DNA of 64,000 bases, from the NCBI GenBank assembly GCA_030655315.1, contig JAURVT010000043.1:186001-250000 (forward strand), in the 5' to 3' direction. The DNA comes from Nocardioidaceae bacterium. Lineage in GTDB: Bacteria > Actinomycetota > Actinomycetes > Propionibacteriales > Nocardioidaceae. This document shows positions 1 to 64,000 of the stretch, in pieces. Made by a program: the position numbers and the translations under genes. Positions within the stretch are counted from its first letter, which is position 1. The number at the start of each line of letters is the position of its first letter. The notes under the pieces were generated by a model. It searched no databases and was not told where the DNA came from. It worked only from the letters and a program-made list of their open reading frames with translations.

Positions 1-162
1 CCCGAGCCGCTCCGACAGCTCCCTCAGCGGCTCCGGCGGCGCACCGATGTTGGGCGTGCCGTGGTGCCAGACCACGACGAGCCGCGCGGGGTCGTCGGGC
101 GCCGTGTCGTGGACGTGCAGCGTCCGGCCGTCATGGAGGGTGAGGTCGCTCTGGACGGTCAT
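1..162 (-). CDS. Alpha/beta hydrolase, N-terminal fragment
   Basis: The first 54 codons of a minus-strand gene that runs off the left edge, starting with ATG at 162. The peptide has an early beta-hairpin-like stretch and then VVVWHHGTPNIG. The HHGTP pattern at the end of a hydrophobic strand is the usual oxyanion-hole region of alpha/beta hydrolases. The nucleophile elbow and catalytic His lie outside the window, so substrate and activity cannot be judged. It is divergent from the pterin dehydratase fusion gene, about 60 bp away. Confidence 0.6.
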   Translation of the reverse strand, partial: MTVQSDLTLHDGRTLHVHDTAPDDPARLVVVWHHGTPNIGAPPEPLRELSERLG

Positions 163-224
163 CGTCCGACGATAGGTCGCGCGGGGTCTTCTGGTCTGTC
201 GGTGCCGGGGTCCATCATGTGGCG

Positions 225-884
225 ATGAGCAACCTCACCGGACTCGACATCGCCGCGGCGGGCCTCACCGACTGGTCGTACGTGGGCGGCGCCCTGCAGA
301 CCCGGCTCGCCACCGGGTCGTTCGCGGTCGGCATGCGGCTGGTGCAGAGCATCGGCGAGGCCGCGGAGGCCGCGGACCACCATCCCGACCTCGACCTGCG
401 CTACCCCAGCCTCGACGTCCGGCTGAGCAGCCACGACGTCGGCGCGGTCACCGAGCGCGACGTCGCCCTCGCCCGCACGATCAGCGAGCTGGCGGCCGCC
501 GAGGGGGTCTCCGGCGACGGCCGGATGGTCAAGCGGCTCGAGGTCGCGCTCGACACCCCCGACCTCGAGCGCGTCATCGACTTCTGGGGCGTCGTGCTCG
601 ACATGCCCGTCCAGCGTCCCGAGGGCGGTGGTCCCGAGCTGCGCGACGACGTCCTGCCCACGATGTGGTTCCAGCCGTCGGGCACCGACGAGCCGCGCCA
701 GCGCTTCCACCTCGACCTGTGGGTCCCGCCCGAGGTGGTCGAGGAGCGCATCGCCGCGGCCGTCGCTGCCGGCGGCACGCTCGTCAGCGACCAGGAGGCG
801 CCGGCGTTCTGGGTGCTGGCCGACGTCGACGGCAACCAGGTGTGCCTGTGCACCTGGCAGGACCGCGACGCGGACCCGTCATGA
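225..884 (+). CDS. Pterin-4a-carbinolamine dehydratase fused to VOC domain
   Basis: A protein of 219 aa with two domains. The N-terminal half (about residues 1-95) has the pterin dehydratase pattern HHPDLDLRYPSLDVRLSSHD followed by GAVTERDVALARTI. This family recycles 4a-hydroxytetrahydropterin. The C-terminal half (about 105-215) looks like a glyoxalase/VOC domain (RLEVALDTPDLERVIDFW, then VLADVDGNQVCLCTW). I chose ATG 225 over GTG 219 because it gives the MSNLTG start. The stop overlaps the next start by four bases, so it probably heads an operon with the lipoprotein and the UvrA-like gene. Whether the dehydratase half is catalytic is not shown. Confidence 0.8.
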   Translation: MSNLTGLDIAAAGLTDWSYVGGALQTRLATGSFAVGMRLVQSIGEAAEAADHHPDLDLRYPSLDVRLSSHDVGAVTERDVALARTISELAAAEGVSGDGRMVKRLEVALDTPDLERVIDFWGVVLDMPVQRPEGGGPELRDDVLPTMWFQPSGTDEPRQRFHLDLWVPPEVVEERIAAAVAAGGTLVSDQEAPAFWVLADVDGNQVCLCTWQDRDADPS

Positions 885-1317
885 CCGGCACGCACCGTCG
901 CCTGGTGGCGACCGCCTCCGTCCTGGCCCTGACGTGCGGCCTCGTCGCCTGCTCCGGCGACGACGACGAGTCGCGCGCGCTCGCCACCTCGCTGCCGGCC
1001 GTCGGCGGCACCACCCGGGTGTGGGAGACCAGTGGCACCACGGCCGCCGACGGCGCGGCCGAGCAGCCCGACGCCGACGTCGAGGTGGGGGAGGGCGTGA
1101 CGGGCCTGGTGTTCCAGTTCGACTGCACCGGCCGGGGCAGCGTCAGCGTGAGCCTCGACGGCGCGGCAGGAGGCGGGGGGAACGGCGAGTGCCCCACCAC
1201 CGACGGCAGTCCCGCCCGGGTGTTCTTCGAGGGCGAGGTCGCCCCGGGCACGCACCGGGCGTCGGTCCGCACCTCGGGCGAGGTCGACTGGATCGCCTCG
1301 ATCGAGACGCAGGCGCG

Positions 1318-1321
<4 letters not shown>
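881..1321 (+). CDS. Small secreted lipoprotein
   Basis: Encodes 146 aa with a type II signal peptide: Arg near the N-terminus, a hydrophobic core and a lipobox ending LVAC around residue 22, followed by SGDDDES. It is therefore predicted to be lipid-anchored outside the membrane. The mature part is rich in Gly, Thr and Asp with no recognised domain. The ATGA overlap with the upstream gene and the GTGA overlap with the downstream UvrA-like gene suggest translational coupling, but no functional link to either is visible. Confidence 0.75.
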
Positions 1322-3687
<2,366 letters not shown>

Positions 3688-3702
3688 CCGGCGGGGTCGA
3701 TT

Positions 3703-5189
<1,487 letters not shown>

Positions 5190-5368
5190 CGGGAACGTCT
5201 CAGTCGGGGCGGGTCGTCGCGGTGGCGGCGTCGGGGCGCGTGGTGCCGACACCGTCGAGGCCGTGCTCGTACGCGTACCGGCCCCACGTCGCGCGACCGC
5301 GGCCGGTCGACCGGGTGACAGCCTCCGGGGTCGCTGACAGACTGACGGCCTCGCACCGAGGGGGACCG

Positions 5369-5926
5369 ATGGGCAGGCTCGTCTACGGGATGGTCACCTC
5401 GCTCGACGGCTACGCCGTGGCGGCCGAGGGGGACCTCGGCCCCGGCGCCGAGCACGAGCAGGTGCTCACCTACATCGACGGCCTGTTCGCGCCCGTCCGC
5501 ACCTACCTCTACGGCCGGCGGATGTACGAGACCATGCTCTTCTGGGAGACCGCGCACGCCGATCCCGCCCACCCGCAGCACGTCGTGGACTACGCGCGGG
5601 GCTGGCAGTCCGCCGAGAAGGTCGTCTACTCCACGACGCTCGAGTCGGTGTCCAGCGCCCGTACCCGGATCGAGCGGACGTTCGACCCCGGCACGGTGCA
5701 CCGGCTCAAGGCCGAGTCCGAGCACGACCTCAGCGTCGACGGCCCGCACCTCGCCGCCCAGGCGATCGCCGCTGGCCTGGTGGACGACTACCACCTGTTC
5801 GTCACCACCAGCCTCGTCGGCGGCGGCACGCGCTTCTTCCCCGACGGGGTGCGCCTCGACCTCGAGCTGGTCCGGCAGCGCGCCTTCGCCCACGGCCTCG
5901 TCCACCTGCACTACCGGACGCGCTGA
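5369..5926 (+). CDS. RibD C-terminal/dihydrofolate reductase-like protein
   Basis: A 185-aa protein opening MGRLVYGMVTSLDGYAV, the first strand of the RibD-C/DHFR-fold reductases, with SVDGPHLAAQAIAAGLVDDYHLF and GGGTRFFPDG near the end, typical of the family's NADPH-binding C-terminal part. The start has a good GAGGGGG ribosome-binding site. Members are common as stand-alone reductases of unknown substrate in actinobacteria. It is the last host gene before the integrated element; about 36 bp separate its stop from the left att site. Confidence 0.8.
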   Translation: MGRLVYGMVTSLDGYAVAAEGDLGPGAEHEQVLTYIDGLFAPVRTYLYGRRMYETMLFWETAHADPAHPQHVVDYARGWQSAEKVVYSTTLESVSSARTRIERTFDPGTVHRLKAESEHDLSVDGPHLAAQAIAAGLVDDYHLFVTTSLVGGGTRFFPDGVRLDLELVRQRAFAHGLVHLHYRTR

Positions 5927-5962
5927 GATCGAACCGGTCCTCAGGAGACCTGCTCTCCACGG

Positions 5963-5990
5963 TTCGCCGATAAGCGACATTGACTAGACA
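5963..5990 (+). other. Left attachment site: dif-like with degenerate XerD arm
   Basis: XerC arm TTCGCCGATAA (5963-5973) and centre GCGACA (5974-5979) are identical to the right site. The position of the XerD arm reads TTGACTAGACA, which keeps little of the TTATGTCA core. This is the expected junction if the element's own attachment site has a poor XerD arm, as reported for the gonococcal genetic island. Confidence 0.75.
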
Positions 5991-6564
5991 AGACTGTACT
6001 TCCGTACCGCCCGCCGTGGGCAGTGTTGACCACCCTCGCGGGGCGACGCCTGGCGGCGTAGTCGCTGAATGAGAACGGGAACGTCACCGGCCTGCACGGT
6101 GTCGGCTCATCGGCTGTGGATTGCCTGTGGACAGCCCAGAGATTCCCGTGGATGAATATGCTAAGGCTGCGCACTACACCCAGAGCGACCCGGCGCGAAG
6201 CATTGACAGCCCGGCGTGTCGCACCTCGGCCACTGCCATCGCGGGAGTAGCGTTCTCGGTAGCAGCCACGGGGAAGTGGCTGGGACCGCGATGGGTCGGA
6301 AACCTAGGGATGGAGCGCAGACATGGTGCTGGCACCCACCTCCATCAGGAGGGTCTGAGCAGCGACACCGACTAGGACAGACAACCTAGGACTGAGGCCC
6401 CGGACCAAATTGAGGTTGGTCCGGGGCTCTCGCCGTTCTAAACGGACCCCGCGTACGCAGTCGCGTCATCTACAAAGTTACGCCACGTATAGACGCGATG
6501 GGTAGGCAACCCGCCGTACGGGGTGCCGACGTGTACCTACACACGCCCACGCACCGCCGTCACC
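5991..6564. other. Left end of element: no convincing gene
   Basis: About 570 bases inside the left att site. A TTG-started frame (6121-6375) has no phage-like sequence pattern and no ribosome-binding site, so it is not called. The stretch contains a strong terminator hairpin (6397-6427). The rest may be end-binding or control DNA, but I see no specific signal. Confidence 0.5.
6397..6427. terminator. Hairpin terminator-like element
   Basis: Perfect 11-bp stem (GCCCCGGACCA with TGGTCCGGGGC) around a 9-base loop. No T-run follows, so it may be bidirectional or Rho-assisted, or only an RNA/DNA hairpin. It separates the left end from the first small genes. Confidence 0.6.
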
Positions 6565-6577
6565 TAGCATCGAACAC
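6565..6577 (+). promoter_or_regulatory. Leaderless -10 promoter
   Basis: TAGCAT (6565-6570) lies 7 bases before the ATG at 6578 and there is no ribosome-binding site. This fits a -10 box that starts transcription at the start codon. Confidence 0.5.
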
Positions 6578-6736
6578 ATGTTCGACCCGCGAGTACTCAC
6601 GGGGGACCCGGAGCGCGTCAAGATGCTCGTCGAGCAGTGGAGCCACCACGGCTGGTCCCTGGTGTCTGCCGGGTACGACCAGGACGGCGGTCTGCGAACG
6701 GCGGTAATGGGAAAACGGACCACGACTGACGCGTGA
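6578..6736 (+). CDS. Small phage-like protein of unknown function
   Basis: A 52-aa protein, MFDPRVLTGDPERVKMLVEQ followed by a WSHHGWSLVSAGYDQDG stretch and a basic end. The spacing of W, G and a hydrophobic strand resembles many short actinophage proteins, but I do not recognise a family. The start is supported by a -10 box 7 bases upstream (leaderless mRNA). The next gene follows after 16 bases and has its own -10. Confidence 0.55.
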   Translation: MFDPRVLTGDPERVKMLVEQWSHHGWSLVSAGYDQDGGLRTAVMGKRTTTDA

Positions 6737-6740
6737 CGGC

Positions 6741-6752
6741 TACTGTCCGCGC
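6741..6752 (+). promoter_or_regulatory. Leaderless -10 promoter
   Basis: TACTGT (6741-6746) sits six bases before ATG 6753, preceded by GGC. It has the same layout as the -10 boxes at 6565, 12221 and 12824. Confidence 0.5.
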
Positions 6753-7184
6753 ATGGAATGGCTCTCGGCGTTGGTTGCGGCATTGGCCGCCCTTGGTGGA
6801 GTCGTGCTGGCCAACCGGCAGAACGAGCGTCGGTTGTCGATGGACCAGCGCAACCGTCAGCAAGACTTGGCCCTTGAGGCATGTCGACAGGCAATGAAGA
6901 ACGTTGATGCTTTGCACAGGAGGGTACGGCTCGGGTCGAACAAGCGCATTGGCGACGACGGCAAGGGGTGGCAGTTGATATTCGCTGTGGACGGTGACCG
7001 GAGCATGTTGGCAGTTAGTGTCCCCGCATTGGTAGTGAACGCACACGCCACCTACGCGACTACCGCCGCCCTGTACAACTTAACAGGGGAGATTTCTGAG
7101 AAGTCGTACGACGACGTTTACGACGCATTCAAGGAAGCAGTAAGAAGCGCCGTGGGACTGGATTCACTAAAGGGTCATGAATAG
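6753..7184 (+). CDS. Membrane-anchored protein of unknown function
   Basis: A 143-aa protein with one N-terminal membrane segment (about 4-20: LSALVAALAALGGVVLA) followed by a polar, probably helical cytoplasmic part starting NRQNERRLSMDQRNRQQDLA. No enzyme motif is visible. Its design matches the two leftward membrane proteins at 11624 and 12251: a short N-terminal anchor, then a charged helix. The mRNA is probably leaderless. A role in the membrane, such as superinfection exclusion, is only a guess from position in a phage-like element. Confidence 0.65.
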   Translation: MEWLSALVAALAALGGVVLANRQNERRLSMDQRNRQQDLALEACRQAMKNVDALHRRVRLGSNKRIGDDGKGWQLIFAVDGDRSMLAVSVPALVVNAHATYATTAALYNLTGEISEKSYDDVYDAFKEAVRSAVGLDSLKGHE

Positions 7185-7205
7185 GTCGATGGCGGGGTGG
7201 CCAAC

Positions 7206-7234
7206 TTGACATCACGTCCCGCTAATGCTATACT
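7206..7234 (+). promoter_or_regulatory. Strong sigma70-type promoter
   Basis: TTGACA (7206-7211), 17-base spacer, TATACT (7229-7234). This is the best consensus promoter in the window. It points at a short region that ends in a terminator about 100 bases later, with no normal gene between. Confidence 0.8.
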
Positions 7235-7240
7235 AGACAC

Positions 7241-7339
7241 ACAGCAAACATTCCCGACCATGAATAAGAGTGCATCCCTAGTTTTCGCAAGATAAATAGC
7301 GAAGCCCCCACAGACGGTCGGGTCTGTGGGGGCATTTTT
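7241..7339 (+). ncRNA. Candidate small RNA from promoter-terminator cassette
   Basis: Transcription from the 7206-7234 promoter would begin near 7241 and stop at the T-run ending 7339, giving an RNA of about 99 nt. The only reading frame is an 11-residue peptide (MNKSASLVFAR, 7260-7295) without a ribosome-binding site. Options are a regulatory RNA, a leader peptide/attenuator for the downstream frame at 7494, or an antisense partner. No known RNA family is recognised. Confidence 0.5.
7304..7339 (+). terminator. Rho-independent terminator
   Basis: 11-bp stem GCCCCCACAGA/TCTGTGGGGGC with an 8-base loop, followed directly by A and TTTTT (7335-7339). A textbook intrinsic terminator on the plus strand. 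Confidence 0.85.
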
Positions 7340-7493
7340 ATGTCTCCCCTCCTGAACGGTGGTTGGAGAGATTCAACCGGTGGTTGGTAGAGAAGGGCCG
7401 CAACGCGGATACCGGACCAACGTAAGTGGGCAAACACGAACCGGGCTTAGGCTTTCACTCCTTTTCAGGTTGTAATCCGTCCTAAGCACCCCT

Positions 7494-7868
7494 ATGCCCA
7501 AATGTAGATGGTGTATCAAGCAACCATGGTGGCCAAGGCCACCAACGGGGCTAAAGCCCCGGCAGGCTAACGCCTGCAATACAAACTCTCTAGCCAAAGA
7601 CTTGAAGAAAGCAATATGGTGTGAGCGAAGCGAGCGCCGTCCCCAAGGAAGATTAACAGCCATTACTAATCAAGGAGCAGCCAAAAGGAAGGCCGTCCCA
7701 TACGACGGAACCAATGAATATCTCAACCCTGTCCTAGAAGGACTTAGGGTGTGGAGGTGTACCGGCCCCATTGGAAACCGGCCCATCCCAGCCATGAGCG
7801 AGGATGAGGCCCTGGCGCGGTACAGAGAATTAGAGGCCGCCCACCATGGGTACACAACCAGCAGTTGA
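7494..7868 (+). CDS. Hypothetical protein with N-terminal CxxC
   Basis: A 124-aa frame beginning MPKCRWCIKQPWW, then a Pro-rich part that is encoded by three tandem hairpins (7528-7578), and a C-terminal half (PAMSEDEALARYRELEAAHH) that looks like ordinary folded protein. No family recognised. Because the N-terminal codons coincide with strong secondary structure, translation may begin further downstream, and the upstream part may be structured RNA rather than coding. No good ribosome-binding site is seen for ATG 7494. Confidence 0.4.
   Translation: MPKCRWCIKQPWWPRPPTGLKPRQANACNTNSLAKDLKKAIWCERSERRPQGRLTAITNQGAAKRKAVPYDGTNEYLNPVLEGLRVWRCTGPIGNRPIPAMSEDEALARYRELEAAHHGYTTSS
7528..7578. repeat. 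Three tandem perfect hairpins
   Basis: 7528-7545 (TGGTGGCC-AA-GGCCACCA), 7547-7562 (CGGGGCT-AA-AGCCCCG) and 7563-7578 (GCAGGC-TAAC-GCCTGC) follow each other almost without gap. All have tiny AA or TAAC turns and stems of 6-8 bp. An outer stem GCTTAGG/CCTAAGC lies just upstream (about 7447-7489). This suggests a structured RNA or a single-strand DNA signal. Confidence 0.7.
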
Positions 7869-8044
7869 ACACCTTCTAGTGTATTACTGCACCCCGTGTG
7901 CTCTAGCCAGAACAAGCAAAAGGAAAGCTTTGAAGTGCAAGAGAGATGCCGCACCGGTATGCATGAGATTGGCTGGTTTCAGCACTTGGACACATCTTGA
8001 TAAAATAGATGTATAGACAAAGAATCCTCCTGGTTCTGTCTTGC

Positions 8045-8082
8045 GGCCCCGTGGTGTCAACCCCCACGGGGCCATTCCATTT
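8045..8082 (+). terminator. Hairpin terminator
   Basis: 10-bp stem GGCCCCGTGG/CCACGGGGCC with a 9-base loop, then ATTCCATTT. It ends a short non-coding stretch (7869-8044) that contains an AT-rich promoter-like segment near 7986-8017. Confidence 0.65.
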
Positions 8083-8110
8083 GGCATTGGGGTACATTCA
8101 CCGGTATAAT
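8081..8110 (+). promoter_or_regulatory. Promoter of HNH gene group
   Basis: TTGGCA (8081-8086), 18-base spacer, TATAAT (8105-8110). It lies just past the terminator and 53 bases before the TTG start at 8164, so it likely drives the three-gene HNH/HTH group. Confidence 0.7.
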
Positions 8111-8163
8111 GAAAGTAGTGGCCAGGAGTTGCCACAAGTCCATTGAAAACGAGTTGAATTGAG

Positions 8164-8592
8164 TTGAATAAGCAATATAATGAATGCGGCCTGTATGGCT
8201 GTGGGAACAAAGTGCATTGTAAGAATCTATGCCGTAGTTGCTACAACAGGTATCACCGTGGCAACTGGATTGGCCTTCTGTTTGACGTTGAGGTATCCGA
8301 CCTCCGTCACCAGGGCCAGGGCAAGCGCGGTAAGGGCAAGAACCTCGCGCCGGTACGCACATACCGCAATGCCCATCTAAGGGTGACCCGTGAGCGTGGC
8401 AAGGCGTCCGAGCATGTGTGCCAGATGTGCCACCGACAGGCCGAGGATTGGGCTCTGACGCCGGACGCAATGGACCTGAGGCAGGACAGCACGGTTCAGA
8501 AGCAGGGGCGTTGGTTTAGCGCCAACGTTGACGAGTACGTGGCACTGTGCAAAAAGGACCATAGAGCCTTGGACTATGGAATGGTCCGATGA
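8164..8592 (+). CDS. Phage-type zinc-finger/HNH-like protein
   Basis: A 142-aa protein with an N-terminal Cys cluster (CGLYGCGN, then CKNLCRSCYNRYHRG), common at the start of phage HNH endonucleases. A second pair follows (CQMCHRQAEDW) and a C-terminal LCKKDHRALDYG that resembles the last Cys-His part of such proteins. A complete HNH core is not certain. TTG 8164 keeps the first zinc knuckle intact and gives the MNKQYNEC start. The stop overlaps the next start (ATGA). These proteins often act as homing or packaging-associated nucleases in phages; which applies here is unknown. Confidence 0.65.
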   Translation: MNKQYNECGLYGCGNKVHCKNLCRSCYNRYHRGNWIGLLFDVEVSDLRHQGQGKRGKGKNLAPVRTYRNAHLRVTRERGKASEHVCQMCHRQAEDWALTPDAMDLRQDSTVQKQGRWFSANVDEYVALCKKDHRALDYGMVR

Positions 8593-8729
8593 GTGCCCCC
8601 CTGGACAGCGTGACCATCGAGCGTGCCCACCATCTGGCCGCACGGGGCATTCCTTTGCAGCAGATTGCCAATGACCTGAGGGTGTCCCGCTCAGCGCTAT
8701 ATCTGTATGGCGTGAGGTCTGGCCGATGA
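8589..8729 (+). CDS. Small helix-turn-helix protein
   Basis: A 46-aa protein coupled by ATGA overlap to the upstream gene. The core, AHHLAARGIPLQQIANDLRV followed by SRSALYLY, has the two-helix pattern of a recombinase/resolvase-type or sigma-like HTH: a hydrophobic helix, G turn, QQIA, then SRSALY as recognition helix. It has no catalytic domain, so it is probably a small DNA-binding regulator. It could also be a remnant of a larger phage protein. Confidence 0.6.
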   Translation: MSAPLDSVTIERAHHLAARGIPLQQIANDLRVSRSALYLYGVRSGR

Positions 8730-8744
8730 CTGGGCCGGTAATCA

Positions 8745-9014
8745 ATGAGTAAAGATAAGTTCTACTCACATAGAAAATGGAGAGACCTTAGGGCGCGGGT
8801 ATTGAAAGAACGAGGAAAGGTATGTGTCTCCTGCGGAGCTACAGTCAAACTACAGGTCGACCACATCTTGCCCAGGTCTAAGTACCCAGACCTTGAGTAC
8901 GAGTTCTCCAACCTGCAAGTGCTCTGCGCGGTATGTAACAACAACAAGCGAGCAAAGACCAATCAAATCATCAGAGTGCCCTATGAGGACTCCCGATGGT
9001 TCCAACACCTCTAG
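8745..9014 (+). CDS. HNH endonuclease
   Basis: An 89-aa phage-type HNH nuclease: CVSCG at about 27-31, LQVDHILPRSKYPD with the catalytic His region at about 39, NLQVLCAVCNNNKRAKT with the second CxxC and the Asn of HNH. All core residues are present. In actinophages this gene commonly sits beside the terminase and aids packaging; here no terminase is present and it directly overlaps the tail gene. It may also act as a homing nuclease. Confidence 0.85.
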   Translation: MSKDKFYSHRKWRDLRARVLKERGKVCVSCGATVKLQVDHILPRSKYPDLEYEFSNLQVLCAVCNNNKRAKTNQIIRVPYEDSRWFQHL

Positions 9015-11489
9015 CGCTTTTTCTGGGACCGGCTGGCAGACGCCTGACCATCACCAGGGACGCCACACTCTGGCAGCGCTCCAACGCTCAGGGTGCGGGC
9101 TGGCAGACAACCAACGCCACCGCCGCTGTGGACTTCACCGGCGCGGTACCCACGATGCAGTTCACCGCCACCGGCACACCGGCCTCTGTGGTCTATGAGT
9201 ACGTCCCCGTGGACGCAGGAGCCTTCTACAACTACAGCGTGGTCCTGGGTGGCACCGCCTACCACCGCATCACGCTGACGTTCTATGCCGTCAACGGCAC
9301 CACGGTGACTGGTACCTATGTCGGGCCGGTCAGCAATGCGTCCAAGCCTGTGAGGGCCATCGAGAACCCTTCTACGGTCCCCGCAGGCAGCGCGTACGCC
9401 CGTCTGTCCATCGAGTTGCTGACCGCCGCAGGGAGCCCCGCCGCCGTGGGCGCGACCCTCACGGCCACCGACCTCCTCATCCTGTCGGAGTCCTCGCCGG
9501 TCTATGCATCGGTGAGCAACTACGACCGTGCCAGCGCACAGCGAAACCTCATCCCGAACCCCGGCATTGCCGAATTGGGAGCCTCCGGCTGGACTACGCC
9601 ATTCACGGGCGACTCCATGAGCCACGACGGCACCGCCCTGACGTACTCATACCTAGGTGGCAGGGCACGTTCGCCCGTACAGAGCCGTTCAGCGTCACAC
9701 CGGGCAGGTTCGTAGGTGGCTCCATGAACGTGCTCTCAGGCTCCATTGACCGATACGTCTACGTGTCGTTCTACGACGCCGCAGACGTCATCATCGGCTC
9801 ACCGGTGACCGTCGCCGTGATGAAGCAGAACACCGAGACCGAGTACTCATTTATCCCCACGTTGGTGCCCACCGGCTCAGTGCAGGCCCGCCTGGCCCTG
9901 CGTCCCTACCGAGACTTCGGCGAGACCACAGCCGGTGACCCCACCGCTAACGGAACCATCGTGTTCAACCGAGTGACCATGACCCAGGGTGACTCCCAGT
10001 TGGCCGTGACCGGCGTGGACTACTCCGTCCGCAACAAGTGGGTCAACGTGTTCAGCCGAACCACAGACCTTGCCGTGGACCGCAAGTCCCTGGACTTGGG
10101 CACGCTCACCGCCGTCATCCGTGACGAGACCCTTGACCCTGCCACCGCACCCGACGTGCGCACCGGCAAGGCCATTCGGGCCATGGCGTACACCGGCACG
10201 ACCTGGGAGCCGTTCTTCACCGGGCACATCACCAGTTCGACCACCACCTACAAGGGTGGAGCCGAAATCACCATCAACGCCGTAGACGCAATGAACAAAC
10301 TTTCAAACGCCAGGCGTCCCAAGGGCGTGGCCCAGATTGCCCACCTCCCGTTCGTCTTTGAGGGAACCGGCGTGGCTTGGGAGTGCAACGGCTACAACGG
10401 CCAGGTGGCTGATGCCGCTGTCGTCACGTCCAGCAACGAGAGCGCCAGTGGTGCGGACCAGTTGGCCATCACTCGAGACTCTGTTTTGGGCTTTGCGTGG
10501 GTCAACCGCCGCAACGTCGTGGTGGCCCGTGACGCCGCGCACGAAGCGGCACCGTCGGTACCATTGACGAGTCCGTGTACCGAGACCTGGACGTTGACTT
10601 CAACACTGAGGAAATCGTCAACCAGGTCACCGTGAAGTTCCTGCGCTACGTACCCGGTGCCGACACAGAGGAAATCTTCTATGGCCCGTACAGCGACACA
10701 GCGAGCGTGAGCACCTGGGGACGACGCACCGGCACCTACACCATCAACCGTTCCAGTGAAGACGCCCTGGTCATCGAGAACTACGCCAAAGCAATCCTGG
10801 CAGCCAACTCTACCGGCGCGGTACGGGTTAACGGAGCAACCCTAGGAATCAATCAAGCCTCAGACATCACCGCTGGAAAGGCCCTCTTAGACCTACAGGA
10901 CCGAGTCACGGTGAAGTACGCCAAGCGTGGCCTCAATCAGACCAGCCGCGTCCAGGGCATTAGCCACAAGATTACTCCCGGCAAGTGGGACGTGGAATTG
11001 ACCTTCAAGTCAGACACCACGGTAGCCATACCAACGGAGATCCCAGAGGTTCAAAATGGAACGACGGCCAGGAGCCCACTCGCCACGCGCGTACTCGGAA
11101 GCAATTTTTCCCTAACCAACGCGTCCTACACCAACGTTCCGTTTGATACCGCAGTTGAGAGCAACGGCATCGAGTACAACACGTCTAGCCGTTGGTTCAC
11201 CGCACCCAAAGACGGGCGGTACTCAGTGGCCTTCGGTGTCCAGTACAACGGCAATGCCACTGGCAGCCGGTACGTGCGACTGCTCGTCAATCAGAACAAC
11301 TACCGCCGTTACGGTGACGGGCAGACCGGCACCACAAGCCTGACGCAGGTCGGGGGAGTGGCAACCATCTACTTACGTAAGGGCGACACTCTGTCGGTGA
11401 ACGCCTACCAAGCCTCCGGGAGCGCTTTGGCAGTCATCGGTGATGCCAACAGAGGAACCTTCGCGGAGATGACGTACCTCGGAATCTGA
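8996..11489 (+). pseudogene. Phage minor tail / receptor-binding protein with two frameshifts
   Basis: One long tail gene is split over three frames: 8996-about 9656, about 9658-10545 and about 10548-11489. Reading continues smoothly after each break (WQGTFARTEPFSVTPGRFVG from 9658; GTIDESVYRDLDVDFNTEE from 10557). Each break needs one inserted base to restore the frame. The N-terminal and middle parts resemble Thr/Gly-rich actinophage minor tail proteins. The last about 140 residues look like a C1q/TNF-like jelly roll (FDTAVESNGIEYNTSSRWFT; end FAEMTYLGI), typical of receptor binding. No slippery heptamer is seen, so decay or sequencing indels are likelier than programmed shifts. Confidence 0.7.
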
Positions 11490-11623
11490 CCTCCGGTCAC
11501 TGCCATGGCCGGTGGGAGAATCGAAACACGATGCTCAAGTTTACATGGCGCGTCCTGGCCTTCAAGGCATAGTCCCCACCGTCTCTCCTGGTCTCACGTC
11601 AAACGGACCGAGGTAGAACCACA

Positions 11624-12214
11624 TTACTGGGCGGAGTGGCGGGGCCTTCTAAGCGAGGCCATATGGTCCTGAATGGCCCGCTCTAGCGATGCCCTCGCAG
11701 CCTGAAAGTTCATCTGGTTGAAGTCTGATTTGTCTGCGGTCCACGTCTGGTAACACCTAGCTACGGTGGCCAGAGGTTCGAAGACGTTGCTTATCTGCAA
11801 CATCCGCAGTTCATCAAGTGGGGCGACTAGTTTATTCATCGCATCTGTATCTGCTGCAGAACCATTTGAAACTACCATGTCCAGTAAGGCGGCAAGACGC
11901 CAAACATTGGATACGATGCGCTTCTCCTCGTCGTAGTTCCTTATTCTCGTTGCTTCGTTTCGTTCGTTTGCCTCTCGTTGACTTTCGTAAGCGAGGCGCA
12001 TATTGCCTTGTTGATAAGCGAGCAACCCAATCGCGCTGGTAGCCAGAACGGTCAGCAACGCACCCCCGCCAGGGCCAAGCATGAAGCGACCGAACCATGC
12101 CGCGTTGAGCAGCCCGCCGAGAGCGAGGCCACCCAGAACACCAACGACCAGCGCGACGGGAACCACCACCAGGTAATGCCACCAGCGGTGAGCGGGAAAT
12201 TCGAGCCGAGACAT
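11624..12214 (-). CDS. Membrane protein with cytoplasmic helical domain
   Basis: A 196-aa protein. Two membrane segments (about 13-36 and 47-68, joined by a Gly-rich loop) are followed by a charged coiled-coil-like region (SQREANERNEATRIRNYDEE) and a helical C-terminal domain ending in a basic tail. No family recognised. It starts with ATG six bases after a TATCGT -10 box, so the mRNA is leaderless. It is similar in design to the neighbour at 12251-12817. Such proteins in prophages can act in superinfection exclusion, but nothing here proves this. Confidence 0.65.
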   Translation of the reverse strand: MSRLEFPAHRWWHYLVVVPVALVVGVLGGLALGGLLNAAWFGRFMLGPGGGALLTVLATSAIGLLAYQQGNMRLAYESQREANERNEATRIRNYDEEKRIVSNVWRLAALLDMVVSNGSAADTDAMNKLVAPLDELRMLQISNVFEPLATVARCYQTWTADKSDFNQMNFQAARASLERAIQDHMASLRRPRHSAQ

Positions 12215-12220
12215 GACTGC

Positions 12221-12226
12221 ACGATA
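12221..12226 (-). promoter_or_regulatory. Leaderless -10 promoter
   Basis: TATCGT on the minus strand, six bases before ATG 12214 and preceded by GC. It has the same GC-TAnCnT layout as the neighbour at 12824-12829. Confidence 0.55.
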
Positions 12227-12250
12227 GCGCAGTAGGGTGTGTGAGGTAAC

Positions 12251-12817
12251 CTAATCCGAAGTGGGTTTTGCCTCCGGGGTTTCCCGAGCCCTATCGAGTC
12301 CGCGGAGTTTTTCCTGCCGCAAGTCCTCTCTGAGGAAAGCAAGAAACTTGTCTCGTCTACTTCTGAACCGATGGGCAGTATCAGTGTCAATGGCTGTGCC
12401 GTCGACATGCGAATCCTCGAGCACGTGAATGACCATGCTTAATCTCCTGTATGCCACACGGGTGTCATGGTCTGCGGATATCTCAATCTCCGTAGATAGA
12501 GCAACACGTGCGCTTAGATTCTGTGTCGCGAACGGACACGGGGCGTCATCAGGGTGGTTAACCCAGGACGTCAGTTCACGTACGAATTGAACAGTTGGCC
12601 GGTAGGCTTCACGTTTTTCATCGTAAGACTTAGCCGCACGAGTTGATTCGAGCGAGGCTTGAGTTCTCGCCGTCTCGCCTTCCTCGCGGATTGCTGCAAC
12701 CCGCTCCGCCGACTCAGCGTTCTTCCTAGAGACCCGTACGGTCACGGCAGCGGTCAGGGCTGACGACAGCACAGCAGTGAGAGCAACCAGTGCGCTCGTC
12801 CAGAATCCATCAGGCAT
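12251..12817 (-). CDS. Membrane-anchored protein of unknown function
   Basis: A 188-aa protein with one N-terminal membrane segment (about 6-28: TSALVALTAVLSSALTAAVT), a long charged helix (SRKNAESAERVAAIREEGET), then a mixed domain of about 110 residues. No motif recognised. I chose ATG 12817 over an upstream start at 12835 because a TATCCT -10 box lies six bases before it. It is transcribed in the same direction as the 11624-12214 gene but has its own promoter. Confidence 0.65.
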   Translation of the reverse strand: MPDGFWTSALVALTAVLSSALTAAVTVRVSRKNAESAERVAAIREEGETARTQASLESTRAAKSYDEKREAYRPTVQFVRELTSWVNHPDDAPCPFATQNLSARVALSTEIEISADHDTRVAYRRLSMVIHVLEDSHVDGTAIDTDTAHRFRSRRDKFLAFLREDLRQEKLRGLDRARETPEAKPTSD

Positions 12818-12823
12818 ACGCGA

Positions 12824-12829
12824 AGGATA
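12824..12829 (-). promoter_or_regulatory. Leaderless -10 promoter
   Basis: TATCCT on the minus strand, six bases before ATG 12817. It defines the shorter start for the 188-aa protein. Confidence 0.55.
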
Positions 12830-12894
12830 GCGCAAACAAATGACTAGGCCCGCCCCAATAATCTCAAAGCGGGCGTGTCATCAAGACTGCAAAG

Positions 12895-13080
12895 TCAAAG
12901 AGTGCCGTTATGCTTAAAAATGAAGTACGGGGGTTGAGTGTCACCACCTTGGACAGTGACCAACTCCCATCCTTGCTCCTCGGCGTAGTTCAGAGCACTC
13001 TCCATCCATTCCTCGGCAAGCCCACCAGGCTGTGGTGCCGACGCGTGAAGTGTCTTGAGCGACATCACCCGGTAAGCCAT
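12895..13080 (-). CDS. DUF4177-like small protein
   Basis: A 61-aa protein with ALNYAEEQGWELVTVQGGDT and then PPYFIFKHN. This is the helix-GWELV-strand pattern of DUF4177 proteins, frequent in phages and plasmids and of unknown role. The start codon overlaps the lsr2 stop (TGATG), so the two are translationally coupled and share the promoter at 13450-13479. Confidence 0.7.
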   Translation of the reverse strand: MAYRVMSLKTLHASAPQPGGLAEEWMESALNYAEEQGWELVTVQGGDTQPPYFIFKHNGTL

Positions 13081-13415
13081 CAGTGAGCCGCCTCGTATGC
13101 GTCCTTGACCTCAGATGGAATGCGGCCACGGTCGGGCACGTCGTGGCCGTTCTCCCGCGCCCACACACGGACGTCAGAGGCAGCAGGGCCGGTGCTCTTG
13201 GCCTTGCTGGAACTCTTGCCGTTGGAGCGGTCCGTCACCTTCGTAGCGCTGGCGACGTATTCGGCTAGGTCGTCGCGGAACTTCTGGGCTTCCTTGTCCG
13301 TCAGGTCGATTTCGTACTGGGTGCCGTCGAGGCTGAACGCCACGGTAGGAGTGTCGCTCTCGATGACGGAGCCAGTGAGGTCCGAGACGAAGTTGACGGT
13401 CACCTTCTGAGCCAT
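13080..13415 (-). CDS. lsr2: Lsr2-family nucleoid-associated silencer
   Basis: A 111-aa Lsr2. The N-terminal dimerisation domain (MAQKVTVNFVSDLTG, then TVAFSLDGTQYEIDLTDKEA) is followed by a Ser/Lys linker and the DNA-binding domain (VRVWARENGHDVPDRGRIPS, ending EVKDAYEAAH). The RGR that inserts into the AT-rich minor groove is intact. Lsr2 silences AT-rich foreign genes in actinobacteria. Being encoded on a lower-GC mobile element suggests it silences the element itself or modulates host Lsr2. It has a strong ribosome-binding site (AGAAGGA) and its own promoter. Confidence 0.95.
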   Translation of the reverse strand: MAQKVTVNFVSDLTGSVIESDTPTVAFSLDGTQYEIDLTDKEAQKFRDDLAEYVASATKVTDRSNGKSSSKAKSTGPAASDVRVWARENGHDVPDRGRIPSEVKDAYEAAH

Positions 13416-13449
13416 GGTTGTTCCTTCTCACGTTTGGGGCAGTAAACGA

Positions 13450-13479
13450 AATGTAGACATTGGCGGGGGACTTGTCCAA
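13450..13479 (-). promoter_or_regulatory. lsr2 promoter
   Basis: On the minus strand: TTGGAC (13479-13474), 18-base spacer, TACATT (13455-13450). Transcription would start near 13442, leaving a short leader with the AGAAGGA ribosome-binding site before lsr2. Confidence 0.6.
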
Positions 13480-13595
13480 CAAATGACCAAGCATGCCCCA
13501 AAACTCCTACCCTTTTGATGGCGGTGTCAGCATTGCCACCACCGGACTTCGGTACTGGGGGGAGTGCGGTGTAGCGTCTCGACTCGTAACACAGC

Positions 13596-13632
13596 GACGG
13601 CCCCAGACCACTTCTACTGGTCTGGGGCCGTC
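13596..13632. terminator. Strong hairpin terminator
   Basis: Perfect 15-bp stem (GACGGCCCCAGACCA/TGGTCTGGGGCCGTC) with a 7-base loop. It sits between the 39-aa gene (13698-13817) and the lsr2 promoter and isolates the two leftward units. No T-run follows. Confidence 0.7.
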
Positions 13633-13697
13633 TCCCCACCTTCCCCGCGTGGGTGTGCGTCTACCTCCTTGTCACCATGACGAAGGGCTTCCCCGCC

Positions 13698-13817
13698 CTA
13701 CTTGCGCTTCTTGCCAGCGTCATCACGCTTCTCGCGCCAGCGGCCGTCGTTGTTACGGTCACGCTCCTGCGAGCCCCCACCCTTCTTGGGCACCTGGGGC
13801 GGCTTGTGGTTAGCCAT
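13698..13817 (-). CDS. Small basic protein
   Basis: A 39-aa, very basic protein: MANHKPPQVPKKGGGSQERD, then RNNDGRWREKRDD and a KKRK end. It has the best ribosome-binding site in the element (AGGAGGTGAT at 13821-13830, seven-base spacing), so it is probably strongly translated. No family recognised. Its charge suggests nucleic-acid binding. Confidence 0.7.
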   Translation of the reverse strand: MANHKPPQVPKKGGGSQERDRNNDGRWREKRDDAGKKRK

Positions 13818-13884
13818 GCAATCACCTCCTCTCGTCGGAGCCCGCTGTACGTAGCGAGCCCATCTGGGTAGTTCTGTACACCTA

Positions 13885-13922
13885 GATGTGGATAACTACA
13901 TCCGTGTAAGTACTAGATGTAG
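13885..13922. promoter_or_regulatory. Operator-like cluster
   Basis: Three copies of GATGT(A/G)G within 38 bp: 13885-13891 forward, 13896-13902 inverted (CTACATC) and 13916-13922 forward, the outer two within CTAGATGT repeats 31 bp apart. It lies between the leftward small-protein gene and the excisionase-like gene. A repressor binding site is likely; the protein is unknown. Confidence 0.45.
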
Positions 13923-14032
13923 GGGTGACGCTACCCCCGCGGCCCCAGGGGTTGCAAGCAGAATGGCGTCACCGACCGACAAAAAGGCCCGCCGCGTCAT
14001 CGCCGCAGGTCAGAGGCCATTTCGAGACGACG

Positions 14033-14368
14033 TTAACGAGAGAATCCGGCGGTTCTGTTGTCGTAGGACCAAGGCGAGATGCGGCCGCCGTTGGGCAACC
14101 CATCACGGTTGCGCCAGACCCTGACGGGAATGAGCGGCACGCCCAGGTCTAGAGCCAACTGCCCGGGGACCTCCTGGCTGAGCACCTTGGGTACCGGCGG
14201 CGGGTCCATCAGAAGAAACTGACACGGGATTCGGTAATACGGCCCGACCATCTTGTGCGGTATCTCATTGCGCCGGAGCGCTCTGTAGATGCTGTGGACG
14301 TTCAGCCTGAGAACCCTGGCGGCATCCTCAGGGCTGTAGGTGGCGTGTGATGACGTGTGGCGGGTCAT
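14033..14368 (-). CDS. Excisionase-like helix-turn-helix protein
   Basis: A 111-aa protein with a MerR/Xis-type winged HTH at the N-terminus (YSPEDAARVLRLNVHSIYRA, then LRRNEIPHKMVGPYYRIP), the pattern of excisionase-family DNA-binding proteins. The rest is unrecognised. I chose ATG 14368, preceded by CCGGAGG, over an upstream start. It lies 85 bp from the right att site, where recombination directionality factors usually sit. With no integrase in the element, it could steer host XerCD toward excision; it could equally be a transcription regulator. Confidence 0.7.
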   Translation of the reverse strand: MTRHTSSHATYSPEDAARVLRLNVHSIYRALRRNEIPHKMVGPYYRIPCQFLLMDPPPVPKVLSQEVPGQLALDLGVPLIPVRVWRNRDGLPNGGRISPWSYDNRTAGFSR

Positions 14369-14402
14369 GGTGACCTCCGGAGACAACAGCACCCCGCAGG
14401 GG

Positions 14403-14412
14403 TAACTGACAT
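14403..14412 (-). repeat. Inverted copy of the XerD-arm core
   Basis: TAACTGACAT is the exact reverse complement of ATGTCAGTTA at 14473-14482 in and beside the dif XerD arm. The copy lies inside the element, about 60 bp away in inverted orientation. It could be an accessory XerD or Xis site, or chance. Confidence 0.4.
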
Positions 14413-14453
14413 GAGGTCGCTGGCGTGGAGGTGTGTGAGGCACGAGTACACCG

Positions 14454-14481
14454 TTCGCCGATAAGCGACATTATGTCAGTT
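14454..14481 (+). other. dif: Chromosomal dif site (right attachment site)
   Basis: XerC arm TTCGCCGATAA (14454-14464), centre GCGACA (14465-14470), XerD arm TTATGTCAGTT (14471-14481). From memory, the actinobacterial dif consensus is TTCRCCGATAAT at the left and ACATTATGTCAAGT at the right; this site matches nearly throughout. It is the place where XerCD resolves chromosome dimers near the replication terminus. The XerD arm lies outside the element and ends directly against an ATG at 14482. Confidence 0.85.
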
Positions 14482-14517
14482 ATGCAGGACGGAAGGCACC
14501 GCTGGCAGGATGACGCC

Positions 14518-17181
14518 GTGAGCCAGAACCCGGTGCCGACCGGAGTCCGACGGCACCGGCTCGAGGGTGCCCGGTTCCCCGTCGACGTGCTGCGGCGGCT
14601 GCCGCGGGGCGACCGGCTGGTGGCGCTCGTCGGCGCGTGGCACCACGGCGAGGCGCTGGTGGCGTGGGACCCGGTGACGACGGCCGCGTCGCCGTTCGAC
14701 TGCGAGGCACCGAGCGGGACCGTGGACGCCGAGGCGTTCGGCGGCGGCTGGATCGGCGTCTGGGGCTACCGGCTCGGCGGCGACCTCGAGCAGCTTCCGC
14801 CGTCCCCGCCGCGACCCGTCCCGCAGCCGTCCCACCGGATCGGCTACTACGACCGGGTCCTGCGCCGCGTCGACGGCGTCTGGTGGTTCGAGCAGCTCAC
14901 CGGCCTGCACGCCGAGCCGGTGGAGCGGGCGCGGGCCGCGGCGTTCCTCGACGTCGCCCGAGGTGCCCTGTCGGACTCCCCCGCGTCGGTCGAACGGACG
15001 TTCGACGTGGGTCCGTTCGCCATGACGCCGTCACCGGACGAGCACCTGCTCGCCGTCGCTCGGACCATCGGGCACATCGTGGCCGGGGACGTCTTCCAGG
15101 CCAACCTCGCCGTCAGGCTCGAGGCCACCTTCGCCGGCGATCCGCTGGCCCTGTTCTGCCGCGGGGTCGAGGTGCTGCACCCCGCCCGCGCCGCCTACGT
15201 GGAGGACGACCAGGGCGCGGTCGTCAGCCTCTCCCCCGAGCTGTTCCTGCGTCGCGTCGGTCGGGACGTCGTCACCAGCCCGATCAAGGGCACCGCGCCC
15301 CTGGACACCGACCCCCGGCGCCTGGCCGGGTCGAGCAAGGACCGTGCCGAGAACGTCATGATCGTCGACCTCATGCGCAACGACCTCGGCCGGGTCGCCG
15401 AGCCCGGCGGCGTCCGGGTGACGGCCGTCAACCGGGTGGAGCGGCACGCCGTGTGGCACCTGGTGTCGGACGTGACCGCCCGTCTGCGCGACGACGTGGG
15501 CGACGGCGACCTGCTGCGGGCCACCTTCCCTCCCGGCTCGGTGACGGGCGCGCCGAAGATCCGCGCGATGGAGGTGATCGGCTCGCTCGAGGCGACCGCC
15601 CGGGAGTCCTACACCGGCGCGATCGGCCACCTGAGCCCCCATGCGGGCCTGGAGCTGAACGTCGCGATCCGGACCTTCGAGGTCGCTCACGGGACGGTGT
15701 GGCTCGGCGTCGGTGGCGGCATCGTCGCGGACTCGGACCCACGGGCCGAGCTGGTCGAGTGCTGCACCAAGGCGCTCCCCCTCCTCGCCGCCGTCGGCTC
15801 GTCCCTCGCCACGCCGCTCCCGCCGGAGGCGCCGAGCTCCCCCGGTGCCGACGGCACGCCGCTCCCCCGTCCCCCGCACGCGGCCCTGTTCGAGACGATG
15901 CTGGTGCGGGACGGCCGTGCGGTCGACCTGGGCGACCACCTGGCCCGGCTCGACGCGAGCGCCCGCGAGGTCCTGGGCGCCGGTGTCGGCGACGACCTCC
16001 GGGCGACGGCAACGAACGCGGCGACGACGCTGCGCGGCGACCACCGGCTGCGGATCGACGCCCGTCGTGAGGCCGGACTGGTCCGGACCACCCTGACCAC
16101 CTCCGCCCTCGGCGCCCCGCCGGTGGCGTGCACGCTCGGCGTGCTGACCGTCCCGGGCGGGCTGGGTGCGCACAAGTGGGCCGACCGCGGTCCGCTCGAC
16201 GTCACGCTGCCGCCCGAGCGCGACCAGCTCGTCGTCGACGTCGACGGCAGGGTGCTCGAGACCGGACGTGCCGCGCTCCTCGTCGTCATCGACGACGAGG
16301 TCTGCGCGCCGGTGCTCGACGGGCGGCAGCTGCCGAGCACCGGGCGCGAGCGGGTCCGGGTCGCCCTGGAGCGAGCGGGTCTGCCCCTCGTCGAGCGGAC
16401 GCTGGACCTCCGGGATCTCGCGAGGGCGACCGAGGTGCTCACCGTCAACGCGCTGCGGTCGGTCGTCCCGGTGACGGCGATCGACGGCGTCGGCCGCTGG
16501 CCCGCGGGCTGGGTCACCACCTGGCTGCGGGACGGAGCGCGGGCCGGCCGCGCGGACGGCGGGCGGGCGCGACCGGGCTCCTCCCCCTCGTCGGCTCGGG
16601 TGATGTTCGTCGACAACTACGACTCGTTCGTCCACAACCTGGTGCAGCACGTCGGTGCCCTCGGCGCGCGCACGACGGTCCGACGTCACGACGAGATCAC
16701 CGTCGACGAGCTCGACGGCCTGTGCCGCAGCGGCGAGGTGACGCACGTCGTCATCTCGCCGGGCCCCGGCGGACCGGCCGACGCGGGCATCAGCGTCGAG
16801 GTGGTGCGCCGGCTCGGCCCGACGGTCCCCGTGCTGGGCGTGTGCCTCGGGCACCAGGCGATCGCCCATGCCTACGGGGCGCGGGTCACGAGGTCCGGCA
16901 GCCCGCGGCACGGAAAGCCGTGCCTGGTCCGCCACGACGGGCGGGGCCTGCTCGGCGGCCTCCCGAGCCCCCTGGTCGTCGGCCGCTACCACTCGCTCGT
17001 GGTCGACTCCGCCTCGCTGCCCGACGACCTCGAGGTCACCGCCACCACCCCGTCCGGCCTGGTGATGGGCGTGCGCCACCGTCGCCACCCGGTGGAGGGG
17101 GTGCAGTGGCACCCCGAGTCGATCCTCACCCCCGTCGGGCACGCGATCCTCGACCGGTTCCTCGCCCGCGACCGTCCCTGA
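14518..17181 (+). CDS. Para-aminobenzoate synthase PabB-PabC-PabA triple fusion
   Basis: An 887-aa protein for the folate precursor PABA. The chorismate-binding PabB part (about 1-440) has PIKGTAPLDTDPRRL (catalytic Lys near 257) and GSVTGAPKIRAMEVI. The class IV aminotransferase/lyase PabC part (about 455-690) has FETMLVRDG and GAHKWADRG (PLP Lys near 553). The class I glutamine amidotransferase PabA part (about 695-885) has FVDNYDSFVHNLVQ, LGVCLGHQAI (nucleophile Cys) and WHPESI. All three active sites look intact, so one chain could convert chorismate and glutamine to PABA. GTG 14518 is preferred for its GGCAGGA; in-frame ATG 14482 directly abuts dif. Confidence 0.88.
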   Translation: MSQNPVPTGVRRHRLEGARFPVDVLRRLPRGDRLVALVGAWHHGEALVAWDPVTTAASPFDCEAPSGTVDAEAFGGGWIGVWGYRLGGDLEQLPPSPPRPVPQPSHRIGYYDRVLRRVDGVWWFEQLTGLHAEPVERARAAAFLDVARGALSDSPASVERTFDVGPFAMTPSPDEHLLAVARTIGHIVAGDVFQANLAVRLEATFAGDPLALFCRGVEVLHPARAAYVEDDQGAVVSLSPELFLRRVGRDVVTSPIKGTAPLDTDPRRLAGSSKDRAENVMIVDLMRNDLGRVAEPGGVRVTAVNRVERHAVWHLVSDVTARLRDDVGDGDLLRATFPPGSVTGAPKIRAMEVIGSLEATARESYTGAIGHLSPHAGLELNVAIRTFEVAHGTVWLGVGGGIVADSDPRAELVECCTKALPLLAAVGSSLATPLPPEAPSSPGADGTPLPRPPHAALFETMLVRDGRAVDLGDHLARLDASAREVLGAGVGDDLRATATNAATTLRGDHRLRIDARREAGLVRTTLTTSALGAPPVACTLGVLTVPGGLGAHKWADRGPLDVTLPPERDQLVVDVDGRVLETGRAALLVVIDDEVCAPVLDGRQLPSTGRERVRVALERAGLPLVERTLDLRDLARATEVLTVNALRSVVPVTAIDGVGRWPAGWVTTWLRDGARAGRADGGRARPGSSPSSARVMFVDNYDSFVHNLVQHVGALGARTTVRRHDEITVDELDGLCRSGEVTHVVISPGPGGPADAGISVEVVRRLGPTVPVLGVCLGHQAIAHAYGARVTRSGSPRHGKPCLVRHDGRGLLGGLPSPLVVGRYHSLVVDSASLPDDLEVTATTPSGLVMGVRHRRHPVEGVQWHPESILTPVGHAILDRFLARDRP

Positions 17182-17376
17182 CCGGTCGTCCCCGACCTCC
17201 TCGGCGGGCCGTGGCCGCGTCGAGCCCGCGACGAGGCCCCGGACGATCCGGGCGAAGCGCCCACGGGCCGCGGGCGCAGCGTCTACGCTTTCGCCGACGT
17301 CCGCCCCCTCCCCCTGCGGTGAGGGCCCGACCCGAGGGAGCCCGACCTGACCAGCCCTGCGCCGACCACCACCTCC

Positions 17377-18363
17377 GTGCCCTGGAACCGCGGGGTGGGG
17401 CTCGGCGAGCACTGGTGGGGGCCGGACCAGAACGGCAACTGGCTCGGCGCCGTGGGGCTCGCGGCGTTCGCCGTGGTCTCGCTCGTCACCTCGGTGCACA
17501 CCGACGAGCTGAGCCTGCGGCTGGTCGTCGTCACCGTCCTGTGGGTGGCGGGAGCCGCGGCCGGCTGGATGCTGCTCCGGGGCCGTCCGGCCTGGACGCT
17601 GCTGATGTGGCCGCTGCTGCTGTCGGCCTGCGTGCTGGTGCTGAACCGCAACGCCCCGGTGGCCGCGGCCCTCGTCGTCGGCATCCAGACCATCGGCTTC
17701 CTGTACATCGGGCTGACCCAGAGGCCCCTGCGCTTCCTCGTGCTCATGCCCGTCGCCTGGGGCGTCGCGTGGCTCGCGTACGGCCTGCCCCCGGCCGCGG
17801 CCGCGATCCGGCTCGCCGTCGCCACGGTGGTGTGGGTGATCAGTGCCGAGTTCCCCGCCCGGCTGCTGCGCCGCCTCGCGGAGAACCAGCGGGTCCTGGC
17901 GCAGATCGCGCACACCGACGTCCTCACGGGCCTGGCCAACCGCACTCAGATGCACGCGGCCATCGCCGAGCTCGACGACCGCAGCCGGGCCGGTGCCGAC
18001 CCGTCCGCGATCGTCCTGATCGACCTCGACCACTTCAAGGGCTACAACGACACCGCGGGCCACCTTGCGGGCGACTCGGTGCTCGCGGCGTTCGGACGCT
18101 GCCTGGCCGAGGGCGTCCGGCCCGACGACTCGGCCTACCGCTTCGGTGGCGAGGAGTTCCTGCTCCTGCTCCCCCACACCGACGTCGACACGGCGCTCGA
18201 GCTGGTGGGGTCGTTGCGCTCGACGTGGCGCCGGCAGGGCTCGGGGATCACCTTCTCGGCGGGTGTCGCGACCTCCCTGCAGGAGGCCGACGGCCACCTG
18301 CTGGCGGCGAAGCGCGCCGGGCGCGACGTCGTCGTCACCTCCCGCGGGACCCACTCGCGCTGA
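17377..18363 (+). CDS. Membrane diguanylate cyclase
   Basis: A 328-aa protein with about five or six membrane segments (about 25-170) and a C-terminal GGDEF domain: HTDVLTGLANRTQMHAAI, VLIDLDHFKGYNDTAGHLAG and the active-site FGGEEF near 257. It should make cyclic di-GMP. No inhibitory-site RxxD just before FGGEEF is evident. Start GTG 17377 lacks a clear ribosome-binding site, so the true start may be a few codons upstream. Confidence 0.85.
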   Translation: MPWNRGVGLGEHWWGPDQNGNWLGAVGLAAFAVVSLVTSVHTDELSLRLVVVTVLWVAGAAAGWMLLRGRPAWTLLMWPLLLSACVLVLNRNAPVAAALVVGIQTIGFLYIGLTQRPLRFLVLMPVAWGVAWLAYGLPPAAAAIRLAVATVVWVISAEFPARLLRRLAENQRVLAQIAHTDVLTGLANRTQMHAAIAELDDRSRAGADPSAIVLIDLDHFKGYNDTAGHLAGDSVLAAFGRCLAEGVRPDDSAYRFGGEEFLLLLPHTDVDTALELVGSLRSTWRRQGSGITFSAGVATSLQEADGHLLAAKRAGRDVVVTSRGTHSR

Positions 18364-18440
18364 GCGCACGCGGGGTCCGCCGCGACACGGCAAGGCGAAA
18401 TCGTGAGATCACTGTGCAGGACCGTCCCGATCGAGCATGA

Positions 18441-18456
18441 TGTGAACCACTTCACG
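18441..18456. promoter_or_regulatory. CRP/GlxR-type binding site
   Basis: TGTGAACCACTTCACG matches the CRP-family palindrome TGTGA-N6-TCACA with one mismatch. It lies about 100 bp upstream of the ferritin-like gene, suggesting cAMP-linked control. Confidence 0.45.
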
Positions 18457-18551
18457 CATTTCTCGGGCGCCCACGTCGCTCGTCCTCCGGCTCGTCCGGG
18501 GACGGTCGCCGTCCGCACCCCCTTGGTGCGTCCGACGACTTGAGGAGAACC

Positions 18552-19511
18552 GTGTTCGGTAACAAGACCGTGGTCGACATGATCGACCGCAGTGCAGAGA
18601 ACCCCGCTGACCGTCGCAACTTCCTGCGTGCGGCCGGCGTCGCCGGTCTCGGCACCGTGGGTGCGGGCCTCATCGGCGGCGCGGTGGCCTCGTCGGCCAG
18701 TGCCGCGGCCCCCAGTGACGGCGCCGTCCTGAACTTCGCCCTGAACCTCGAGTACCTCGAGGCCGAGTTCTACTCCTACGCCGTGCACGGCCGTGGCCTG
18801 AACTCCCGACTCACCACCGGTACCGGTGAGCGCGGCGGCGTCGTCGGCGGCTCGAAGGTCCCCTTCAAGTCCAAGAACCTCAAGCGCTACGCCGCCGAGA
18901 TCGCCGGCGACGAGCTCGCCCACGTCAAGTTCCTGCGCACCGCCCTGGGCGGCGCCAAGGTCTCGCGTCCCCGCATCGACCTGCGCACGAGCTTCACCAA
19001 CGCGGCCCTCGCGGCCGGCCTGATCAAGAAGGGGCAGAAGTTCAACCCCTTCGCCGACGAGCAGTCCTTCCTGCTCGGCGCGTACATCTTCGAGGACGTG
19101 GGCGTCACGGCCTACAAGGGCGCCGCCCCCCTGATCACCAACAAGACCTACCTCGAGGCCGCCGCCGGCATCCTCGCGGTCGAGGCCTACCACGCGGGCA
19201 TCATCCGCGAGGCCCTCTACGAGCGCGAGCTGTTCGCGCCCGCCGCCGCGATCAGCGCCGCGCGTGACAGCCTCGACGGTCCCAAGGACCTCGACCAGGG
19301 CATCCGTCGTCGCGTCGCCGCCTCGACGGGCCGCGGCGACGAGTCGTCCGGTCGCATCGTGGCCAACCTCGTCCCCACGGACAAGAACGGCATCGCCTAC
19401 AGCCGCAGCCCCGGCCAGGTGCTCAACATCGTGTACCTGAACCCGGCCAGCGTCAGCCAGGGCGGGTTCTTCCCCAAGGGCGTCAACGGAGCGGTCACCC
19501 AGTCCGCCTGA
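18552..19511 (+). CDS. Tat-exported ferritin-like protein
   Basis: A 319-aa protein with a twin-arginine signal ([20 protein letters not shown], cleavage near ASA at about 53). A ferritin-like helical domain follows: [39 protein letters not shown] and [20 protein letters not shown] carry the Glu and His residues expected for a di-iron site. It resembles the family of plant desiccation protein PCC13-62. GTG 18552 follows GAGGAG. It is a single-gene unit, closed by a strong terminator and preceded by a CRP-like site. Confidence 0.85.
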
Positions 19512-19528
19512 CACCCCCTGCACCACCC

Positions 19529-19565
19529 GTCGGCCCCGCACCACTCCTCGTGGTGCGGGGCCGAC
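19529..19565. terminator. Strong hairpin terminator
   Basis: Perfect 16-bp stem (GTCGGCCCCGCACCAC and its complement) with a 5-base loop, 17 bases after the ferritin-like gene. No T-run follows. Confidence 0.75.
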
Positions 19566-19727
19566 GTGCGTCCCGGCCCGAGGCGTTGCTCCGGTTCGTC
19601 TCAGGATCGCGGGTGGCCACTTGACAGGAACCGCTGACAGCGGGTCACGGCACTCCTACCCTAAATGGTGGGCGGAAGGCCCCCGTGGACGACCCGACCT
19701 GGTCGGGGATGGATCGAGGAGAGGCAC

Positions 19728-21917
19728 ATGGACGTGCGTCGAGCACTGGCGGGACCGGCCGTCATCGCCGTCACCGCGCTCATCCTGCTGGCGGAGTTCG
19801 GCCTGCTCACCTGGGTGTACCACCTGAACGACGACGTCGACGCCCAGGTGCTCGCGCACTCGCGCGCGGAGGTCGCGGCACGGGCCTGGTCACCGGGCAG
19901 CACGACCGCCGACGTGCTGCGCGAGGCGCAGCGGCTGGCCACGTCCGGTGCCCCCGGCGCGGACCAGGTGCTCGACGACGCCCGCGCCTGGTCCTCCTCC
20001 CCCACCGCGGCCGGCCTGCAGGCCGTCACCGCCAACCTCGACGCGGTCGGCGAGACGGTCGCGGCGGACCAGCGTCGGACCGACCTGGAGGTGTCGGCCA
20101 TCCTCGTCACCCTGCTGGTCGTCGTCTCGATCGGCTGGTTCCTGTGGTTCCGTCGTCTGGTCGCCCGGCACCGCGACCTCCAGCAGCGGCTCACCCGCCA
20201 GCAGGTGGTGGAGGACGAGCAGCGCCGGCTCACCGCCCTGGTCAGCAGCAGCGCCGACGTCATCGCGATCCTCGACGCGAGCTCGGCCGTGCAGTTCGTC
20301 AGCCCCGCCGTCACCACCGTCCTCGGGACGGACCCGGAGTCCCTGACCGGCACCCGGCTCGTCGACCGCGTCACCCCCGCGGACCAGCTGGTGCTGTCGC
20401 AGCTGCTCACCGGCTCGCGCCCCGGACGCCAGGCGCTGACGCTGCGGATGATCCACCGCGACGGACGCGAGCTGATCGTCGAGGGCACCCTCGAGGACCT
20501 CACCGGTGACGCCACCGTCGACGGCTTCGTACTCACCGCTCGCGACGTCACGCAGCGCCACCAGCTCCAGGACGACCTGGTGCACCAGGCGTTCCACGAC
20601 GCGCTCACGGGCCTGGCCAACCGCCAGCTCTTCGGTGACCGCCTCTCCCACGCCCTCGCACGCCGGGTCAACGGGCTGGTCCGCCCGCTGGCGGTCCTGT
20701 TCCTCGACCTCGACGACTTCAAGGACATCAACGACAGCCTCGGCCACGCGGCCGGCGACCTGCTGCTGACCGCGGTCGCCGAGCGCATCACCGGGGCCAT
20801 CGGCTCGGCCGACACCGCGGCCCGCCTGGGCGGTGACGAGTTCGCGATCCTGCTCGAGGACGCCGACCTCAACCAGGCCACCCAGGTGGCCGAACGGCTG
20901 CTGGCGGCCCTGGCCGCACCGGTCACCGTGGACCACCACCACCACGTGGTGTCGGGCAGCATCGGCATCGCGCAGGCCCTGCCGGGCCGCATCGACGGCG
21001 ACGAGGTGATGCGCAACGCGGACGTCGCGATGTACATGGCCAAGGACCGCGGCAAGGGCGGCGTGGCGGTGTACGACTCCACCTGGCACCACCGCGCGCT
21101 CGAGGTGCTCGAGATGCGCAACGACCTGCAGTGGGCGATCGAGGCCGGCGAGCTGACGCTGCACTACCAGCCGACGGTCGACCTGCGCACCCAGGCGATC
21201 ACCGGCTTCGAGGCGCTCGTGCGCTGGCAGCACCCCGAGCGCGGCCTGATCCCGCCCCTCGCCTTCATCCCGATCGCCGAGCAGAGCGGGCTGATCATCC
21301 CGCTCGGACGCTGGGTGCTGAACCACGCGTGCCGGGCCGCCGTCCGTCTGCAGGCGACCACGGGCGCCACCACGATGGCCGTCAACGTGTCGGCCCAGCA
21401 GCTCGCGCGCGCCGACTTCGTGGACGACGTCCTGGACGCCCTCGCCACGAGCGGCCTGTCGCCGGTGTCGCTCGTCCTCGAGATCACCGAGAGCACCCTG
21501 CTGGCCGACCTCAACACGACCGTCGCCACGCTGACCCGGCTCCGCGGGCACGGCATCCGGGTGGCCATCGACGACTTCGGCACCGGGTACAGCTCGCTGT
21601 CCCACCTCGCGACCCTGCCGATCGACGTCCTCAAGGTCGACAAGTCGTTCGTCGACGACCTCGACGCCGTCGACGGCAGCTCGCTGATCAAGGCCATCCT
21701 CGCGATGAGCGACAGCATGGACCTGGTGACCGTCGCCGAGGGCGTCGAGCACGGGTCCCAGGCGCGTTGGCTGCGCGGGTCCACCTGCACCCTGGGGCAG
21801 GGCTACCTGTGGTCGCGTCCGGTCGAGTTCGACGCGGCCGAGCAGCTGCTGCGCACCGGCGTCGACCAGCAGCTCGGCGTCGAGCCCGCGCAGTCGCGGA
21901 CGCTGCGCGTGGTCTGA
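19728..21917 (+). CDS. Membrane PAS-GGDEF-EAL cyclic di-GMP protein
   Basis: A 729-aa protein. An N-terminal membrane segment (about 8-32), an extracytoplasmic region of about 85 residues and a second membrane segment (about 123-145) are followed by a PAS domain (about 165-285), GGDEF (RLGGDEFAIL near 367) and EAL (GFEALVRW near 493, DDFGTGYSSL near 616). Both catalytic signatures look intact, so it could make and degrade c-di-GMP, with PAS and the outer sensor setting the balance. ATG 19728 has a strong GAGGAGAGG. Confidence 0.92.
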   Translation: MDVRRALAGPAVIAVTALILLAEFGLLTWVYHLNDDVDAQVLAHSRAEVAARAWSPGSTTADVLREAQRLATSGAPGADQVLDDARAWSSSPTAAGLQAVTANLDAVGETVAADQRRTDLEVSAILVTLLVVVSIGWFLWFRRLVARHRDLQQRLTRQQVVEDEQRRLTALVSSSADVIAILDASSAVQFVSPAVTTVLGTDPESLTGTRLVDRVTPADQLVLSQLLTGSRPGRQALTLRMIHRDGRELIVEGTLEDLTGDATVDGFVLTARDVTQRHQLQDDLVHQAFHDALTGLANRQLFGDRLSHALARRVNGLVRPLAVLFLDLDDFKDINDSLGHAAGDLLLTAVAERITGAIGSADTAARLGGDEFAILLEDADLNQATQVAERLLAALAAPVTVDHHHHVVSGSIGIAQALPGRIDGDEVMRNADVAMYMAKDRGKGGVAVYDSTWHHRALEVLEMRNDLQWAIEAGELTLHYQPTVDLRTQAITGFEALVRWQHPERGLIPPLAFIPIAEQSGLIIPLGRWVLNHACRAAVRLQATTGATTMAVNVSAQQLARADFVDDVLDALATSGLSPVSLVLEITESTLLADLNTTVATLTRLRGHGIRVAIDDFGTGYSSLSHLATLPIDVLKVDKSFVDDLDAVDGSSLIKAILAMSDSMDLVTVAEGVEHGSQARWLRGSTCTLGQGYLWSRPVEFDAAEQLLRTGVDQQLGVEPAQSRTLRVV

Positions 21918-21935
21918 GCCCGCGCGGCCGGGCCC

Positions 21936-22382
21936 TCAGCCCACGAACACGCAGAACGGGTGGCCGGCCGGGTCGGCGAGCACGTGGAGCGGCTCCTCGG
22001 CGTCGTCGGAGCGGTCGAGCAGGACCACCGCACCGAGGGCGAGGGCCCGGAGACGCTGACGCTCGAGCGCCTCGACGTCGCCCACCGTCATGTCGAGGTG
22101 GAGCATCTGGCGTTGGTGACCGGGCGCCGAGGGGTCGGCGCTCCACACCGGGGGCACGTGGTCGTCGACCTGCTGGAAGGCGATCCCGCGTCCATCGGCC
22201 TCGACGTCCCCCGGCGGCCGCACGACCAGCCAGTCGTGCCCCGACGGATCCGGGTCGCCAGGTGGTGGGGCCTCGTCGCCGGGACGGTACGCGTAGCCGA
22301 GGAGCTGCCGGTAGAACTCGGCCAGCGGGCGGGGGTGCGGGCAGTCCAGCACGACCTGCCGCACCAGCGGGACGTCGCTCAT
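21936..22382 (-). CDS. VOC (glyoxalase-like) protein
   Basis: A 148-aa protein with two beta-alpha-beta-beta-beta modules of the VOC fold: LVRQVVLDCPHPRPLAEFYR at the start and LHLDMTVGDVEALERQ in the middle, ending ADPAGHPFCVFVG. Family members bind a metal and act on small molecules; the substrate cannot be told. It is divergent from the SRPBCC gene, whose start is 49 bp away. Confidence 0.8.
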   Translation of the reverse strand: MSDVPLVRQVVLDCPHPRPLAEFYRQLLGYAYRPGDEAPPPGDPDPSGHDWLVVRPPGDVEADGRGIAFQQVDDHVPPVWSADPSAPGHQRQMLHLDMTVGDVEALERQRLRALALGAVVLLDRSDDAEEPLHVLADPAGHPFCVFVG

Positions 22383-22431
22383 CGCTGGACCGTACGCCGT
22401 CGTGGCCCGCGGTGTCGACGACACTGACGGG

Positions 22432-22992
22432 ATGACGAGCCTGCGCACCGCCCTGGCCGACGTGGCCCCGAGCGCCGCGGAGGTGGCGGCCACGCTGCCC
22501 GGGGACGAGGTGGTGGCCGCTCCCGACGTCGTGATGGACCGGGCATTCGACGTCGCCGCGGAGCCGGAGGTCGTGTGGCCGTGGCTGGAGCAGCTCGGCA
22601 AGCGGCGGGCGGGCTGGTACCTGCCGCGGACCGTCGAGCGGCTGGTGCCGCCCGGCCGGCGCGCCGCGCGTCACCTGGACGACCGGTGGCGGCTGCGCGT
22701 CGGACAGGTCGTGCCGGACTGGGGTGGGCGGGACGCCACGTTCGAGGTGGTGCGGGTGGAGCCCCCGACCGCCCTGGTCTACCGATCACGTCGTGGCGCC
22801 ACCGAGCTCACCTGGGCCCTCGTGCTCACCCCCGGCCGCTCCCCCGCCACCACCCGCGTGCACCTGCGGCTGCGGCTGTCTCCGGTGGCACACGTCCGGC
22901 TGGCCGAGGCGGTCGGCGGGTCCTTCGACCTGCTGACGGTGGCCGGCCTGGCGGCGGGGCTCCGCGAGCGGGTCGTCCCCGGCTCCTCCTGA
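22432..22992 (+). CDS. SRPBCC-like lipid-binding-fold protein
   Basis: A 186-aa protein. VMDRAFDVAAEPEVVWPWLE is the first strand and helix typical of the SRPBCC/START-like fold, followed by FEVVRVEPPTALVYRS and LTWALVLTP strands and a long final helix. These proteins bind hydrophobic ligands. No catalytic residue stands out. ATG 22432 is chosen over an upstream GTG because homologous sequence seems to begin here. Confidence 0.65.
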   Translation: MTSLRTALADVAPSAAEVAATLPGDEVVAAPDVVMDRAFDVAAEPEVVWPWLEQLGKRRAGWYLPRTVERLVPPGRRAARHLDDRWRLRVGQVVPDWGGRDATFEVVRVEPPTALVYRSRRGATELTWALVLTPGRSPATTRVHLRLRLSPVAHVRLAEAVGGSFDLLTVAGLAAGLRERVVPGSS

Positions 22993-23018
22993 CCCCCGTG
23001 GCTGGTTCCCTGTCTGGC

Positions 23019-23639
23019 ATGAGGTCCTCGGGGAAGTTCGTGGTCGTCGTGCCGATGCTGGTGCTGGCCGTGGGGTGCGGGCCCGGTGGGTCCGGGGCCG
23101 GTCCGGGCGACGGCGGCGAGGACGTCACCCCGCGGGCGCTGGCCGCGGTGCTGGTCGACGCGCTGGGCGAGCCGACGCACGCACAGGCCTCCGAGGGGGT
23201 CGACTACTACGGCGACGGCGCGGTGGCGGCGACCGTCGTGTTCGGCGACGACTTCGCCGGCGAGCAGGTCGAGCTGGTGGTCGCCGGTGACCCGCCGGAG
23301 GAGCTGACGTCCTGCGAGGCCGCCGCCGACGAGGCCGACGGGTGCGAGGAGGTCGGTGACGCGGTGCTCACCTGGGACGAGGAGGAGCCGGAGGAGGACC
23401 CCGGCACCGTCACCGTCGCGGTCCCGAAGGGCGACGCCTGGGCCGTCGCCACCGAGTCCGGCCCCAGCATCACCGGCGACCCTCGCGACCTCGACCTCAC
23501 CGTCAGCGTCGACGACCTGCTCGCCCTCGCCCGCGACCCGCGCGTCGGGCCCACCACGACGGCTGCTGCCGTCGCCGCGGGTGACGCGCTCGGCGCCTGG
23601 CGTGGGCCGGACGTGAATCCGGACTACGCGGACGGGTGA
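23019..23639 (+). CDS. Secreted acidic lipoprotein
   Basis: A 206-aa protein with a lipoprotein signal (KFVVVVPMLVLAVGCGPGG, lipidated Cys at about 20), then an acidic, Gly-rich chain with DDFAGEQVELVVAG and an EEPEEDPG patch. No recognised domain. It may serve as a cell-surface protein. Confidence 0.65.
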   Translation: MRSSGKFVVVVPMLVLAVGCGPGGSGAGPGDGGEDVTPRALAAVLVDALGEPTHAQASEGVDYYGDGAVAATVVFGDDFAGEQVELVVAGDPPEELTSCEAAADEADGCEEVGDAVLTWDEEEPEEDPGTVTVAVPKGDAWAVATESGPSITGDPRDLDLTVSVDDLLALARDPRVGPTTTAAAVAAGDALGAWRGPDVNPDYADG

Positions 23640-23809
23640 GGTGGCGTGGCTTGGGTGCTCCCGGCTGGGGGTTCGTCGGGGTGCTCACTGGCGGCTACGG
23701 CCGGGGGAGGTCCGCGGCGGCGGGTCCCTTCGGCCGTGTGCGGGCTGATTTTTGCGCCGTCCACAGATGACTGCAAGAGCCTTCACGGGTCGCCGTTGGT
23801 TTGGTAGAA

Positions 23810-23825
23810 TCGAGCATACGTTCGA
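23810..23825. promoter_or_regulatory. LexA (SOS) box
   Basis: TCGAGCATACGTTCGA matches the actinobacterial LexA operator TCGAAC-N4-GTTCGA with one mismatch. It overlaps a -10-like TAGAAT (23805-23810), 18 bases before the DUF222-HNH start. Confidence 0.7.
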
Positions 23826-23842
23826 TTCACTGAGGACCTGTC

Positions 23843-25162
23843 ATGACCGTCTCCGCTCTCCCGCTCACCGAGCACCCCGCGTTCGCGGTGCTCGCCGCGG
23901 TCGAGAGCGCTCTGGCCGCGGGTGGCGACCTGTCGGTCTACGAGGGTCTGTCGGCCGAGGACGCGGTGACCCTCGCGGGGCGGTGGAGCCGGGTGAACTC
24001 CCGCGTGGCCGCCCCTGCGATGGCCGCGACGCGGTCGGTGGACCGGTCGGGTGCTGCGAGGAGGGCCGGCTCCTCCTCGACGGGGTCGTTGCTGGCGAGC
24101 CAGTTCGGGGGCGACCGCCACGCCGCCGCCCGTGACGTGCACCTGGGCCGGGCGCTGGAGAGGGCGTCGCTGACCGAGCAGGCCCTGGCTGAAGGGCGGA
24201 TCTCGAAGGAGCAGGCGCGGTTGATCGCCCGGACCATCGGGGGCCTGCCCGACGACGTGCCGGTCGAGACGCGTGAGACGTGTGAGCGGGCGCTGATCGA
24301 GGACGCCAGGACGCTCTCGATGCGGGACCTGCAGTACCGGGCCGACCGGATCAGCGACCTGTTCAAGCCCATCCCCGAGGTCGACGCGGACGAGGGCCGG
24401 ACGGTCCAGGACCGGGGGCGTCTGGCGTACGAGCGGTCAGAGCTCTGGATGAGGGACGACCAGGACGGGACGTTCTTCGGCCGTTTCCGGATCCCCGCGG
24501 CGCAGGCGGCCGCGTTGAGGAACGTCCTGGACGGGTTCTCGGCCCCGCGCCGCCGTCATCTCGACGACGGGCAGGGCGACGCCGGCCTGACCTACCCTCA
24601 GCGCCAGGGCCGAGCGCTCGTCTCGCTGCTCGACCACCTCCCGACCGACGGACTGCCGGACGCCGGCGGCTCGGGCATGACCGTCACGGTCAACCTGGAC
24701 CTGCAGCAGCTCATCGACGGTATCGGCACGGCGACCACGTCCACCGGGCAGCGGATGTCCGCCTCGCAGGTGCGGCAGCACGCCTGCCGGGTCGGGATCG
24801 TCCCGCAGGTCCTCGGAGGCAAGTCGCTCCCGTTGGACCTGGGCCGCAAGCAGCGACTGTTCAGTCCGGCCCAGCGGGTCGCGCTGGCGCACCGGGATCA
24901 GGGGTGCGCGATGCCGGACTGCGACCGGCCGCCGTCGTGGTGCGAGGCGCACCACGCACGCGAACCCTGGGCCCACGGCGGGACCACCGACCTCGAGGAC
25001 GGCGTGCTGCTCTGCGCGTTCCACCACCGGATGGTGCACGAGGACGACTGGGTCATCACCTTCGACACCGACGACAGACGGCCCGCGTTCATCCCACCCG
25101 CGCGTCTCGACCCGTACCGACGACCCCGGACGAGCAACCGGTACCGGCCTCGGCGGACGTGA
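23843..25162 (+). CDS. DUF222 / HNH endonuclease (13E12-type)
   Basis: A 439-aa protein: the N-terminal two-thirds has the helical DUF222 pattern (AAVESALAAGGDLSVYEGLS; EQARLIARTIGGLPDDV) and the C-terminus an HNH domain (CAMPDCDRPPSWCEAHHARE, then DLEDGVLLCAFHHRMVHEDD). These form large multi-copy families in actinobacteria, the 13E12 repeat proteins of mycobacteria, and some are known LexA targets. The LexA box directly upstream fits DNA-damage induction. The precise DNA target is unknown. Confidence 0.92.
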   Translation: MTVSALPLTEHPAFAVLAAVESALAAGGDLSVYEGLSAEDAVTLAGRWSRVNSRVAAPAMAATRSVDRSGAARRAGSSSTGSLLASQFGGDRHAAARDVHLGRALERASLTEQALAEGRISKEQARLIARTIGGLPDDVPVETRETCERALIEDARTLSMRDLQYRADRISDLFKPIPEVDADEGRTVQDRGRLAYERSELWMRDDQDGTFFGRFRIPAAQAAALRNVLDGFSAPRRRHLDDGQGDAGLTYPQRQGRALVSLLDHLPTDGLPDAGGSGMTVTVNLDLQQLIDGIGTATTSTGQRMSASQVRQHACRVGIVPQVLGGKSLPLDLGRKQRLFSPAQRVALAHRDQGCAMPDCDRPPSWCEAHHAREPWAHGGTTDLEDGVLLCAFHHRMVHEDDWVITFDTDDRRPAFIPPARLDPYRRPRTSNRYRPRRT

Positions 25163-25218
25163 GTGGACGGGTGCTGCTCGGTACGGTGGAGGGGACACGT
25201 GGCGAAGGAGTGAGCACC

Positions 25219-25842
25219 GTGGACGACCGGGACAGAGAGCGCCGGCTGCGACGCGCGGCCGAGACGGCGATGACGCGGCAGGTGCCCGCGCCGGGCGACG
25301 AGGCCGAGGACGAGGCGCGCGAGACCGACGAGTCGAATGCCGGCCAGCGGCTGGACCAGCAGGCCCTGTGGGTGGACCACCAGGTCCGGCAGGCCATCGC
25401 GCGGGGTGACTTCGACGACCTGCCGGGGGCCGGCAAGCCCATCCCGGGTCTCGGGGGCACCCACGACCCGAACTGGTGGGTCAAGCAGCTGATCGAGCGT
25501 GAGCAGATCACCGGGGTGCTGCCGCCGGCTCTGGCGCTGCGCACCGAGCACGCGGAGCTCGACGCCCGGCTCGACCGCCAGGGCAGCGAGCAGGAGGTCC
25601 GGAGGGTCCTGGAGGACTTCAACGCCCGCGTGGTCGAGGCCCGGCGGCAGCTGCTGGGCGGCCCGCCCGTGATCACCCCCACCCGCGACGTCGACCACGA
25701 GGTCGCCGCCTGGGCGCGGCGCCGGGACGAGAAGCGGGCCCGACAGCGGGCCGAGCGCGAGGAGCGGGAGGCCGCGCAGGAGACCGCCGGGTGGTTCGGA
25801 CGCTGGCGGGCCGGACGTCGCGGACGCCGCCGGACCGACTAG
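25219..25842 (+). CDS. DUF1992 (DnaJC28-like) protein
   Basis: A 207-aa cytosolic protein. WVDHQVRQAIARGDFDDLPG followed by GKPIPGLGGTHDPNWWVKQL is the DUF1992 signature, a conserved domain also in eukaryotic DNAJC28 and of unknown function. The C-terminus is strongly charged (RRRDEKRARQRAEREERE) and probably helical. GTG 25219 has AAGGAG eight bases upstream; GTG 25210 is an alternative. Its last bases overlap the convergent FGE gene. Confidence 0.8.
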   Translation: MDDRDRERRLRRAAETAMTRQVPAPGDEAEDEARETDESNAGQRLDQQALWVDHQVRQAIARGDFDDLPGAGKPIPGLGGTHDPNWWVKQLIEREQITGVLPPALALRTEHAELDARLDRQGSEQEVRRVLEDFNARVVEARRQLLGGPPVITPTRDVDHEVAAWARRRDEKRARQRAEREEREAAQETAGWFGRWRAGRRGRRRTD

Positions 25843-26732
25843 GGCGAGACCGGGTCGGCGGCGAGCCGGAAGCCGAGGTTGCCGGTGCTCGAGTCCGGCG
25901 AGCTGCCCTGGCGCGCGGCCGGGCGGTAGCGCCGGCAGTACGACGCGTGGCACAGGTACGACCCGCCCTTGGAGACCCGCGCGCCCGAGGCGTCGAACGG
26001 GTCGGCGCACCACTCCCACACGTTGCCCGTCACGTCGTGCAGCCCGAACCCGTTGGGCGCGTAGGTGTCCACCGGGCTGGTGCCCGACCAGCCGTCCTCG
26101 GCGGTGTCGTGCGAGGGGAACGTGCCCTGCCAGACGTTCATCCGGTGCGCGCCGTCCGGCTCGCGCTCGTCGCCCCACGGGAAGACCGCGGCATCGAGCC
26201 CGCCGCGGGCCGCGTGCTCCCACTCCGCCTCGGTCGGGAGCCGGCCGCCGGCCCATGCGGCGAACACCGACGCGTCGCGCCACGACACGTGGGTGACGGG
26301 GTGGCGGCCGCGTCCGTCCAGGTCGGAGTGCGGACCGTCCGGGTGGGCCCAGTCGGCCCCCTCGACCTGGCGCCACCACGGGGCCGCCGCCACGCCGCGG
26401 GTGGGCGGGAAGTCGTCGGGCAGGAACCCTCCGAACACGAACGACCAGCCGAACCGCTCGGCGTCGCTCAGGTGGCCGGTGGCGTCGACGAACGCCGCCC
26501 ACTCCTGCACCGTCACCGGGTACCGGCCGATGCGCACGTCACCCACCCGGACGTCGCGCGCCGGGCCCTCGCCGTCCGTCGGGTACGCCTCGGGGCCGTC
26601 GCTGCCCATCGTGAAGACACCGCCCGGGACGTCGACCAGCTCGACCGACGACTCCCCCGCGGCGGCCGGCACCGTCACCGGGGAGTCCGCCCCGTCGCGC
26701 GGGGGACCCGACGGGGCGCAGCAGGCGGCCAT
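25839..26732 (-). CDS. Formylglycine-generating enzyme (SUMF1 family)
   Basis: Oxidises the active-site Cys of type I sulfatases to formylglycine. The 297-aa protein has VELVDVPGGVFTMGSDGPEA, IGRYPVTVQEWAAFVDATGH, GGRLPTEAEWEHAARGG and TGNVWEWCADPF. GGSYLCHASYCRRYR holds the two catalytic, copper-binding Cys at about 261 and 266. Its start overlaps the sulfatase stop (TGATG), so both are made from one message and the substrate is almost certainly that sulfatase. Confidence 0.93.
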   Translation of the reverse strand: MAACCAPSGPPRDGADSPVTVPAAAGESSVELVDVPGGVFTMGSDGPEAYPTDGEGPARDVRVGDVRIGRYPVTVQEWAAFVDATGHLSDAERFGWSFVFGGFLPDDFPPTRGVAAAPWWRQVEGADWAHPDGPHSDLDGRGRHPVTHVSWRDASVFAAWAGGRLPTEAEWEHAARGGLDAAVFPWGDEREPDGAHRMNVWQGTFPSHDTAEDGWSGTSPVDTYAPNGFGLHDVTGNVWEWCADPFDASGARVSKGGSYLCHASYCRRYRPAARQGSSPDSSTGNLGFRLAADPVSP

Positions 26733-29089
26733 CAGTCAGCGGCCAGCTGGCTGACCCGGCGGCGGACCTCGACCTCCAGCGGGTGCTCCGGTGCGAGGTC
26801 CACCCGCACCCGGTGGATCGTGCCCGTGAAGGCGTTGCGCACCGGGAGGTAGTCGTCGGTCACCGGCGTGCCCCGGTCGACGCCCACGTTGAACGTCTCG
26901 TCGAAGGCGAAGTAGAACGCGGTGGTCGCGTCGAGCCGGCCCTCGCCGATCGGCTCGCCGTCGACGAGGAGGGTGACGCCCGCGCCGCTGCCGGGCGGCC
27001 CGCCGTCGGACTCGACGCTGACGGCGACCAGGTGGCGTCCCGCGGTGAGGGGGGACGAGGCGCGCACGTGGGTGAGGTCGCGGCCGTAGAGGTTGTAGGC
27101 GTAGGCGAGCACGCCGTCGACGCAGTACAGCGACCAGCCGCCGAAGCGTCCGCCCTGCGCCACGAGCACGCCGTGGTCCGAGCCGGTCGTCTCGACGTCG
27201 ACGGTGATGGTGTGCGACCGGTTCTTGACGTTGGGGGCCGCCTCCTCGCTGAGCCGACCGGTGCGGGGGCCGAGCTCGATCGAGGTGCGTCCGTGGTGCA
27301 GGTCGATGCGCCCGGCGACCTGCGGGTTCTCGCGCTCGGTGACGCGGTCGTCGAGCGGGAAGACCTGGTGGCGGCCGGCCTCGATGACGAACAGCTCGCG
27401 CAGCGACGCGAGCCGGTCCGGGTGCTGGTCGGCGACGTCGGTGGACTGGCTCCAGTCCGAGATCAGGTTGTACAGCTCCCAGACGTCGTCCTCGAACGGG
27501 CGGTCGCCGCCGTCGACCATCAGCCAGGGCGTGCCGTGACGCGTGACCGCCGTCCAGCCCTCGTGGTAGATGCCGCGGTTGCCGACCATCTCGAAGTACT
27601 GGGTGCCGCGCCGGTCGGCCGCGTCGGGGTCGTCGAACGTGTAGCGCAGGCTGGTGCCCTCGATGACCTGCTGGCCGACCCCGCCGACGGTGGTGGGGTG
27701 GGGCACGCCGGCCGCGTCGAGGATCGTCGGCAGCAGGTCGATCACGTGGTGCCACTGGTGCCGGATCTCGCCGCGCGCGTCGATGCCGCCGGGCCAGTGC
27801 ATGATCAGGCCGTCGCGCGTGCCGCCGAGGTGGGACGCGACCTGCTTGGTCCACGGGTAGGGGGTGTTCATCGCGAGCGCCCAGCCGACCGGGTAGATCG
27901 GGTAGGTGGACGGGCCGCCGATCTCGTCGACGACCTCGGCCATCGCGGCGGTGTCGTCCGCGATGCCGTGGCCCACCAGGTGCTCGCGGATCGTGCCCTC
28001 GGGGCCGCCCTCGCCCGACGCGCCGTTGTCGCCGAGCATGTAGACCACGAGGGTGTCGTCGAGGATCCCGCGCCGCTCGAGCTCGTCGACCAGGCGCCCC
28101 ACCTGGCTGTCGGCGTGCTCGGCGAAGCCGGCGTAGGTCTCCATGAAGCGGGCCGCCACGCGTCGCCCGGTCTCGTCGAGGTCGTCCCAGTGCGGGACGC
28201 CCTCGGGCCACGGCGCCAGCTGGGTGCCCTCGGGCACGATGCCCAGCTCGACCTGGCGGGCGAGCGTGCGCTCGCGCTGCACGTCCCAGCCGTCGTCGAA
28301 GGCGCCGCGGTACTTCTCGATCCACTCGGGCGCGACGTGGAACGGCGCGTGGGTCGCGCCGAGGGCGAGGTAGAGGCAGAACGGCTTGTCCGGCGTCAGC
28401 GCCTGCTGGCCGTCGACCCACTGCACCGCGTGGTCGACGAGGTCCTCGGTGAGGTGGTAGCCGTCCTCGGGCATCCGGTCCGGCTCGACGGGCGTGGTGC
28501 CGGTGTAGAGCTGGGGGTACCAGTGGTTCATCTCGGCGCCCATGAAGCCGTAGAAGGCGTCGAACCCCTCCCCCGTCGGCCACCGGGTGAACGGGCCCGA
28601 CGGGCTGACCTCGACCGGGGGCGTCTGGTGCCACTTGCCGAAGGCCGCGGTGCTGTAGCCGTTGCCGCCGAGGATCTGGGCCATCGTGGCCGCGCTGGCC
28701 GGGCGGTAGCCGGTGTACCCGGGCTCGGACGTCGACATCTCCGAGGTGACGCCCATGCCGACCGAGTGGTGGTTGCGACCCGTCATCAGCGCCTGACGGG
28801 TCGGCGAGCACAGCGCCGTGACGTGGAAGCGGCTGTAGCGCAGGCCGCCGTCGGCGAGCCGCTCCGCCGTCGGCAGGTGGCACGGACCGCCGTAGGGGGT
28901 CGAGGCGCCGAACCCCATGTCGTCGACGAGCACCACGACGACGTTCGGGGCGCCCTCGGGCGGCCGGACCGGCTTGACCGGCGGCGGGGCCGTGCGGGCG
29001 CCACCGAGGGTGGCCGCGATGGCCGAGCGGACGTCGCCGGTGGACGTCGTGACGTCGATGGGGAGGCTGCTGCGGTCCGGCTCGTCCAT
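26732..29089 (-). CDS. Arylsulfatase (type I, formylglycine-dependent)
   Basis: A 785-aa sulfatase. VVVVLVDDMGFGASTPYGG gives the metal-binding Asp pair (about 56-57) and TALCSPTRQALMTGRN the CxPxR motif with the Cys to be modified (Cys 94). Large arylsulfatases of this length with a C-terminal jelly-roll-like part (residues about 590-780) are common in actinobacteria. No signal peptide is visible from ATG 29089, so it is probably cytosolic. Coupled to the FGE gene downstream. The natural sulfate ester is unknown. Confidence 0.9.
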   Translation of the reverse strand: MDEPDRSSLPIDVTTSTGDVRSAIAATLGGARTAPPPVKPVRPPEGAPNVVVVLVDDMGFGASTPYGGPCHLPTAERLADGGLRYSRFHVTALCSPTRQALMTGRNHHSVGMGVTSEMSTSEPGYTGYRPASAATMAQILGGNGYSTAAFGKWHQTPPVEVSPSGPFTRWPTGEGFDAFYGFMGAEMNHWYPQLYTGTTPVEPDRMPEDGYHLTEDLVDHAVQWVDGQQALTPDKPFCLYLALGATHAPFHVAPEWIEKYRGAFDDGWDVQRERTLARQVELGIVPEGTQLAPWPEGVPHWDDLDETGRRVAARFMETYAGFAEHADSQVGRLVDELERRGILDDTLVVYMLGDNGASGEGGPEGTIREHLVGHGIADDTAAMAEVVDEIGGPSTYPIYPVGWALAMNTPYPWTKQVASHLGGTRDGLIMHWPGGIDARGEIRHQWHHVIDLLPTILDAAGVPHPTTVGGVGQQVIEGTSLRYTFDDPDAADRRGTQYFEMVGNRGIYHEGWTAVTRHGTPWLMVDGGDRPFEDDVWELYNLISDWSQSTDVADQHPDRLASLRELFVIEAGRHQVFPLDDRVTERENPQVAGRIDLHHGRTSIELGPRTGRLSEEAAPNVKNRSHTITVDVETTGSDHGVLVAQGGRFGGWSLYCVDGVLAYAYNLYGRDLTHVRASSPLTAGRHLVAVSVESDGGPPGSGAGVTLLVDGEPIGEGRLDATTAFYFAFDETFNVGVDRGTPVTDDYLPVRNAFTGTIHRVRVDLAPEHPLEVEVRRRVSQLAAD

Positions 29090-29225
29090 GGGGACATCGG
29101 ACCACGACCCCCGTCGTCCGACGACGCCGGCACCGACGGGCCACGCCGCATGGCCCAGGTGGGCCACTTTCGTCCCCGGGACCCATCCCGGCGGTGCGCC
29201 GCCGCGAAACGAGGACGTGCACCTG

Positions 29226-30122
29226 ATGGCGGACGCCCGCGCCTGGCTCATGCAGAAGTCCGCCGCCACCGTCCGGTACGGCGACAGCCTGATGTTCGCG
29301 GGCGTCGACCACCCCGGCCCGACGAGCGTGCACGTGCCCACGCGTCACGGGACGGTCCGCTGCGACGTCTACCACGCCGACGCGACGGACGACGCCGCCC
29401 GCCGGCCGCCGGTCTACGTCCACCTGCACGGCGGGGCGTTCGTGATGCGGCGGCCCGAGATGGACGACTTCTTCGCCCGCGTGGTCGTCGCCGAGGTCGG
29501 TGCCACCGTCGTCAACGTCGACTACGACGTCGCGCCCCAGCGGCGCTACCCCGTGGCGCAGCACCAGGCGCACGACGTCGCGGCCTGGGTCGCGACACGC
29601 GGCCACGAGCAGGGCTGGGACGGCTCCCGGGTCGCGGTCGGCGGGTTCAGCGCCGGGGGCAACCTCGCCGCGTCGGCGTGCCTGCAGGCCCGCGACCGCG
29701 AGACGTTCGCGCCCGCGCTCCAGCTGCTCGGCGTCCCCTCGCTCGACGTCGCCGAGCCGGTGGCCGCCAAGCGCTCGCCGCTGGCGCACCCGATGATCTC
29801 GCCGCCCCTGCTCGACCTGGTCCGCGCCACCTACTACCCCGACGAGGACCGCCGGCTCGAGCCGTACGCGTCGCCGCTGCTCGCACCCGACCTCTCCCGG
29901 CTCCCCCGCGCGATGGTCGTCACCGGCGAGCTCGACGCGCTCCGTCGCGAGGGCGACGCCTACGCCCGCCGGCTGGTGGAGGCGGGCGTGCCGACGACGC
30001 ACCTGGTGGTGCCCGACCGCGACCACTACTTCCTCGACGGCGAGCGCGACCGAGCCCAGGCGCGCGACGTGCTCCACCGGGTCGTCGCCGAGATGCGCGA
30101 CGCGCTCGGCACCGACGGCTGA
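29226..30122 (+). CDS. HSL-type alpha/beta hydrolase (esterase)
   Basis: A 298-aa hydrolase. VYVHLHGGAFVMRRPEMDD is the HGGG-type oxyanion-hole region, GGFSAGGNLAAS the nucleophile elbow (GxSAG), and GELDALRREGDAYA with DRDHYFLDG supply the Asp and His. It is therefore of the hormone-sensitive-lipase family. The start is ATG 29226. It is divergent from the sulfatase across about 136 bp of shared promoter DNA, so it might act on the same substrate class; that is a guess. Confidence 0.85.
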   Translation: MADARAWLMQKSAATVRYGDSLMFAGVDHPGPTSVHVPTRHGTVRCDVYHADATDDAARRPPVYVHLHGGAFVMRRPEMDDFFARVVVAEVGATVVNVDYDVAPQRRYPVAQHQAHDVAAWVATRGHEQGWDGSRVAVGGFSAGGNLAASACLQARDRETFAPALQLLGVPSLDVAEPVAAKRSPLAHPMISPPLLDLVRATYYPDEDRRLEPYASPLLAPDLSRLPRAMVVTGELDALRREGDAYARRLVEAGVPTTHLVVPDRDHYFLDGERDRAQARDVLHRVVAEMRDALGTDG

Positions 30123-30177
30123 ACGCCGTCCAGGCGGACGAGGTGCGGCGACCGCCCGGACCGCTACCGTCCCCGGG

Positions 30178-30678
30178 ATGGGACGTCTGCTCGTGCTCAA
30201 CGGTGGCCCGGGCTCGGGCAAGTCGACGCTGGCGAGGCGGTGGGCCGAGGACCACCCGATGACGCTGGTCCTCGACGTCGACGTGGTGCGCGGGCTGCTG
30301 GGGCGCTGGTCCGACGACCCGGTCCGGGCGGGTCTCGCCGCCCGCGACCTCGCCGTCGAGATGGCCCGCACCCACCTGGCGGCCGGCCACGACGTGGTCG
30401 TCCCCCAGCTGGTGGCCCGTCCCGGTCTGCTCGAGCGGCTCGACGCGGTCGCGTCCCGCACCGGGTCGCGGTTCGTCGAGGTCGTCCTGGAGGTCGACGA
30501 GGCCGAGTGCCTGCGCCGGGTCGCCGCCCGGGCCGCGCAGCCCGTGGATCCGGCCGAGGCGTCCGCCCTGCACGCCCGGCTCGTCGAGTACGCCCGCACC
30601 CGCCCGTCGGCCCGCGTGGTGCCGACCGACGGTGACGTCGAGGGGGCCTACGCGCGGCTGGTCGAGACGCTGGGATAG
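30178..30678 (+). CDS. P-loop kinase-like protein
   Basis: A 166-aa NTPase with Walker A VLNGGPGSGKSTLARRW (residues about 6-22), LVLDVDVVRGLLGRW and a lid-like CLRRVAARAAQPVDP. The pattern is that of small nucleotide- or metabolite-kinases (AAA_33 type), as in chloramphenicol-phosphotransferase relatives. The substrate cannot be told. Confidence 0.75.
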   Translation: MGRLLVLNGGPGSGKSTLARRWAEDHPMTLVLDVDVVRGLLGRWSDDPVRAGLAARDLAVEMARTHLAAGHDVVVPQLVARPGLLERLDAVASRTGSRFVEVVLEVDEAECLRRVAARAAQPVDPAEASALHARLVEYARTRPSARVVPTDGDVEGAYARLVETLG

Positions 30679-30687
30679 AACCAGGGT

Positions 30688-31353
30688 GTGTGCTTCTCCC
30701 CCGAGGCCGACCTCGTCGCCGGCGTCGTGATCGGCGCCATCGCGGTCGAGTCGCTGCGTCGCCGTCCGGTCCGTGAGGACCTGCCCCTCGCCCTGGTGCC
30801 CGCCGTGCTGGCGGTGCACAGCCTGATCGAGGCCTTCGTGTGGTGGGGCGGTCGCGGGCAGGTGGGCGAGGGCGTGTTCACGCTGGCGACCTACGCCTAC
30901 GTGGTCATCGCCTACGCGGTGCTGCCCACGCTCGTGCCGTTCGCGGTGCGGGCGCGCGAGCCGCAGGGACGCCGCCGCGACGCGCTGTCGGTGGTGCTGG
31001 GGATCGGCGCCGCGGTGTCGGCCACGATGCTCTGGGCGATCGTCGACGGCGACGTCGCGGTCACGCTGGAGGAGCACTTCGTGCGCTACGGCGTCGGTGT
31101 CCCGTTCCCGGTGCTCCTGGTGTCGGGCTACGTGGCGGTGACGTGCGGCTCGGCGCTGCTGTCGTCGTCGCGGGCGATCGTGGTCTTCGGCGTCGTCCAG
31201 GTCGTGGCGGTCGCCGTGCTGGCCCTGCTCACCACGCAGGCGCTCACGTCCCTGTGGTGCGGGTGGGCCGCGATCACCAGCCTCGCGATCGTCCTGCAGG
31301 TGCGCCGCGACCGGGAGGACCCGACCCGGGTGCCCGACCGCGCCGCGGTCTAG
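30688..31353 (+). CDS. Multi-pass membrane protein, DUF6629-like
   Basis: A 221-aa protein with about six or seven membrane segments. It opens MCFSPEADLVAGVVIGAIAV, which I recognise as the start of the DUF6629 family; the function is unknown. The start is GTG 30688, nine bases after the kinase stop. It overlaps the convergent membrane gene by four bases. Confidence 0.7.
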   Translation: MCFSPEADLVAGVVIGAIAVESLRRRPVREDLPLALVPAVLAVHSLIEAFVWWGGRGQVGEGVFTLATYAYVVIAYAVLPTLVPFAVRAREPQGRRRDALSVVLGIGAAVSATMLWAIVDGDVAVTLEEHFVRYGVGVPFPVLLVSGYVAVTCGSALLSSSRAIVVFGVVQVVAVAVLALLTTQALTSLWCGWAAITSLAIVLQVRRDREDPTRVPDRAAV

Positions 31354-31745
31354 GACCGGCGTCCGCGGGTCACCCACCACAGGCCCACGAACGGCAGCAC
31401 GAGCGGGACGAACCCGTAGCCGCGGCCGAAGTAGGACCAGACCGTGGCGTCGGGGAACAGCTGGGCGTCCCAGACGCTGAGGGCGCCGACCACCAGGACG
31501 CCGACGGCCTCGACCCCGATGGCCACGGTGGCGACCCGGGTGGAGGTCTCGCCGTGGCGGGCCAGGGCCACGGTCGCGACCACGTAGACCACGCCCGCGA
31601 ACGCCGAGAGCAGGTACGCCACCGGCGCCTCGTCGAAGGCGGTGGTCAGCTGGACGATCGAGCGTGCTGTCGCGGCGAGGGCGAACACGGCGTACACGGC
31701 GACCAGGACGCGACCGAAGCCCGATGAGGTCCGCTGATCAGACAT
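31350..31745 (-). CDS. Four-helix membrane protein
   Basis: A 131-aa protein with four membrane segments and a basic C-terminus (WWVTRGRRS). ATG 31745 is chosen over a longer frame because it lies in the overlap with the upstream gene, giving a three-gene leftward operon with 31738-32103 and 32100-32753. No family recognised. Confidence 0.65.
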   Translation of the reverse strand: MSDQRTSSGFGRVLVAVYAVFALAATARSIVQLTTAFDEAPVAYLLSAFAGVVYVVATVALARHGETSTRVATVAIGVEAVGVLVVGALSVWDAQLFPDATVWSYFGRGYGFVPLVLPFVGLWWVTRGRRS

Positions 31746-32103
31746 AGGTACCGGTCCAGACGTCGGTGAGGCGGGCACACAGGGCCGCCACGGTGATCAT
31801 GGCGACCACCACGACGCCCGTGCCCCAGCGGCTGCGCTCGGCGATGCCCCACAGGATCGCGGCGGGCGGGATGACCACCACCGTCACCAGGTAGGACACG
31901 AAGGTGATGCCGTCGACGTCGCGGTCGGTGCCGGCCAGCGCGACGCAGCCCGTGACGAGGAGGGCGACGAGCAGGACCTCCAGCGCCGCGGCCGCGTAGA
32001 AGAGCGGGTTGTCGACGCGGCGGTCGCGGAGCATCAGCCAGGCGGCCAGCAGCCCGACCAGCAGGGCGACCACGGCGACGGCGTAGGCGAAGGTCTCGAT
32101 CAC
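31738..32103 (-). CDS. Four-helix membrane protein
   Basis: A 121-aa protein starting at GTG 32103 (VIETFAYAVAVVALLVGLLA) with four membrane segments. It overlaps the genes on both sides by 4 and 8 bp, so it is translationally coupled. It is about the size of its neighbour at 31350 and both are all-membrane, so they may form a complex. No family recognised. Confidence 0.6.
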   Translation of the reverse strand: MIETFAYAVAVVALLVGLLAAWLMLRDRRVDNPLFYAAAALEVLLVALLVTGCVALAGTDRDVDGITFVSYLVTVVVIPPAAILWGIAERSRWGTGVVVVAMITVAALCARLTDVWTGTYV

Positions 32104-32753
32104 GCGTCCACCCCGTCCCCACGGCACAGGCCGAGCAGCTCCTCGACGCCCTCGCGCACGACGTCGTTCCAGCGACCGGGACGGCGCAGCATGAAGTGCC
32201 CGACCGGTCCCATCGAGGTCCAGGTGGCCGAGGTCGCGAGTCCCTGGCAGCGCTCGACGTACACCCGGCTCCAGCGGGGCGACGTCCACCGGTCGCGCGA
32301 CCCGTGGACGACCCGGAGCACCCGCCCGCGCAGCGCCCCGGTGGGCTCGCCCTCGGGCAGCCACGGGGCCAGCCCGACGACGCCCACCACCGCCTCGTCG
32401 TCGGCGACGTGGCACGCGGTGCGGCCTCCCATCGAGTGGCCGACCAGCACGATCGGGACGCCCGGGTGCTCGCGCACGAGCCCGGCCAGTGCCTCGCGGG
32501 CGTCGACGACCGGGTCGGGCGTGCGGCCCGGGCCGGCGTTCCACCCGCGCAGGCGGTAGCGGAGCAGCACGACGCCGAGGCCGTGCTGCCGGGCGACGGG
32601 CTCGAAGGTGTCCTGCATGCGCGCGAGCCGCCACCACGACGCGTGCTTCTCGAGCACCGGCTCGGTGCTGGCCTGCTGACCACCGTGGAGGAACAGGACG
32701 AGGGCCCGGGGCGACTCCCAGGTTCCGCTGCGGCGCAGCGTGGCGGACGTCAT
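32100..32753 (-). CDS. Alpha/beta hydrolase
   Basis: A 217-aa hydrolase with ALVLFLHGGQQASTEPVLEK at the oxyanion region, VPIVLVGHSMGGRTACHVA as the GHSMG nucleophile elbow, VLRVVHGSRDRWTSP with the likely acid and GPVGHFMLRRP with the likely His. It heads the operon with the two small membrane proteins and is divergent from fdhD. Confidence 0.8.
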   Translation of the reverse strand: MTSATLRRSGTWESPRALVLFLHGGQQASTEPVLEKHASWWRLARMQDTFEPVARQHGLGVVLLRYRLRGWNAGPGRTPDPVVDAREALAGLVREHPGVPIVLVGHSMGGRTACHVADDEAVVGVVGLAPWLPEGEPTGALRGRVLRVVHGSRDRWTSPRWSRVYVERCQGLATSATWTSMGPVGHFMLRRPGRWNDVVREGVEELLGLCRGDGVDA

Positions 32754-32885
32754 GGGTCCATGGTTCCACGGCTGCCGCGGACCACCGGTCTCAGTGCACC
32801 CCGGCCACCGGCGCCGTCGGTCCGGTGGCGCGACGCGCGCCGCTCGTCCGCCGGTGGTGGCGCGTCGGCCCCGTAGATTGGGGCC

Positions 32886-33752
32886 ATGCGCCCCGACCGA
32901 CGGCCCGGCCCCACCACCCGCGTGCGCGTCGTGGAGTGGGACGGCGACCGCCACGTGCGGCACGACGACCGCCTCACCACCGAGGAGCCCCTCGAGGTGC
33001 GGGTGGAGCAGCCGGGCCTCGCACCCGAGCGGTTCGGCATCACCATGCGCACGCCCGGCCACGACTTCGAGCTGGCGGCGGGCCTGCTGCTCGCCGAGGG
33101 CGTCGTCGCCGACCTCGACGACGTCGACACCGTCGCCTACTGCACCGACGAGACCCTGCGCGCGGACCAGGAGTTCAACGTCGTCACGGTGTCGCTGCGG
33201 GTGCCGGCGCGGCGTCCGGTCGTCGCGCGCGCCATGACGGCCACGTCGGCCTGCGGCGTGTGCGGCACCGACTCGCTCGAGGCCGTCGACGCCCTGCGCG
33301 GCGACCACCCGGTCCCGCCCGCCGAGGGCCTGTCCCCCGACCTGCTCCGCTCGCTGCCCGACCGCCTCCGCGAGCAGCAGCGTCTGTTCGAGTCGACGGG
33401 CGGCCTGCACGCGGCCGGCCTGTTCGGCACCGACGGCTCGCTGCGGGTGGTGCGCGAGGACGTCGGCCGGCACAACGCGGTCGACAAGGCCATCGGGCAC
33501 TGCCTGCTCGGTCGGGTGCCGACCGAGGGGCTCCTGCTGTGCACCAGCGGACGGCTCGGGTTCGAGATCGTCCAGAAGGCGGCGGTGGCGGGCATCAGCG
33601 CCGTCGTCGCCGTGGGTGCCCCGACGAGCCTGGCGGTCGACCTGGCGCGCCACGTGGGCATGCTCGCGGCCGGTTTCGTCCGCGGCTCCCGGATGGTCGT
33701 CTACACCGGTCACGACCTGCACCCATCCACGAGCGACCTGGGGACGAACTGA
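32886..33752 (+). CDS. fdhD: Formate dehydrogenase accessory sulfurtransferase FdhD
   Basis: A 288-aa protein with the defining Cys motif SACGVCGTD (Cys near 123 and 126), which passes sulfur from a cysteine desulfurase to the molybdenum cofactor of formate dehydrogenase. EDVGRHNAVDKAIGHCLL and SGRLGFEIVQKAAVAGI are family blocks. No formate dehydrogenase gene lies in this window. The stop overlaps an ATG of the next frame (TGATG). Confidence 0.92.
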   Translation: MRPDRRPGPTTRVRVVEWDGDRHVRHDDRLTTEEPLEVRVEQPGLAPERFGITMRTPGHDFELAAGLLLAEGVVADLDDVDTVAYCTDETLRADQEFNVVTVSLRVPARRPVVARAMTATSACGVCGTDSLEAVDALRGDHPVPPAEGLSPDLLRSLPDRLREQQRLFESTGGLHAAGLFGTDGSLRVVREDVGRHNAVDKAIGHCLLGRVPTEGLLLCTSGRLGFEIVQKAAVAGISAVVAVGAPTSLAVDLARHVGMLAAGFVRGSRMVVYTGHDLHPSTSDLGTN

Positions 33753-33787
33753 TGGTGAAGAAGCCGTTCCGCCACCGAGGAGCCTCC

Positions 33788-34399
33788 ATGGACGACGCAC
33801 AGAAGGAGCCGCGCTCGACCCAGCCGGGTCTGCGTGCGGTGTCCGACGCGCCCGCTCCGAGCCTCGACGACGACCTGATCAGCACCGCACGCGGTGACGA
33901 GGCGTCGTTCGCCCGGCTCTACGACGCGGTCGGCTCGTCGGTCTACGGGCTGGTGCGTCGCGTCATCCGCGACCCCTCCCGCGCCGAGGAGGTCAGCCAG
34001 GAGGTCTTCCTCCAGGTCTGGCAGTCCTCGCACAAGTTCGACCCGGCCCGTGGCAAGGCGAAGAGCTGGATCCTGACGCTCGCGCACCGCCGCGCGGTCG
34101 ACGCCGTCCGGCACGACCAGGCCGCCACCGACCGCGACAAGAAGTACGACTGGACCGGCGGTCCGGACTACGACCAGGTCGAGGAGGAGGTGTCCACCCG
34201 GCTCGAGCACGAGCAGGTGCGGCGCTGCCTCACCGGCCTGACCGAGCTGCAGCGTGAGGCTGTCGAGCTCGCCTACTACCAGGGTCACACCTACGCAGAC
34301 GTCGCCCGTCTGCTGAGCGTGAACCCCGCGACGATCAAGACTCGGATGCGTGACGGCCTCATCCGCCTGCGCGACTGCATGGGGGTGGCCACGGCATGA
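33788..34399 (+). CDS. ECF sigma factor (SigK-like)
   Basis: A 203-aa sigma factor. Region 2 (SFARLYDAVGSSVYGLVRRV, EEVSQEVFLQVWQSS, AKSWILTLAHRRAVDAVRHD) and region 4 (LTELQREAVELAYYQGHTYA, PATIKTRMRDGLIRLRD) are clear, and the set resembles the SigK group. ATG 33788 with GAGGAG is preferred to ATG 33752, which overlaps fdhD. It overlaps the anti-sigma gene by ATGA. Confidence 0.88.
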   Translation: MDDAQKEPRSTQPGLRAVSDAPAPSLDDDLISTARGDEASFARLYDAVGSSVYGLVRRVIRDPSRAEEVSQEVFLQVWQSSHKFDPARGKAKSWILTLAHRRAVDAVRHDQAATDRDKKYDWTGGPDYDQVEEEVSTRLEHEQVRRCLTGLTELQREAVELAYYQGHTYADVARLLSVNPATIKTRMRDGLIRLRDCMGVATA

Positions 34400-35109
34400 T
34401 GACGACCGATCCGCACACGCTTCTCGCGCCGTACGCGCTGGACGCGCTGGACGACGACGAGCGCCGCGCGTTCGAGGAGCACGTCGGCACCTGTGCCGAG
34501 TGCGCCGAGGAGCTCGCCGGCTTCGTCGAGACCGCGGCACGCCTCGGCGGGGCGGCCTCGGCGCCGGCCCCGGCCGGTCTGCGCGACGCGGTGCTGGCCG
34601 CCGCCTCACGCACGCCGCAGGTCCGTCCGCTCTCGGCGCCGGTGCACCGCCGGGCCGCGTGGCCGCGCTACGTCCAGCGGGGGCTGCTCGCGGCCGCCGC
34701 GGCGGTGCTCGTGGCGAGCGTCGGCGGGTTCTGGCTCGAGCACGAGCGGGCCGGCGACATCCAGGCCGAGGCGGTCTCGGTGTCCCAGGTGCTCGCGGCG
34801 CCCGACGTCCGCGCCGCGTCCCACGAGCTGCCCGACGGCGGCACGATGACCGTCGCCAGCTCGAGCTCCCTCGACCGTGCCGTGGTGGCCGTCAACGGCC
34901 TGCCCGTCACCGACGAGGGCACGGTGTACCAGCTCTGGATGCTCCAGGGCGACGTGCCGGTGCCCAACGAGACGTTCGTCGGCGGCGAGGGCTCGAGCAG
35001 CCACCTGTTCACCGACTTCGACGCCGCCGACGCCGTGGCGATCACCGTCGAGCCCCAGGGCGGCTCCACCACGCCGACCACGACGCCGATCGCGGTCGTC
35101 AACGCCTGA
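34396..35109 (+). CDS. Anti-sigma factor (RskA-like, zinc ZAS domain)
   Basis: A 237-aa membrane protein. ALDALDDDERRAFEEHVGTC with CAEC gives the ZAS zinc motif (HxxxCxxC) that holds the sigma factor. One membrane segment lies at about 92-112 (GLLAAAAAVLVASVGGFW) and an extracytoplasmic RskA-type domain follows (TVYQLWMLQGDVPVPNETF). It is expected to sequester the sigma factor encoded just upstream until cleaved or released by an outer signal. Confidence 0.88.
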   Translation: MMTTDPHTLLAPYALDALDDDERRAFEEHVGTCAECAEELAGFVETAARLGGAASAPAPAGLRDAVLAAASRTPQVRPLSAPVHRRAAWPRYVQRGLLAAAAAVLVASVGGFWLEHERAGDIQAEAVSVSQVLAAPDVRAASHELPDGGTMTVASSSSLDRAVVAVNGLPVTDEGTVYQLWMLQGDVPVPNETFVGGEGSSSHLFTDFDAADAVAITVEPQGGSTTPTTTPIAVVNA

Positions 35110-35115
35110 CCGCCC

Positions 35116-35165
35116 GACCTGTCGGTGCCTGGTGATGCCGGAGGGGCACCAGGCACCGACAGGTC
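35116..35165. terminator. Long hairpin terminator
   Basis: Perfect 19-bp stem (GACCTGTCGGTGCCTGGTG and its complement) around a 12-base loop, seven bases after the anti-sigma stop and 14 bases before tldD. No T-run follows; it may also control entry into tldD. Confidence 0.7.
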
Positions 35166-35178
35166 ATAGGGTCGGTCC

Positions 35179-36684
35179 ATGGCGCACGCAGTCGATGCCG
35201 AGTTCCTCGCGATCCCCCTGGGGTCGCTCGCCGACGCAGCCCTGCAACGGGCCCGCGACCTCGGCGCCGACCATGCCGACGTGCGGATCGAGCGCATCCG
35301 CTCCGAGCACGTCTCGCTGCGCGACGGGTCGCTGCAGGGGGCGCACGAGGGCCAGGAGCTCGGCCTGTGCGTCCGCGTCGTCGTCGACGGCGTGTGGGGC
35401 TTCGCCGCGGCCGGCGAGCTGTCGACGGACGCCGCGGTCCGCGCCGCCGAGTCGGCGGTCGCCGTCGCGCGCGTCTCGGCCCCGGTGACGCGCGAGCGCA
35501 TCGAGCTGGCCACCGAGCCTGTGCACGCCGACCGCACCTGGGTCTCGGACTACGAGCAGGACCCGCTGGCGATCCCCCTGGCCGACAAGGTGGCCCTGCT
35601 GGCCGACCGGTCGCGACGCGTCCTGGACCACCGCTCGGTCGACCACGTCTCGGCCGGCCTCGGCCAGGTCGTCGAGCAGAAGTTCTACGCCGACCTCGCC
35701 GGGACGTCCACGACCCAGCAGCGCGTGCGGGTGAACCCCGCCTTCGAGGCCCACGGCGCCAGTGCCGACGGGTCCCGCTTCGACTCGATGGCGAGCCTCG
35801 CGCCGCCGGCCGGTCGCGGCTGGGAGTACGTCACCACCGGCTGGGACTTCGACACCGAGCTCGCCGAGCTGGGCGACCACCTCGCCGAGAAGCTCGAGGC
35901 GCCGACCGTCGAGCCCGGCACCTACGACCTCGTCGTCGACCCGACGAACCTGTGGCTCACCATCCACGAGTCAATCGGCCACGCCACCGAGCTCGACCGC
36001 GCCCTCGGCTACGAGGCCAACTACGCAGGCACCTCGTTCGCCACCTGGGACCGGCTCGGGTCGCTGCGCTACGGCTCGGAGCACCTCCACGTCACCGGCG
36101 ACCGCACCACCCCGCACGGACTGTCGACCATCGGCTTCGACGACGACGGCGTCGAGACGCAGTCGTGGGACCTCGTGCGCGACGGGACGCTCGTCGGCTA
36201 CCAGGTCGACCGGCGCACCGCGGCCCTCAAGGGCATCGAGCGCTCCAACGGGTGCGCCTTCGCCGACTCCCCGTCCCACGTGCCGGTGCAGCGGATGGCC
36301 AACGTCTCGCTCGCCGCCGACCCGTCGGGCCCCGACACCGCGGGACTGATCGCGGGGGTGTCCGACGGGATCTACGTCGTGGGCGACCGGTCGTGGTCGA
36401 TCGACATGCAGCGGTTCAACTTCCAGTTCACCGGGCAACGGTTCTTCAGGATCGTGGACGGCCGCCTCGCCGGCCAGGTCCGCGACGTCGCCTACCAGGC
36501 CACGACCACCGAGTTCTGGGGTGCGATGGCCGCGGTGGGCGGGCCGTCGACGGTGCGCCTGGGCGGCACCTTCAACTGTGGCAAGGCCCAGCCCGGCCAG
36601 GGCGCACCGGTCAGCCACGGCTGCCCGTCGGCGCTCTTCACCGGCATCCGCATCCTGAACACCGCCGCCGAGTCGGGCCGATGA
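35179..36684 (+). CDS. tldD: TldD metalloprotease
   Basis: A 501-aa protein with the TldD zinc motif HESIGHATELD near 263 (HExxxH) and the C-terminal GGTFNCGKAQPGQGAPVSHG segment. TldD works with TldE/PmbA as a heterodimeric protease that trims peptides such as modified antibiotics. It overlaps the partner gene, which follows in the same operon. Confidence 0.9.
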   Translation: MAHAVDAEFLAIPLGSLADAALQRARDLGADHADVRIERIRSEHVSLRDGSLQGAHEGQELGLCVRVVVDGVWGFAAAGELSTDAAVRAAESAVAVARVSAPVTRERIELATEPVHADRTWVSDYEQDPLAIPLADKVALLADRSRRVLDHRSVDHVSAGLGQVVEQKFYADLAGTSTTQQRVRVNPAFEAHGASADGSRFDSMASLAPPAGRGWEYVTTGWDFDTELAELGDHLAEKLEAPTVEPGTYDLVVDPTNLWLTIHESIGHATELDRALGYEANYAGTSFATWDRLGSLRYGSEHLHVTGDRTTPHGLSTIGFDDDGVETQSWDLVRDGTLVGYQVDRRTAALKGIERSNGCAFADSPSHVPVQRMANVSLAADPSGPDTAGLIAGVSDGIYVVGDRSWSIDMQRFNFQFTGQRFFRIVDGRLAGQVRDVAYQATTTEFWGAMAAVGGPSTVRLGGTFNCGKAQPGQGAPVSHGCPSALFTGIRILNTAAESGR

Positions 36685-36695
36685 GAGGACCAGCG

Positions 36696-38075
36696 ATGAC
36701 TCCCCACGACCTCGTCGAGCGCGCGCTCGAGGCGTCCAGCAGCAGCCAGTGCGTGGTGATGGTCGACGTCCGCACCAGCGCCAACCTCCGCTGGGCCAAC
36801 AACACGCTCACCACGAACGGCGAGACCACCGGCACGAGCGCCACCGTGGTCGCCTTCTCCGACCGGGCCCACGGCACCGCCACCGCCTCGCTCTCGCGCA
36901 GCGTCGTCACGGTCGACGACGTGCTGGCGCTGGTGGCCGACGCCGACGCCGCCGCGGCGAGCGCGTCGCCGGCCTCCGACGCCGCCCCACTGGCCGCCGA
37001 CCGCGCGGACGCCGACTGGTCCACCCCGCCCGACTCCACCAGCATCGGCGTCTACTCCTCGATCGCTCCCGCGCTCGGCGAGGCGTTCGGGCAGGCCGAC
37101 GCCGAGGGTCGCGTGCTCTACGGGTTCGTCGACCACGAGGTGGTCACCAGCTACCTCGGCAGCAGCACGGGCCTGCGCCTGCGGCACACCCAGCCCGGCG
37201 GCCACATCGGCATCACCGGCAAGGACGCGGCGCAGACGCGCTCGGCCTGGGTGGGACGCGCCACCCGCGACTTCGACGACGTCGACCCCCTCGCCCTGGC
37301 CGACGAGCTGCGCACGCGGCTCTCGTGGGCCGAGCGGACGGTCGACCTCGAGGCGGGCCGCTACGACACGGTCCTGCCGCCCGCGGCCGTCGCCGACCTG
37401 ATGATCTACGCCTACTGGACCGCCACCGGCCGCGAGGCGCACGAGGGCCAGACCGTCTTCGGGCGCAGCGGCGGCGGCACCCGCATCGGGGACCGCGTGG
37501 GACGTCCCGGCGTCCAGCTGGGCTGGGACCCGGCCGCGCCGGGGCTCGAGTGCTCGCCGTTCGTGCAGGCCGCGGCGTCGTCGTCGGCGCAGAGCGTGTT
37601 CGACAACGGCCAGCCCGTCGAGGCCACCCGCTGGATCGACGACGGCACCCTGTCGGCGCTGATCCAGACCCGTGAGAGCGCCAGGGTCTCCGGGGCCGCC
37701 TTCACCCCGTACGGCGACAACCTGGTGATGTCGGTCGACGGCGCCACCGGCGGCCTGGACGACCTCGTCGCCGGCGTCGAGCGCGGGCTGCTCCTGACCT
37801 GCCTGTGGTACATCCGCGAGGTCGACGCCCAGACCCTCCTGCTCACCGGGCTCACGCGCGACGGCGTGTACCTCGTCGAGGGCGGCGAGATCACCGGGGC
37901 GGTCAACAACTTCCGCTTCAACGAGAGCCCCGTCGACCTGCTGTCGCGCTTCAGCGAGGCGGGCGCGTCGGTGCCGTCGTTCAGCCGCGAGTGGGGCGAC
38001 GAGTTCCTCCGCACCGCGACGCCCGCGCTGCGCGTGCCCGACTTCAACATGAGCAGCGTCAGCCAGGCGCAGTGA
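36696..38075 (+). CDS. pmbA: TldE/PmbA-like protease partner
   Basis: A 459-aa TldD/PmbA-family protein without HExxH, as expected for the non-catalytic partner. Family features include [15 protein letters not shown] near the start, [20 protein letters not shown] and [20 protein letters not shown] near the end. ATG 36696 follows AGAGGA; ATG 36681, overlapping the tldD stop, is possible. Overlaps the hydrolase gene (GTGA). Confidence 0.88.
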
Positions 38076-38881
38076 CCTCGTCCACGGCCACCCCGACGCC
38101 GGTGGTGCTCGTCGCGCCGGCGATGGGGGCGCCGTCGGCGTACTACCGGCCGGTGGTCGAGGCGTTCGTGTCGCACGGGTGGGGAGCCCGCGCGCTGCCC
38201 GCGCCGGGCGTCGACCGCGACACCGAGCCGCCGCGGCGCGGCCACGACTTCGGGTACGACCACCTCGTCGGCCAGATGGACCGCGTCGTGCGCGAGGTGC
38301 GCGAGTCCGAGCCGCGACGCCCGGTCGTCCTGCTCGGGCACAGCCTCGGCGGTCACGTGGCGATGGCCTGGGCGCAGCGGGGTGGCGAGCCCGACGGCCT
38401 CGCGCTCGTCGGCTCCCCCGTCCCGTGGTTCGGGTACTACCGGCTCGGGCTGATCGGTCTGCTCGGCGGCGTGGTCCCCGTCGTCACCCAGGTGATGGGC
38501 CACTGGCCGCAGGGCCTGTTCGCCGGCGCCCAGCCCGCCTCGCTGATGCGCCAGTGGGCCGGTTTCGTCCGCACCGGCCGGCTGCCCCTGGCGCCTCGGG
38601 CACGACGGGACGGGTCGCTGGACGTGCCGACGCTGGTCGTCCAGATCGAGGACGACGCGCTCGCGCCCGACCGCGGCACCGCCGCGATGGGTCGCTACGT
38701 CCGTCCCGACCTGGTCACCACCTGGCGGCACACCCGCGCCGGCTCCCCCAGCCCCGCCACCGTCGACCACCTGCGCTGGGTCAAGCGGCCCCAGCCCGTC
38801 GTCGACCGCGTCGTCACCTGGTGGACCGACACCCGTCACCTCCGCCCGTCGACGCCCCCGCCCCCCACCCAGGGCCGTTGA
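38072..38881 (+). CDS. Alpha/beta hydrolase
   Basis: A 269-aa hydrolase with VVLVAPAMGAPSAYYRPVVE and VVLLGHSLGGHVAMAWAQ (GHSLG nucleophile elbow), then PTLVVQIEDDALAPDRG with the likely Asp. Starting at GTG 38072, it overlaps pmbA by four bases, so it is the third gene of the tldD-pmbA operon. A link to peptide processing is inferred from the operon only. Confidence 0.78.
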   Translation: MTSSTATPTPVVLVAPAMGAPSAYYRPVVEAFVSHGWGARALPAPGVDRDTEPPRRGHDFGYDHLVGQMDRVVREVRESEPRRPVVLLGHSLGGHVAMAWAQRGGEPDGLALVGSPVPWFGYYRLGLIGLLGGVVPVVTQVMGHWPQGLFAGAQPASLMRQWAGFVRTGRLPLAPRARRDGSLDVPTLVVQIEDDALAPDRGTAAMGRYVRPDLVTTWRHTRAGSPSPATVDHLRWVKRPQPVVDRVVTWWTDTRHLRPSTPPPPTQGR

Positions 38882-38934
38882 CTTCCGCGCCATCGGGGGT
38901 CGAGCACGCCTCAGCTCCCGATGACGCGGAAGTC
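38880..38934. terminator. Bidirectional hairpin terminator
   Basis: 18-bp stem with one mismatch (GACTTCCGCGCCATCGGG against CCCGATGACGCGGAAGTC), 19-base loop, between convergent genes ending at 38881 and 38963. It likely serves both strands. Confidence 0.65.
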
Positions 38935-38962
38935 GACGCAGGGGTGGGTGCGTGCGGAGGAG

Positions 38963-40318
38963 CTAGCGCCAGCCGCGGCCGGGGTGCGGGACGTCGGGGT
39001 CGTAGGGGGTGCGGGTGTAGGTGAACGTGCCGACGTCGAGGTGGCTGACGGTGCCGTCGGCGCGCCGCACGACCCGCAGCGTCTCGCCGCTCTGGTAGCC
39101 CGACGTGCCGCGCCAGGTGTCGTCCCCGGTACGGGTGAAGGTGAACCCGCGACCGCCCGACGTCGACGCGAAGCGCAGGCCGTCGCCCTCGACGCGCATC
39201 ACCGACGGCGCCTGGCCCCAGTACCAGGTGCCGAGCAGCTCGCGGACGGAGTCGTCCACCGCCGTCGTGGGCACCCACGGGTCCGGCAGCGCCGGCTCGA
39301 GCTCGAGCACGAGGTCGACGAGCGCGCGGGGCAGGCCCTCGGCGTCGAGACCGCTGCCGCCGTTGGACAGGCAGGCCGCGCCGACGCCCGTCCGCGGGTC
39401 CACGAAGACGCCGCAGACGAAGCCCGGCATCGACCCGGTGTGCCCGACGAGCACGCGCGGGGGCTGCCCCGACAGCCGCAGCCCGAGGCCGTAGGAGCCA
39501 CCGCGCGGGTCGTCGGGATCGATCGACTGGGCCCGCGTCATCGCCCGGACGCCGTCGGCGTCGAGGACGGCGGGGTCGGGGGCGGCGAGGAAGGCGAGCC
39601 AGCGGACCATGTCGCGCGGCGTGCTCCACAGCTGGCCGGCCGGGGCCATCGCCCCGGTGTCCTGGTGCGGCTCGCGGACGAGCAGGCCGGTGAGGTCCTC
39701 GACGCCGAAGCCGTCGGCGTGCGGCGCGACGGGTTCGCAGCCGGTCCGGTCCAGCCCGAGCGGGTCCAGCACGCGCGCGGCGAGGACCTCGGCCCACGGG
39801 GCCCCGCGGTGCACCTCGACGAGCCGCCCGAGGACGCCGAACGCCAGGTTCGAGTAGTGGTACTGCTGCCCGACGGGCAGCACCGGACCGACGTGCGCGT
39901 TGGCCGCGGCGAGCACGTCCCAGTCGCTGCCCACGCTGCGCTCCCACCACGACCCGGCGGGCTCCGCGGGCAGCCCGGCGGCGTGCGACAGCAGCCCGCG
40001 GACGGTCGCGTCGCGCAGCGGCGCGTCGGGCAGGTGCCGACCCACCGGGTCGGCGAGGTCGACCACGCCCTCGGCGACCAGCTGCATCACGAGCACGGCG
40101 GTGAAGGTCTTGCTCACCGAGCCGACGCGGTACTGCACGTCGGGCCCCGGCACGACGTCACCGTGCTCCGACGCATCCGTGCCGCGGGCGTCCGTCCAGG
40201 CGACCTCACCGTCACGGAGCACCGCGCACGCCAGCGACGGCAGGCGCCCGACGGCCTGGGCCGTCGCCGTCAGGGCCTCGAGCCGCCGGCCGGTGGAGGC
40301 GAGCAGCGGCAGGCTCAC
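38963..40318 (-). CDS. Beta-lactamase-fold serine hydrolase (class C type)
   Basis: A 451-aa protein with the SxxK motif [15 protein letters not shown] (about 82-96), YxN as [12 protein letters not shown] and an HTG in place of KTG ([10 protein letters not shown]). This set marks the AmpC/esterase EstB/DD-peptidase superfamily; the HTG form is typical of esterases and peptidases rather than true beta-lactamases. A C-terminal lipocalin-like region follows (LLGTWYWGQ...). GTG 40318 overlaps the gcvP stop, so it is cotranscribed with gcvP. No signal peptide is evident. Confidence 0.85.
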
Positions 40319-43188
40319 TCGGCGAACGCCTCGGGCGGCGGGCAGCTGCAGGCCAGGTTGCGGTCGCCGTAGGCCTGGTCGATGCGCGCCACCGCCGGCC
40401 AGTACTTGTCGGGCGTCACGCCGCCGGGGAAGACCGCGGTCTCGCGCGAGTAGGGGTGGTCCCACTCCCCCACCAGGGCCCGCGTGGTGTGCGGGGCGTT
40501 GCGCAGCGGGTTGTCGACGGCGTCGAGCTCACCGGACTCGACCGCACGGATCTCGTCGCGGATGGCGATCATCGCGTCGCAGAACCGGTCGAGCTCGGCG
40601 AGGTCCTCGCTCTCGGTGGGCTCCACCATGAGCGTGCCCGCCACGGGGAACGACATCGTCGGCGCGTGGAACCCGTGGTCGACCAGACGCTTCGCGACGT
40701 CGTCGACGGTGACGCCGCTCGACTTCGACATCGGACGCAGGTCGAGGATGCACTCGTGCGCGACCAGGCCGCCGTCACCGCTGTAGAGGATCGGGTAGTG
40801 CTCCCCCAGCCGCGAGGCCACGTAGTTGGCGGCCAGGACGGCGACCGAGGTGGCGCGGGTCAGGCCCTCGCCGCCCATCATCGCGACGTACGCCCACGAG
40901 ATGGGCAGGATGCCGGCCGAGCCGTACGGGGCCGCCGAGATGGCGCCGATGCCCTCACGCCCACGCGGCAGCGGGTGCTGCGGGTGGCTGGGCAGGAACG
41001 GCACCAGGTGCTCGGCGACGCCGACCGGGCCGACGCCCGGACCGCCACCGCCGTGCGGGATGCAGAACGTCTTGTGCAGGTTCAGGTGCGACACGTCGCC
41101 GCCGAACAGGCCGGGCTTGGCGTGGCCGAGCAGCGCGTTCAGGTTGGCGCCGTCGACGTACACCTGGCCGCCCGCGGCGTGCACGACCTCGCACAGCTCG
41201 GTGATGCCGTGCTCGTAGACGCCGTGCGTGGACGGGTAGGTGACCATGATGGCAGCGAGGTCGTCGGCGTGGGCGTCGCACTGGGCGCGCAGGTCGACGA
41301 GGTCGACGCTGCCGCCCTCGTCGGCCTTCACGACGACGACGCGCATGCCCGCCATCACCGCGGACGCCGCGTTGGTGCCGTGGGCCGAGCTGGGGATCAG
41401 GCAGACGTCGCGACGCTCGTCGCCCCGGCTGCGGTGGTAGCCGCGGATCGCGAGCAGGCCGGCGAGCTCACCCTGCGAGCCGGCGTTGGGCTGCACCGAG
41501 ACGGCCGCGTAGCCGGTGACCTCGGCCAGCCACGACTCGAGCTGCTCGACGAGCGCGATCGAGCCCTGAGCGTCCTCGGCCGGCACGAAGGGGTGCAGGT
41601 CGGCGAACTCGGGCCACGAGATGGGCTCCATCTCGGCGGTGGCGTTGAGCTTCATGGTGCACGAGCCGAGCGGGATCATGCCGCGGTCGAGCGCGTAGTC
41701 GCGGTCGCTGAGGCGTCGCAGGTAGCGCAGCATCTGCGTCTCGCTGTGGTGCTCGTCGAACACCGGGTGGGTCAGCAGCTCGGTGTCGCGGCGCAGGCCG
41801 GCCGGCAGCGCGTCGGCGGTGCGGGTGTCGACGGCCTCGAGGTCGACGTCGGTGACGCCGAACGCGGCCCAGACCGCGTGCAGGTGGGCGGCCGTGGTGG
41901 TCTCGGAGGTGGACACGCCCACGTGGTCGGCGTCGACGAGACGCAGGTGGATGCCGTCCTCGCGGGCGGCGCGCACGACGTCCTCGGCGCGCCCGGGCAC
42001 CCGGGCGGTGACGGTGTCGAACAGCTCGTCGTGGAGCAGCTCGACCCCGCCGTCGCGCAGCCCGGTGGCGAGCACGGCGGCGTAGCGGTGGACGCGGGTC
42101 GCGATGTCCCGCAGGCCGGCCGGGCCGTGGTAGACCGCGTACATCGAGGCGACGACGGCGAGCAGCACCTGGGCGGTGCAGATGTTGGACGTCGCCTTGT
42201 CGCGACGGATGTGCTGCTCGCGGGTCTGCAGGGCGAGGCGGTAGGCCGGGCGTCCCTCCGCGTCCTTGGACACCCCGACCAGCCGGCCGGGGAGGTGCCG
42301 CTCGAGGCCCTTGGCGACGGCGACGTAGCCGGCGTGCGGGCCGCCGTAGAACATCGGGACGCCGAAGCGCTGGCTCGAGCCGACGACGACGTCGGCGCCC
42401 ATCGCGCCCGGGGACTCCAGCACGCAGAGCGCGAGCGGGTCGGTGACGACGACGGCCAGGCCGCCGCGCTCGTGCACGGCCTCGATCACGTCGCGCGGGT
42501 CGCGCACCCGGCCGTCGCTGTGCGGGTAGGCCACGAGCACGCCGCTCACGTCGCCCTCGGGCAGACCGGCGTCCAGGTCGGTCACGACCACCTCGATGCC
42601 CATCGCCTCGGCGCGGGTGCGCACGACGGCGATCGTCTGCGGGTGGCACGCGGCGTCGACCACGAAGGACTGCTCGGGCTTGGAGCGCTTGGCTCGCCGG
42701 ACCAGGGTCATCGCCTCGGCCGCCGCGGTGCCCTCGTCGAGCAGCGACGCGTTGGCCGTCGGCAGTCCGGCGAGGTCGGCGACCATGGTCTGGAAGTTGA
42801 TCAGCGCCTCGAGCCGGCCCTGGGAGATCTCGGGCTGGTACGGCGTGTAGGCGGTGTACCAGGACGGGTCCTCGAGGACGTTGCGGCGGATCACGCCGGG
42901 CGTCGTGGTCGGGTGGTAGCCCTGGCCGATCATCGAGATGCCGGGGTTGTTCTTCTGGGCGAGCAGGCGCAGCCGGGCGACGGCCTCGGTCTCGCTCAGG
43001 GCCTCGGTCATCGCGAGGCTCTCGCCCAGGGCGATGCCGGACGGGACGGCCGCGGCCATCAGGGCGTCGAGGTCGGCATGACCGAGGGCGTCGAGCATCC
43101 GCTGCTGGGCCGCGGCGTCGGGGCCGATGTGCCGGCTCTCGAAGGGCAGCACGCGGTCGAGCTCGGCCAGGGGGCGATGGTCGGTCAT
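40315..43188 (-). CDS. gcvP: Glycine dehydrogenase (decarboxylating), P protein
   Basis: A 957-aa P protein of the glycine cleavage system, which decarboxylates glycine and loads the aminomethyl group on GcvH. The single-chain form has both halves: [20 protein letters not shown] at the N-terminus, [17 protein letters not shown], and the PLP-lysine block [20 protein letters not shown] (Lys near 706). ATG 43188 is well placed. A glycine riboswitch lies in the leader, so expression should rise with glycine. Its gcvH partner is in the same neighbourhood (46058); gcvT is not in the window. Confidence 0.97.
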
Positions 43189-43231
43189 CGGGTCTCCAGA
43201 CGGGTCGGGTGGAACACCCTCCCCCTCTGTC

Positions 43232-43340
43232 GCGAGCGCTCCAGAGGTGCCGTCGTCACGCGGTCCGGGTGCCTGAGAGGTTCCGGGGAGGATTTGCCCC
43301 TTCGGCGCCGCACCAGATGCGGGCTCTCCCGCGTGGTTCA
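43232..43340 (-). promoter_or_regulatory. Glycine riboswitch (single aptamer)
   Basis: On the minus strand, in RNA order: GCGGGAGAGCCCGC (stem), GCGCCGAAGGGGCAAA, GGAACCTCTCAGGCA, GGACCGCG and CACCTCTGGAG. These are the conserved blocks of the glycine (gcvT-type) aptamer. One aptamer is clear; a full second one is not seen. A -10-like TAGACT lies at 43358-43353. The leader runs into gcvP. Confidence 0.9.
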
Positions 43341-43469
43341 GTGGCTGGGTCGAGTCTAGACGAGCCCGGCGACCACGTCCGTGCGACGTACGGACGCCGC
43401 GTAGGTCCGGGGACGACGACGGGCCGCCCGCTGGTGCGGACGGCCCGGTCGATGCTGGGTGGGACGCGG

Positions 43470-44066
43470 TCAGCCGGCCTCGCGCTGGCGGCGACGGGCG
43501 GCGAGCTCGTCGGACGGGTCCTCGTTCTCGACGGCCTTCTCGCTGGGCAGGTCCGAGAGCGTGCCCTCGATCTCGCGCCAGACGCCGCCGATGGCGATGC
43601 CGAAGACGCCCTGGCCGCCCTGGAGCAGATCGATGACCTCGTCGGCCGAGCGGCACTCGTAGACGCTGGCGCCGTCGCTCATCAGCGTGATGCTGGCGAG
43701 GTCCTCGGTGCCGCGCTCGCGCAGGTGCTGCACCGCGGTGCGGATCTGCTGCAGCGAGACGCCCGCGTCGAGCAGGCGCTTGATGATCTTGAGCAGCAGC
43801 ATGTCGCGGAAGCCGTACAGGCGCTGGGTGCCCGAGCCGGTGGCCGAGCGGACCGTGGGCTCGACCAGGCCGGTGCGGGCCCAGTAGTCAAGCTGGCGGT
43901 AGGTGATCCCGGCCGCCTTGCACGCGATCGGGCCGCGGAAGCCGGTGTCGTCCGAGACGGGCGCGACGTCGTCGTCGAAGAGCAGGCCCTGCGCGCCGGC
44001 GGCGTCGGCCGCCCGGGCGCGCTCGGCACCGTCGAGCTCCTCGCCGGGGATCTCGCCTGTCGCCAC
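43470..44066 (-). CDS. MerR-family regulator (Rv1830-like)
   Basis: A 198-aa protein with a MerR DNA-binding domain at about 48-115 ([20 protein letters not shown], then [20 protein letters not shown]) and a C-terminal ligand- or protein-contact part ([20 protein letters not shown]). Its position between gcvP and the bifunctional nuclease matches Rv1830 of M. tuberculosis. Start GTG 44066. Confidence 0.88.
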
Positions 44067-44248
44067 GTCGCCGCCTTCCTCGTGCGCACCCCGGTGGGCT
44101 GCGCAGCAGATGATGACCGACGTGGAACTACACCGTCGGTGTTCGACTCAAGGTAAGCCCGGCACCGGGCCGGGTCAACGAACCCGGGCCCGAAGGCGAC
44201 CGCGTGTCGCGGCAGGCAGGTCGGTGGGCCCGCCCGTGACGACGTGCG

Positions 44249-44719
44249 TCAGCCGTCCTTCTCGAAGTCCTCGGGGGTGATCTCGTCGAGGAACTCGCGG
44301 AACTTCTCCACCTCGGCCTCCTCCTGGTCCGGGACCGGGACGGAGGACTCCTCGAGCACGTCGTCGGCGCAGACGATCTTGGTCCCGGTGCGCAGCGCGA
44401 GCGCGATGGAGTCCGAGGGGCGGGCGCCGACGTGCGCGCCGGAGCCGAAGACCAGCTCGGCGTAGAACACGTGGTCCTTCACCTCGGTGATGCGCACCTC
44501 GCTGAGCTCGTCGCCCAGGGCCGCGACGACGTCACGCATGAGGTCGTGCGTCAGCGGCCGCGGCGGGACGACGCCCTGCTGGGCGAAGGCGATGGCCGTG
44601 GCCTCGACCGCCCCGATCCAGATCGGCAGGTACCGCGAGCCGTCGACCTCCCGCAGCAGCACCAGGGGCTGGTTGGAGGGCATCTCCACCCGGACTCCGA
44701 CCACATCGAGTTCACGCAC
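44249..44719 (-). CDS. Bifunctional nuclease family protein (DUF151)
   Basis: A 156-aa protein with the DUF151 blocks RELDVVGVRVEMPSNQPLVL, LPIWIGAVEATAIAFAQQGV, RPLTHDLMRDVVAALG and GARPSDSIALALRTGTKI. Plant members were reported as DNase/RNase; the bacterial role is unclear. Corresponds to Rv1829. GTG 44719 is chosen over a longer frame with no homology upstream. Confidence 0.88.
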   Translation of the reverse strand: MRELDVVGVRVEMPSNQPLVLLREVDGSRYLPIWIGAVEATAIAFAQQGVVPPRPLTHDLMRDVVAALGDELSEVRITEVKDHVFYAELVFGSGAHVGARPSDSIALALRTGTKIVCADDVLEESSVPVPDQEEAEVEKFREFLDEITPEDFEKDG

Positions 44720-44735
44720 GCGTTCAGCGTACCCG

Positions 44736-45458
44736 TCAGTCGCGGTGACGCAGACCCTGCTTGACCAGCGTGGTGTGCAGGCGCACCGACAGGGCCGCGA
44801 GGTTGCGGACGGTCTCCTCGGCGCCACCGGGGTCACGCTGGCGCTGCAGCGGCGACACGACCTGGTCGAACATGCCGATCTCGCGGTCGGCGCTCGCCCG
44901 GAAGGCGCGCAGGTGGCGCGGCTCGAGCCCGAACGCGGCCAGCTCGGCGACGCACCGGGCGACCACGAGGGCCGAGCCGTCGTAGGGGCTGGTGGGCGTG
45001 CGGCGCGTCACCAGGCCGTGCTGCTCCATCTCGTCGAGCATCTCCTCGCTGACGTCGGCCGCCCGGAGCAGCTCGGCCCGCGTCAGGCGCAGCTCGGTTC
45101 GGCTCTGGCGCAGCGAGTCGGCGGTCGGGTAGCCGTCGTCGGCGAGCACGACCCGGGGCACCCGGATGGCGTCGACCTCGTCGTCGGGCACCAGACCGCG
45201 GTCGAGGTCGTCCAGCTTCTGGCGGATCACCTTGAGCGGCAGGAACCGGTCGCGCTGCAGGCGCAGCACGTACTGCAGCCGGTCGAGGTCGCCGTGGGAG
45301 AACTTGCGGTAGCCCGACGGCGTGCGCTCGGGCTCCACGAGGCCCTCGGTCTCCAGGTAGCGGATCTTGGAGATCGTGATGTCGGAGAACTCGGCGCGCA
45401 GGTGACCCAGGACCTCCCCGATGGACATCCGCGCGCGCGACGGCTCCGGGGTGGTCAC
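44736..45458 (-). CDS. MerR-family regulator (Rv1828-like)
   Basis: A 240-aa protein. The winged HTH (MSIGEVLGHLRAEFSDITIS, then KIRYLETEGLVEPERTPSGY) is typical of the Rv1828 type, followed by a helical dimer region and an all-helical C-terminal domain. GTG 45458 overlaps the FHA-gene stop, so it is coupled to it. Confidence 0.88.
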   Translation of the reverse strand: MTTPEPSRARMSIGEVLGHLRAEFSDITISKIRYLETEGLVEPERTPSGYRKFSHGDLDRLQYVLRLQRDRFLPLKVIRQKLDDLDRGLVPDDEVDAIRVPRVVLADDGYPTADSLRQSRTELRLTRAELLRAADVSEEMLDEMEQHGLVTRRTPTSPYDGSALVVARCVAELAAFGLEPRHLRAFRASADREIGMFDQVVSPLQRQRDPGGAEETVRNLAALSVRLHTTLVKQGLRHRD

Positions 45459-45916
45459 GAAGTCGCGGCTCCCGCGCTCGGGAAGTACACGAGGCGGTAC
45501 TTGCCGATCTGCACCTCGTCGCGCCCGTTGAGCCGGACGTCGTCGATGCGGTCGCGGTTGACGTAGGTGCCGTTCAGGCTGCCCACGTCGGTGACGTGGT
45601 ACCCGTCCTCACCGCGGCGGAAGACCGCGTGACGACGGCTGACGGTGACGTCGTCGAGGAAGATGTCGCTGTCGGGGTGACGTCCGGCCGACACCTCGTC
45701 GGTGTCGAGCAGGAAGCGCGAGCCCGCACTGGGGCCGCGCTGCACCAGTAGCAGGGCGCTTCCCGCCGGCAGCGCCTCGAGCGCCGCCGCGTCGTCCTGG
45801 CTCAACTCGCCGGCCTTGGACTCCTCGACCTGCGGGGCGAAGGAGATGGTCGAGGTGGTCTCGGCCGGCGTCTCGGGGGCGGCGCGACGCTGCTCGTCCT
45901 CGGGGTGGGGAGCCAT
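45455..45916 (-). CDS. garA: FHA-domain protein, GarA-like
   Basis: A 153-aa protein. An N-terminal tail holds ETTSTISF, the threonine motif phosphorylated by PknB/PknG in mycobacterial GarA. A C-terminal FHA domain follows (GSRFLLDTDEVSAGRHPDSD; VSRRHAVFRR; GSLNGTYVNRDRIDD). Unphosphorylated GarA binds and inhibits TCA-cycle and glutamate enzymes; phosphorylation makes the FHA domain close on its own tail. Being inside the gcv cluster matches Rv1827. Confidence 0.93.
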   Translation of the reverse strand: MAPHPEDEQRRAAPETPAETTSTISFAPQVEESKAGELSQDDAAALEALPAGSALLLVQRGPSAGSRFLLDTDEVSAGRHPDSDIFLDDVTVSRRHAVFRRGEDGYHVTDVGSLNGTYVNRDRIDDVRLNGRDEVQIGKYRLVYFPSAGAATS

Positions 45917-46010
45917 GGACAGGGACCTCCTGGGAGACCGTGGGACGCCGCTGCGACCGGGCGGACGCCGACGGCGAGCGTGAAGTCGGGGATGAGTGTT
46001 GCTGGGTCGA

Positions 46011-46040
46011 AACCTACGCGGCCCCGCAAGAGCGGGTCAA
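46011..46040 (-). promoter_or_regulatory. garA promoter
   Basis: Minus strand: TTGACC (46040-46035), 18-base spacer, TAGGTT (46016-46011). It lies about 95 bp upstream of the garA start. Confidence 0.55.
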
Positions 46041-46057
46041 CCGGATCGGGAGAACGC

Positions 46058-46435
46058 TCAACCGCCGAGCGAGGCCTCGTACGCGGCGGCGTCCATCAGG
46101 TCGTCGAGCTGCTCGTCCGCGTCGACACGGACCTTGATCAGCCAGCCCTCGCCGTAGGGGTCGGAGTTGACCACCTCGGGGCTCGAGTCGAGGGCCTCGT
46201 TGCGACTGATCACCTGGCCGGACACCGGGGCGAACAGGTCGCTGACGGACTTGGTCGACTCCAGCTCGCCGATGACCGAGCCGGGCTCGACATCCTCGCC
46301 GGTCTCGGGCAGCTGCACGAAGACGATGTCGCCGAGCTGCTCCTGGGCGTAGTCGGTGATGCCCACGGTCGCGGTGTCGCCGTCGATCCGGACCCACTCG
46401 TGCTCGGGGCTGTACTTCAGGTCGTCGGGATACAC
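46058..46435 (-). CDS. gcvH: Glycine cleavage system H protein
   Basis: A 125-aa lipoyl carrier. LKYSPEHEWVRIDGDTATVG at the start and ELESTKSVSDLFAPVSGQV with the lipoylated Lys at 62 are family signatures. It shuttles the aminomethyl group between GcvP and GcvT in the cytosol. Preceded by GAGGAGACA. Confidence 0.96.
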   Translation of the reverse strand: MYPDDLKYSPEHEWVRIDGDTATVGITDYAQEQLGDIVFVQLPETGEDVEPGSVIGELESTKSVSDLFAPVSGQVISRNEALDSSPEVVNSDPYGEGWLIKVRVDADEQLDDLMDAAAYEASLGG

Positions 46436-46481
46436 CGGTGTCTCCTCGGGAAGGTGGGGGTGGCGGTCGCTCGGACGCGTC

Positions 46482-47213
46482 TTACGGCGTCTGAGAGTAC
46501 TGGGGGTCGCGGCGCTCGGCCAGGGCGGTGATCGCGATGCGGTCGCGCTCGTCGACCTGCACCGAGCCGCCGAGCGTCTCGACCTGGTCGGCCAGGCCGC
46601 CGCGGAAGATCACGGCCTCGCGCAGGGTCGCGGCCGAGCCGATGGCCTCGATGACGAACGGCCGGGTGAGCTCGCGGCCGTCGACGCGCACCTGACCGTC
46701 GACGTCGACGAAGTAGGTCTGCGCGACGACGCGGCTGACGCCGTTGACCTGGATCGCCTCGGCACCGGCGTCGCGGAGCTCCTCGACGGCGTTGAGCAGG
46801 GTGGACGCCGACACGGCGCCGTCGTCGTCCTCGATCTCGACGACCACGCCCTGGCCCTCGACGGGCACGGTGCCGGCGAGGATGCCGAGGGTGGTGGCCG
46901 CGGCCTGGGACTCCGCCTCGGCGGCCTGCTGGCTCTCGCCGCTGGACCGCAGCCGGTTGCGGGTGGCGGTCAGCTCGCGCAACTGCTCGTCGGTGCGCTC
47001 GTTGGCGGCGTCGAGCGAGTCGAGCAGCTGGACGAGGTCGCCGCGCCGGGCCGTCGAGTAGCTGTCGTCGTCGCTGGCCGAGCGCACCTGCACCACGGCG
47101 CCGAAGCCGAGCACGGCGAGCAGCACGCCGACCGTCACCTGCGAGCGCGACGGGGTGCCGAGGAGCGCGCTGCGCAGGCGGTCGCGGGGACCGCGGTCGG
47201 GGGCGTCAGGCAT
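46482..47213 (-). CDS. DUF881 membrane protein
   Basis: A 243-aa protein with an N-terminal membrane segment (SQVTVGVLLAVLGFGAVVQV, about 19-38), a coiled-coil-like stretch (about 55-100) and the DUF881 domain (GQGVVVEIEDDDGAVSASTL; AGAEAIQVNGVSRVVAQTYF). Paired with a second DUF881 gene (47535) around a DUF1290 gene, as in M. tuberculosis Rv1823-Rv1825. The function is unknown but the unit is conserved, and the domain lies outside the membrane. Confidence 0.88.
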   Translation of the reverse strand: MPDAPDRGPRDRLRSALLGTPSRSQVTVGVLLAVLGFGAVVQVRSASDDDSYSTARRGDLVQLLDSLDAANERTDEQLRELTATRNRLRSSGESQQAAEAESQAAATTLGILAGTVPVEGQGVVVEIEDDDGAVSASTLLNAVEELRDAGAEAIQVNGVSRVVAQTYFVDVDGQVRVDGRELTRPFVIEAIGSAATLREAVIFRGGLADQVETLGGSVQVDERDRIAITALAERRDPQYSQTP

Positions 47214-47538
47214 GGAACACGTGCCTGCGGATGGCGGCGACGTTGGTGAAGATCCGGATCCCGAGGACGACGATGACTCCGGTCGAGAGCTGGCTGCCCA
47301 CGCCGAGCTGGTCGCCCAGCCACACGATGAGGGCGGCGATCAGCACGTTGGACACGAACGAGACCACGAAGACCTTGTCGTCGAAGCGTCCGTCGAGGTA
47401 GGCGCGCAGCGCGCCGAAGACGGCGTCGAGGGCGGCCACGACGGCGATCGGCAGGTACGGCTGCAGCGCGCCCGGCACGGTGGGCTCGAGGAAGAGGCCG
47501 AGCGCGACCCCGACCACCAGGCCGACGACCGCGATCAT
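47206..47538 (-). CDS. DUF1290 small basic membrane protein
   Basis: A 110-aa protein with three or four membrane segments (IAVVGLVVGVALGLFLEPTV; SFVSNVLIAALIVWLGDQLG). DUF1290 proteins, called small basic protein in Bacillus, lie between DUF881 genes near cell-division or lipid genes in many Gram-positives. Overlaps both neighbours. Confidence 0.85.
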   Translation of the reverse strand: MIAVVGLVVGVALGLFLEPTVPGALQPYLPIAVVAALDAVFGALRAYLDGRFDDKVFVVSFVSNVLIAALIVWLGDQLGVGSQLSTGVIVVLGIRIFTNVAAIRRHVFHA

Positions 47539-48425
47539 GCGCCGTCACCCAGACGGGTGGCGTAGCGCAGCGCGAGCCGCTGGGTCGGCGCCGCGGGCAG
47601 ATCGAGGTCGTCCGACGTGCTGGTGTCGAAGCGGACGCCGTAGTTGTTCTGCAGCGAGGTCCAGGCCTGGCCCGAGGGCGTGTCGAGGAAGCGCGACTCG
47701 AGCGTGCGCGGGTCGCCGGTGGCGCGCACGACGTAGGGCGGGCTGAGCGAGCGGTAGTTGACGGTGATGGCCTCGCCCGCGGTGCGGATGGAGGTGAGCG
47801 TGGTCAGCCGGTTGCCGTTGATGCTGATCGCCTCGGCCCCGGCGAGCCACAGCCCGTTGACGAGGAGCTGGAGGTCGCGGTCGAGCACGCGGCCGCGGGG
47901 CTCCTCCTCGACGTCCTCGGCGTTGTCGACGACGACCCGCACCCCGGGGCCGCTGACCGCGACCTGGCCGGTGACGCGGCGCAGGGCCGCGACGCGGGTG
48001 ACGCCGGCGGTGTCGGGCTGGTCGGCCGCGAGCACGCGGACCTGGTCCTGCAGCGCGGCGCCGCGCTCGCGCTTGTCGTCGAGGAAGCCCTGCTGCTCGC
48101 CGATCTCGGCGACGAGCCGCTCGCGCTCGCTCTGCGCGGCCGGACGCTCGGCGCGGGTCTGCACGGCCGAGATCGCGACCAGCGCTGCGAAGACCGCGAT
48201 GACCGCCACCGCGGCGACCGACGAGCGGACGGTGCGCGGGCGGCCGCCGGCGGCCGAGACGGTGGCGTAGTCGTCGTCGACGGCGTGCGCGACCAGCTCG
48301 TCGTACATCGACAGCGACTCCCAGCCGTGATGCCCGTCGACGTCGTCGTGCTCGTGGGCGTCGCGGTGCTGGTCGGTGTCGCGGCGCTCGTCGGCACCGG
48401 GGTGCTCGCGCACGGGCGACGTCAC
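47535..48425 (-). CDS. DUF881 membrane protein
   Basis: A 296-aa protein with a longer N-terminal cytoplasmic tail (acidic, His-rich: EHDDVDGHHGWESLSMYDEL) than its paralogue at 46482. A membrane segment at about 75-97 is followed by a coiled coil and a DUF881 domain (GQVAVSGPGVRVVVDNAEDV; AGAEAISINGNRLTTLTSIR). GTG 48425 overlaps the pgsA stop. Two DUF881 proteins probably form a complex with the DUF1290 protein. Confidence 0.85.
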   Translation of the reverse strand: MTSPVREHPGADERRDTDQHRDAHEHDDVDGHHGWESLSMYDELVAHAVDDDYATVSAAGGRPRTVRSSVAAVAVIAVFAALVAISAVQTRAERPAAQSERERLVAEIGEQQGFLDDKRERGAALQDQVRVLAADQPDTAGVTRVAALRRVTGQVAVSGPGVRVVVDNAEDVEEEPRGRVLDRDLQLLVNGLWLAGAEAISINGNRLTTLTSIRTAGEAITVNYRSLSPPYVVRATGDPRTLESRFLDTPSGQAWTSLQNNYGVRFDTSTSDDLDLPAAPTQRLALRYATRLGDGA

Positions 48426-49042
48426 GGCTCGGCCCGCGTGGCGGCGCTCGGGGTGACGGGCGGCACGGTGGCCAGCAGCTTGCGCACCTGCCAGGCGTAC
48501 AGCAGACCGGCCCACCAGTACAAGGACACGCCCCAGACGGTGAAGGCCCAGCCGAAGACGTTGGCGAGGTCGGCGACGGTGCCGGTGTCGTCACCGAGCA
48601 GCAGCAGCGGGAACGCGTACAGCAGGCTCGCCGTGGCGGCCTTGCCCAGGAAGTGCACCGGCAACGAGCTGTACCCGCGGGTGCGCAGGAACGGGATCAG
48701 GCCGAACAGCAGGACGTCGCGCAGCGGCAGCACGATCGCCAGCCACCACGGGATGATGTCGCGCAGCCCGAGGCCGATCACCACGGCCAGGATGTAGAGC
48801 CGGTCGGCGACGGGGTCGAGGATCGCGCCGACCTTCGAGGTCTGGTTCAGCCGTCGCGCCAGCAGCCCGTCGAGGTAGTCGGTGAAGCCCGACACCATGA
48901 GCACGACGAGCGCCCAGACGTCGGCCTCGGGGCCCAGCACGAGCCACAGGAAGAGCGGGACGCCGAGGAGCCGCACGAAGCTGAGCAGGTTGGGCACGGT
49001 GATCACGCGCTCGACGTGGGAGTCGTCGGGTGCGGCGGTCAC
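48422..49042 (-). CDS. CDP-alcohol phosphatidyltransferase (PgsA-like)
   Basis: A 206-aa membrane enzyme of phospholipid synthesis. Its signature [20 protein letters not shown], continuing LDPVADR, contains the D-x2-DG-x2-AR-x8-G-x3-D-x3-D motif that binds the CDP-alcohol and metal. About five membrane segments. Corresponds to the PgsA2 gene beside the DUF881 genes in mycobacteria. The exact alcohol acceptor is not settled by sequence. GTG start at 49042. Confidence 0.88.
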
Positions 49043-49215
49043 GACAGGCCTTCCTGAGCACGTGGGACGGGGCCGGGGCGGCGCCGCGAGGACCCGATCA
49101 GGCTACCGGTCGTGCCACCCCTGCTGCGGTTGCACACCCCCGACCCCTGCGAGAGTGTGAGGTGACGACATCCTGCGCGCCCCCGTGGCGTGCTCACGAC
49201 GGACGGAGAGCTTCA

Positions 49216-49830
49216 GTGGCCGAGTACACCTTGCCCGATCTTCCCTACGACTTCGGGGCCCTCGAGCCCCACATCTCGGGCCGGATCATGGAGCTTCACC
49301 ACTCCAAGCACCACGCGACCTACGTCGGTGGCGCCAACACCGCGCTCGAGCAGATGGCCGAGGCGCGCTCGTCGGGCTCGCTCGGCACCGTGAACCTGCT
49401 GGAGAAGAACCTCGCGTTCAACCTCGGCGGTCACATCAACCACTCGGTGTTCTGGAAGAACCTCTCGCCGGACGGCGGCGACAAGCCGACCGGTGAGCTG
49501 GCGGCCGCGATCGACGAGCACTTCGGCTCGTTCGACGCCTTCCAGGCGCACTTCACCGCGAACGCCACCGGCATCCAGGGCTCGGGCTGGTCCATGCTCG
49601 CCTGGGACTCGGTGGGCCAGCGCCTCGTCATCGTCCAGCTCTTCGACCAGCAGGCCAACGTGCCGATCAGCCTGCAGCCGGTCGTCGTGCTCGACATGTG
49701 GGAGCACGCGTTCTACCTGGACTACCAGAACGTGAAGCCCGACTACGTCAAGGCGTGGTGGAACATCGTGAACTGGGCCGACGCCCAGGAGCGCTTCGAG
49801 CGCGCGCGGAGCAACAACCTCGTCTTCTGA
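49216..49830 (+). CDS. sodA: Superoxide dismutase (Mn/Fe)
   Basis: A 204-aa cytosolic SOD. Metal ligands and signatures: [51 protein letters not shown] and [20 protein letters not shown] (DxWEHAFY). Gln in IQGSGWS before the Gly cluster is compatible with Mn or Fe. GTG 49216 after GGAGAG. Downstream of it begins the repeat array. Confidence 0.95.
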
Positions 49831-49887
49831 CGACCGGCGTCGACACCAGGACCCGTCCGCCCCTTGGGGTGGGCGGGTCCTGTCGTG

Positions 49888-50391
49888 GGTGGGGGTGTCC
49901 GTCGCTGCTCCTCCCCCGCTGTCGGCTGCCGGTGCCTGGCGGGGGTGGGAGGAATCGGCGTATGACCGGGTGGGGTGGTCATATGCCGATTCTTCCGTGC
50001 CCGCCGCGCCCTCTGCTCGCCGATCGGAAGGCGCGACGATGTGGGGGTGTGTCCGTCGCTGCTTCTCCCCCGCTGTCGGCTGCCGGTGCCTGGCTGGGGT
50101 GGGAGGAATCGGCGTATGACCTGGTGGGGTGGTCATAGGCCGATTCTTCGGCGCTCGCCGCGCTCTCTGCTGGCCGCTCGGAAGGCGCGGCGAGGTGGGG
50201 GCGCGTCCGTCGCTGCTTCTCTTCCGCTGTCGGCTGCCGGTGTCGGGCTGGGGTGGGAGGAATCGGCGTATGCCCTGGTGGGGTGGTCGTATGCCGATTC
50301 TCGGGTGCCCGCCCGCAGCTGCCGTTGCTCGGCCGGGGTGTGAGGAATCGGCGTATGACCCGGTGGGGTGGTCATACGCCGATTCCTCGGT
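49888..50391. repeat. Tandem 154-bp repeat with conserved hairpin (3 full units plus one short)
   Basis: The hairpin AATCGGCGTATGACC, 9-base loop, GGTCATACGCCGATT recurs near 49953, 50107, 50261 and 50346, spaced 154, 154 and 85 bp. The last copy is a perfect 19-bp stem (GAGGAATCGGCGTATGACC and its complement). Between hairpins a second conserved block holds GTCCGTCGCTGCTTCTCC and CGCTGTCGGCTGCCGG. Later copies carry scattered substitutions, some in paired positions. No gene is supported inside. It separates sodA from the convergent CopD-CtaG gene. Confidence 0.85.
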
Positions 50392-50411
50392 GCCCCGGGA
50401 CCAGCCCGCGA

Positions 50412-52490
50412 TCAACCCCGGTTGCTGGGCCGTCCCTCGTGCTGGGCGAGGCCCGCGAGGTAGGCGTTGTACTCCTCCAGCGCCTTGTCGCCGTCGGCCT
50501 CGGAGCGGTCGTGGCGCTGGGCCTCGCGCCGGTCGGTGCGGATCCACTGCACGAACAGCGCACCCATGACGAGGACGAGCGGCACCTCGCCCATCGCCCA
50601 GGCGATGCCGCCGCCGAGGTACTGGTCGTCCAGCAGGCTGGTCTGGTACGGACGCTGGAGCAGGGTCCAGTAGGACGCCCCCATCACCGTGGACGACGAC
50701 ATCACCGCGATCGAGAAGAACGCGTGGAACGGGATCGTCACCAGCAGCATCCCGAACCGGATCAGGGGCTGCAGCCGTCGCGGTGACGGGTCGACGCCGA
50801 TGATCACGTAGTAGTAGAGGCTGCCGACGGCCAGGAAGTGGATCTCCATCGCCGCGTGGCCGAGGTGGCTGGCCATCAGCACGTCGAACAGACCGGTGAA
50901 GTACAGGCCGTAGAGGCTGCCGATGAACAGCGCCATCGCGACCAGCGGGTGCGTGAGCACCGAGACGACGCGCGAGTTCAGCACCGAGACGAGCATCTGC
51001 CGCGGACCCACCTCGCCGCGCAGCCGGGGCCCGGGCAGGGTGCGCAGAGCGAGGGTCACGGGCGCGCCGAGCACCAGGAAGATGGGCGCCACCATCGACA
51101 GCATCATGTGCGAGACCATGTGCGCGCTGAACAGCACGTGCGCGTAGAGGCCGAGCCCGCCGAAGGTCGCCCAGGCGATGATGACCAGGCCGAGGAACCA
51201 CGACACGGTCCGGCCGGTGGCCCAGCGGTCGCCGCGGCGACGCATGACCATCAGGCCCTTGACGTACAGCGCGGCCGCGAGGCCCACCACCAGCAGACCG
51301 AGGCCGTTGGGCGACCAGCCGAGGAGCAGGCGGCCGAGGTCGGGGGCGGGCGGAAGGCTGACGCCGACGAGCTGCTCGATCGGGTCCTGGTACAGCGTGT
51401 CGGGCACCGGCGTGGGCGTGCGGGACAGTGCCACGGCCAGCGCGACGGTGCCGGTCATCACGACGAGCTCGACGGCCGCGACCCGCAGGAACGCGAGGGT
51501 GGCGGTGCGGCGGGCGACGCCGTCGTCGGGGTCGAGGTCGACGAGCCCGGGCACGGTCCGGCGACGGTGCACCCAGCCGAACGCGGCCAGCGCCGCGATC
51601 GCGACCACCTTGGCGAGTACGAGCCGTCCGTACCCGCTGGTGAAGACCGGGCCGATGGAGCCGAGCCGCACGCCCGCGTTGACGACGCCGGAGATGCCGA
51701 GCGCCACGACGGCCCACAGGGCGAGGGTGGAGAACCGCGGCACGGCGGCGACGAGCCGGCGGCTGCCGCGGAGCGCGACGAGCCCGAGGCCGGCCAGGCC
51801 GCCCACCCACAGGGCGGCGGCGACCACGTGGACGAGCAGGCTCGCGATCGCGAGGTCGTGCGAGCCGCCGCCGGCGGAGTGGCCGGTGAGGGCCTGCGGC
51901 GCGAAACCGGCCAGCGCGAGGCCCAGCAGCGCCGCCGCCGGCCGCACGCCGACCGTCCAGCGGGTCCCGGTCGCGACCAGCAGAGCGATGACGACCTGCG
52001 CCAGGATCGCCTTGCCGAGGTCGGTCTCGGTGAACAGCTGCGAGGCCAGCGTGCCGGAGAAGGCGCCGGGCAGCGGGCGGGCGAAGACGTCGGACACGGT
52101 GAACCAGAACAGCGCGAAGGCCGCCGCGGCCCAGACCCACGCCGCGCGCGACGCGACGGCCAGGGCCCGTGCGGCGAGCCCCTGGAGCCGGTCGCCGGTC
52201 GAGGGCAGGAGGAACACCGCGCACAGCAGCATGCCGACCGCGACGATCCCCGCGAGGTCGGCCAGCGACTTGGTGAGCGGCAGGCCCCAGCCGGTGAACC
52301 GGCCGGGATCGGGGATGCCCTCGGGAGCAGCGACCGGCGCCCCTCCGCCGAGGGTCAGCGCGACGACGAGCACCGCGACCGCCGCGAGGACGGCGCCGGC
52401 GGCCCAGACCACGACGGACGCCTGGCTCACGCCCACCGGGGTGGGCGGCACGGCCTCGTCCTGCCGGGCGCGGGTGGTGGTGTCAGCCAC
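50412..52490 (-). CDS. CopD-CtaG fusion membrane protein
   Basis: A 692-aa protein with about 14-15 membrane segments. The N-terminal half is CopD-like (copper import; LLVHVVAAALWVGGLAGLGL) and the C-terminal half is CtaG-like (cytochrome c oxidase copper assembly; FSAHMVSHMMLSMVAPIFLV; MASHLGHAAMEIHFLAVGSL), rich in His and Met for copper. Such fusions are known in actinobacteria. GTG 52490 overlaps the copC stop. With CopC and YcnI downstream in order it forms a copper-supply operon for oxidase. Confidence 0.9.
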   Translation of the reverse strand: MADTTTRARQDEAVPPTPVGVSQASVVVWAAGAVLAAVAVLVVALTLGGGAPVAAPEGIPDPGRFTGWGLPLTKSLADLAGIVAVGMLLCAVFLLPSTGDRLQGLAARALAVASRAAWVWAAAAFALFWFTVSDVFARPLPGAFSGTLASQLFTETDLGKAILAQVVIALLVATGTRWTVGVRPAAALLGLALAGFAPQALTGHSAGGGSHDLAIASLLVHVVAAALWVGGLAGLGLVALRGSRRLVAAVPRFSTLALWAVVALGISGVVNAGVRLGSIGPVFTSGYGRLVLAKVVAIAALAAFGWVHRRRTVPGLVDLDPDDGVARRTATLAFLRVAAVELVVMTGTVALAVALSRTPTPVPDTLYQDPIEQLVGVSLPPAPDLGRLLLGWSPNGLGLLVVGLAAALYVKGLMVMRRRGDRWATGRTVSWFLGLVIIAWATFGGLGLYAHVLFSAHMVSHMMLSMVAPIFLVLGAPVTLALRTLPGPRLRGEVGPRQMLVSVLNSRVVSVLTHPLVAMALFIGSLYGLYFTGLFDVLMASHLGHAAMEIHFLAVGSLYYYVIIGVDPSPRRLQPLIRFGMLLVTIPFHAFFSIAVMSSSTVMGASYWTLLQRPYQTSLLDDQYLGGGIAWAMGEVPLVLVMGALFVQWIRTDRREAQRHDRSEADGDKALEEYNAYLAGLAQHEGRPSNRG

Positions 52491-53007
52491 GGGATCTCCT
52501 CAGGGGCCAGAGCAGCAGGCCGGCGGCGGCGACGAGACCGCCCGCGCCCCACATCAGGTGCTCACGGTGACGGTGCACGAACGACGCGGGCTCGGGGTCC
52601 TCGGCCGCCTGGGTGACGGGACGACCCGCGGTCACCGCGTAGTGCAGCGTGCCGCTGATCGGGTGGCCGTCGGCCGACACGACGCGGTAGGCCAGCCGGT
52701 AGCGCCCGGCCTGGCCCGACGCGCGCACCTGGTGCGACACGGTCCCGTCGACGACCTCGGCCTCGCCGGACGTCAGCTCGGTGCCGTCGGGCGACTCCAC
52801 GACCAGGTAGGCCGGGCTCGACACGGGCTCGTTGAACGTGAGCGAGACCTCGGACGGCTCCGCGGCCATCGTCGCTCCGTCCACGGGGTCGCTCGAGACG
52901 AGCACCGCATGGGCGCCCGCGGGCGCCGCTCCCCCGACGACGGTGAGCGCGCAGAGCGCCACCGCCGCCAGGAGGGCGGCGACCCTGGAGCGGGTGGAGT
53001 TCGTCAT
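52483..53007 (-). CDS. copC: CopC-type copper-binding protein
   Basis: A 174-aa protein with a signal peptide (ALLAAVALCALTVVGGAAPA) whose cleavage at GA-HAVLV exposes an N-terminal His, the copper ligand of CopC. The beta-sandwich follows: HAVLVSSDPVDGATMAAEPS, VVSADGHPISGTLHYAV. A C-terminal membrane anchor lies at about 148-166. Works with the CopD half of the next gene. Confidence 0.92.
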   Translation of the reverse strand: MTNSTRSRVAALLAAVALCALTVVGGAAPAGAHAVLVSSDPVDGATMAAEPSEVSLTFNEPVSSPAYLVVESPDGTELTSGEAEVVDGTVSHQVRASGQAGRYRLAYRVVSADGHPISGTLHYAVTAGRPVTQAAEDPEPASFVHRHREHLMWGAGGLVAAAGLLLWPLRRSRG

Positions 53008-53018
53008 GACTTCCAGTC

Positions 53019-53768
53019 TCACACCCGGTCCGAGGGGGTGCCGTTCCGGCGTCCCGCCAGGGCGACCCCGAGGGCCACCAGTCCGAGCAGCAGACCCACC
53101 GGTCCCGCCCACAGGGCGATCGTGGCGGGGGTGCCGAGGGCGACGCCCGTCGTCTCCGAGGCCACCGGCTCGGTGTCGGCGCTCGAGGCGCCGTGGGCGC
53201 CGTGGGCCGCGCCGCCGGTGCCGTCGGCCGTGACCGCCAGGACCGGGGCGGGGTACTCCGGCTCCGCGCCGGACTCCGGCGTGGGCTGCGACCAGTCGCT
53301 GACCTCGCCGTCGGAGTAGGTCTGGCGGACGGGCAGCTCGAGGTCGGTGGCCTCGTCGGGCAGCGGGCCGACCGAGAGGGCGAGCTCGCCGAACTCGCCG
53401 ACCGGGATCCCGCCGCCGTCGTCGGCGGTCCAGGTGATGGACCCGACCGCCTTGCTGAGGCGCAGGTCACCCACCTCGACCGGCTCGGGGAACGTCCGCT
53501 CGGTGGTCCTGGCGGTCCAGCCGGGGGTGGCGAGGGTGCGCACCGAGGCGAAGGGCGCGTCCTCGGGGAGCGTGACCGTGACGGACGTCGTGGTGGCGGT
53601 GTCGGACTCGTTGGGGACGCGCAGCACGAGCTTGGCGTAGCCGCCGGGGGCGGCGTCGGGCGAGCTGACCGTGACGTGGGCGGCGGCGGGCAGGGTCGTC
53701 GCGGCGAGAACGCCCACGGCGAGGGCCCAGGCGCAGAGCGCGCGTCGGGGCAGGGAGGGACGGTTCAT
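53019..53768 (-). CDS. YcnI-like protein (DUF1775), copper-linked
   Basis: A 249-aa protein with a signal peptide (ALAVGVLAATTLPAAA) that gives an N-terminal His after cleavage (HVTVSSPDAAPGGYAKLVLR), as in YcnI copper-binding proteins. A DUF1775 beta-sandwich and a C-terminal membrane segment (about 215-240) follow. Eleven bases upstream of copC in the same direction. Confidence 0.9.
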   Translation of the reverse strand: MNRPSLPRRALCAWALAVGVLAATTLPAAAHVTVSSPDAAPGGYAKLVLRVPNESDTATTTSVTVTLPEDAPFASVRTLATPGWTARTTERTFPEPVEVGDLRLSKAVGSITWTADDGGGIPVGEFGELALSVGPLPDEATDLELPVRQTYSDGEVSDWSQPTPESGAEPEYPAPVLAVTADGTGGAAHGAHGASSADTEPVASETTGVALGTPATIALWAGPVGLLLGLVALGVALAGRRNGTPSDRV

Positions 53769-53827
53769 GGGGAGGTCTCCTGGGCAGGGCGCAGCCCGGT
53801 GGCGCGCCGAGGTGTCGGTGGGCTTCG

Positions 53828-54382
53828 TCAGCGAGCCGGGAGAGGAGGCCCGCGCAACCGCCTGCGCGTGACCCCGCGCAGCCGGAGCGGCACCCAGGAG
53901 CCCGTGACGACGCGCGAGTGGTCCGCCTGGTCGACCGGGACCCGGGCCGACAGCAGGACGTCGACGCGTCGCAGCCCGAGGACGTCGACGAGCGACCACA
54001 GCACCGACTCGCCCCAGCAGAGGACGGCCGTGGTGACCGCGGTGGCGACGACGTGCCAGGTGAGCATCGCCGCCGTGGACCCGTCCGCGCCCATCGTCTG
54101 CGAGGACAGCGAGCACGTGAGGTGTACCACGGCCTGAAGCGCGACGAGGAGGCCCAGCACGGTGCGCGCGGTCCATCGCTGGGCCGCGAGGAGCATCGAC
54201 AGCATCGCCGCACCGGTCGAGACGAGACCGAGCACGAGCACGGACGGCACCGCTCCCCCGCCGGCCACGTGCCCGCCGACGGCCACCAGGACCGCTGCGA
54301 CGGCGGGGACCGCGGCTCGCAGCAGCCGGACGGCGCCGCGCGCGGGCGTCGTCGACGGGTGCGCCTGGGCCGGTGAGCTCAC
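53828..54382 (-). CDS. Membrane protein with conserved His, DUF6153-like
   Basis: A 184-aa protein with about four membrane segments; HLTCSLSSQTMGADGSTAAM followed by LTWHVVATAVTTAVLCW carries conserved His/Met/Cys as in copper-cluster membrane proteins. It is upstream of ycnI-copC, so likely in the same copper-related group. A leaderless start at GTG 54382, seven bases after a TATCGT -10 (54395-54390), is proposed; longer starts are possible. Confidence 0.55.
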   Translation of the reverse strand: MSSPAQAHPSTTPARGAVRLLRAAVPAVAAVLVAVGGHVAGGGAVPSVLVLGLVSTGAAMLSMLLAAQRWTARTVLGLLVALQAVVHLTCSLSSQTMGADGSTAAMLTWHVVATAVTTAVLCWGESVLWSLVDVLGLRRVDVLLSARVPVDQADHSRVVTGSWVPLRLRGVTRRRLRGPPLPAR

Positions 54383-54456
54383 GGCAGCCACGATATCGGC
54401 GGGGTCGGACCGGCCCGGCCCCGGGACCGGCACGCCGGCGGACCCGCGGGCCCGAA

Positions 54457-54503
54457 GATTGTCTGACAATCGGGTTGATCGCGCCGCGCGCGACCTCTAG
54501 CGT
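54457..54503 (+). promoter_or_regulatory. rocD promoter and palindromic operator
   Basis: Perfect palindrome GATTGTCTGACAATC at 54457-54471, then TTGATC (54475-54480), 17-base spacer, TAGCGT (54498-54503). The start of transcription would be at or next to ATG 54511. TTGTCTGACAA is of the GntR/FCD operator type; the regulator is not identified. Confidence 0.65.
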
Positions 54504-54510
54504 GGCCCGC

Positions 54511-55734
<1,224 letters not shown>

Positions 55735-55829
55735 CTCCACGGCGTCGTGGTGCCGCAGTCACGGCACCATGACCACGGTCACACCACCCAGTCGAGCCAT
55801 TTCGCCTGAACGCCTTCACCTCGTCAATT

Positions 55830-55855
55830 TGTAGTACACACTCGACCTGACGGAC
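55830..55855 (+). promoter_or_regulatory. Motif shared by both DUF1800 genes
   Basis: The 26 bases starting TGTAGTACACACTCGACCTG match 19 of 26 bases with 59410-59435 (TGTACGACAAACTCCTCCTG...). The motif lies 57 bases before the first DUF1800 start and 41 before the second. A shared promoter or operator is likely. Confidence 0.5.
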
Positions 55856-55886
55856 GAAGTGCTGAGGTCGAGAGGGCCGATCGATC

Positions 55887-57785
55887 ATGACGGTGGCGAG
55901 CAGCCTGCTGGGCAGGGCACTGGGGGCGGACGTCCCCACCCCGGCCGAGGTCCGCGCGAAGGCGCGTGCCGAGGCCCAGGCCGCGGCGAAGGCCAAGGCG
56001 GAGGCGGCCGCGAAGGCGCGTGCCGAGGCCCGGGCCAAGGCGAAGGCCGAGGCCGAGGCGCGGGCGAAGGCGCGTGCCGAGGCGGCCGCCAAGGCCAGGG
56101 CTGAGGCCAAGGCGAAGGCGGAGGCGGCAGCCAAGGCCAAGGCGGACGCCGCGAAGGCGAAGGCCGACGCCGCCAAGGCCAAGGCCGACGCGGCCGCGAA
56201 GGCGAAGGCGGACGCCGCGCAGGCCAAGGCCGACGCGGCGGCGAAGGTCAAGGCGGACGCCGAGGCGAAGGCCAGGGCGGAGGCGGACGCGGCGGCCAAG
56301 GCGAAGGCCGACGCCGAGGCGGCCAAGCAGGCGGCGGCCGGCCCGGTGCCGCTGACCTCGTGGGACCGCCACGTGATCCACCGCTTCAGCTGGGGCTACA
56401 CCCCCGCGCTCGCGGCCGAGGTCTCGGCGGCCGGAGGCGCCGCGGGCTGGTTCAACCGGCAGCTCGCCCACACCTCGGTCGCCGACCCCGCCGTCGACGC
56501 GATGATCAGCGACGGCTGGTACCCCTGGATGAACAAGTCGGCCGAGGACCAGTACGTCGACAACAAGGCGGGCCGCCGCTACACCTGGCAGAACGGCATG
56601 GACCTCAGCCGGCTGGCCCTGGCGCGCAAGGTCGTCGCCCGGCGCCAGGTGTTCGAGCTGATGGCCGACTTCTGGTCCAACCACCTCTACATCCCCGCGG
56701 GCGAGGACCGCTCCGGCCCGCACCGGATGTCCTACGAGGACCTCGTCCGCAAGCACGCGCTGGGCCGGTTCTCGGACCTGCTCGTCGAGGCGACCGTGCA
56801 CCCGTCGATGACGGGCTTCCTCACCAACTACCAGAACACCGCGAAGGGCTTCAACGAGAATCTCGCGCGCGAGCTGCTCGAGCTGCACACCGTCGGACGA
56901 GCATCGGGATTCACCGAGGACGACGTCAAGGACTCGGCGAAGATCCTCACCGGCTACAAGGTCGACGTGTTCGGCACGTTCGCGGCGTCGTACAACCCGG
57001 CCGACCACTACGTCGGCCCGGTCAAGGTGCTCGGGTTCAGCGACGCCAACGCGAGCGCCGACGGGCGTGCGACCGTCGAGCGCTACCTGCGCTACCTCGC
57101 GCTGCACCCGTCCACGGCCACCCGCATCGCCCGCAAGCTCTGCGTGCGGTTCGTCTCCGACGACCCGTCGGCGTCGATCGTCTCGGCCGTCCGCTCGGCC
57201 TACCTCACCTCGGGCAGCGACACCAAGGCGTGCCTCGGCGCGCTGGTGGCCCACCCCGACTTCGGTGCGAGCCGCGGCACCAAGGTCCGCACGCCGGTCG
57301 AGGACGTGGTCGCGACGGTGCGCGCCACCGGCGTCACGCTGCGCAAGCCGACCGACGAGGCCAAGAGCTTCATGACGCAGATGGGCTGGATGGCCGAGGG
57401 GATCGGGTACAGGCCGTACACCTGGCCCCGTCCGGACGGCCCGCCGGAGACGGCGGACGCCTGGACCGGACCGTCGCGGATGCTGCGCACGTGGCAGAAC
57501 CGGTACTCCGTGCCGGCCGGCTGGGCGGGCTCGACCGACGTCACCTACGACGACCGGTCCACGTTCCTGCCCACCACCTACCCGTGCCGCCTCGACGCGC
57601 TCATCACCCACGTCGGCACCACGATGACCGGCGTCACGCCGACCGCGGCGCAGGTGACCCTCGTCCTCAAGCTGCTCGGCCGCCCCGCGACCGACACCTT
57701 CGCGAACGTCGGCGCCATCAGCGACTGGTGGCTGCTGCAGGTGCGCGGCACCCTCCTGAACCTCCCCGACCAGCTGCTGCGCTGA
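55887..57785 (+). CDS. DUF1800 protein with Ala/Lys-rich N-terminal helix
   Basis: A 632-aa protein. Residues about 22-150 are almost only Ala, Lys, Glu, Asp and Arg in AKAKAEAAAKA-type repeats, predicted as a long single helix like TolA or histone H1 tails. The rest is DUF1800: SWDRHVIHRFSWGYTPALAA, FWSNHLYIPAGEDRSG, NENLARELLELHTVG and WPRPDGPPETADAWT. DUF1800 genes are usually paired with DUF1501, as here. The function is unknown. No Tat or Sec signal is visible. Confidence 0.88.
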   Translation: MTVASSLLGRALGADVPTPAEVRAKARAEAQAAAKAKAEAAAKARAEARAKAKAEAEARAKARAEAAAKARAEAKAKAEAAAKAKADAAKAKADAAKAKADAAAKAKADAAQAKADAAAKVKADAEAKARAEADAAAKAKADAEAAKQAAAGPVPLTSWDRHVIHRFSWGYTPALAAEVSAAGGAAGWFNRQLAHTSVADPAVDAMISDGWYPWMNKSAEDQYVDNKAGRRYTWQNGMDLSRLALARKVVARRQVFELMADFWSNHLYIPAGEDRSGPHRMSYEDLVRKHALGRFSDLLVEATVHPSMTGFLTNYQNTAKGFNENLARELLELHTVGRASGFTEDDVKDSAKILTGYKVDVFGTFAASYNPADHYVGPVKVLGFSDANASADGRATVERYLRYLALHPSTATRIARKLCVRFVSDDPSASIVSAVRSAYLTSGSDTKACLGALVAHPDFGASRGTKVRTPVEDVVATVRATGVTLRKPTDEAKSFMTQMGWMAEGIGYRPYTWPRPDGPPETADAWTGPSRMLRTWQNRYSVPAGWAGSTDVTYDDRSTFLPTTYPCRLDALITHVGTTMTGVTPTAAQVTLVLKLLGRPATDTFANVGAISDWWLLQVRGTLLNLPDQLLR

Positions 57786-57797
57786 GAGGCAGACCCC

Positions 57798-59078
57798 ATG
57801 GACACGATCGACACCCTCACCCCGTGCGGCGACGCCTGCGGCGACTACACGATGTCGCGGCGCTCGCTGCTGCGGAACGCGGCCATCGCGGGCGCGGCCG
57901 GCGCCGTCACGAGCGTCTTCGGCGACGCCGTCACCCAGACGGTGTTCGGCGCGACCACCGGCCCGCAGAAGGTCCTGGTGCTGCTGTCGCTCCGCGGCGG
58001 TGCGGACGGGCTGTCGATGGTGGTCCCCCATGCCGAAGCCGCCTACTACACGGCCCGCCCGAACACCGCGGTCGCGAAGAGCAGCCTGATCGCGCAGGAC
58101 GACCGCTTCGGCCTGCACCCGGCGTTCGCGCCGCTGCAGTCGATGTGGACCTCGGGGAGGATGGCCGCGATCCAGGCCGTCGGGCTGCCCGCGCCCAACC
58201 GCAGCCACTTCGAGGCGATGGAGCTGATCGAGGACGCCGACCCGACCTCGAGCGCCCGGATCGGCTGGCTGAACCGGATGATCGGCTCGCTCGCCGGGTC
58301 GGACCCCTTCGAGGGCATGTACCTCGGCGGCACCCAGGTGCCGACGTCGCTGTACGGCCCTGACACGGCCGTGGCGGCCAACGACCTCGCCTCGCTCGAC
58401 CTGCCGTTCGGCAACGAGGTCGCCAAGCGCGCCGTGCTGGCGCAGGGCCTCACCGACGCCTACGCCGCCCGCAGCGACGTGCTCGGACGGGCGGGCGCGA
58501 CCGCCGTCAGCGTCGCCGACCGCAGCACCAACGTCCGCGCCCTCGGCTCGAGCAGGCCCCAGAACGGCGCCGCCTACACCGGCGACGCGCTCGGCAAGTC
58601 GCTCGGCCAGGCCGCGGCGGTCATCCGCGCGGGGGTCGGCGCCCGCGCCATCACCGTGGACTACGGCAGCTGGGACCACCATGAAGGAGTCCAGTACCGC
58701 GTGAGCTCGATGATCACGGGCCTCGCCAAGAACCTCGCGGCGTTCTTCACCGACCTCGGCGCCGCCGGCGACGACGTCACCGTCGTCACCCTCTCGGAGT
58801 TCGGCCGCCGCCTCGCCCAGAACGGCTCCTACGGCCTCGACCACGGCTACGGCAACGCGGTGCTCGCCCTCGGCGGCGGGGTCAAGGGCGGCCAGTACTA
58901 CGGCCGCTGGCCCTCCCTCACCTCCGGCGGCAAGCCCGTCGACGACCTCGCCGTCACCACCGACTTCCGCCACGTCCTCGGCGAGGTCCTCGACCGCCGC
59001 TTCCCCGACGTCAGCCTCTCCTCGGTCTTCCCGGGGTCCGGGTACGCGTCCTCGGGGCGGTTGGGGTTCATGGCGTAG
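57798..59078 (+). CDS. DUF1501 protein, Tat-exported
   Basis: A 426-aa protein. SRRSLLRNAAIAGAAGAVTS is a twin-arginine signal, preceded by a Cys-containing stretch (CGDACGDYTM). DUF1501 (alkaline-phosphatase-like fold): LLSLRGGADGLSMVVPHAEA, PNRSHFEAMELIEDADP, VDYGSWDHHEGVQ and TLSEFGRRLAQNGSYGLDHG. Metal-site residues look kept. Twelve bases after its DUF1800 partner, so an operon. The DUF1800 partner lacks its own signal and might be exported with it; that is inference. Confidence 0.88.
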   Translation: MDTIDTLTPCGDACGDYTMSRRSLLRNAAIAGAAGAVTSVFGDAVTQTVFGATTGPQKVLVLLSLRGGADGLSMVVPHAEAAYYTARPNTAVAKSSLIAQDDRFGLHPAFAPLQSMWTSGRMAAIQAVGLPAPNRSHFEAMELIEDADPTSSARIGWLNRMIGSLAGSDPFEGMYLGGTQVPTSLYGPDTAVAANDLASLDLPFGNEVAKRAVLAQGLTDAYAARSDVLGRAGATAVSVADRSTNVRALGSSRPQNGAAYTGDALGKSLGQAAAVIRAGVGARAITVDYGSWDHHEGVQYRVSSMITGLAKNLAAFFTDLGAAGDDVTVVTLSEFGRRLAQNGSYGLDHGYGNAVLALGGGVKGGQYYGRWPSLTSGGKPVDDLAVTTDFRHVLGEVLDRRFPDVSLSSVFPGSGYASSGRLGFMA

Positions 59079-59450
59079 GTGGTCCCGGCGCTGTCGCCCG
59101 CCCTCGGTGGTCGGGGGTCGTCCCGACCGGATCGTCCCCGGCCTCGGGCGGGGTGAAGGGCGCAGCGAGGACGGCGGCGCCTGCGGATCGTGGTCGGGTG
59201 CGGCTCGCCGTCACCGGTGTCCCGGTCTGCGAGACGAACGGGCACGAGGGTGCCACTGACCGTGGCGGACGGGGGCCTCACCCGGCGAGCTCTCCACGTG
59301 GAGCACCTGTTCGCCACGGTGAGCAGCCAGGCCGAGGCGGTCCGCCCCCGCACCGCCACCCGGACTGAGCCGAGCAGCAATGTCGGCATTCCCGCACCCC
59401 TCCCCCATCTGTACGACAAACTCCTCCTGTCGTAGGAGAAGAGGACCCCC
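59079..59450. other. Intergenic region before second DUF1800 pair
   Basis: 372 bases without a convincing gene; short frames have no recognisable pattern. It holds the second copy of the shared upstream motif (59410-59435) with the inverted repeat TACGACA/TGTCGTA, and GGAGAAGAGGA as ribosome-binding site for ATG 59451. Confidence 0.5.
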
Positions 59451-60962
59451 ATGAGCTCGCAGCTCGCCACCCGAGCCGGCGCCCCGGCAGCCCCGGTCGC
59501 AGCCGCCGTCGCAGCCGCGCCGACGCTGTCGTCGCTGGACCGGCACGTCGTCAACCGGTTCAGCTACGGGTACAGCCGCGACCTGGCCCGCCAGGTGGCG
59601 GCGGCCGGTGGGGGACGGGCGTGGTTCCTGAAGCAGCTGTCGCCCGGCTCGATCCCCGACCCGGCCGTCGCGGCGATGGTCTCGCAGCGCTGGTTCCCGG
59701 TGCTGCACAAGAGCCCGAGCGCGCAGTGGAAGGACCACCTGAGCGGACGGCGCAAGACGTGGGAGGCCGGGTGGGACCTGTCCCGGCTGAGCCTCGCGCG
59801 CAAGGTCGTCAGCAACCGCCAGGTGCACGAGGTGATGGCGGAGTTCTGGTTGAACCACCTCTACGTCCCCTCCGGCGAGGACCGCTCGAGCGTCCACCGC
59901 TACGCCTACGAGGACCTCGTCCGGCGCCACGCGCTCGGCCGGTTCTCCGACCTGCTCGCCGCCGCCGTCGTGCACCCGGCGATGACGGGCTTCCTGGCCA
60001 ACGACGAGAACCACCGCGGGGCGCTCAACGAGAACCTCGCCCGTGAGCTGCTCGAGCTGCACACCGTCGGGGTCGGCGCCCGGTACGGCGAGGCCGGTGT
60101 CCAGGCGTCCGCCCGGCTGCTCACCGGGTACACGCTCGACGACTTCAGGACGTGGCGGGCCGGGTACGACCCGCGGCGGCACCACGTCGGCGCGGTGCGG
60201 GTGCTCGGTCGCACGTTCCCCAACGCCGGGGCCGACGGCCGCGCCACCACCCAGGCCTACCTCCGCTTCCTGGCCATGCACGACCGCACCGCCGCACGGA
60301 TCGCCCGCAAGCTCTGCGTGCACTTCGTGTCCGACCAGCCCTCGGCGCGCATCGTCGCCGCCGTGAAGGCCGCCTACCTGCGGTCGGGGTCGGACGTCCG
60401 GACCACCCTGCGCGCGCTCGTGGCCCACCCCGACTTCGCCGCGTCGCGCGGCGCCAAGACCCGCACCCCGATCGAGGACGTGGTGGCGACCGCACGCGCC
60501 GTCGGGGCCGTGCCCACGCGTCCCACCGCCGCCGAGGACTCCACCTTCGTCAGCCACCTCGGCTGGATGGCCGAGGACATCGGCTACCGGCCCTACACCT
60601 GGCCGCGACCGGACGGTCCGCCCGACACGGCCGCCGCGTGGACCAGCGCGTCACGGATGCTCCGCACCTGGGAGCTCCGGTTCGCGCTGCCCGCCGGCTG
60701 GTGGCAGAGCAAGAACGTCCGCTACGCCCCGCGAGCGTCGTTCCTGCCGACCGCCTGGCCGCGCCGCGTCGACGAGGTGGTCAGCCACGTCGGGCTCCAG
60801 ATGGTGGGCGTCAGGCCGTCGCCGGCGGCCGTCCAGGCGGCCTGTCGACTGCTCGACAAGGCCCCGTCGGACCGGATCGCCCGGGCCGCCGACGTCAGCG
60901 AGTGGGACATGGTCCGCATCCGCGGCGTCCTGCTCAACGCCCCCGAGAACCTGATGCGCTGA
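59451..60962 (+). CDS. DUF1800 protein (second copy, no helix tail)
   Basis: A 503-aa paralogue of the 55887 gene lacking the Ala/Lys helix. SLDRHVVNRFSYGYSRDLAR, FWLNHLYVPSGEDRSSVHRY, NENLARELLELHTVGVGARY and WPRPDGPPDTAAAWTSASR line up closely with the first. The duplicate is followed by a DUF1501 gene at the same spacing, so the whole pair was duplicated. ATG 59451 has a good ribosome-binding site. Confidence 0.88.
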   Translation: MSSQLATRAGAPAAPVAAAVAAAPTLSSLDRHVVNRFSYGYSRDLARQVAAAGGGRAWFLKQLSPGSIPDPAVAAMVSQRWFPVLHKSPSAQWKDHLSGRRKTWEAGWDLSRLSLARKVVSNRQVHEVMAEFWLNHLYVPSGEDRSSVHRYAYEDLVRRHALGRFSDLLAAAVVHPAMTGFLANDENHRGALNENLARELLELHTVGVGARYGEAGVQASARLLTGYTLDDFRTWRAGYDPRRHHVGAVRVLGRTFPNAGADGRATTQAYLRFLAMHDRTAARIARKLCVHFVSDQPSARIVAAVKAAYLRSGSDVRTTLRALVAHPDFAASRGAKTRTPIEDVVATARAVGAVPTRPTAAEDSTFVSHLGWMAEDIGYRPYTWPRPDGPPDTAAAWTSASRMLRTWELRFALPAGWWQSKNVRYAPRASFLPTAWPRRVDEVVSHVGLQMVGVRPSPAAVQAACRLLDKAPSDRIARAADVSEWDMVRIRGVLLNAPENLMR

Positions 60963-60971
60963 GGACCCACG

Positions 60972-62252
60972 ATGACCACCACCCACCTCGAGACCGACGA
61001 CTGCGGCGCCTGCGGCGACTACGGGAGCAGCCGTCGCTCGCTGCTGAAGAAGGCCGCCGTCGTCGGCGCGGCGGGCGCCGTCACCAGCGTGCTGGGCGAC
61101 GCGGTGACCCAGACCGTCTTCGGCGCCACGGGCGGACGCCAGCCGGTGCTGCTCCTGCTGTCGCTGCGGGGCGGTGCCGACGGCTTGTCGATGGTCGTGC
61201 CGCACGCCAGCCCCGCCTACGCCCGGCACCGCCCCGACCTCGCCGTCAAGCGCTCCTCGCTGCTCCAGGCCGACGCCACGTTCGGCCTGCACCCCGGGTT
61301 CAAGGCGCTCGAGCCCATGTGGCGCAACGGCCGGTTCGCCGCGATCCAGGCCGTCGGCATGAAGGTGCCCAACCGCAGCCACTTCGAGGCGATGGAGCTG
61401 ATCGAGGACGCCGACCCCACGTCCAGCGCCCGGGTCGGCTGGATCAACCGGATGATCGGCTCCCTGGCCGGCGCCGACCCGTTCCAGGCGATGCACCTCG
61501 GTGGCAGCCAGACGCCCACGTCGCTGTACGGGTCGCAGCCCACCGTCGCGACGACCGACCTCGAGGCGCTCGACCTGCCGTTCGGCGAGGACGCGGGCCT
61601 GCGCCGGACGCTGCACGCCGGGCTGGCACAGATGTACGCCGGCCGGAGCACGCCCGTGGGACGCGCCGGCACCGCGGCCATCCGCGTCGCCGACCGTGCA
61701 CGGTCGGCCGGGTCCGCCGCGACCGCCAAGCCCGCCCACGGCGCCCGCTACGCCGACGACGACCTCGGTCGCTCCCTCGCCCGCGCCGCGGGAGTCGTCC
61801 GCGCCGGCATCGGCGCCCGGGCGATCAGCATCGACCACGGGTCCTGGGACCACCACGAGGGCCTCCCCTGGCGGATGACCTCGATGATCACGAACCTCGC
61901 CGACAACCTGGCGGCCTTCTTCACCGACCTCGGCTCGAGCGGCGACCTCGTCACGGTGGTGACGCTGTCGGAGTTCGGTCGACGGCTGGCCCAGAACGGC
62001 TCGTACGGGCTCGACCACGGCTACGGCAACTGCGTGCTGGCGCTCGGCGCCGGCGTCAGGGGCGGACGCTACTACGGCCGGATGCCGTCCCTCGGGACGG
62101 CGGCACGGCCGGCCGACGACCTGCTCGTCACCACCGACTACCGGCACGTCCTCGGCGAGGTGCTCGACCGACGCTTCCCGGGCGTCAAGATCTCCAGCGT
62201 CTTCCCCGGCTCGGGCTACAGCACCGCCCGGCGGGTCGGCTTCATGGCCTGA
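60972..62252 (+). CDS. DUF1501 protein (second copy), Tat-exported
   Basis: A 426-aa paralogue of 57798-59078, the same length. SRRSLLKKAAVVGAAGAVTS is the twin-arginine signal after CGACGDYGS. LLSLRGGADGLSMVVPHASP, IDHGSWDHHEGLPWRM and TLSEFGRRLAQNGSYGLDHG are near-identical to the first copy. The two pairs may act on different targets or be dosage copies. Confidence 0.88.
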   Translation: MTTTHLETDDCGACGDYGSSRRSLLKKAAVVGAAGAVTSVLGDAVTQTVFGATGGRQPVLLLLSLRGGADGLSMVVPHASPAYARHRPDLAVKRSSLLQADATFGLHPGFKALEPMWRNGRFAAIQAVGMKVPNRSHFEAMELIEDADPTSSARVGWINRMIGSLAGADPFQAMHLGGSQTPTSLYGSQPTVATTDLEALDLPFGEDAGLRRTLHAGLAQMYAGRSTPVGRAGTAAIRVADRARSAGSAATAKPAHGARYADDDLGRSLARAAGVVRAGIGARAISIDHGSWDHHEGLPWRMTSMITNLADNLAAFFTDLGSSGDLVTVVTLSEFGRRLAQNGSYGLDHGYGNCVLALGAGVRGGRYYGRMPSLGTAARPADDLLVTTDYRHVLGEVLDRRFPGVKISSVFPGSGYSTARRVGFMA

Positions 62253-62271
62253 CCCCGCGTACGTTCGCGGG

Positions 62272-62796
62272 ATGGTCCAGTCCGTCGAGCTGCTGCTGGA
62301 CGCCGTCACCGAGGCGGCGCTGCGCGGGCAGTGGGACGCGCTCGCGGCGGCGGGGCTGCCGTCCCAGGCCTCGCACACCGGCGCGTCCAACCGTCCGCAC
62401 GTGACGCTCGACGCGCGCGACGAGGTGGTTCCCGACGCGGAGACCCGGCTCGCGGGCGTCGCGTCCGTCCTGCCGGTGGGGGTCGTGGTCGGGTCGCCGA
62501 CGGTCTTCGGCCGGCTCGGGACGCGCAGCGGGCTGATCCTCGTCCGCTCGGTGGTGGTCGACGCGACGCTGCTCGCGCTGCACGCCGCCGTCCACGACGC
62601 GGTCGGCCCGGGCGGGTCGCCCACCTCGGCGCCCGGCCGTTGGACGCCGCACGTCACGCTCGCGCGGCGGATGGACGCCGACCAGGTGGCCGGTGCCCTG
62701 CGCGTCCTCGACGGCGCGGACGACCTCGTCGGCGAGGCGACGGTGCTGCGGCGCTGGGACGGCGAGGCCAGGAGGGAGTGGGTCGTCGGCGGCTGA
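62272..62796 (+). CDS. 2H phosphoesterase (2'-5' RNA ligase-like)
   Basis: A 174-aa protein with two HxT motifs, RPHVTLDARD (about 43) and TPHVTLARRM (about 125), the double-His catalytic pattern of 2H phosphoesterases that act on 2',3'-cyclic or 2'-5' linkages. The substrate is unknown. No operon partner is clear. Confidence 0.82.
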   Translation: MVQSVELLLDAVTEAALRGQWDALAAAGLPSQASHTGASNRPHVTLDARDEVVPDAETRLAGVASVLPVGVVVGSPTVFGRLGTRSGLILVRSVVVDATLLALHAAVHDAVGPGGSPTSAPGRWTPHVTLARRMDADQVAGALRVLDGADDLVGEATVLRRWDGEARREWVVGG

Positions 62797-62806
62797 AGCG
62801 GGGGTC

Positions 62807-64000
62807 GTGGCAGAGTCGACGACCGTGCGCCACAGTCATCTCAGCCATCTCGAGTGCTCGGTCACCGGGACCACCTACGACGCGGACGTCGTCCAGGGCC
62901 TCAGCGTGGCCGGCGCCCCGCTGCTCGCCCGCTACGACCTCGACACGGTGCGCGCCGAGCTGCCGCGCGACGCGATCGCGGGCCGTCCGGCGTCGATGTG
63001 GCGCTACCACGAGCTGCTGCCGGTGCGAGACCCCGCGCACGTCACCACGCTCGGCGAGGGCTGGACGCCGGTGCTCCCCCTGCCCGCCCACGGGGCCGCG
63101 ATGGGCGTGCCGAACCTGCTGGTCAAGGACGAGGGCGCGCTGCCGACGGGCTCGTTCAAGGCCCGCGGCGCGGCGGTCGGGGTGTCCCGGGCGCGCGAGC
63201 TCGGCGTCGCCGGATTCGCGATGCCCACCAACGGCAACGCGGGCGCGGCCTGGGCGATGTACGCGGCGCGTGCGGGCCTGCCGTCGCTGATCGGCATGCC
63301 CGTCGGCGCGCCGGAGATCTGCCGGCGCGAGTGCGTGGCCGCCGGGGCCGAGCTGGTGCTCGTGGACGGGCTCATCCAGCACGCGGGCGCGCTGGTCAAG
63401 GACGCCGTCACCCGTCGCCCGGGCTGGCAGGAGGTCTCGACCCTCAAGGAGCCCTACCGGCTCGAGGGCAAGAAGACGATGGGGTACGAGCTGGTCGAGC
63501 AGCTCGGCTGGCGCGTGCCCGACGTGATCCTCTACCCCGCGGGCGGCGGCGTCGGCCTGATCGGCATCCACAAGGCGATCCGCGAGATGCAGGAGCTGGG
63601 CTGGATCGGGCCCGACCTGCCCCGGATGGTGGCCGTCCAGTCCACCGGCTGCGCGCCCGTCGTCGACGCGGTCGAGCGCGGGCTCGACGCCGTGGTGCCG
63701 GTGGAGGACTCCGACACGGTGGCGTTCGGCATCAACGTGCCGGCCCCGCTCGGCGACCGCCTGATGCTGCGCGCGATCCGCGAGACCGAGGGCACGGCCG
63801 TCGCGGTGACCGACGAGGACATCGTCGCCGAGGTCAAGGCCGTCGGCGCCGCCGAGGGCGTGTTCATGTGCCCCGAGGGCGCCGCCTGCCTGGTCGCCGC
63901 CCGCCGGCTGCGTGCGTCGGGCTGGCTGTCCGAGACCGACGAGGTGCTCGTCCTCAACACCGGCACCGGGCTGACCTACCCCGACGCCGTCCCCTACTCG
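62807..64000 (+). CDS. thrC: Threonine synthase (3' end outside window)
   Basis: The first 398 codons of a PLP enzyme that turns O-phosphohomoserine into threonine. TTLGEGWTPVLPLPAHGAAM, LPTGSFKARGAAVGVSRARE with the PLP Lys, MPTNGNAGAAWAMYAARAGL and AGGGVGLIGIHKAI (phosphate loop) are visible. The N-terminus (HLSHLECSVTGTTYDADVVQ) is typical of the threonine-synthase class with this start. GTG 62807 is chosen; GTG 62825 is possible. No stop appears before 64000. Confidence 0.85.
   Translation, partial: MAESTTVRHSHLSHLECSVTGTTYDADVVQGLSVAGAPLLARYDLDTVRAELPRDAIAGRPASMWRYHELLPVRDPAHVTTLGEGWTPVLPLPAHGAAMGVPNLLVKDEGALPTGSFKARGAAVGVSRARELGVAGFAMPTNGNAGAAWAMYAARAGLPSLIGMPVGAPEICRRECVAAGAELVLVDGLIQHAGALVKDAVTRRPGWQEVSTLKEPYRLEGKKTMGYELVEQLGWRVPDVILYPAGGGVGLIGIHKAIREMQELGWIGPDLPRMVAVQSTGCAPVVDAVERGLDAVVPVEDSDTVAFGINVPAPLGDRLMLRAIRETEGTAVAVTDEDIVAEVKAVGAAEGVFMCPEGAACLVAARRLRASGWLSETDEVLVLNTGTGLTYPDAVPYS

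What the first reader, a model, noticed from the sequence alone, without database searches (positions are those of the whole stretch)
14518..17181. Complete PabB-PabC-PabA pathway on one polypeptide
Chorismate-binding, aminodeoxychorismate lyase and glutamine amidotransferase domains occur in this order with all catalytic residues. Two-domain fusions (PabA-PabB, PabB-PabC) are known; an intact three-domain chain with the amidotransferase last seems rare.
Basis: partly seen in the sequence, partly recalled or inferred. Interest (0 to 1): 0.6.

Follow-up and report, generated by a model that had tools for sequence, protein, structure and literature searches.

The report
Three-in-one enzyme for folate's aminobenzoate
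One bacterial gene appears to carry all three enzymes that turn chorismate into the folate building block p-aminobenzoate, joined in an order (synthase, lyase, then ammonia supplier) that differs from the order seen in the one other bacterial group found here with such chains.

Summary
Window 14518-17181 (+) is one 887-aa frame with PabB-like (Chorismate_bind), PabC-like (class IV PLP) and PabA-like (GATase) domains in that order. The expected catalytic residues are present, and AlphaFold gives three confident domains joined by two floppy linkers. The most likely function is a self-contained p-aminobenzoate synthase: A releases ammonia, B makes aminodeoxychorismate, C eliminates pyruvate. The genome holds no other PabA/TrpG match over the curated cut-off.

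"Rare" is only partly right. A natural triple fusion is in print (Corynebacterium diphtheriae DIP1790, both activities shown). B-C-A is usual in the window's relatives: 51 of 245 family genomes match almost full length, 40 of them among the 49 of one genus. Outside the family I saw it in none of the genomes of two wider samples and in one named Streptosporangiaceae MAG. Eight triple fusions read from a Corynebacterium-like genus are A-B-C and lie in another half of the PabB tree, so the two layouts look like independent fusions. I file this as a new variant (new domain order) of a known kind. No activity was tested.

The parts
   Evidence: translation, Pfam, full-length relatives
14578..15807 (+). 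B part: PabB-like chorismate-binding domain, residues 21-430, PIKGT lysine (Lys257) at 15286-15288
   Evidence: Pfam PF00425 174-418; E. coli PabB alignment 73-419; motif position; Foldseek best hits 8rp0/8rp1/1k0e
15832..15873 (+). B-C linker, residues 439-452, predicted disordered
   Evidence: pLDDT under 50
15874..16566 (+). C part: PabC-like fold-type-IV PLP domain, residues 453-683, Lys553 at 16174-16176
   Evidence: Pfam PF01063; invariant K/R/E in 39 sequences; fold match to ADC lyase 2y4r Z 24.4, rmsd 2.5 A over 225 residues
16546..16593 (+). C-A linker, residues 677-692; 677-687 predicted disordered, overlapping the end of the C part as drawn
   Evidence: pLDDT under 50 at 677-687
16597..17172 (+). 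A part: PabA/TrpG-like class I glutamine amidotransferase, residues 694-885; Cys776 at 16843-16845, His865 at 17110-17112, Glu867 at 17116-17118
   Evidence: Pfam PF00117 697-882; TIGR00566 over cut-off; alignment to E. coli PabA; Foldseek 8rp0_AAA rmsd 1.5 A

Best explanation
The gene makes a single-chain p-aminobenzoate (pABA) synthase for folate. The C-terminal A domain hydrolyses glutamine. Its ammonia passes to the N-terminal B domain, which uses the PIKGT lysine to turn chorismate into 4-amino-4-deoxychorismate (ADC). The middle C domain, with PLP on Lys553, removes pyruvate to give pABA. Shown here: one uninterrupted frame, three confidently predicted domains, the catalytic residues, conservation of the whole layout, and no other PabA/TrpG-type amidotransferase over the curated cut-off in the genome. 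Inferred: each activity, ammonia transfer from A to B within the chain, and any advantage from keeping unstable ADC close to the lyase. Evolution (inferred): an actinobacterial PabB-PabC fusion gained PabA at its C-terminus, independently of the A-B-C fusions found in a Corynebacterium-like genus.
For: Domains and motifs. PIKGT lysine rather than the PISGT of the genome's TrpE-TrpG-like chain. Structure: mean pLDDT 91.0 with only segments 1-4, 439-452 and 677-687 under 50; B and A match E. coli PabB and PabA; C matches ADC lyases 3lul (putative, Z 24.6), 2y4r (24.4), 1i2k (23.5). Genome: the fused A is the only TIGR00566 match over the cut-off; the other two Chorismate_bind proteins are an isochorismate synthase over its cut-off and a TrpE-TrpG-like single chain; trpD is present. 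In 31 of 32 genomes with all three domains in one frame, among 42 I chose, the fused A is likewise the only match over the cut-off. Precedent: the DIP1790 triple fusion has both activities; an engineered A-B-C chain made pABA in B. subtilis (passages).
Against: No activity was measured. The window chain misses the curated cut-offs of PabB models (376.7 of 383; 304.9 of 328.4), though relatives L006, L012 and L017 reach one or both. Its C domain is far below the PabC equivalog cut-offs (59.1 of 260; 52.6 of 176.85), and transaminases fit its model as well as lyases do (Z 24.5, 24.2, 24.1), so lyase specificity is not proven. A separate class IV enzyme (L090, 291 aa) could also act as ADC lyase. 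No folate gene was identified among the neighbours scanned.
Confidence: 0.88

Rival explanations
1. The chain is an ADC synthase (A with B) whose C domain no longer works as the lyase; a separate class IV enzyme such as the 291-aa protein on contig 19 does that step.
For: C scores far below PabC equivalog cut-offs. L090 is a full-length class IV protein with higher, though also sub-cut-off, PabC scores of 124 and 121 bits. Two relatives keep a B-A chain with no C detected (L180/L132 of G027 and L027), so C can be dispensable somewhere.
Against: K, R and E are invariant in 39 C domains. Asn644 aligns with an Asn of the lyase 2y4r; PMC8105722 (passages) names an Asn among canonical lyase residues, but I did not verify that it is the same one. 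L090's best sequence matches in the PDB are branched-chain transaminases.
Confidence: 0.08
2. The chain is a secondary-metabolism enzyme making ADC or pABA for a natural product rather than for folate.
For: One genome with B-C-A (G108) also has a separate A-B chain (L169), so two pABA-type systems can coexist.
Against: It is the only PabB-type gene found in the window genome and is full length in 40 of 49 genomes of one genus. The neighbours scanned (GGDEF, ferritin-like, ABC transporter, argininosuccinate synthase) are no biosynthetic cluster.
Confidence: 0.03
3. It is an artefact: separate genes joined by an assembly or reading error.
For: Two relatives are split by frame changes at linkers (G125, G007).
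Against: The same order over at least 855 residues in 51 of 245 family genomes and in 43 distinct chains read.
Confidence: 0.01

Closest known systems
DIP1790 of Corynebacterium diphtheriae (PabAa-PabAb-PabAc triple fusion, PMC1971073)
   Same: All three pABA activities on one natural chain; ADC synthase complementation and ADC lyase assay reported (section 12 read).
   Different: Its sequence was not held, and the section does not give the domain order. Eight triple fusions from an unnamed Corynebacterium-like genus are A-B-C, and their B domains form a clade in the other half of the PabB tree.
PabB-PabC (aminodeoxychorismate synthase component I plus lyase) fusions of Kocuria, Georgenia, Pseudonocardia, Solirubrobacterales
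   Same: Same B and C domains in the same order; Kocuria/Georgenia rows group inside the B-C-A clade.
   Different: No amidotransferase on the chain.
PabA-PabB ADC synthases such as Streptomyces venezuelae 8hx6
   Same: Amidotransferase and chorismate-amination domains on one chain.
   Different: Amidotransferase first, no lyase domain; in the window the amidotransferase is last with the lyase between.
PhzE / TrpE-TrpG single chains (3r74, and the contig-20 protein of this genome)
   Same: Amidotransferase at the C-terminus of a chorismate enzyme (contig-20 protein; 3r74 listed, its layout recalled).
   Different: No PLP domain found; the contig-20 protein has PISGT instead of PIKGT.
B-A two-domain chains L180 (G027) and L027 (Phycicoccus MAG)
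   Same: Same B and A domains, A last.
   Different: No C domain detected between B and A; the gaps between the domain matches are about 31 aa (L180) and 56 aa (L027).

Membership tests
PabB, ADC synthase component I | Curated NCBIfam equivalog score | tested here: not met
   376.7 of 383 (NF004530) and 304.9 of 328.4 (TIGR00553); relatives L006 384.4, L012 388.1 and 329.0, L017 394.6 pass one or both
PabB, ADC synthase component I | PIKGT lysine that separates ADC synthase from TrpE/MenF types (recalled) | tested here: met
   PIKGT at 255-259; Lys in 43 of 43 distinct B-C-A chains
PabA/TrpG amidotransferase | TIGR00566 over its cut-off, Cys-His-Glu triad | tested here: met
   193.5 of 121.05 bits; GVCLGHQ and WHPES; 1.5 A to E. 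coli PabA
PabC, ADC lyase | Class IV PLP fold with Lys, Arg, Glu | tested here: met
   Pfam Aminotran_4 82.7 of 28.5 bits; invariant residues; Z 24.4 to 2y4r
PabC, ADC lyase | Curated NCBIfam PabC equivalog score | tested here: not met
   59.1 of 260, 52.6 of 176.85 for the C part alone
PabC, ADC lyase | Lyase rather than D-amino-acid or branched-chain transaminase | tested here: inconclusive
   Z 24.6-22.5 for lyases, 24.5-24.1 for the best transaminases, tied; Asn644 aligns with an Asn of lyase 2y4r
Natural triple fusion for pABA (DIP1790 kind) | All three domains on one chain | tested here: met
Natural triple fusion for pABA (DIP1790 kind) | Same fusion event and order (A-B-C) | tested here: not met
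   A-B-C in 8 of 12 loci fetched from a Corynebacterium-like genus (picked for long frames), the other 4 A-B with C separate or not in the stretch; B tree separates them 100/100. Order of DIP1790 itself not read
Natural triple fusion for pABA (DIP1790 kind) | ADC synthase and lyase activities | not testable with these tools
   needs expression and assay

The most novel reading that the evidence does not exclude
Complete single-chain pABA synthases arose at least twice in Actinomycetota with opposite placement of the amidotransferase (A-B-C and B-C-A), and possibly a third time in Streptosporangiaceae (L017). In the B-C-A form the lyase sits between ammonia donor and synthase, so that both ammonia and the unstable ADC are handed over inside one chain, perhaps in a dimer held together by the PLP domains.
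Probability: 0.35. Interest if true: 0.45.

Novelty: new variant of a known kind. Interest (0 to 1): 0.3.

Why it matters
ADC is unstable, and fusions of enzymes around unstable intermediates are a recognised pattern; a 2016 survey lists this lyase/synthase pair, citing a C. diphtheriae gene (PMC4921024, passages; taxid checked). A second, differently ordered, probably independent triple fusion would give a natural comparison for whether domain order matters for ammonia transfer and ADC hand-over. It would also be a ready single-gene module for pABA production: an engineered A-B-C chain in B. subtilis cut titre by about 60% against separate enzymes, with lower expression of the fusion (PMC6559200, passages).

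Tried and rejected
Idea: the fused A domain is also the TrpG partner of a free TrpE. Dropped for the window genome: it has no free TrpE. Its three Chorismate_bind proteins are the fusion, an isochorismate synthase and a single-chain TrpE-TrpG-like protein. Each of the 42 genomes has three matches in similar score bands (four in G055, G056, G087, G108); I did not name them one by one, so a free TrpE elsewhere is not excluded.

Idea: the Nocardioides-like PabB is the ancestor of the window B domain. Dropped: those five B rows fall in the other half of the tree.

Single origin of all B-C-A chains: not settled. With L017 left out, the fused A domains (split and B-A forms included) are compatible with one origin (AU p 0.517). 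With L017 included one origin is not rejected (p 0.126), although L017's A groups with planctomycete, proteobacterial and gemmatimonad PabA (99/96). Kocuria/Georgenia B-C rows group inside the B-C-A clade, so either A was lost there or it was gained more than once.

Rows dropped before counting: the B tree used 128 of 142 rows (fragments and near-copies left out); one search was thinned further to 110 rows, 13 of them newly added; the A tree used 47 of 73. In one search all 80 named loci were read; one search read everything fetched by then.

Paper searches with no further report of this order in what I saw: (listings; most hits not opened). Passages of PMC3403918 and PMC7552465 showed a pabABC operon and unrelated trifunctional enzymes. 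I do not claim that the order is unpublished; most subscription papers are not held.

Neighbourhood synteny: no match of five neighbouring frames (GGDEF, ferritin-like, HTH_17, Lsr2, and a spurious 366-aa frame) in 16 relatives' loci; rerun with P0001 as control, which was found in 16 of 16. Some of these loci have short flanks.

Prediction of how A docks on B: no coordinates were available to test it; a pTM of 0.60 leaves the domain arrangement uncertain. A dimer through C is only recalled from other lyases; one close fold match, 9j0v, is described as monomeric.

Full report
OBSERVATION. The frame 14518-17181 (+) gives 887 residues without a stop. Pfam finds Chorismate_bind, Aminotran_4 and GATase in that order, each over its cut-off. 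Motifs: PIKGT 255-259; Lys553 in HKWADR; Arg512; Glu581; GVCLGHQ 774-780; WHPES 864-868. Roles of these residues are recalled from the E. coli enzymes. Among 43 distinct B-C-A chains collected (own chain included), 42 carry all four literal motifs tested and the 43rd differs by PVKGT for PIKGT. Gaps between domain matches run 23-54 aa for B-C and 14-77 aa for C-A.

STRUCTURE. AlphaFold2 on a 34-row alignment gives mean pLDDT 91.0 and pTM 0.60, with segments under 50 only at 1-4, 439-452 and 677-687. So three folded units sit on two flexible joints, and their mutual placement is uncertain. Foldseek matches the B part to E. coli and B. subtilis PabB and the A part to E. coli PabA at 1.5 A. The C part predicted alone has pLDDT 92.4 and pTM 0.87. 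It matches ADC lyases 3lul (putative), 2y4r and 1i2k (Z 24.6, 24.4, 23.5), with transaminases tied (9j0v 24.5, 1a0g 24.2, 6thq 24.1). Fold alone does not tell lyase from transaminase. Sequence gives only a hint: Asn644 lines up with an Asn of lyase 2y4r. PMC8105722 names an Asn among canonical lyase residues (passages only), but I did not verify that it is the same position.

GENOME CONTEXT. The host genome (4.18 Mb, 57 contigs, listed as 100% complete) has one TIGR00566 match over the cut-off, the fused A domain. It has three Chorismate_bind proteins: the fusion, an isochorismate synthase over its cut-off, and a 636-aa TrpE-TrpG-like single chain with PISGT. trpD is present. My inference is that both chorismate-amination enzymes of this organism are single chains and that nothing shares the fused A domain. 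I chose 42 family genomes: 32 with all three domains in one frame, 2 split (G125, G007), 1 without C (G027) and 7 Nocardioides-like controls. In 31 of the 32 there is no other match over the cut-off; G108 has a second one in an A-B chain. All 7 controls carry the match in a separate frame of 189-266 aa.

DISTRIBUTION. Named loci from the genome collection: the scan kept the best 80 of at least 575 relatives, and all 80 were read. L006-L017 (12) have B-C-A: Aeromicrobium (8), two Nocardioidaceae MAGs, an unclassified actinobacterium and a Streptosporangiaceae MAG. Kocuria, Georgenia, Pseudonocardia and Solirubrobacterales have B-C; one Phycicoccus MAG has B-A. In 245 genomes of the own family, 51 match P0001 over at least 855 residues in one place by my count of the printed rows, own genome included; 40 of these are among the 49 genomes of genus g19 (recounted). 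Three of the 51 (G076, G141, G154) have a TGA inside the aligned stretch, but the frames read from their loci still hold all three domains. Two more (G020, G069) match in two pieces of one frame, and G150 matches 165-883 in one frame. Some others are apparently cut by contig ends; two are split by frame changes at linkers (G125, G007), and one has no C (G027). Class sample: 14 of 394 full length in one piece, all own family. Phylum sample: 2 of 396, both own family. Both used E <= 1e-60, and no genome outside the family showed B and A pieces in one frame. I take g19 to be Aeromicrobium because some of its loci share frames with named Aeromicrobium records (L098 and L012, L105 and L006).

THE KNOWN TRIPLE FUSION. 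PMC1971073, section 12 read in full: DIP1790 of C. diphtheriae restored pABA prototrophy to an E. coli pabA pabB mutant, and extracts made pABA from chorismate and glutamine without added lyase. The section does not state the domain order. In 201 genomes of a 2-3.8 Mb genus, in the family that also holds larger mycobacteria-like genomes, no full-length B-C-A match appeared; that this genus is Corynebacterium is my inference. I fetched 12 loci picked for long frames: 8 are A-B-C, 4 are A-B with C separate or outside the stretch. In the careful B tree (110 rows) the 8 A-B-C rows form one clade (99/96), separated from all B-C and B-C-A rows by 100/100 branches. Two separate triple fusions are therefore well supported for the domains compared. 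That DIP1790 itself is A-B-C is likely but unread.

ORIGIN. The Nocardioidaceae B-C-A B domains form a 98/95 clade with Kocuria/Georgenia B-C and two B-A chains. The fused A domains without L017 are compatible with one origin (AU p 0.517); with L017 one origin is not rejected (p 0.126), though L017's A sits with PabA of other phyla. The simplest reading is that PabA was added once to an older actinobacterial B-C fusion, with later loss of A in Kocuria/Georgenia and of C in two chains, and perhaps a separate fusion in L017. Repeated gain of A is not excluded.

MECHANISM. Shown: layout, residues, predicted folds, conservation, absence of another curated PabA match. Inferred: A hydrolyses glutamine and passes ammonia to B; B forms ADC through Lys257; C forms pABA through PLP-Lys553; proximity limits loss of ADC. 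Other ADC lyases are dimers (recalled), so the chain may be a dimer; untested, and one close fold match is described as monomeric (9j0v).

VERDICT. A trifunctional pABA synthase, very probably for folate (0.88). The kind is known; the amidotransferase-last order, its retention across a clade and its independence from the A-B-C chains read here are what is new to me. Against: no activity data, sub-cut-off PabB and PabC equivalog scores, and a second class IV enzyme that could be a lyase.

Noticed in passing
window 14454-14481 and 5962-5981: TTCGCCGATAAGCGACATTATGTCAGTT, ending 36 bases before the pab start, matches the predicted Frankia alni dif site at 21 of 28 positions (PMC3025954 passages). 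A 20-base exact repeat of its first part lies at 5962. The 8.5 kb between is about 58-59% GC against about 70-76% around, with Lsr2, HTH_17, BclA_C/C1q and weakly phage-like frames and no integrase recognised in the ten frames scanned there: it reads like an element integrated at the chromosome's dif site through host Xer recombinases.
   Followed up: partly
L169 (G108) 2127-4106: A genome with B-C-A also carries a separate A-B (PabA-PabB) chain with PIKGT; possibly a second pABA-type enzyme.
   Followed up: no
L161 (G125) near 3515 and L162 (G007): Two single-contig genomes have the fusion split by a frame change at a linker (C-A near a poly-C run; B-C). Real fission, frameshifting or sequence error was not decided.
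   Followed up: partly
L164-L168: Five Nocardioides-like (unnamed g5/g6) genomes keep separate PabA and PabB in one cluster with the TrpE-TrpG single chain; their PabB belongs to a different lineage from the window's.
   Followed up: partly
L052: A MAG named Bifidobacterium breve carries a PabB-PabC chain that groups 100/100 with Svornostia abyssi; the record name is probably wrong.
   Followed up: no
L180 (G027), L027 (Phycicoccus MAG): B-A chains without a detected C within the same clade: the lyase seems to have been cut out, perhaps twice.
   Followed up: partly
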